From positions 1 to 21,638 of the IMG/VR virus record IMGVR_UViG_3300013132_000297: DNA of 21,638 nt; one strand, given 5' to 3'. Positions 1 through 21,638 of this stretch are shown here, piece by piece. Made by a program: the position numbers and the translations under genes. The stretch comes from a virus. Under the pieces are notes generated by a model. The model was not told the origin of the DNA and did no database searches. It saw only the letters and a list, made by a program, of their open reading frames with translations. How positions within the stretch are numbered: position 1 is the first letter of the stretch; each line of letters starts with the position of its first letter.

Positions 1-785
1 GGACTAGCTCTATTTACTGAACTGGCATGAATATACACTGGCGTGTCATATCTAACATAAGTTCCATCTACTGGTACAACTATTTTATTAGCAGTCTTGT
101 TGGCAGTCATTTGACCAACCTTTATGTATGTCCCGCCTGTTGCCGAAGAAGAGGTTCCTGCGTATATATTAACTGCTTGAAATCCGTACCATTCAGCATT
201 TCCTGTATAGGTGCCATCCCAGTTAACTTGTATGCCGCCTAAAACTCTTTCTGAAGAAAATCCTTTTGGAGTTACTGGAGCCTGAACTTGTTCTTCTATA
301 GGTTTTACCGTAACTGATCTAGAAATACTTGCAGAAGATTCTGCACCATTAACTGTTTGTATTTTTAAAACTATAACGTATATGCCAGGATCTGCAATAA
401 ATGTTCTTGTTTCTGCTTTCTTAAAAAATCCTGCTGGTTTGCTTCCATCACCAAATGACCCGCCAGATATATAAATATTTACTCTATCAAAATTTGTAGC
501 AGAAACTCCTCCTGCAAATCCGCCCCATGAAACTTTTATAAATCCAGCTCCACCTTCAACATCGGCTGAATCTAAATTAGGCTGAGTTGGAACAGTAGCA
601 GTTTCTGTTGTAACAGTATATACTGCTGACCAATCTTTTCCAAATGATCCATCTTTATATTTCCATCTAAATTGTAAAGGATATTCTTTTGCTAACTCTA
701 ATTCAGTTATTGTAACAAGAAAATAATCTCCATCTTCAAAAGACTCGCTATTGTCTTTAAGTAAATCTTGATATGGACCACTCAT
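1..785 (-). CDS. FN3-repeat tail or fibre protein (3' end outside window)
   Basis: Open from the ATG at 785 to the left edge (261 codons visible), so the C-terminus is missing. An in-frame TAG lies five codons upstream of this ATG, which fixes it as the first possible ATG. At least two tandem fibronectin type III-like beta sandwiches are visible. One ends with the strand motif FIADPGIYVIVLKIQTVNG. The next begins APVTPKGFSSERVLGGIQVNW, with the usual proline-rich entry and a conserved W. FN3 arrays are common in the distal tail and fibre proteins of siphoviruses, where they act as spacers or weak carbohydrate adhesins. The start lies 1 nt beyond the stop of the upstream gene (TAATATG) and has only a poor Shine-Dalgarno match, so translational coupling is likely. 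The role in adsorption is inferred from position after the baseplate genes. Confidence 0.75.
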   Translation of the reverse strand, partial: MSGPYQDLLKDNSESFEDGDYFLVTITELELAKEYPLQFRWKYKDGSFGKDWSAVYTVTTETATVPTQPNLDSADVEGGAGFIKVSWGGFAGGVSATNFDRVNIYISGGSFGDGSKPAGFFKKAETRTFIADPGIYVIVLKIQTVNGAESSASISRSVTVKPIEEQVQAPVTPKGFSSERVLGGIQVNWDGTYTGNAEWYGFQAVNIYAGTSSSATGGTYIKVGQMTANKTANKIVVPVDGTYVRYDTPVYIHASSVNRAS

Positions 786-786
786 A

Positions 787-1743
787 TTAGAAATCCAAGT
801 CTACTCTATACTCTACTTCTACTGGTCTTCCTGCAACTTTATTCAATGTAGAACCAAATGCAGATCTGCTAAGAAGTCCAAATGTTGGATCAAATGTATC
901 TGCATCATTTATTCTTAGGCCGTCCATCCCTACTGTTGTTGTTCCGCCAGATGCTGTAACAATAATACCTATTTGATTTATATTTGTTTTATCAGGTGCA
1001 GTAGCAGAATTTGTGCCACTTGCATATAAACTTCCCAATGTAAAAGCTGTAGGAATTTTATATCCTGTACCTGCTCCATAATTTGCAGATGTTAACACTT
1101 TCTCAAAATATTTTGTTGAATCGCTATAAAATCTTATTTTTAATGAAGACAGGTTTGAATCATTTTTATAAATCGCAAGACTGATATCATCGTTTGAGCT
1201 ATATCCAGATAAATCTAAAATAGATATATTAGATTTATATTCCATGGATGTTCCAGATGTTGTTGTAAAGTTTAAAAGGTTTCCGCCTATCCTATAGTTA
1301 GTTGTATCTTCATCAGGATTTGTTAAATTAGAATTTGTCCAAGAAATATATTGTGAAAAATCAGATATGTATTTGCTATCAAAAGAATTGATAGATGTTC
1401 TTGTAGACGGGTATATGCCTACTTCATTTATTTTGGCAGTTACATCTTGAGGAATAGTTGTTTTATAAACAACTGAGTATGTTGTTACCCCTGCTGCAGT
1501 TTGAATATCTGTACTTCCAAAAGTTACTGGCAATCTATAAAATTCAAATCCCAATCTTGTATTTTCATTACTTACTGGATAATCTGCTCCATTTGCAACC
1601 CCAAAAGCCATGTCTAATTTATAACTTGGTATATTTCCAGCAATTAAATTTGCAAAAAATCTTGCACCAAATTTTGTAATAACATTTGATTTACGAAAAA
1701 TTTCTTTTCCGTTTTCATAAAAAACATATGTTCCTTTTATCAT
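787..1743 (-). CDS. Putative tail fibre / receptor-binding protein
   Basis: A 318-residue protein. The N-terminus (MIKGTYVFYENGKEIFRKSN, then a VITKFGARFFANLIAGN-type stretch, about residues 1-115) resembles the conserved N-terminal attachment module often seen in phage fibre proteins of this position. Residues about 125-285 are rich in Ser, Thr and Asn with alternating hydrophobic residues, as in an all-beta carbohydrate-binding jelly roll, ending in GGTTTVGMDGLRINDADTFD. No catalytic motif is seen. Its ATG overlaps the stop of the preceding gene in a TAATG junction, and GGAAGC upstream can serve as a weak ribosome binding site. Receptor binding is inferred from fold character and position. 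It could instead be a baseplate accessory protein. Confidence 0.6.
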   Translation of the reverse strand: MIKGTYVFYENGKEIFRKSNVITKFGARFFANLIAGNIPSYKLDMAFGVANGADYPVSNENTRLGFEFYRLPVTFGSTDIQTAAGVTTYSVVYKTTIPQDVTAKINEVGIYPSTRTSINSFDSKYISDFSQYISWTNSNLTNPDEDTTNYRIGGNLLNFTTTSGTSMEYKSNISILDLSGYSSNDDISLAIYKNDSNLSSLKIRFYSDSTKYFEKVLTSANYGAGTGYKIPTAFTLGSLYASGTNSATAPDKTNINQIGIIVTASGGTTTVGMDGLRINDADTFDPTFGLLSRSAFGSTLNKVAGRPVEVEYRVDLDF

Positions 1744-2102
1744 TATGCTTCCTTTGGTGGTATTCTAGCATCTACACCTATAACATTAGATTTGTTTTTA
1801 CTAGAATTTCTAACCTTAATTATTAATTTTGTTTTTTCAATTTTTGAAACTGGATCAAAATATTTAATTTTTTGAACATTTTCAATATCTGAAAGTTCTG
1901 GTCTATCCACATCTTCATCTGCCAATTCAAATGATTCAGAACTTTCAGCAAGAGCTTGCGTGGATAAGCTTCTATACGGATTTGAAGGGCCAACTACAAA
2001 ATCTGCAGCCCCTTCTTTCTGCTTTACGAATCTACTTGGACCAACTACTCTTGTCTCTGGTATTCGTTTAACATTTTTATCTGAGGAATTTTTACTAACC
2101 AT
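1743..2102 (-). CDS. Hypothetical small tail-region protein, probably leaderless
   Basis: A 119-residue hydrophilic protein that I do not recognise. It has no signal peptide, membrane segment or cysteine. It is highly charged, with a basic N-terminus (SKNSSDKNVKR) and a basic C-terminus (KVRNSSKNKSN) around an acidic middle (ESSESFELADEDVDRPELSD), and it looks partly disordered. It sits between the hub-type gene and the fibre-type gene, so a fibre chaperone, connector or minor baseplate protein is possible but unproven. There is no Shine-Dalgarno sequence before the ATG at 2102. Instead a perfect TATAAT lies 6 nt upstream, which would place the transcription start on the A of the ATG. The stop overlaps the next start (TAATG). 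Confidence 0.6.
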   Translation of the reverse strand: MVSKNSSDKNVKRIPETRVVGPSRFVKQKEGAADFVVGPSNPYRSLSTQALAESSESFELADEDVDRPELSDIENVQKIKYFDPVSKIEKTKLIIKVRNSSKNKSNVIGVDARIPPKEA

Positions 2103-2108
2103 TTTTTT

Positions 2109-2117
2109 ATTATACCA
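2109..2117 (-). promoter_or_regulatory. Extended -10 promoter giving a leaderless transcript
   Basis: On the minus strand the gap holds TGGTATAATAAAAAAATGG. TATAAT (2114-2109) is a perfect -10 hexamer with the extended TGN element just before it. Six A residues separate it from the start codon, so the expected +1 is the A of ATG at 2102. No -35 match (AACCAT at 17-nt spacing) and no Shine-Dalgarno sequence is present. The same TGNTATAAT occurs in two other gaps of this window. Confidence 0.6.
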
Positions 2118-2127
2118 TTTTAGACTA

Positions 2128-3840
2128 CTAAATGGTTCTCCCCCTTATCTGTGTAGATAGCCCATTATTATAATCATGAGTTACGTTAGTTACTAAAATT
2201 TTATCCTCATCATCAAAGTCTTGATATGGAAAATCTAAGGTTATTATATCTCCAATTGAGATTAATGGATTTCCAAATACAGTCATATCTATAACTCTAG
2301 TTTTATTTACAACCTTACTTTTTATAAACTCAGCTAATTTCTCTGCATCTTCTTCTGTTTGTATCCATGTAGATTCAAACGACACTGGTTCCTTTATAAA
2401 GTATTTAACCTCTGGATCTGTATCATATATTTGTTCTCCCGCCCTTCCTATTGTTGCTCCTAATATTCTAAATACTTTAGCATCGGATCCAGACAGAACT
2501 GTAGGAATTGAAGTATTGTTTAATACAAAAATGCTTCCTCTAAATCCGTCTTGGTAGTTGTCCAATATTTTTACGCTACTATTAATTCCTAAACTCCAAT
2601 TATTAGGATAGGCTGGCGGCGAAGTAAATGCAATTTCTCGTTTAACTATTTCTCTTGCTGTTGTACCCAATTCATCATATGAGTCATCTATCTCTGCATT
2701 GTCCTGACCTTCTCCTGCATCTGCAACATACAGCAGATCCCCAAATTTTGAAATCAAATAATCATCAGAATATCTTCCAGAATAAAAATTATATGAACTT
2801 CCTCTATCATAAGACTCTGCATTAATAGAAGTTGCATAAGCATAATCAAAAGATGATGTTCCTGATGCCCCAATAAATGCTACTCTCTTTGTAACAGGAT
2901 TAATTATATTTGAAGCATTTGAGTCAGTTAAAAATCTATTTCTATCGGTTACTGATATTACCGATCCATTTATACTGGCCTTAATAACTATTTTTCCTAT
3001 ATCATTATCAGAACTATTAACTCCGCCAACCTGTACCTTGATATCAATGTTATATGATTTTCCTCCATAGATTGTGTCTAGTCTTTGAAGGTTTGTCAAA
3101 TCTGGAGTTATATCTATTATTTGATTACTTTGAATCTTTAAAATTCTTACTACATTATTACTGTCTGCCGCTTCTGCAGTTAAAGAGCTTCTTATCATAA
3201 AGACATATCCATAGTCAAAATTTTCTGACATAAAAAATCCAAATCCTGCTTCTTGAGGATCCTTTGTTTCTAAATCTGGTAAATATATTGATGTTCCAAA
3301 AGCATAGTATGTTTTAGTATGATAGGCTGGGCCTGTTACAGGCTGTACTGAAGTTTTTGTAACAGTCTGCTGAAACTGCGTGGGCACTTGAACTCCATTA
3401 AATTGTCTACTTGCAATCTGATATTTATTATCATTTTGCTTCCCGCCTTCGAGTTGTATGAATGATCCAAATTCTTCAGCAGTTATTGCTACTCCAGAAG
3501 CTCCTCCTTTAAATACACGAACTACTTGAAGCGTATTTCCTGTTCCAAAAGGCACTGAGGATGCTCTGGTTTTTATAACATATGTTCCGCCTGCAACAAG
3601 TCCAGAAATTGTTACTGGATTGCTTGCAGAATTTACTGTTATTTCGCTTCCCATCGCTGTTCCGCCTTTAGAAGGCTCTGCCGTCCATCTTCTATAAAGA
3701 ACTGTATATGTTGCAGGAGTTTCAAACATTCCTGCAACATCTATAAGAACGCTTAAGCTTGTATTACTAGTTTCAGTAATTTTTGGGTGAACAAGTTGTT
3801 TATGAAAACTTCCACCTTCGTCTAAAAATCTAATTCTCAT
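2128..3840 (-). CDS. Tail baseplate hub-type protein with FN3 and lectin-like domains
   Basis: A 570-residue protein. Residues about 17-105 form an FN3-like sandwich (ATYTVLYRRWTAEP, then VTISGLVAGGTYVIKTRASS, the usual FN3 G-L-x-x-G-x-x-Y-x-x-x-x-x-A signature). Residues about 165-345 look like a concanavalin/LamG-type jelly roll (YYAFGTSIYLPDLE, GFGFFMSENFDYGYVFMI, SFDYAYATSI). The C-terminal 90 residues have the form found in phage hub or Tal-type proteins: a helix with EEDAEKLAEFIKSKV, then NPLISIGDIITLDFPYQDF and a closing TNVTHDYNNGLSTQIRGRTI. It ends in tandem stops, TAGTAG. The upstream stop and this ATG abut (TAAATG), consistent with coupled translation. A structural role at the tail tip is likely. 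Sugar binding by the jelly roll is inferred. Confidence 0.6.
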   Translation of the reverse strand: MRIRFLDEGGSFHKQLVHPKITETSNTSLSVLIDVAGMFETPATYTVLYRRWTAEPSKGGTAMGSEITVNSASNPVTISGLVAGGTYVIKTRASSVPFGTGNTLQVVRVFKGGASGVAITAEEFGSFIQLEGGKQNDNKYQIASRQFNGVQVPTQFQQTVTKTSVQPVTGPAYHTKTYYAFGTSIYLPDLETKDPQEAGFGFFMSENFDYGYVFMIRSSLTAEAADSNNVVRILKIQSNQIIDITPDLTNLQRLDTIYGGKSYNIDIKVQVGGVNSSDNDIGKIVIKASINGSVISVTDRNRFLTDSNASNIINPVTKRVAFIGASGTSSFDYAYATSINAESYDRGSSYNFYSGRYSDDYLISKFGDLLYVADAGEGQDNAEIDDSYDELGTTAREIVKREIAFTSPPAYPNNWSLGINSSVKILDNYQDGFRGSIFVLNNTSIPTVLSGSDAKVFRILGATIGRAGEQIYDTDPEVKYFIKEPVSFESTWIQTEEDAEKLAEFIKSKVVNKTRVIDMTVFGNPLISIGDIITLDFPYQDFDDEDKILVTNVTHDYNNGLSTQIRGRTI

Positions 3841-6189
3841 TTATACCGCATCCCATGTTACAGGATATCTGGTCCACGTATTTGTTGTAGTGGCTGTAAC
3901 TCTTTTGTGTTCGGACCTTTTAGTTCCAAATAATGCACGATCTTTAATTCTATATTTTCCAGTTGGCCTAAATGTTTCTATATCTTGATGTGAAATTGAT
4001 CTAATAGCACTTAATTCTGATGGCGATGCTATCCATTCTACTTGTTGATTTCCTGTAGATAAAGATCTATAGGTATATTGAATTGCATCATATTCAAAAA
4101 TTTCAGAATTCAATAAGAAATATCCTGAAAAATTAAATGATGATTGTATTGGGAATTTACCAGGAGATTTCCCTAATCTAAAATCTATAGTTCTTGGTTC
4201 TGCAGTTGCAGATATGTCTGTCTGTAAAGGGCCAGCAAATATAAAAGATGCAGGAGATTCCCATAAATTTTCTTTATCATCTGTCTGATCGTATAGAGAA
4301 GATATTGGCGGAGCCCACTTTACTCTTACTTGATTTGCACTTGGTTTTTCACTTTTAGAAAAAGAAATTATACTAGGGGCAGCAGTAATTGTATCTGATC
4401 CAATAGTTACAGTCTCATTTGATTGTTCGTAAAATCTCCAGCTAATGCTAGACTGATTATACATTTTATCTCTACTGTAAAATTGTAGAATATTATTTTC
4501 ATCAAAAAATGCATTCATTTGTATATCTCTACAAATTTCTTGTAAATAATCCCAAGCAGTTTTTTCTTGATCTGTCCACCAAGAAACAACATTTGGAATT
4601 GAGCTGTCTTTAGTTTGTGTAGTTAAGTTAAAATTATAATTTGTAAATCCTACTGAATCAAGCATACAGGCAATTACAGAAGTCATTGGACAATTTTCAA
4701 GATGAAGTCCAGTAGGAAGAACTTCTTGTAAATATTTTGCACCATCTAATGCAGATATTTCAAACTGTCCATACTGATCTACACTGGGGGTATCCATATA
4801 AAATGTTCCTTGCTTTATCATGTCATATTTTAATGATCCGCTTGTTATAGCTCCTTGAGCATAAAATATTTTAAAATGTGGAAAAAGCATTGCAGATTTA
4901 TAAAGATAGATTATATCTGCTGCGGCGGTGTCCCAATCTTCTTCTATATCATATTCTTTAACTTTTATTTCAGATTGATCAAATTTGGCAAAATTAAATT
5001 GTGCACTGTTAGCAGTAATAAGTCCTACTGGCAATACGGTATTTTCAGAGTCGGATGATTCTTTTTGTATATTAAATGATATTAAATCAGAAGATAAATC
5101 TTTTTCCCATCTTGCTGATACTTCTGTTATTGCTATTACTCTTCCTGCTGAAGCCGCCGAAGTTTGTACTCTTATAGATTTTATTTCTTTAGGCGAAGCG
5201 TATGTTCTAGGTTCGGACGGAACCGTTGTTGTCCAAGCAGTCCCATTCCAATATATATTTAAAGCACCATCAGCAGAATAAACACTTGAAGAAATATTTG
5301 ATATTGTATCCGTTGCTCCAGAAAAATATGTCACAGTTACAGTTGTTGTTGTTGGAATTAAATGAGTTTTTTCAAATTTAATAAATATTTTATTTGATAA
5401 GGCTGGCTTGGTGGCGGTATTAGTTCCGTCAGTTTTTACAATTTGTAATTTTCTTAAGCCTCCGCCACTTTCTGAAAGAGCACCCATATGATTCTCTGTT
5501 GGGTATGCTAAAACAAATTCAGTTTCAGAAACTATTCTTTTGACTGGTCTATTTGTTAGGTTAAAATTTGTATTTGTAAATCCAGATATAGTAACTCTTA
5601 AATTTGTTGTAAGCCCATGAGGCTTTGAAGTTTTATAAAAAATTTCTTTTCTAATATCTTCTAGGTCATCAAGTACTGTTTCAGAAATTCCATCACCATC
5701 AGAATCTGTCATAATAACAGTTCCTGTGCTGTATGCTGAATCTATTAATATCTCTGATTGAGAATAGTTTACAGTAACATCAGCACTTGCTCCTATTGGA
5801 GAAACCCAGTATTTATAAGAGTTAACTGATCCTGCATAGTAAACTCTTGCCTTCCCGCTTGTAACATATTCTATTGCTGTATAAGCTTCAAATGGATTTG
5901 CTGACAGGTCGGAAGGAAGAATTAAATAATACTTAACTCCACTTCTTGCTGGCCTAAACGGTTTAATTATTGAGTCTATTGGAAATAATTTTTTATATGA
6001 ATTAAATGTTGGCGTTGTTGATGACATTGCCTGTATGGCATCTTTATAATTTTGATCGGTGGCAGCGGTAGTAACAGTAATATTATTAAGCATATTATTC
6101 ATATTATATTCAATAGTACAGCCAGCATTTATATTAACAGAGGTACTTGAATATAATAATTTTTTAAGATCTGCCGTGCTAGTAATCAT
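3841..6189 (-). CDS. Large baseplate / tail hub protein
   Basis: A 782-residue protein, predominantly beta. The start overlaps the stop of the upstream gene (TAATG at 6189). An insert at about residues 185-250 (HGLTTNLRVTISGFTNTNFN, then SETEFVLAYP) is related to the insert in the neighbouring 222-residue protein. The middle (about 430-590) carries hub-type features: YDIEEDWDTAAADIIYLYK, a segment LQEVLPTGLHLENCPM, then the helix EKTAWDYLQEICRDIQMNAF followed by FDENNILQFYSRDKM. This helix-plus-readout strand is typical of Tal/gp27-like hub proteins. The C-terminal part has further beta strands and ends KRVTATTTNTWTRYPVTWDAV. It is long for a hub. No enzymatic motif is seen. It most likely forms the tail tip that seals the tube together with the 222-residue protein. 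Confidence 0.6.
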   Translation of the reverse strand: MITSTADLKKLLYSSTSVNINAGCTIEYNMNNMLNNITVTTAATDQNYKDAIQAMSSTTPTFNSYKKLFPIDSIIKPFRPARSGVKYYLILPSDLSANPFEAYTAIEYVTSGKARVYYAGSVNSYKYWVSPIGASADVTVNYSQSEILIDSAYSTGTVIMTDSDGDGISETVLDDLEDIRKEIFYKTSKPHGLTTNLRVTISGFTNTNFNLTNRPVKRIVSETEFVLAYPTENHMGALSESGGGLRKLQIVKTDGTNTATKPALSNKIFIKFEKTHLIPTTTTVTVTYFSGATDTISNISSSVYSADGALNIYWNGTAWTTTVPSEPRTYASPKEIKSIRVQTSAASAGRVIAITEVSARWEKDLSSDLISFNIQKESSDSENTVLPVGLITANSAQFNFAKFDQSEIKVKEYDIEEDWDTAAADIIYLYKSAMLFPHFKIFYAQGAITSGSLKYDMIKQGTFYMDTPSVDQYGQFEISALDGAKYLQEVLPTGLHLENCPMTSVIACMLDSVGFTNYNFNLTTQTKDSSIPNVVSWWTDQEKTAWDYLQEICRDIQMNAFFDENNILQFYSRDKMYNQSSISWRFYEQSNETVTIGSDTITAAPSIISFSKSEKPSANQVRVKWAPPISSLYDQTDDKENLWESPASFIFAGPLQTDISATAEPRTIDFRLGKSPGKFPIQSSFNFSGYFLLNSEIFEYDAIQYTYRSLSTGNQQVEWIASPSELSAIRSISHQDIETFRPTGKYRIKDRALFGTKRSEHKRVTATTTNTWTRYPVTWDAV

Positions 6190-6857
6190 TACACTTCTTC
6201 CATTGTCATAGAAATATCCCAGAATGGAGTTACCCCACGACGTTTTAAGCTTGCGCTAAATGATGTGCAATTAACGTTGTATGTAGTAAATGATTCTGTT
6301 CCACTGTATGCATAATTTAATTTAATATTAAATGTTGATTGTCCCTCTTCACTTTCGTAAAATTTAATTATATCTTCCGCTCCCCAATATCCATCTGCCG
6401 TATATGCTCTTTTTCCTGGTAGAGTGGTCCAAGATAAAGAAAATGTTTTTTTATCTGCCACAAAAAATTTTCTTAGTGTACCATTTGTTGTTCTAACTAC
6501 CTGCTCAATTCTATTTGTAGAAACGTCAATTGGCTGCCTATTGTGTTCTGTCACTTTATTCCAGGATATAATTTTTGCTGTGCCACCTGAAACAAATGCT
6601 CCTGCGGTTGAATTTGCAACAGTAAATTGCGTTGAAGTTCTTGACGCTATTGTTACATTTGTTAAATTATATGCTACTGGCAATACCCCAGATATTGTAA
6701 CCTTTTGTCCAGCAGAAAAACTATTATTTGCAGTATATGTAATTACGCCAGCGGCAGCAGATATTCCAGTAATTGTAGCAGTTTGATTTGTTCCTAAAAG
6801 ATCATGACCATAAACTTCAAGGAGTACACCTCTTGGTAAATATGTAGATGATGGCAT
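6189..6857 (-). CDS. Distal tail (Dit)-like protein with inserted beta domain
   Basis: A 222-residue protein encoded directly after the tape measure gene, the usual place of the distal tail protein that caps the tube. The ends look like a tube-type beta sandwich: the N-terminal PRGVLLEVYGHDLLG continues after an insert into KVTEHNRQPIDVSTNRIEQ, and the C-terminus is SFSASLKRRGVTPFWDISMT. Residues about 28-95 are an insert with the repeated phage motif VTISGVLPVAYNLTNVTI, then TSTQFTVANSTAGAFVSGGT, which is a small beta domain often found in tail proteins. A good ribosome binding site (AAGGAG, 6 nt before ATG) lies inside the end of the tape measure gene, and stop and start overlap as TAATG. 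The Dit assignment rests on position and fold character. Confidence 0.6.
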   Translation of the reverse strand: MPSSTYLPRGVLLEVYGHDLLGTNQTATITGISAAAGVITYTANNSFSAGQKVTISGVLPVAYNLTNVTIASRTSTQFTVANSTAGAFVSGGTAKIISWNKVTEHNRQPIDVSTNRIEQVVRTTNGTLRKFFVADKKTFSLSWTTLPGKRAYTADGYWGAEDIIKFYESEEGQSTFNIKLNYAYSGTESFTTYNVNCTSFSASLKRRGVTPFWDISMTMEEV

Positions 6858-9800
6858 TATATGCTCCTTGTCCTTCCCGCCTTGGCTAACGCTAGAGATG
6901 TAGCCTGATTTACCCTAGTAAATACTTTATTTACCAGTTCGTCTGTATCCATGCCAGGGGCGGCATGAATAGTAAGATTATTATTAATACTTACTGCTCC
7001 GCCTGCAGAATCTGTTGCAAATGGATTATTTGGATTCATTGCAGATGGTACAACCATTTCGCCTTTATGCAACTGTGCTATTGTATCATCATACACATAC
7101 TTTGCGCCAGTGTAATATGATGGCATTGACATGTTGCTTGTATATGCTGGATTTACATATCCGCTAAAAGTATTTACATATCCACCGCCTGCAAGTTTGG
7201 GTGGAACTGCAACATATCCTTTTCCTCTTTCCCATTTAATTATAGGATCAGTTACATCTGCTCTACCTGTATTCCAATTATACTTTTTGCCTTCCCACAA
7301 ATAACTTTGTGGTCCAACAGGAATAATATTAGGCAGAGATTCGCTATTAGTATATTTAGAAAAGTTTTGATATATTGGATTAAAATATTTTAAAGGTCCA
7401 TCAGGCCAATCTAAATACCTATATCCTCCTCCTCCAATTGCTGGTCTAGGATAATCATCTACATCTGGCTTATTGCCATAAATTAAATATGATCCACCTC
7501 TTCCCACCGATGGAGTTCCTCCAAATGATCCCTTATAACTATTCTCTCCACCCCTATTGACCGCCATTCCAGCTCTGCCCTCATTTGCATATCTTGTTTG
7601 TTTCCATGCATCAAATTTAAATCTTGGGAAGTCGTAATCCATTGGATTTACCAATGTTCCATTTGCTAGCTTTAAGCTATAATATCCAACATTTCTTCTC
7701 ATTGCTTCTATGTCAGAGATTGAAATTGATCTTGCTGTAGGCATTCCTGAAGAAGGAAACATTATGTTAAACGGATTAAATGTATGAGTAGATTTTTTTG
7801 GTGTTATATATTGAGCATCAGGATTATATCCTGGCCATGAGTTGCCCTCCACCGCTTGTTCGCAAATAGGGCAGAAAAATCCTTTTGGATCATTCGCACC
7901 TAAAACATGTATAAGTTCATGAGTAGCAATATCCCTTGTAAGCAATTCTCCAGATGCTAATCCAAAACTTATCCTATTTAATGTTTTAGGGGGCATAAGT
8001 GCTACACGGTAAGGAGTAGCAAAACCGCCCAGGTTGCCTGGAATACCTTTTTTACTGTCAACTTGTACATGTCTATATCTATTATTACTTTCTGGTATTG
8101 GACTTTCTCCACCCCATGGCTTAACTATAAAATTAATTCCAGTAGCTTTTGATAATTTATCTGTTGCTCTTTTAACACCTGCAATAGTTTCTTTAAATTG
8201 TCCTTTTTCCGATGAGACATGCAAAACTACTGTTTGAGGATTAGGATTTTTTACATATTCAGCAGTTGTATTTATCTCATGATAACTTAGACCTCCACCT
8301 ATATCTGTATATGGTTTGCGGTAAACGATTCTTCCCTTTTGTCCCAATAGCTGTTCTTGATTTTGAAGTGCTTCTAAGTTAAATGGAGCCATTCCAACTT
8401 TGGAAATAGAATTCATAATAAAGCTGAGTGCATTCTTAATTCCCCTAGGTTTTAATAGCGGAGGCATTAATCCTATTCTTGTTTGTTTATCACTTCCTAC
8501 AGGTCCGCCATCTTTAAATCCAGGAATATTAATTTTAGTTCCCTTAAATATTGTTCTTCCTTTATGATATTTAGGGTCGGATAAAAGAGTAGGATTAGCC
8601 TTAAACAATTTAGACAAACCTATATTGTTTGCTTTTGCTATATCAAAAAGACTATCTCCACGCTTTGCCGTATACTCTCTTATGCTGCTAAATTCTCCTG
8701 TAGGAGATGCTATCGAAGATGTGCTGGTGGCACCGATTTTTTTACCATAACCCCTTTTAACTCCAGAAACAATTTCATCTTTTTTAACAGGTTTTACAAA
8801 TCCTGCTGGCTCTCCCCTATATGAAGGTCTTCCAAATCCTCTTGTATATACTCCACCTCCTGGATTAAATGGTCCATATAGTCTAACTTTTCTTGCAACT
8901 CTTCCGCCTGCCGACTGGTTTGTTTCAGAGGTATTGCCTTCTATTGTACGCACTGATTTGTTATTAATTACAGATTCAACTAGGCCAACATGCTCTACGA
9001 ATCTATTCGGAAGTTTTTCAAAATCAAAAAATGCTAAATCTCCAACTTGTGGACTGCTCTTCCATCTATTCATTCTTCTAAATGAAGATACTGCAGATTC
9101 TGTTCCTATAACATAAGGAAGCTTAACTCCAGAAATTTTTGCAATTGCTGATATAAATAGTCCGCACCACTTTTCAAAGTTTCTTGTTACATTGTTTACT
9201 GTTAATGGATTTGCTCCAATTATATTTGTAAGATATTTATATAAAGAGTTGTTTCTAGACTTTTCCGAATAGCCCAAAAATCCTTTTGCTATATCAAGCA
9301 TAGAAGATGCTGTTCCTGGGAAGAATTTAATTCCCATAAAACCCTTTTGCTTTGGCTCTCCGCCTTTATCAAATTTTTGAATAGGTCCGCCATCTTTTCT
9401 ATTTATAATATTAAATGCTGCTTCTAGAATTCCCGCCGATCCTTTTTGATTAATTAGATGCATATTGTTTACGCCAGCATCATGAACAGCAGCAGACCTA
9501 GTTACGAATTCTCCATTTGATAACCTTGCAAGAATTGAGTCGGAAGTCCAAGTTCCAGGACCAGATACTGGCCCATCTGTAGTTCCATCTGAAAATCCTC
9601 TAAAGTATCCGCCTGACGCATATTTAGGCTGAACAGGATCCAATTTATACTGCCACTGTGAATTCATCCCGTCAAAAGTATAAAGATAGAATCTTTGTCC
9701 ACCATTTCCAATAAATCTAGTATTTATTTTTCTTTCAATATTTGCTTTCTTTAATTCATTTTCACTAAAAAATCCTAAATCTCTTCCAGCGCTATAATTA

Positions 9801-12800
9801 TAAGTTTCTATTTGAGGTTTAGGTTTGTTTGTTAATGGTGCTCCAGTAGTATCTGGCCTAGGAGTATTTTGTTTTTTATACTGTTCTTTTGCCTCATCTG
9901 GACTTTTTGTAACTTCTTTTGATGGATCTGGAAGATCTAGTATTTTACGTAATTGTTTTTCTGTTAGCCCTAGAGCCTTGCCTAAACTTTTTGCTGCGGC
10001 TCCAAGAATATCCAATTGCCCGCCATTATTGTATGCTTTATCCAAAATTTGAGCAAGTAGATTTTTATTAAAATTATCTATAGTTGTTTTTAACTCATTA
10101 AATTTCTTTTGTAGTTTTTCTGCACCTTCTGTTGCTAAAGCTGCAGCGTCAGAAAACTTTGTAGCCTCATCGTTTAATTTATCTATTTCTTCTTGATATG
10201 GCGCTATATCTGCTTGTCGTCTTTCTTCTATAGCACGTTCAGTTAATGTTGCTTGCTGTCTATTTGTTAATTGCTGTAGATCAAGCTGGGCTTGAGCGGC
10301 TCCGCCCATATCTCCCATTGCAAGTTTTTGTTGATAATCAAGACGTTTCTTTTGAATCTCAATATTAATATCTTGATCTTCTGCTTCTTGCTGCAAAGCT
10401 TTTTTACGGGCATCTGCCGCTTCATTAATCTTTTTAATTTCTTCATTTAAATATTTGATTCTATCTCTACGATTAATTTGTGCTTTTACAGACTCTCCCC
10501 TAGAGGCCTGTTCTGCCTTTAGAGTAGCTGCTCTTAAATCATTAAGTTCTTTATATTTGCCTTTAAGGACTCCCTTTTTACTTTCATCAATAATTTTTTG
10601 TTGTTGTTGTACAGCATAATTATAAATTTTATCAATCTCTTCAACATTAAAATTTAATAAATTTCCAGTAAAACCCATATCTAGCAAGCCTTGTTTTTGA
10701 GACAAGCTTTTTACAGTATCTGCTGAGTTCGCTATTTTAAGAATTGCAGCATCTACTGCCGCAAGTTTTGCAAGTAACTCTTCTCCTATAGGGTCAAACT
10801 TTAATTTACTTAAATCTTGCATTAAAGATTTTTGAGCTTTTAATCTTGCTTCCGTTTCATTAAAATATGTTTTATCTTTAATGGCCTTCTTTTCGGCGGC
10901 TTTAACAGAAGAATCTACAGCATTAGTTATGCTTCCCATAGCAGTACTTAATGCATTAACCTGAGCATCTGTATCTTTTACATTTTTTCTTACATAACTA
11001 AATGTTTCTATTGCTGCTTTAGCTGCAGAGCTAGCATCTGTTATCGATTTAAATGATGCATTTCCTAGTGTAGAGGCATATGCATTTGCAGATTTATTTG
11101 AAATTGAAAATGCCATGTAGATCTTTTTGGAAGCTTCTTCTGCAGACATTCCTGCGCTTACAAACATAGCTTTTAATTGAGTTGCAATTCTTGGAAGATC
11201 TTCTTTTTTAGTATTATTGATTAAATCAATTTGGTCTCCCATAGTTGATTTAACTTCTTTACGAAGCTGCTTATATTGAGTTATGGTCATTCTAATTGGA
11301 GAATCAGATAATGTCATTCCCTCATAAATTGCTTTATTACTATCTTGAAACATCTTGTTTGCAGCTATTGTGTCTTTTAAGGTATTGCCAAAATTCTTAA
11401 ACTTTAAACCTAATTTACCTGCAGATTCTGCAGTTAATCCAGAGGCAAGTCTAGTTCTATCTAGACCTTCCTGATATTGTTTCCATTTGCTATATCCAAA
11501 CGCTGCAGCTCCTGCAACAAGCCCTATAGCAACATTTGTTCTTGTTAATACAGATCCTAGTCTTACTAATGAGGTTCTCCAGCCATTTGATGCTGCGGCA
11601 TTTTTTTCAAACCATCCAGAAATTTTTCCGCCAGACCTATTGTCTAAAAATCCTCCGCTGCTAAATATAGACTGTTTTCTTGAAGGTATTGGAGGTTGCA
11701 ACATACCAGTCATCTGCATTAAAGGGGCGCCAGCTAAAGCTTGCTCTATGGTTGGGGCAGAACCAGAGAATAATGGCGGCTGAATGCCAAATCTTTGCTG
11801 AGGAGTAAATCTAGGCCTCATCATTCCTGGCATCATAAACATTGATCCAACTAGTGAACCTGTACTTATTGCTGATCCTGCTGCTCCACCAACTCTACTT
11901 CCTATAGCCTGTCCAGCCATTGGAAGACCCATCATTGCAAGTAATGGTAATATGCCTCCGCCTAAAATTCTATTTTGTACTCCTCTTGCATATCCATATA
12001 CATTTCCGCCCATTCCATATCCTGGAACAATTCCGCCAGAATTCTTTGGAACAAATACCTCTGGCCCATTCTCTCCAACAATGTATGGTGTGCCAGCATT
12101 TACTTGTCCGCCAAATGCTCTGTTTCCACCTAATGGACCAAATACTGTTTCTATTTGTAATCCTTTTTCGTCCGCCCCTACAATTCTAAATTTGCCACCA
12201 AATACTGACTCTTCTTCAGATCTAGCCGCTTCAATTCTTTTTTCTTTTGATTTACCCTTAGTACTCTTAGGTACAAATTTAATATCTGGGAACATTTCAG
12301 ATGTAGGCGTTACTCTTCTATTTCTTACATCTGCTACTATTCTAAAATCGCCAAATTCATCTGCTACGCCTGGGCTGGCGCTCCAAGAAGACCTACGCAT
12401 AATAAATTCTTTACCAATAAGTCCAGAATAATCTCCAGATGCTCTAGCCTTCTGTATATCATCTAATAGCCAAGGTGGAAGAGGCTGAACATCTCTTAAT
12501 CCAGTTAATCTAATTCCTCTATAGAATCTTCCAGTTGTTTTTTTACCCCACGCCTTCATTGCCGCAATTGCCCCTGGAACTTTTAGAACATCGTAGTTTC
12601 CAAGCATGTATTCTTGAGTTACATATCTGCCACGATCTTCTAATGAACCAGTTAGGAAAGCTTCACTATTAGAAGTTCGTCCAGGAATCTTATAGTCTAT
12701 AGATGCGCCTTTACGTCCTACTCTAGTTGGTCTTGGTGGAGCGTATCTGCCTATACTGAGCGGGCCATGTAAAGGATCTTGATTAGATAGACTGTCTCCT

Positions 12801-15800
12801 CCATATACACTTCCCCATCTTGCAGTAATTCTATCTATAATTGATTGAGGTAATCCTTTTACAGATCTTCCTCTAAGATATCCTGGCACCATTCCGCCAC
12901 GATTTGCTGCCATAGGTATTGATCGTGGTATATTTAAGTCTCTTAATCTTGATCTTATACTTCCAGTAACTAAATTGCCAAATTTGTACTCATCAATTGC
13001 TCCAGGAATTCTAGATACTTTAGAGTTAACGTCTAATAATACATCTTCACGTATTTGTCTTATGTCGTTTTCGCCAAATCCTAAGCTTAACAAGAAATGA
13101 GTTAGTCCAGTAAAATGTTCTGGTTGTGGGTTGCTATCTATCCAATCTTTTGATGTTGCTGTTCCTTTTCCAAGCTTCCTATTAAATATTCCGCCAAAAG
13201 TCATTACATTATTTGGTAATATGTCAAATATTCTACCAGCAGAGTTTATGCTGATTCCATTTGCTCTTAACTGATCAATTGTTAACTGCGGTGAAGATCC
13301 TTTAGAAGGAGTAGCTCCAAGGGCATCCATCAGTTTTTTAAATGGATTTGTATATAGATGACCAACAACTTGATCACTTCCAGGAGCGCCTTCTCTTAAT
13401 AGTGGACTTTGTGCCCAGAAAGCTCCCCTTGTTCCAGAAGGATTACGCATTTGTTCATAAACCATTCTTTCTGGGTTAGCTCCACTCAATACTCTAGTTG
13501 ATCTAGATCTAGATCCAGCTTTTCTTGCACCACCAATCAATGCGGATCTAGCTGCAAACAGCATTGATAATATTCCTCCACCACCAAATCTATACTGTAC
13601 TCCTGGAATTTCTCCACCTTGATGCCTATTAATTGGAACAACTACAGCATTACCATCATTGAGAGCCCTCATTCCATCTGGATCTTGTTGAGCTACATCT
13701 CGGCGGATGACAAATTCTCCTGGAGTAAGCATTGCAGGAACTACATCTGCATTTACATTTGGTCCAGGAACTTGATCGCCGTCGTTGTAAAACACTTTGC
13801 CACCCTTATTTAATCTACGAGTAGTTTCAATACTATATGGGCCGCCAAGTGTTCTTGTTCTAGTTGCTCTTCCAACTGCATCCATAACATCTCTGAATAT
13901 TCCTGTACGGAACATTCCACGAGTATTTGGCTTGCCTGCGGCATCTACAACTGGCTGATCAATTAATGGAGCTTTAGTTAAATCGATTGCTCTACCACGA
14001 GATGCAGCATATGCTGTAACTTCAACGCCAAGCATTCTTTCTAACTCAGCATTAGCAGCCATAATTCTACCCAATGCTACCTCTGCGCTTATCTTTCCTG
14101 CACGAAGATCTGCAACAATTGCAGCAGATTGTGTTGCTGCATTTGCAGTTAATCTTTGAGTAATTGGCAATATGTCATCAAACGTATCAATAAATTCTCT
14201 TGATACTTGTCCGCCAAGACCAATTGTTTTCTTTAAAGCTTCAATTTCTTGTTTGCTTTGTACGCCAAGTGTTGCCATTAATGCGGCATATCTTGCATGT
14301 TCTCCTGCTACAATTCCTGTTGAAACACCGCCAATTGATGTAACGCCTTCAACGTCTGGAAGTCTTTCTGACATCAATATTTGTGGAGTACGACCAATTG
14401 TTCTGTTTACTGGAATTGGTTGTAGCGATAGTCCAAATATTGTAGATGGATCATTTGGATTTCTAGGATTAATATGTGCTGCTGCTCTTGACTCTCCGCC
14501 TAACAATGGATGTCCTGGAATTACTAATCTTAGTCCGCCCAAACCTCCGACTGGCATAATAGGAGTTCCAGCAGCTGTAGAAATAACTTGACCCAATCCA
14601 GCAGTAGCACCAGTAGCTTTTGTAGCATTAAGTTGAAGTAATACTAAATCATTATTTAATTTCTCAATTGCTAGTCTTAGTGTATCTGCTGCTTTTGCGT
14701 CGCTATAGAACTCATTTTCAAGCATTTGGCTGGCATTTTTAGCCGCAATAATTTCTGGAGTTAGTAGTTTGAATCCTTCTGCACCTTTAAATAGCGCCTT
14801 AAAGTGTCCAAGGCCTTTTATGATATATCCAAAGAAGTTTGCAAGAACACCAGTAAGCATAATTACTGGACCGACAATTGCTGTAAATGCTCCTCCAAAT
14901 GCTAGAATCTTTTTAATTGGATCTGGTAGCTTTTGTCCAAATTCAATTATTTTGTTTAATACATTTATTAATTTAGTTGCAATATTTAGGAAGTCATCTC
15001 CAACTCCTGCTAAACTTGCTCTAAGTGATTCTGTTGCTCTCTTATATCTTCCCGCCGCTGATTCTGTAACTGCCGCCAACTCTCGATTAGCCACCGACTC
15101 TAGTTCGGAAGCGCTGGCCTTCATTAAATCAAGAACTTGTAAAGTCTGACTTCCTTGACGCCCTAAATTCTCAAATAAAGCATTAAGCCTTGAGTATTGG
15201 AACTTACCAAACAACTGTTCAATTGCTTGCTGCTTTTGCAAAGGATTTAGTCTGTCTAATGCTGCCTGTAAAGCAAACAATGTATCTGTTGTGCTGCCTG
15301 CATTTTTATTAACAATTCCAAGAAGATCTATCCCAAATCCTTGGAACTTCTTTACTGCAACATCGGTTGGGTTAATCAAAGATGCGAGTGCAGACTTTAA
15401 TGCATTTGCTCCTTCTGATGCATTGATACCACCTTCACGCATGGCGGTAAGATAAAGAGCAAGATCTTCTACGTCTCCGCCCAAACCTTTAATAACAGGT
15501 CCAGCTTTTGGAATTGCTTCTACAAGATCGTTTAGAGTAGTTGATGTTTGGTTTTCAACTGCGTTTAAGAAGTTAATAGTTTCTGCAAGTTCTTCTGTAT
15601 TTTGTTTAAATGCTGATTGAATTGCAAGAGTTGCTTTCATGGCCTCTTGACGATCTACTTCTCCAAGTACAGCCAATCGTGTTGTTTCTGAGACTGAAGA
15701 AAGTAGTTCATTTCCAGTTTTACCAGTGGCCGCAATATCAGCAGCTAATGCAATTGTTTCTGAGAAGTTAACGCCCATCGCAGCAGATAATTCTTTTGCT

Positions 15801-16519
15801 GTTGCTGCAACTTCTTTTCTGATTTGCCCAAGCTCTTGTGCAGATGTTCCTGAGATATCTCCATAAACCTTAGTTAAACGAGTTAACTCTTGATCTGCCA
15901 CTTTAAATGCATCTGCCGCCGCCTTACCAAATGCTACAAGTGGTAATGTTAATCCTACCGTTAACTGACGACCTGCCCACTGAGTATTCTTACCCCAGTT
16001 GATAAGTTGAACTCCGCCATCTTGGATAACCTTATTCATTATCTGAAGCTCTTGCCTCAAGATAGCAGACTTATTCTTTGTTAAATCTAAACCTCTTGGA
16101 ATGTGTACGTTATACTGCATCAACCCTTGGGCATTTCTACCTAGGGGTTGAAGTACAGCATTTTGTAATTGTACTTGCTGTTTAGCAAGATCTCTAATTA
16201 ATCCGCCACTTGTTTTTACTTGATCTTGATATACTCTAAAATAGTCTCTGAGTTTTAATCTTCCGCTATCAAGATTACGACCAAACTTTTCAACATCTGA
16301 TGTTAGGCTGACGAAATGTGATGAAAACTGGCCAGTCTTGAGCATAGTCTGGGCAAACATTGCATTAGCTGCATCAATTTGACCAGATAATGCTCTATTT
16401 GAACCAGCAAACTCTTGCTGTAATTTGTGTAGGCTGTTTGTGACTCGTTGCACATCGGCAATGAGACCTGAAAAATCCGAATTTGCAACTATACTAGTTA
16501 CAATTTTTTCGTCAGCCAT
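6857..16519 (-). CDS. Giant multi-domain tail tape measure protein
   Basis: A 3,220-residue protein. Long coiled regions of tape measure proteins set tail length, and the protein leaves the tube before DNA during infection. Residues about 180-520 match the TP901-type tape measure core (GRQLTVGLTLPLVAFGKAAA; LYLTAMREGGINASEGANAL), followed by a hydrophobic segment at about 538-570. Further regions in order: an unassigned region, 945-1285; an ADP-ribosyltransferase-like domain, about 1286-1465; a second hydrophobic Gly/Met-rich stretch, about 1500-1570; a charged coiled coil, about 1985-2150; CHAP, 2405-2565; LysM, 2614-2668; and a metzincin-like protease, 2746-2948. Gly-rich linkers and four GEFV/GPEVFVP-type motifs (G934, G1485, G2336, G3153) separate the blocks. 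The chaperone gene ends 12 nt upstream. The AAGGAG ribosome binding site overlaps the chaperone's end and lies an unusual 15 nt before the ATG. The tape measure assignment is firm, and domain roles are inferred from motifs. Confidence 0.95.
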   Translation of the reverse strand: MADEKIVTSIVANSDFSGLIADVQRVTNSLHKLQQEFAGSNRALSGQIDAANAMFAQTMLKTGQFSSHFVSLTSDVEKFGRNLDSGRLKLRDYFRVYQDQVKTSGGLIRDLAKQQVQLQNAVLQPLGRNAQGLMQYNVHIPRGLDLTKNKSAILRQELQIMNKVIQDGGVQLINWGKNTQWAGRQLTVGLTLPLVAFGKAAADAFKVADQELTRLTKVYGDISGTSAQELGQIRKEVAATAKELSAAMGVNFSETIALAADIAATGKTGNELLSSVSETTRLAVLGEVDRQEAMKATLAIQSAFKQNTEELAETINFLNAVENQTSTTLNDLVEAIPKAGPVIKGLGGDVEDLALYLTAMREGGINASEGANALKSALASLINPTDVAVKKFQGFGIDLLGIVNKNAGSTTDTLFALQAALDRLNPLQKQQAIEQLFGKFQYSRLNALFENLGRQGSQTLQVLDLMKASASELESVANRELAAVTESAAGRYKRATESLRASLAGVGDDFLNIATKLINVLNKIIEFGQKLPDPIKKILAFGGAFTAIVGPVIMLTGVLANFFGYIIKGLGHFKALFKGAEGFKLLTPEIIAAKNASQMLENEFYSDAKAADTLRLAIEKLNNDLVLLQLNATKATGATAGLGQVISTAAGTPIMPVGGLGGLRLVIPGHPLLGGESRAAAHINPRNPNDPSTIFGLSLQPIPVNRTIGRTPQILMSERLPDVEGVTSIGGVSTGIVAGEHARYAALMATLGVQSKQEIEALKKTIGLGGQVSREFIDTFDDILPITQRLTANAATQSAAIVADLRAGKISAEVALGRIMAANAELERMLGVEVTAYAASRGRAIDLTKAPLIDQPVVDAAGKPNTRGMFRTGIFRDVMDAVGRATRTRTLGGPYSIETTRRLNKGGKVFYNDGDQVPGPNVNADVVPAMLTPGEFVIRRDVAQQDPDGMRALNDGNAVVVPINRHQGGEIPGVQYRFGGGGILSMLFAARSALIGGARKAGSRSRSTRVLSGANPERMVYEQMRNPSGTRGAFWAQSPLLREGAPGSDQVVGHLYTNPFKKLMDALGATPSKGSSPQLTIDQLRANGISINSAGRIFDILPNNVMTFGGIFNRKLGKGTATSKDWIDSNPQPEHFTGLTHFLLSLGFGENDIRQIREDVLLDVNSKVSRIPGAIDEYKFGNLVTGSIRSRLRDLNIPRSIPMAANRGGMVPGYLRGRSVKGLPQSIIDRITARWGSVYGGDSLSNQDPLHGPLSIGRYAPPRPTRVGRKGASIDYKIPGRTSNSEAFLTGSLEDRGRYVTQEYMLGNYDVLKVPGAIAAMKAWGKKTTGRFYRGIRLTGLRDVQPLPPWLLDDIQKARASGDYSGLIGKEFIMRRSSWSASPGVADEFGDFRIVADVRNRRVTPTSEMFPDIKFVPKSTKGKSKEKRIEAARSEEESVFGGKFRIVGADEKGLQIETVFGPLGGNRAFGGQVNAGTPYIVGENGPEVFVPKNSGGIVPGYGMGGNVYGYARGVQNRILGGGILPLLAMMGLPMAGQAIGSRVGGAAGSAISTGSLVGSMFMMPGMMRPRFTPQQRFGIQPPLFSGSAPTIEQALAGAPLMQMTGMLQPPIPSRKQSIFSSGGFLDNRSGGKISGWFEKNAAASNGWRTSLVRLGSVLTRTNVAIGLVAGAAAFGYSKWKQYQEGLDRTRLASGLTAESAGKLGLKFKNFGNTLKDTIAANKMFQDSNKAIYEGMTLSDSPIRMTITQYKQLRKEVKSTMGDQIDLINNTKKEDLPRIATQLKAMFVSAGMSAEEASKKIYMAFSISNKSANAYASTLGNASFKSITDASSAAKAAIETFSYVRKNVKDTDAQVNALSTAMGSITNAVDSSVKAAEKKAIKDKTYFNETEARLKAQKSLMQDLSKLKFDPIGEELLAKLAAVDAAILKIANSADTVKSLSQKQGLLDMGFTGNLLNFNVEEIDKIYNYAVQQQQKIIDESKKGVLKGKYKELNDLRAATLKAEQASRGESVKAQINRRDRIKYLNEEIKKINEAADARKKALQQEAEDQDINIEIQKKRLDYQQKLAMGDMGGAAQAQLDLQQLTNRQQATLTERAIEERRQADIAPYQEEIDKLNDEATKFSDAAALATEGAEKLQKKFNELKTTIDNFNKNLLAQILDKAYNNGGQLDILGAAAKSLGKALGLTEKQLRKILDLPDPSKEVTKSPDEAKEQYKKQNTPRPDTTGAPLTNKPKPQIETYNYSAGRDLGFFSENELKKANIERKINTRFIGNGGQRFYLYTFDGMNSQWQYKLDPVQPKYASGGYFRGFSDGTTDGPVSGPGTWTSDSILARLSNGEFVTRSAAVHDAGVNNMHLINQKGSAGILEAAFNIINRKDGGPIQKFDKGGEPKQKGFMGIKFFPGTASSMLDIAKGFLGYSEKSRNNSLYKYLTNIIGANPLTVNNVTRNFEKWCGLFISAIAKISGVKLPYVIGTESAVSSFRRMNRWKSSPQVGDLAFFDFEKLPNRFVEHVGLVESVINNKSVRTIEGNTSETNQSAGGRVARKVRLYGPFNPGGGVYTRGFGRPSYRGEPAGFVKPVKKDEIVSGVKRGYGKKIGATSTSSIASPTGEFSSIREYTAKRGDSLFDIAKANNIGLSKLFKANPTLLSDPKYHKGRTIFKGTKINIPGFKDGGPVGSDKQTRIGLMPPLLKPRGIKNALSFIMNSISKVGMAPFNLEALQNQEQLLGQKGRIVYRKPYTDIGGGLSYHEINTTAEYVKNPNPQTVVLHVSSEKGQFKETIAGVKRATDKLSKATGINFIVKPWGGESPIPESNNRYRHVQVDSKKGIPGNLGGFATPYRVALMPPKTLNRISFGLASGELLTRDIATHELIHVLGANDPKGFFCPICEQAVEGNSWPGYNPDAQYITPKKSTHTFNPFNIMFPSSGMPTARSISISDIEAMRRNVGYYSLKLANGTLVNPMDYDFPRFKFDAWKQTRYANEGRAGMAVNRGGENSYKGSFGGTPSVGRGGSYLIYGNKPDVDDYPRPAIGGGGYRYLDWPDGPLKYFNPIYQNFSKYTNSESLPNIIPVGPQSYLWEGKKYNWNTGRADVTDPIIKWERGKGYVAVPPKLAGGGYVNTFSGYVNPAYTSNMSMPSYYTGAKYVYDDTIAQLHKGEMVVPSAMNPNNPFATDSAGGAVSINNNLTIHAAPGMDTDELVNKVFTRVNQATSLALAKAGRTRSI
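7676..8284 (-). other. Metzincin-type zinc protease domain inside tape measure
   Basis: Residues about 2746-2948 contain HELIHVLGAND (H2867, E2868, H2871, G2874, D2877). This is the extended zinc motif HExxHxxGxxD, with Asp as third ligand as in snapalysins. A Met-turn candidate FNIMFPSSG (M2920) follows 49 residues later, then SISISDIEAMRRNVGYY, which matches the last helix of matrixin-like enzymes. An unusual CPIC pair (C2883, C2886) sits just after the zinc motif and could bind metal or form a disulfide. The substrate is unknown. Confidence 0.8.
8516..8680 (-). other. LysM peptidoglycan-binding domain inside tape measure
   Basis: Residues 2614-2668 match a single LysM: the entry strand YTAKRGDSLFDIAKANNI (G2621, D2622), LSKLFKANP in the second helix and the closing GTKINIPGF. 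LysM binds GlcNAc-containing polymers such as peptidoglycan. Its place about 50 residues after the CHAP domain suggests that it holds the hydrolase on the wall. Confidence 0.85.
8825..9307 (-). other. CHAP peptidoglycan hydrolase domain inside tape measure
   Basis: Residues about 2405-2565 show the CHAP arrangement. The nucleophile is in FEKWCGLFISAIAKISG (C2452). The PQVGDLAFFDF strand follows, then the histidine in VEHVGLVES (H2510) and an acidic or amide residue in TIEGNTS (E2527, N2529). CHAP enzymes cut peptidoglycan as amidases or endopeptidases. In a tape measure such a domain plausibly opens the cell wall locally as DNA is delivered. Confidence 0.85.
12125..12664 (-). other. ADP-ribosyltransferase-like domain inside tape measure
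   Basis: Residues about 1286-1465 of the tape measure carry the three landmarks of R-S-E ADP-ribosyltransferases in the right order and spacing. The NAD-contacting arginine is in RFYRGIRL (R1334). The S-x-S segment RRSSWSASPGVADEF (S1378, S1380, S1382) is the counterpart of the usual STS strand before a helix. The ExE site is in SEEESVFGGKFRIVG (E1435, E1437), followed by the typical K/R-F-R-V strand. Known enzymes of this class move ADP-ribose from NAD to a protein. Here the target is unknown. The closest functional analogy is virion-delivered phage ADP-ribosyltransferases such as T4 Alt, but no homology is claimed. The fold could have lost activity. Confidence 0.7.
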
Positions 16520-16531
16520 TTATATTACTTA

Positions 16532-17193
16532 TTACTCCTTAGAGTATCCAAGTCCCATTCCGATTCCGAATCCTTGTTCTGCAGCCATTGAGCCTTGAAG
16601 CGAAACGACATCATCTGTTGTTGCTTCTATTCCCATAGCCCTGAGTCGGATATCCTCAAAGGTTGGACCTTTTGCTTCTTCTTGTTCATCTCTTAGGTCG
16701 ACCCCTTGTAGAGATGCCAAGAATATTTTATCTTGTCTCTCCCTCTCTTGCATCGATTCTACTGTTTGCAAAAGCTCTGGCATTGAGAGACTTTCTTCTA
16801 GATCCTCGTATGATCTCCAAGCACCTAAAAGAAATACTTTACCAAGTAAAGCGGCTAAATCTAGTTCTGACCAGCCAGAACCGCTGCCGCTACTAGGTTT
16901 GGGTCATCAAGTTTGATGCCGCCACATACTTCAAGAATTCTGTTAATTGTTGGAACATCTAGAGCTTCCTCTAGCTTATCCTTATCTTTTACAAGATCTG
17001 GAAGTTGTGTCTCCAAAGCAATTGCACAAGCATCAATAAGTACGCTTAGTGATTGATCTTCTGTTGTAGCCTCTGAGGCCTTATTCATTGCTGCCATAAA
17101 TTTACGCAGCTGTTTAATTGATAGTGGCTTCAACTGAACTGTTGAGCCGTTTTGTAGTTTAACTTCTTCTACGTCGTATACTGTAGTAGCCAA
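16532..17193 (-). CDS. Tail assembly chaperone, frameshifted long form (GT-like)
   Basis: This is the -1 frameshift product of the tail assembly chaperone, a counterpart of lambda gpGT. Translation begins at TTG 17193 and shifts at the heptamer 16903-16897, where base 897 is read twice. It continues from CCT (897-895) to the stop at 16532, giving 99 + 121 = 220 residues. The second frame starts with the flexible linker PSSGSGSGW and then SELDLAALLGKVFLLGAWRS, and ends in an acidic, helical tail finishing GIGMGLGYSKE. The -1 frame has a TGA (906-904) just upstream of the heptamer, so it opens exactly where ribosomes would enter. An internal ATG at 16783 has no ribosome binding site, so the T part is probably made only by frameshifting. 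In other phages the long form links the tape measure protein to tail tube subunits. Confidence 0.85.
16850..16891 (-). promoter_or_regulatory. Putative frameshift-stimulating RNA structure
   Basis: Five bases after the heptamer, AGCGGC (16891-16886) can pair with GCCGCT (16855-16850). Inside this loop, GTTCTG (16881-16876) pairs with CAGAAC (16869-16864) around a six-base loop, with possible GU extensions on both sides. A 5-nt spacer to the outer stem is ideal for pausing a ribosome on the slippery site. An alternative CTAGT/ACTAG pairing (16896-16892 with 16865-16861) is also possible. The structure is read by eye and not folded. Confidence 0.5.
16861..17193 (-). CDS. Tail assembly chaperone, short form (G-like)
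   Basis: A 110-residue protein when started at TTG 17193 (LATTVYDVEEVKLQNGSTVQ), and 120 residues if started at ATG 17223. The TTG is preferred because AAAGGAGG lies five bases upstream. The ATG has no ribosome binding site and is embedded in the -10 element TATAATG, so it would precede the transcript. The protein has an N-terminal beta stretch (EEVKLQNGSTVQLKPLSIKQ) and then helices (RKFMAAMNKASEA; DKDKLEEALDVPTINRILEV), like other small chaperones encoded between major tail and tape measure genes. It ends at TAG 16863-16861 when no frameshift occurs. By analogy with lambda, the short form is made in large excess and coats the tape measure during tail assembly, and it is absent from virions. 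Confidence 0.85.
   Translation of the reverse strand: MATTVYDVEEVKLQNGSTVQLKPLSIKQLRKFMAAMNKASEATTEDQSLSVLIDACAIALETQLPDLVKDKDKLEEALDVPTINRILEVCGGIKLDDPNLVAAAVLAGQN
16897..16903 (-). promoter_or_regulatory. Programmed -1 frameshift slippery heptamer
   Basis: The zero frame reads GAC CCA AAC, giving C CCA AAC, a perfect X XXY YYZ heptamer in the correct phase. After a -1 slip both tRNAs can re-pair on CCC AAA. The -1 frame is blocked by TGA immediately upstream and open for 121 codons downstream. Confidence 0.9.
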
Positions 17194-17221
17194 TTTATCC
17201 TCCTTTAGGATAGTTATAAAC

Positions 17222-17250
17222 ATTATAACAAATAGATTTTATTAACACAA
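17222..17250 (-). promoter_or_regulatory. Promoter for chaperone-tape measure-baseplate unit
   Basis: TTGTGT (17250-17245), a 17-base spacer, and TATAAT (17227-17222) with an extended TG one base upstream (TGTTATAAT). The expected start is near 17215, leaving a leader of about 22 nt that contains AAAGGAGG before TTG 17193. It begins only a few bases after the major tail terminator, so the downstream genes can be transcribed independently. Confidence 0.6.
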
Positions 17251-17254
17251 GCAC

Positions 17255-17281
17255 AAAACCCCCGTAAAATAAGGGGGTTTT
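17255..17281 (-). terminator. Rho-independent terminator after major tail gene
   Basis: The minus-strand RNA has AAAACCCCC (17281-17273), a nine-base loop, then GGGGGUUUU (17263-17255): a perfect nine-pair stem whose 3' arm ends in four U, continuing UUUUGUGCUU. It lies 19 bases after the major tail stop codon. The inverse is also GC-rich followed by T on the plus strand, but no plus-strand gene uses it. Confidence 0.85.
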
Positions 17282-17299
17282 GCTAATAACCTAAATAAA

Positions 17300-18010
17300 T
17301 TAAGCTATGATTCTATCAATAATCTTGCCATATTCTGCCCCTACGTAGTTAGCGTCTGGGAGAAGACGGAAGGTCACTGGGAATGTAGTTGGTGTATTAC
17401 GTGCCAACGTGAATTGTGTCTGTTGTACAGATAGCACCTTGCGAGCATAGTATACACGCTCAGAGTTTGCTGATGACTCTGTATTTGATACAGTTTTGAA
17501 TGTTGGAGCTTGTCCAACTGCAAATAGCTGACGCTCTGTTGGAGCAACTCCAAGAGCACCTGCCTCAAGACCAAGAGTTAGATCTCCTGCTGCAGTGTTA
17601 GGACCTGCATAGTTATCTGTTGATGCTGAACCATTCTTCTTAAGAGTTGATGCACCTTGTCCGAATACTGTTAGAACGTTCTGCAAAGTTCCTTCTGTCA
17701 TTTCAGTCATAATCATGACCTGCATAGCAGACTTGAAAAGCTTTGCGGCGTCTAGCAACTGATCTACAGTAACGTCTTCGAATGTTGGGTTATAAGTGAT
17801 CTGAAGACCGTTGTTTGTAAAACCAACATTACGAACCTTAGCTGAAGCAGCCAAAGGTGTTGAAGCTGTTTGACCACCTGTAAGGGTGATGTGTCCAGCA
17901 TCTAGCAAGTTTTCATGATCTGCTGCATAAGTTGCATCGGTTGAGTCCTTTACTGAAATAAACACTGGAGCTGCACCGACGATGATATTTTTAGCATTAT
18001 TAAATGCCAT
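17300..18010 (-). CDS. Major tail (tube) protein
   Basis: A 236-residue protein that most likely polymerises into the tail tube. It lies between the tail terminator and the chaperone, which is the usual place of this gene. It is rich in beta-forming stretches: NIIVGAAPVFISVKDST, the loop region AGHITLTGGQTAS, LQITYNPTFEDVTVDQLLDA, a central helical piece (AKLFKSAMQVMIMTEM), and the C-terminal strands VYYARKVLSVQQTQFTLARN and FPVTFRLLPDANYVGAEYGK. The start is secure: ATG 18010 follows AGGAGGT at about 7 nt spacing. It has its own candidate promoter and terminator, as fits a protein needed in hundreds of copies. Codons are noticeably richer in C and G at third positions (AAC, TTC, AAG, ATC) than in the tape measure and baseplate genes. 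The assignment rests on position, size and expression signals. Confidence 0.8.
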   Translation of the reverse strand: MAFNNAKNIIVGAAPVFISVKDSTDATYAADHENLLDAGHITLTGGQTASTPLAASAKVRNVGFTNNGLQITYNPTFEDVTVDQLLDAAKLFKSAMQVMIMTEMTEGTLQNVLTVFGQGASTLKKNGSASTDNYAGPNTAAGDLTLGLEAGALGVAPTERQLFAVGQAPTFKTVSNTESSANSERVYYARKVLSVQQTQFTLARNTPTTFPVTFRLLPDANYVGAEYGKIIDRIIA

Positions 18011-18078
18011 TGTTTTTACCTCCTATTTATTAAAATTAAATTGTTTGAGCTGGCTAGGCTCTTTCCTCTTTCCTCTAT
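18011..18078 (-). promoter_or_regulatory. Long leader of major tail gene with strong ribosome binding site
   Basis: If transcription begins near 18078, the leader is about 68 nt. It starts with a purine repeat (AGAGGAAAGAGGAAAGAG), then GAGC...GCTC, which could form a four-pair hairpin, then an A/U-rich unstructured stretch and AGGAGGTAAAAACA before the ATG. It is the longest leader in the window and has the best Shine-Dalgarno match. A role in efficient translation or mRNA stability is inferred. Confidence 0.45.
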
Positions 18079-18083
18079 GTCTA

Positions 18084-18112
18084 ATTTTAGGGCATAAAAG
18101 GTTAAAAGGCAA
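18084..18112 (-). promoter_or_regulatory. Candidate sigma70-type promoter for major tail gene
   Basis: TTGCCT (18112-18107), exactly 17 bases, then TAAAAT (18089-18084). Four of six and five of six bases match the consensus. There is no extended -10 TG, unlike the three other promoters proposed here. It lies in the 108-base gap just after the tail terminator gene. Confidence 0.5.
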
Positions 18113-18118
18113 AATGTA

Positions 18119-18634
18119 TTAAACATACCTACCTAAGCTATTTGTGTTCCTGGAATACTTGATCTCCAGTATGACATCCGCCGAATAAAAGCCTTGAAGC
18201 TCTTCTGAAGGCTCTGTAGGCGACATATCGGCAACATATATAGAGTGGAATTTAAATTTTTCTGAATTAAAGCCTGGGAAGGAATTAACATCTTTTGCAG
18301 ATTCATCCATCCGCCTAAATTCGTCTATCATGAAGTTTCGTATCTCATTTATCTTAGATACCTCAGTTGAATATACGGTAAACAATATTTGCTCATTACA
18401 TATAAGCCATAGGGTATCATAAGATACGGCTATCTTGTCGTAGACTATATGATCCTTCCCGCTCAAAAATTGACTCATATCTGGTATCTGTTGGACTGGA
18501 ATAATAGGAACCAGTGTCTCTCCTATATTATCGCTATAGTAGTCGTCTTCATTAAATACCTCTGTTGATTTTAATTTACTCCAAATATATTTACGCAACT
18601 CTAACATTGCATCTATTTTATAATTTACGGTCAT
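18119..18634 (-). CDS. Putative tail terminator protein
   Basis: A 171-residue alpha/beta protein without a recognised signature motif. It is encoded immediately before the major tail protein, where the tail terminator, which caps the tube and joins it to the neck, is normally found. A helix (DAMLELRKYIWSKLKSTEVF) opens the protein. Strands follow (KIAVSYDTLWLICNEQILFT), then a long helix (VSKINEIRNFMIDEFRRMDE) and a final strand (GFYSADVILEIKYSRN). This helix-strand pattern is typical of gpU/gp17-type terminators. Its ATG overlaps the preceding stop (ATGA), and GGAG lies 7 bases upstream. Assignment is by position and predicted secondary structure. Confidence 0.55.
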   Translation of the reverse strand: MTVNYKIDAMLELRKYIWSKLKSTEVFNEDDYYSDNIGETLVPIIPVQQIPDMSQFLSGKDHIVYDKIAVSYDTLWLICNEQILFTVYSTEVSKINEIRNFMIDEFRRMDESAKDVNSFPGFNSEKFKFHSIYVADMSPTEPSEELQGFYSADVILEIKYSRNTNSLGRYV

Positions 18635-19452
18635 AGGACTGCTCCAAATGCGGCGGACAAAGAAGCATCTGCCTGAATTGATATTGTATTAGTATTAAAT
18701 GAATATTTAACAGTCTTAATATTTGATGGTAATTTTAATGCTCTTGACATTGATCTATTAAATAACTGTTGGAATCCTGATCTCTTAATTGATTCATTAA
18801 CTAAATTACCTTTAAAGAATCTGGAATATGTCATCATAAATGAATTCTTTACTCCCGCCCCGCCTGGCCTGCTGACGATTACAGAGGCTCCTTCGGGCAT
18901 GAACACCTTGTACCCATTGGTCTCAAATACAAGGCGCTTAGAATGGCGTGGAGCAATTTTAAGGGGCATCCCAGCTTCCATCACAGAGGCCTTACTAACA
19001 AATACATGTCTACGATTACCTTCGGCGGAAGCAAAAGTCTTAGAAGGCAATAATTCATATGTAACAGAAAATCCAAGACGATCCGTATTTAATTTATTTA
19101 ATTTGAATAATCTGGCTGATGGTTCTCCTGCCTGTCTCCATTCATATACATGATGTAAAGATCTTGGTTTTACTCTAGCCTGAGAATCTACAAAGCTGCC
19201 AAAATCTTTTTCTATTTGATTAAATATAATTTCTTTGAATTTATTTCTAAATGAAGCATTAGATGTCAACTTAGCAATAACTTGGGTATTGTAATATATG
19301 TAGGCAGATATTTGTGCTACTAGGGTTTCTTTTATGACTCCGCCTTTGGACCCTAACATTAATCTTTGAAGTCCGCTGGAGGCTTGAATTAAGGGAACGC
19401 TATAGTCCAATTCTCTGGTTCTCCGATCTCTTAATAACCGAGTTATAAGCAA
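18631..19452 (-). CDS. Putative neck / tail completion protein
   Basis: A 273-residue basic protein that I do not recognise by motif. It lies between the putative head-closure gene and the tail terminator gene, where HK97-gp10-like neck or tail-completion proteins are found, but it is longer than those usually are. It has many Arg and Lys residues (KPRSLHHVYEWRQAGEPSAR; IKRSGFQQLFNRSMSRALKL) and a C-terminal beta stretch (TVKYSFNTNTISIQADASLS). The start is uncertain. The longest form begins at TTG 19452 and overlaps the upstream gene by 53 nt with a poor ribosome binding site. TTG 19410, preceded by GGAG at 10 nt, gives an 11-nt overlap and a protein 14 residues shorter. Its stop overlaps the next ATG by four bases (ATGA). 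Confidence 0.5.
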   Translation of the reverse strand: MLITRLLRDRRTRELDYSVPLIQASSGLQRLMLGSKGGVIKETLVAQISAYIYYNTQVIAKLTSNASFRNKFKEIIFNQIEKDFGSFVDSQARVKPRSLHHVYEWRQAGEPSARLFKLNKLNTDRLGFSVTYELLPSKTFASAEGNRRHVFVSKASVMEAGMPLKIAPRHSKRLVFETNGYKVFMPEGASVIVSRPGGAGVKNSFMMTYSRFFKGNLVNESIKRSGFQQLFNRSMSRALKLPSNIKTVKYSFNTNTISIQADASLSAAFGAVL

Positions 19453-19828
19453 TTACATTTCCAAACCCATCTGTTACTGGTGTGCTACCAATTATCTCAA
19501 ATACTGTAGGGGTCTCTGTTGGATAATTTAATTCGACCCATATTGCATTATTTTTAGAATCTCTAATATTTGTAACTTTTTCCCTATAGGTTAAACGTGC
19601 TGCTGTTCTGACCTGCAAAATTTCTTCATTGGTATATTTGTTTCCATACGACTGAATGCTATTTGTGCGGGTAGAAGAGGAATTACTAATTACGCCCTTA
19701 GCGGAACAATCTATTGTTTTGTAATATATCCATTCCTTTTTTAAAGCCCCTGTATCTGGATCTTGCAAATCTGTCTGTCTATAGACATCCATCTTCATAG
19801 ACAATACTGAGTCTACGAGGTCTAACAT
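19400..19828 (-). CDS. Putative head closure (head-tail stopper) protein
   Basis: A 142-residue protein with beta character, placed right after the head-tail adaptor gene. Features are MKMDVYRQTDLQDPDTGALK near the N-terminus, which has the opening strand and Y/R-x-x-x-x-D-x-x-T-G turn typical of small stopper proteins, then the strand EWIYYKTIDCSAKGVIS, and the C-terminal IWVELNYPTETPTVFEIIGS. Stoppers of the SPP1 gp16/lambda gpFII class have similar size and close the portal channel after packaging. The start abuts the preceding stop (TAAATG) without a convincing Shine-Dalgarno sequence, so it is probably coupled. Function is assigned from order and size. Confidence 0.55.
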   Translation of the reverse strand: MLDLVDSVLSMKMDVYRQTDLQDPDTGALKKEWIYYKTIDCSAKGVISNSSSTRTNSIQSYGNKYTNEEILQVRTAARLTYREKVTNIRDSKNNAIWVELNYPTETPTVFEIIGSTPVTDGFGNVIAYNSVIKRSENQRIGL

Positions 19829-20821
19829 TTAGATCACAACCATTTGTGTAAGAACATATGGGCTAATAAGCTTATCAGCCAATTGATTTCCCGTTTTTGA
19901 ATATGCATCTCTAGCATACTCAAAGTTCCAGTCAAACGTTTGAATGTTCTTTACATATTTATTTCTCCAAACAGTATCCTTAGCAAAATAATCTTTCATA
20001 AGTTCCACACATGCCAATTGAATATCGTTAGGAACTTCTTCCCAACCATATCTTCCTTGCACTCTATATCTTACGTTTTTAGAGAATGCCATTCCGCTAT
20101 ATGTATCATTAACGGTTGGGGGAACCATACCGTTTGCTATATACACAGTATTGTCTAGCATACTTGTTCTATCTATTCTGATTCCAAAATCACTTTCAGA
20201 AATCATTGGTTCATACCGCCAAATATTTACAACTGGATTCGCTAGATTATCTACCAACAAAATATCGTTATGGTAAAGCTTATGAATATCCACAATACGA
20301 TGAGGAAGCGGCAGAATATCAGAATCATTTCCAAATACTACCTCAACATCATCATATGTAAAAAAGTTTTGATCTGTTACATTTTCAATTAATTTACGGC
20401 CATATCTTTCTGCCCGCTTTGCCTCTTCATATGTCTTATAGTTTGGATCACTTGGGTCTACTCCAAAATTAAGCTCATTCATTGCTTCATAAATATTTGT
20501 ATATGGAGTAGTAATATCTACATACGAAGTATGTGAAACAGAATTTGAACTTACTTGATATTCCCAAACTAACTTAAACTTTCTTTGACGTTGAGTATAG
20601 CTAAGAGGCAAATTAACATAGTAACTTCCCGTATCTGTCTCTGAGGCTACTGCAGTAAGAGTTGTTAATAAGGTAGCAGGATTAATTGCTGGACTTATTG
20701 TAACGTCAGAGGTTACATCGTAAACCTTAACGGTTGGAACCGCATCTGATGCTGTTATTTCTCCCTGCCAAAAAACTCTATGAGTTATTGGAGAGTTTGT
20801 ATTGATGTATATCTCTGCCAT
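19829..20821 (-). CDS. Putative head-tail adaptor with extra N-terminal beta domain
   Basis: A 330-residue protein, about twice the length of a typical gp6/gp15-class adaptor. Residues about 1-105 form an Ig-like or carbohydrate-binding-like sandwich (ITHRVFWQGEITASDAVPTV; TDTGSYYVNLPLSYTQRQRK; FKLVWEYQVSSNSVS). Residues about 108-330 are the adaptor-like part: the helix EAKRAERYGRKLIENVTDQN, a strand pair with LPLPHRIVDIHKLYHNDIL, VRYRVQGRYGWEEVPNDIQL and a C-terminal helical stretch (ACVELMKDYFAKDTVW). The motif GRYGWEEVPxDI is typical of this adaptor family. It starts 9 nt after the upstream stop with no clear ribosome binding site. The fused beta domain may sit on the neck surface. That is inference. 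Confidence 0.65.
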   Translation of the reverse strand: MAEIYINTNSPITHRVFWQGEITASDAVPTVKVYDVTSDVTISPAINPATLLTTLTAVASETDTGSYYVNLPLSYTQRQRKFKLVWEYQVSSNSVSHTSYVDITTPYTNIYEAMNELNFGVDPSDPNYKTYEEAKRAERYGRKLIENVTDQNFFTYDDVEVVFGNDSDILPLPHRIVDIHKLYHNDILLVDNLANPVVNIWRYEPMISESDFGIRIDRTSMLDNTVYIANGMVPPTVNDTYSGMAFSKNVRYRVQGRYGWEEVPNDIQLACVELMKDYFAKDTVWRNKYVKNIQTFDWNFEYARDAYSKTGNQLADKLISPYVLTQMVVI

Positions 20822-20830
20822 TTAATTGGC

Positions 20831-21226
20831 TTAGTTATAGAACTCCTGTACTTCTTTTGGAGTAGCCATAACAAAACCTTCCTCCTTATCAAAAATTGCT
20901 TGGGCTGTATCTTTGTCCATAGCAACAAATGGGTGTTCTTTTGTAAAAGTATGACCCCTGGTCTCATAACTATAATTATTTCTTGTCATTTTGACTAGGA
21001 CCATATCTTCTTTGTTCACTGCCTTTGGTTCCGCTTTTGATAAAACTTCGTTCATTTCTTTTTCTTCTTCCTCTATGCCTTTGGCCTTTTTATAAATTGA
21101 CCATGTAACGCCTTCTTCTGCGAGGGCAGCAATAATTTCTTTTTTACCTTTTTGTTCTTCAATATCTACTGCAAAGTCTTCTGCTATTTGCTTTAACTCT
21201 GCTACTTTTAATGTTTCAAATGACAT
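20831..21226 (-). CDS. Small post-capsid protein with Rho-N/HeH-like N-terminus
   Basis: A 131-residue acidic protein. Residues 1-38 (FETLKVAELKQIAEDFAVDI, then GKKEIIAALAEEGV) match the Rho N-terminal/HeH/SAP type of two-helix fold: T-x-x-E-L-K-x-I-A, later K-x-E-I-I-x-A-L. Such motifs are common in small phage proteins encoded beside the capsid gene. A charged linker with EEEEKEMNEVLSKAEPKAVN follows. The C-terminal part (LVKMTRNNYSYETRGHTFTK; HPFVAMDKDTAQAIFDKEEG) is a small beta domain ending near PKEVQEFYN. It has a good ribosome binding site (AGGAG, 6 nt before ATG) behind an extended -10 promoter. It could be a capsid-associated or head-tail connector protein. The precise role is not visible. 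Confidence 0.55.
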   Translation of the reverse strand: MSFETLKVAELKQIAEDFAVDIEEQKGKKEIIAALAEEGVTWSIYKKAKGIEEEEKEMNEVLSKAEPKAVNKEDMVLVKMTRNNYSYETRGHTFTKEHPFVAMDKDTAQAIFDKEEGFVMATPKEVQEFYN

Positions 21227-21252
21227 TAATTTCTCCTTTTGTAGGTCATTTA

Positions 21253-21261
21253 ATTATAGCA
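21253..21261 (-). promoter_or_regulatory. Extended -10 promoter of the neck gene unit
   Basis: TGCTATAAT on the minus strand, a perfect -10 hexamer with extended TG, sits between the capsid terminator and the 131-residue gene. No good -35 is present at 17 bases (TTTTCC). A TTGACT exists but only five bases upstream of the hexamer. The expected start near 21246 leaves about 20 nt with AAAAGGAG before ATG 21226. Confidence 0.6.
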
Positions 21262-21277
21262 TTAGTCAATTAAAAGG

Positions 21278-21307
21278 AAAAGCCCCCAAATTAATGAGGG
21301 CTTTTTT
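21278..21307 (-). terminator. Rho-independent terminator after major capsid gene
   Basis: On the minus strand AAAAGCCCUC (21305-21296) pairs with GGGGGCUUUU (21287-21278) across an eight-base loop: ten pairs with one UG wobble, followed by CCUUUU. It lies about 20 bases after the capsid stop. On the plus strand the same hairpin is followed by six T, so it could work in both directions. Confidence 0.85.
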
Positions 21308-21325
21308 GCAGATCTAAATCCTAAA

Positions 21326-21638
21326 TTAGGAAGCGACCTTAACGTTCTTTACAACGACCCAAGCATCTGCTTGCTCAATCTGGACACCAACACGGGTATA
21401 CATTGTATACTCAATTGCGTCCTTCTTTGGCCAGAAGAAACGATATACGGTTACATCACGCTTGATACCAATAACTACGTTATTTGGGAATGACAAGTGG
21501 ATATCTCCATGATCTCCAGTTTCGCCAGAGTAGTCTCCGTCTTGTGCCTCTTTTAGAAGAGGTACTTCAACGATTGGAATACCGAATGCGAATGGTGCTA
21601 CGTATCCTGCTGGACCACCTAGTGGCTCAGTTGCTCCA
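21326..21638 (-). CDS. Major capsid protein, C-terminal part (start outside window)
   Basis: The last 103 codons of a gene entering from the right edge, ending in TAA at 21328-21326. The visible sequence includes GGPAGYVAPFAFGIPIVEVP, LKEAQDGDYSGETGDHGD, IHLSFPNNVVIGIKRDVTVY and the end RVGVQIEQADAWVVVKNVKV. The sequence of VIGxxRxVxxxxFxx, then a YTMYTRVGVQIEQADAWVVV strand, resembles the C-terminal A and P domain strands of HK97-fold capsid proteins. Strong third-position C/G choices (all five Phe are TTC, most Lys are AAG) and the strong terminator behind it fit a very highly expressed protein. The upstream promoter and start are outside this window. Confidence 0.8.
   Translation of the reverse strand, partial: GATEPLGGPAGYVAPFAFGIPIVEVPLLKEAQDGDYSGETGDHGDIHLSFPNNVVIGIKRDVTVYRFFWPKKDAIEYTMYTRVGVQIEQADAWVVVKNVKVAS

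What the first reader, a model, noticed from the sequence alone, without database searches (positions are those of the whole stretch)
12125..12664. ADP-ribosyltransferase-like domain buried in a tape measure protein
R1334 (FYRG), S1378-S1382 (SWSAS) and E1435-x-E1437 with a following KFRIV strand reproduce the R-S-E triad of bacterial toxin-type ADP-ribosyltransferases. Tape measure proteins leave the tail before DNA and can reach the envelope or cytoplasm. That would make this an injected effector modifying a host target at the start of infection, in the way T4 Alt does from the head.
Basis: partly seen in the sequence, partly recalled or inferred. Interest (0 to 1): 0.85.

Follow-up and report, generated by a model that had tools for sequence, protein, structure and literature searches.

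The report
Tail-ruler protein carrying an ADP-ribosyltransferase
A phage's tail-length ruler protein really does contain an ADP-ribosyltransferase enzyme domain as a swappable cassette, so the phage probably delivers a host-modifying enzyme through its tail, in the way T4 delivers one from its head.

Summary
Residues about 1283-1470 of the 3220-aa tape measure protein (TMP; ORF 6857-16519, minus strand) form a genuine R-S-E-type ADP-ribosyltransferase (ART) domain. Single-sequence searches find nothing. A 44-member alignment from IMG/VR contigs keeps R1334, S1378, W1379, E1435 and E1437 in all 44 sequences (pairwise identity down to 27%). The AlphaFold2 model (pLDDT 83) matches only ARTs among the listed PDB hits (Foldseek E down to 2e-5; VIA Z up to 11.0). 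Profile alignment with T4 ModB superposes all three catalytic motifs. dN/dS is 0.13-0.29, so this is a maintained enzyme and not a relic.

The domain is a cassette. The nearest TMPs lack it, and the TMP tree needs at least 6 gains or losses. The ART tree conflicts with the TMP tree (p-AU 0.004). Relatives occur only in TMPs: none in 84,980 GTDB species genomes, none in INPHARED phage records beyond a shared linker.

Most likely it is an active mono-ART, probably arginine-directed, that travels in the tail lumen and acts on a cytoplasmic host target early in infection. Enzyme identity is well supported; delivery and target are inferred. Virion-borne ARTs are known (T4 Alt, MuF-VIP2 fusions). 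I found no report of one inside a tape measure protein.

The parts
6857..16519 (-). Tape measure protein, 3220 aa, carrying the ART cassette
   Evidence: PhageMin_Tail E 1.1e-28; phrog_10030 E 3e-118
13520..16519 (-). Conserved TMP N-terminal part (aa 1-1000), about 59-84% identical in close ART-bearing and ART-lacking relatives
12815..13522 (-). Pre-ART region (aa 1000-1235), weakly conserved (28-34%) in 25 loci, function unknown
12110..12673 (-). ADP-ribosyltransferase domain (aa about 1283-1470)
   Evidence: 44-row alignment A3; AF2 model pLDDT 83; Foldseek and VIA hits all ARTs in the rows shown
12518..12520 (-). R1334, predicted NAD-binding arginine on the first core strand, [FYHW]-R-G
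   Evidence: 44/44; aligned with the YRG arginine of T4 ModB
12380..12388 (-). S1378-W1379-S1380, the S-x-S/T motif at the end of the second core strand
   Evidence: S1378 and W1379 44/44, S1380 42 S and 2 T
12209..12217 (-). E1435-x-E1437, the E-x-E (ARTT) motif; E1437 is the predicted catalytic glutamate
   Evidence: 44/44 for both glutamates, middle residue variable
12020..12103 (-). Glycine-rich TMP linker after the ART domain (GGQVNAGTPYIVGENGPEVFVP...), shared with many unrelated TMPs
   Evidence: phrog_30701 and phrog_1538 matches
8876..9310 (-). CHAP-type peptidoglycan hydrolase-like domain (aa 2404-2548) of the same TMP
   Evidence: Pfam CHAP E 1e-5 and PHROG endolysins
8573..8674 (-). 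LysM domain (aa 2616-2649) of the same TMP
7889..7921 (-). HELIHVLGAND metal-binding motif (aa 2867-2877), metzincin-like with a downstream NIMFP Met-turn; predicted peptidase
   Evidence: Sequence; no PDB or Pfam hit
16532..17223 (-). Two tail-assembly chaperone reading frames directly upstream of the TMP
   Evidence: phrog_344 and phrog_10504; overlapping frames

Best explanation
The TMP carries a functional R-S-E-clade mono-ADP-ribosyltransferase as an exchangeable effector cassette between its conserved N-terminal part and its central, CHAP and LysM parts. The TMP is packed in the tail lumen, leaves the tail at infection ahead of the DNA, and its CHAP/LysM part helps breach peptidoglycan. 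The ART domain then reaches the cytoplasm, where NAD+ is, and transfers ADP-ribose to a host macromolecule to favour the phage. From the E-x-E motif the acceptor is most likely an arginine. Well supported here: ART fold (predicted), conserved catalytic residues, purifying selection, cassette behaviour, fusion to a TMP. Inferred: catalysis, arginine specificity, entry into the cytoplasm, timing and target.
For: Triad plus E-x-E invariant in 44/44 homologues down to 27% identity; dN/dS 0.13-0.29 among the closer pairs listed. AF2 model from alignment A3: mean pLDDT 83, core over 90, pTM 0.76; R on strand 57-67, SWS at the end of strand 102-111, E-x-E at the start of strand 168-181. Foldseek PDB: 45 hits at E <= 1e-3; all 50 rows shown are ARTs (best E 2e-5, prob 1.00). 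VIA-align: Z up to 11.0, 103 chains at Z >= 8, all 50 rows shown are ARTs. BFVD: phage ARTs, T4-like ADP-ribosylases and head-protein-ART fusions. Global profile alignment with T4 ModB pairs all three catalytic motifs; score 18.6 against a maximum of 11.3 in 100 shuffles. The carrier is a TMP, and so are the carriers of nearly all 44 domains as far as their contigs reach; fragments such as L109 and L102 lack the TMP N-terminus. Cassette: nearest TMPs L002, L003 and L005 lack it, with homology resuming on both sides; at least 6 gains or losses; ART tree conflicts with TMP tree, p-AU 0.004. One copy per phage in 18/18 longer contigs. TMP as part of the DNA conduit through the membrane: PMC9022992. 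Precedents for virion-borne ARTs: PMC9503650, PMC9206674, PMC7302621.
Against: No activity, delivery or target data exist. The tail tube is about 4 nm wide (PMC9022992), tight for several folded ~20-kDa domains, so the domain must be unfolded, elongated or placed at the tip. TMPs may stop in the membrane or periplasm, where NAD+ is scarce; the RcGTA tape measure is ejected into the periplasm (PMC7296036). Only 5 of 54 TMPs in the sample not selected for the ART carry it, so it is not essential to the tail. No Pfam ART profile reaches its cut-off.
Confidence: 0.68

Rival explanations
1. The ART is active, but in the producing cell: late in infection the newly made TMP ADP-ribosylates host or virion proteins (tail proteins or chaperones), and its presence in the tail is incidental.
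For: TMPs are made in the NAD-rich cytoplasm, coated by chaperones before assembly (PMC9022992). No ADP-ribosyl-removing Macro domain in 18 related contigs, so the producing cell is not obviously protected.
Against: A separate late gene would do this more simply. Every homologue found whose carrier can be read is fused to a TMP, which implies that travelling in the tail matters. No free-standing copy in GTDB genomes.
Confidence: 0.15
2. The domain keeps the ART active site but works as an NAD-consuming glycohydrolase or as a counter-defence enzyme (draining NAD+ or modifying a defence protein) and not by reprogramming host transcription.
For: Conserved E-x-E ARTs often hydrolyse NAD+ without acceptor (established knowledge). 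Patchy gain and loss fits an arms race. Phage NAD/ADP-ribose systems are linked to counter-defence (PMC9503650).
Against: Few TMP copies enter per cell, so bulk NAD+ depletion is unlikely. No genetic link to defence or NAD genes was tested beyond Macro.
Confidence: 0.12
3. An enzyme fold reused as a structural or binding module of the tail, without catalysis.
For: TMPs tolerate globular insertions; the domain lies between glycine-rich linkers.
Against: R, S, E and E are invariant in 44 sequences whose mean column identity is about 48%. A structural relic would lose them.
Confidence: 0.04
4. Chance motif match in low-complexity TMP sequence.
For: No hit by single-sequence Pfam, PDB or phage searches; single-sequence AF2 gave pLDDT 31.
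Against: The alignment-based model and fold searches are unambiguous.
Confidence: 0.01

Closest known systems
T4 ModB/ModA and Alt (R-S-E clade phage ARTs)
   Same: Same predicted fold class and the same R / S-x-S / E-x-E motifs; ModB aligns globally with all three motifs paired. Alt is likewise delivered from the virion (PMC9503650).
   Different: Alt is packed in the head and the Mod proteins are free intracellular enzymes. This domain is inside a tail tape measure protein and only remotely similar in sequence.
MuF-VIP2 ART fusions of actinobacteriophages and phage AXL1 gp16
   Same: ART fused to a virion protein and presumed injected; AXL1 gp16 was found in purified virions (PMC9206674; PMC7302621).
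   Different: Carrier is a head-associated MuF protein with the ART at its C-terminus, whereas here it sits in the middle of a tail protein.
Polyvalent proteins
   Same: Very large virion protein combining several enzyme-like domains (ART, peptidase-like, wall hydrolase) presumed to act at entry (PMC5512222).
   Different: Polyvalent-protein ARTs are of the H-Y-D type (Tox-ART-HYD2), here R-S-E; that paper does not mention tape measure proteins.
Sle1-type TMP-like effectors of actinobacterial contractile injection systems
   Same: Tape-measure-like protein with exchangeable functional domains, packed in a tail-like particle (PMC13277306).
   Different: Belongs to a bacterial contractile nanoparticle, variable domain is C-terminal, and no ART is described in the parts read.
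TMPs with internal peptidoglycan hydrolase domains
   Same: Enzymatic cargo inside a TMP; this one also has CHAP and LysM domains.
   Different: Those domains act on the cell wall. An NAD-dependent enzyme needs the cytoplasm.

Membership tests
R-S-E clade ADP-ribosyltransferases | ART split beta-sandwich fold | tested here: met
   AF2 pLDDT 83; the 50 PDB rows shown are all ARTs by Foldseek and by VIA-align, best Z 11.0, rmsd 3.0 over 136 residues. This is a predicted structure.
R-S-E clade ADP-ribosyltransferases | Conserved Arg on the first core strand | tested here: met
   R1334 44/44, in the strand at model residues 57-67
R-S-E clade ADP-ribosyltransferases | S-x-S/T motif on the second core strand | tested here: met
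   S1378 44/44; 1380 S 42, T 2
R-S-E clade ADP-ribosyltransferases | Catalytic Glu in [E/Q]-x-E at the start of a C-terminal core strand | tested here: met
   E1435 and E1437 44/44, middle residue variable
R-S-E clade ADP-ribosyltransferases | NAD+ binding and ADP-ribose transfer | not testable with these tools
   Needs biochemistry
Pfam PF03496 (ADPrib_exo_Tox) | Profile score over the curated cut-off | tested here: not met
   No hit in A1 members; one sub-threshold match, 12.1 bits against 23.4, in 12 records. Not filed under this Pfam family.
T4 Alt-like injected ARTs | Packed in the phage head | tested here: not met
   The carrier is a tail TMP
T4 Alt-like injected ARTs | Injected and modifies host RNA polymerase or other proteins | not testable with these tools
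   Needs infection proteomics
MuF-ART fusions | N-terminal MuF domain | tested here: not met
   Pfam finds PhageMin_Tail, CHAP and LysM only
Polyvalent proteins | HYD-type ART active site | tested here: not met
   Active-site residues are R-S-E
Tape measure proteins | TMP homology and place after the tail chaperones | tested here: met

The most novel reading that the evidence does not exclude
Tape measure proteins of this phage group have an effector slot: exchangeable host-acting enzyme cassettes, of which this ART is one, ride in the tail and are released into the cell before the DNA. This would make the tape measure a general effector-delivery device of long-tailed phages, parallel to head-packed Alt and MuF effectors.
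Probability: 0.4. Interest if true: 0.85.

Novelty: new variant of a known kind. Interest (0 to 1): 0.7.

Why it matters
Known virion-borne phage ARTs are linked to the head (Alt, MuF, portal, terminase neighbourhoods). A published survey of viral NAD/ADP-ribose systems counts head-linked contexts for about 44% of phage ARTs and never mentions tape measure proteins (PMC9503650). An ART family found only inside tape measure proteins makes two open questions testable: whether the tape measure protein, or parts of it, enters the host cytoplasm, and whether long-tailed phages deliver enzymes ahead of their DNA. Since an ART works only where NAD+ is, its products would report where the tape measure goes.

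Tried and rejected
Single-sequence routes gave nothing: Pfam, PDB phmmer, phage tblastn, a first viral scan, AF2 without alignment (pLDDT 31). The way in was to fetch TMP relatives by the N-terminus and look for the domain in them. PDB profile searches gave only chance hits (CptN toxin, E 0.2-1.1). phrog_30701 and phrog_1538 hits, and tblastn hits of L136 to many phages, are due to the shared TMP linker, not the ART. T4 ModA gave no useful profile alignment while ModB did. Pfam scan of the ART-lacking slots found no known enzyme domain. No host could be named: no GTDB contig matched the TMP or the ART; the best-ranked isolated-phage TMPs are those of Streptomyces phages at 31-34% identity. No Macro-domain partner in 18 contigs. 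An Xp12 record looked for as prior art was not held. I considered chance motif, structural relic and late-acting enzyme; the first two are rejected, the third is kept as a rival.

Full report
The window is an IMG/VR virus contig of 21,638 bases holding a tail-gene run on the minus strand. Its largest gene, 6857-16519, encodes a 3220-aa protein that is a tape measure protein by Pfam (PhageMin_Tail, E 1e-28) and by PHROGs (phrog_10030, E 3e-118). It also carries a CHAP-like and a LysM domain. Its N-terminal 670 residues resemble tape measure proteins of Streptomyces and Gordonia phages among others (best rows 31-34% identity). No host contig was found, so the host is unknown.

Observation. The span given is residues 1286-1465. 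R1334, S1378, S1380, E1435 and E1437 lie where stated. By itself the sequence matches nothing in Pfam, PDB or the phage collection, and a structure prediction from the single sequence is meaningless (pLDDT 31). I therefore fetched 80 contigs with related TMP N-termini. Five of 54 with a long TMP frame carry a 46-53% identical domain at the same place. Profile scans of the viral collection then gave 44 distinct domains, the window's included.

Is it an ART? In all 44, R1334, S1378, W1379, E1435 and E1437 are invariant; position 1380 is S (42) or T (2); the residue between the two glutamates varies freely; S1382 varies. Listed pairs of 75-77% identity have dN/dS of 0.13-0.29. The AF2 model built on this alignment has mean pLDDT 83 and pTM 0.76: a helical N-terminus, the R strand, a helix, the S-W-S strand, and the E-x-E at the start of a long strand, the order of an R-S-E ART. 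Foldseek against the PDB gives 45 matches at E <= 1e-3, and every one of the 50 rows shown is an ART. VIA-align gives Z up to 11.0 with 103 chains at Z >= 8, again ARTs in all rows shown. Against viral models it matches phage ARTs, T4-like ADP-ribosylases and minor-capsid-ART fusions. TM-scores are moderate (0.35-0.5), so it is a divergent family of the fold. As an independent sequence test, hhalign of the family against T4 ModB pairs YRGI with YRGI, FIMRRSSWSAS with the FSTNRVDSFTTS region, and SEEES..GGKFRI with REQEW..IGKYKI; the score is 18.6 against at most 11.3 in 100 shuffles of ModB.

Where it occurs. Each of 18 longer contigs has exactly one copy, in a very long frame. Nearly all of the 44 distinct domains lie in proteins with TMP homology; the exceptions (such as L109 and L102) are fragments cut off before the TMP N-terminus, and L109 is closely similar to the TMP-borne L110 and L111. 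Most sit at aa 1266-1684. In the divergent group L110/L111 the domain sits near the C-terminus (aa 1820-2132) of another tape measure protein. No relative was found in 84,980 GTDB species genomes at the sensitivity of the scan or in INPHARED phage records apart from a shared linker.

It is a cassette. The closest TMPs to the window, L002, L003 and L005, lack it. L005 aligns over window aa 1-1236 and again over 1493-2364, with 121 other residues in place of the ART. On the TMP N-terminal tree ART presence needs at least 6 changes, even counting only well supported branches, and the window's own clade of six holds three with and three without. The ART tree places the window's domain apart from those of its TMP sisters L006 and L093; forcing them together is rejected (p-AU 0.004), although long branches call for caution. 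The replaced slot in ART-lacking TMPs holds stretches of 76-563 aa without a Pfam enzyme match.

How it most likely works. Shown by computation: fold (predicted), active site, selection, cassette behaviour, fusion to a TMP. Inferred: NAD-dependent catalysis; arginine as acceptor, from the E-x-E motif (general knowledge of R-S-E ARTs); passage with the TMP; action in the cytoplasm early in infection. The TMP is thought to help form the DNA conduit through the inner membrane (PMC9022992), and inner tail proteins must leave before DNA exits (RcGTA, PMC7296036). NAD+ is cytoplasmic, so an active ART implies entry of this part of the TMP or action in the producing cell. The fit of folded domains in a 4-nm tail tube is the main physical worry. 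In the gene transfer agent RcGTA the tape measure goes to the periplasm, so cytoplasmic entry cannot be taken for granted. The window TMP also has a HELIHVLGAND...NIMFP metzincin-like motif at aa 2867. In polyvalent proteins such peptidases are proposed to separate domains after entry (PMC5512222); a like role here is speculation.

Compared with what is known. Virion-borne ARTs are established: T4 Alt from the head, MuF-VIP2 fusions in actinobacteriophages (PMC7302621), and AXL1 gp16 found in virions (PMC9206674). Polyvalent proteins carry H-Y-D ARTs, a different active site (PMC5512222). Sle1-type effectors show that tape-measure-like proteins can carry exchangeable effector domains (PMC13277306). 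A full-text search for tape measure protein together with ADP-ribosyltransferase gave 10 papers. The papers I opened on this point (PMC7302621, PMC7824862, PMC9206674 and the survey PMC9503650) do not report an ART in a TMP in the passages read; the others were seen by title and abstract only, and only openly licensed papers are held. I therefore call it a new variant of a known kind: a tail-borne, TMP-embedded R-S-E ART family.

Confidence: real ART domain about 0.97; catalytically active about 0.9; tail-delivered early effector about 0.68.

Noticed in passing
7889-7921 (-), TMP aa 2867-2877: HELIHVLGAND with downstream NPFNIMFP: metzincin-like predicted metallopeptidase in the same TMP; L133 has a similar HEILH...NPFNIM at TMP aa 2613.
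   Followed up: partly
16532-17223 (-): Two tail-chaperone frames overlap such that frame 0 stays open across the end of ORF 16861-17223, as in programmed-frameshift tail chaperones. Slippery site not determined.
   Followed up: partly
L140 and L142, TMP frames of 4190 and 4160 aa: Very long TMPs with an ART and an HEFGH motif near aa 3454-3477: TMPs with further predicted enzyme cassettes.
   Followed up: no
L002, L003, L005, L014, L050 and others, TMP aa about 950-1500: ART-lacking TMPs hold 76-563 aa of other sequence in the same slot, with no Pfam enzyme match; possibly other cargo.
   Followed up: partly
12815-13522 (-), TMP aa 1000-1235: Region just before the ART with 28-34% identity in the best of 25 loci, several of them ART-bearing TMPs; unknown function.
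   Followed up: no
L110 and L111, TMP C-terminal part: Divergent ART (27-30% identity to the window's) near the C-terminus of another tape measure protein: the same kind of domain at a different place.
   Followed up: partly
L023 12585-12616: TMP frame is split between two overlapping frames before the ART part; sequencing error or real frameshift, not decided.
   Followed up: no
12020-12103 (-): Linker V-N-A-G-x-P-Y-x-V-G-E-x-G-P-E-x-F-V-P is shared with TMPs of many unrelated phages (for example Serratia, Klebsiella and Pseudoalteromonas phages) and produces misleading database hits.
   Followed up: yes

Follow-up and report, generated by a model that had tools for sequence, protein, structure and literature searches.

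A lambda-type G/G-T tail assembly chaperone pair with a predicted -1 frameshift at CCCAAAC and a predicted downstream stem in an IMG/VR virus record

Introduction

The -1 ribosomal frameshift that joins the G and T reading frames of the lambda tail assembly chaperone is conserved across a wide range of tailed phages (PMC5009743). In lambda, G forms a coat on the tape measure protein and T brings in the major tail protein (reviewed in PMC5009743). Among the slippery sequences described, C_CCA_AAG is singled out for its high tendency to shift in E. coli, and heptamers ending in AAC are used by haloarchaeal phages (PMC5009743). In SEA-PHAGES genomes, the PRFect work counts 2,397 tail chaperones annotated as frameshifted (PMC10274946 / PMC10885494). 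The closest described counterpart of the locus reported here is gp37/gp38 of Streptomyces phage Patelgo (Stanwilliamsviridae, Loccivirinae, Gilsonvirus), which already carries a joined-CDS annotation, is 54% identical and has an in-phase CCCAAAT in the same place; at greater distance, Rhodococcus phage Francesca has a pair with GGGAAAA that is likewise annotated as a joined frameshift CDS.

The locus analysed here lies on the minus strand of a 21,638-base IMG/VR virus record, the whole of which is referred to as the window. It is very likely a G / G-T tail assembly chaperone pair with a -1 frameshift at CCCAAAC, in a relative of long-tailed actinobacteriophages. It resembles lambda gpG/gpGT in gene position, in the -1 direction of the shift, in an X XXY YYZ heptamer placed close to the 3' end of G and in the placement of T before the tape measure gene (PMC5009743), but has CCCAAAC with a conserved stem predicted 5 nt downstream, whereas the lambda heptamer is G GGA AAG. 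From Patelgo it differs in the last base of the heptamer and in the downstream stem, which is weaker in that phage. Frameshifting of the lambda type in tail chaperones has long been known and Patelgo is already annotated accordingly, and the window adds another member.

Genes of the locus

Coordinates of the features are collected in Table 1. When the zero-frame protein was searched against phage records by tblastn, 129 were matched, 127 of them Streptomyces phages, and the best matches (E down to 1e-32) are annotated as tail assembly chaperones. PHROG matches were phrog_10504 (2e-33; unknown function) and, weakly, the tail assembly chaperone phrog_344 (0.0018) for the G-like protein, and phrog_10474 (3.7e-12; unknown function) for the -1 extension; a Pfam search with the G-like protein and the extension gave no match. 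The first-pass annotation had likened the gene order to that of lambda-like phages, and the ORF pair does lie between the genes for the major tail protein and the tape measure protein, the latter beginning 12 bases past the stop of the extension. The order major tail, G, GT, tape measure is that of annotated Streptomyces phages. Homology of the G-like protein to annotated tail assembly chaperones and this gene order together fit lambda gpG/gpGT. Shine-Dalgarno duplex energies were -11.7 kcal/mol for the G-like gene, -6.4 kcal/mol for the tape measure gene and -1.5 kcal/mol for an ATG within the -1 frame (see below), and the Shine-Dalgarno-like site and TTG start of the G-like gene are retained in the relatives of the window.

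Table 1. Features of the chaperone locus and its neighbours, in order of transcription (positions in the window)
Feature	Coordinates	Strand	Basis
Major tail protein, directly upstream	17300..18010	-	phrog_2175 8e-28; same slot annotated major tail protein in Streptomyces phages
Shine-Dalgarno AAAGGAGG of G-like gene, 5 nt 5' of TTG start	17199..17206	-	sequence; duplex -11.7 kcal/mol
G-like tail assembly chaperone, zero frame, TTG start, 110 aa, stop TAG 16861-16863	16861..17193	-	tblastn, PHROG matches
Slippery heptamer C CCA AAC (predicted -1 ribosomal frameshift site)	16897..16903	-	sequence, conservation, codon choice
T-like -1 frame extension of G-T fusion (220 aa), 121 aa post-shift, stop TAA 16532-16534	16532..16897	-	open -1 frame; phrog_10474
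5' arm AGCGGC of predicted stimulatory stem, 5 nt 3' of heptamer	16886..16891	-	folding; codon-resampled nulls
5' arm GTTCTG of inner hairpin	16876..16881	-	folding
3' arm CAGAAC of inner hairpin	16864..16869	-	folding
3' arm GCCGCT of predicted stimulatory stem, past zero-frame stop, single-coded	16850..16855	-	fixed GCC codon
Tape measure protein, 3220 aa, directly downstream	6857..16519	-	PHROG tape measure 3e-118; Pfam PhageMin_Tail 1e-28

Reading-frame geometry

Around the heptamer the zero frame reads GGC ATC AAA CTT GAT GAC CCA AAC CTA GTA, which places C CCA AAC in X XXY YYZ phase, and the -1 frame reads TGA TGA CCC AAA CCT, in which tandem TGA codons immediately 5' of the heptamer close the frame. 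From the heptamer onward the -1 frame holds 123 open codons including CCC AAA, equal to 121 residues after the shift. As in the lambda-type arrangement, the heptamer sits near the 3' end of the G-like gene and the T-like frame lies in the -1 register with no start of its own. In-phase XXXYYYZ heptamers in the genes of the window number 33, and a long -1 frame follows CCCAAAC only, each of the other 32 being followed by at most 38 open -1 codons.

The first-pass annotation had described exactly this phasing, a -1 frame shut by TGA directly before the heptamer and open for 121 codons after it, and a junction at N99/P100 of the fusion; reading of the frames bears out the first two, and with the TTG start at 17193 the junction falls at the proposed residues of a 220-aa fusion. 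The observation was correct in all details. Its label of a textbook frameshift is fair, which also means that the frameshift is an ordinary one.

Translation of the -1 frame and the internal ATG

The first start codon of the -1 frame is the ATG at 16783, preceded in that frame by 38 residues, the number given in the first-pass annotation, which had also stated that this ATG lacks a ribosome binding site; a Shine-Dalgarno sequence is indeed nearly absent there (-1.5 kcal/mol, against -11.7 kcal/mol for G). For the stretch of 25 single-coded codons that separates the overlap from the internal ATG, pN/pS was 0.29 in the -1 frame compared with 0.92 and 1.67 in the other frames, and just downstream of the ATG the -1 frame value was 0.37. 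At the position of the internal ATG, 79 relatives carry ATG in 58 cases and a Leu codon (CTA, TTA or CTT) in 21. This pattern of substitution indicates that the -1 frame is translated, with translation not starting at the internal ATG.

These results bear on the possibility that the second frame is a separate gene, begun at ATG 16783 or reached by coupled re-initiation, with the heptamer a coincidence. Such a gene would account for the ATG itself and for the separate ORFs annotated in GenBank for several relatives, but we consider it very unlikely, since the ATG has no Shine-Dalgarno sequence and is replaced by CTA, TTA or CTT in 21/79 relatives, purifying selection acts on the 25 single-coded codons that precede it, and the heptamer is invariant. 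A strong independent start of the second frame, which the first-pass annotation had listed as evidence against its reading, was looked for, and no good one was found in the -1 frame.

Conservation of the heptamer and codon choice

Two sets of relatives were compared, the first comprising 80 IMG/VR loci at 76-96% identity together with three Streptomyces phages, and the second 80 IMG/VR loci at 40-100% to Blueeyedbeauty gp36. CCCAAA[C/T] is present in phase, followed by an open -1 frame, in 163/163 relatives as well as in the window, so that the conservation proposed as a check in the first-pass annotation holds, and it is accompanied by synonymous constraint. The Asp-Pro-Asn residues encoded at the heptamer are invariant in the relatives, and the heptamer might therefore be kept merely because the protein requires them. 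We regard this as extremely improbable, as the synonyms are fixed too: among 99 distinct genes the codons at the site are GAC in 99/99 and CCA in 99/99, followed by AAC (77) or AAT (22); at other positions of these genes, GAC accounts for 35% of Asp codons and CCA for 68% of Pro codons. The relatives are phylogenetically non-independent, but their codons upstream of the heptamer switch freely among synonyms. Conservation extends to the downstream stem and to the -1 ORF. Judged by codon choice, the heptamer is under synonymous constraint beyond amino acid needs.

Predicted downstream RNA stem

Folding of the region 3' of the heptamer gave an outer stem (AGCGGC/GCCGCT) enclosing a hairpin (GTTCTG/CAGAAC). 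This conserved stem was absent from the first-pass annotation and is added by the present analysis. Its start, 5 nt past the heptamer, lies within the spacing of about 5-9 nt that defines a heptamer-plus-stem frameshift signal. The first Ala codon at the 3' arm of the outer stem is GCC in 48/51 distinct extensions, compared with 19/383 (5%) of other Ala codons. In distant relatives the arms differ yet still pair, as read from their sequences (GGGAG/CTCCC, AGTGGC/GCCACT and GGTGGC/GCCACC). In a set of 21 sequences that diverge by more than 15%, the top-scoring stem with this spacing averaged a score of 15.5, against 11.2 (SD 0.6) under a null in which -1 frame codons after the overlap were resampled from family codon usage, and none of 400 resampled sets reached the observed mean (0/400). 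In the Streptomyces Loccivirinae that were examined, the stem is weak or different.

Bulk folding stability is less distinctive. The 58-68-nt fold of the window itself is unexceptional in total stability (z -1.2; codon null fraction 0.64), and the whole-region minimum free energy of the relatives under codon resampling is only mildly unusual (mean z -1.2). Minimum free energy is therefore not what the case for the stem relies on; it relies on the outer stem in particular, together with the fixed GCC codon. Pair counting in the narrow alignment gave 35/500 shuffles, and because there is little covariation there, structural support is drawn from the wider family. The 5' arm of the inner hairpin lies in dual-coding sequence, so that its conservation alone is weak evidence. 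A stem is thus well supported for the family on comparative grounds, and plausible in the window's own copy.

A fusion made by transcriptional rather than ribosomal slippage would be expected to give the same two products, but hardly any weight can be given to it, as homopolymers at the site are at most 3 bases long and the exact codon phasing, with a stem at ribosomal spacing, points to tRNA slippage. An indel from sequencing or assembly that broke one gene into two frames, conceivable for a metagenomic contig, has a negligible chance of being correct and is refuted by independent assemblies, the same frame layout being found in 163 relatives, isolate genomes included.

CCCGGAA in a sister subfamily

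Phages of the sister subfamily Boydwoodruffvirinae (Karimac, Jay2Jay) have a homologous G and -1 T frame in the same gene order, but carry CCCGGAA in place of CCCAAAC. In 18/18 sequences, which include 10 IMG/VR records (some of them the same isolates), the equivalent position reads GAC CCG GAA, with C CCG GAA in phase, and from CCCGGAA the -1 frame is open for 116-121 codons. The GenBank records inspected for this subfamily list two separate ORFs and no join.

PRFect lists CCCGGAA as a hypothetical 'threetwotwo' motif, possibly working via G:U pairing (PMC10885494). That motif was proposed from annotation patterns, whereas here it is found at the site of the canonical CCCAAAN, and this position, exactly where relatives carry CCCAAAN, supports CCCGGAA as a genuine slippery site. 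A single homologous chaperone gene probably underwent an exchange of CCCAAAN for CCCGGAA while retaining its -1 frame. If so, CCCGGAA would be a real non-canonical -1 slippery site, with tRNA-Glu re-pairing with GGA through G:U, and the two subfamilies would offer a natural pair for testing it. The placement of CCCGGAA in Boydwoodruffvirinae is mildly new.

Proposed mechanism and implications

The frameshift interpretation of the first-pass annotation is well supported by the comparisons above; that slippage occurs, with what efficiency, and that the two proteins act as in lambda, we infer. Most ribosomes would stay in the zero frame and produce the 110-aa G-like protein. A minority would pause at the stem that begins 5 nt past C CCA AAC, the tRNAs on CCA and AAC would re-pair with CCC and AAA, and translation would continue in the -1 frame to give the 220-aa G-T fusion. 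If the proteins act as in lambda, the G part would bind the tape measure protein, recruitment of the major tail protein would fall to the T part, and the ratio of G to G-T would set up assembly of the tail tube.

On this reading as a frameshifted chaperone pair, annotation would be corrected for a large group of environmental (IMG/VR) phages in which gene callers miss the junction, and phrog_10504 would represent the G portion, and phrog_10474 the T portion, of a single frameshifted tail chaperone. The stem and the CCCAAAN / CCCGGAA exchange would provide well-defined natural variants for studies of bacterial -1 frameshifting.

Additional observations

The tape measure protein contains, at about residues 2404-2670, a CHAP-type endolysin-like domain and a LysM domain, with an HExxH-like motif (HELIHVLGAND) beyond. 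At about residues 1370-1530 (11930-12412, minus strand), an R...S-S...ExE pattern (YRGIRL, SSWSAS, EEESVF) seen by eye is reminiscent of ADP-ribosyltransferase folds; neither Pfam, searched with the complete protein, nor a sequence search of the PDB supported that reading. A terminator-like hairpin (17259-17276, minus strand) separates the G gene from that of the major tail protein and may reduce expression of G/GT in relation to that of the major tail protein. The G-like gene starts at a TTG (17191-17193, minus strand) behind a very strong Shine-Dalgarno sequence; TTG is found in all 80 of the closest relatives, and this start possibly limits or tunes G expression.
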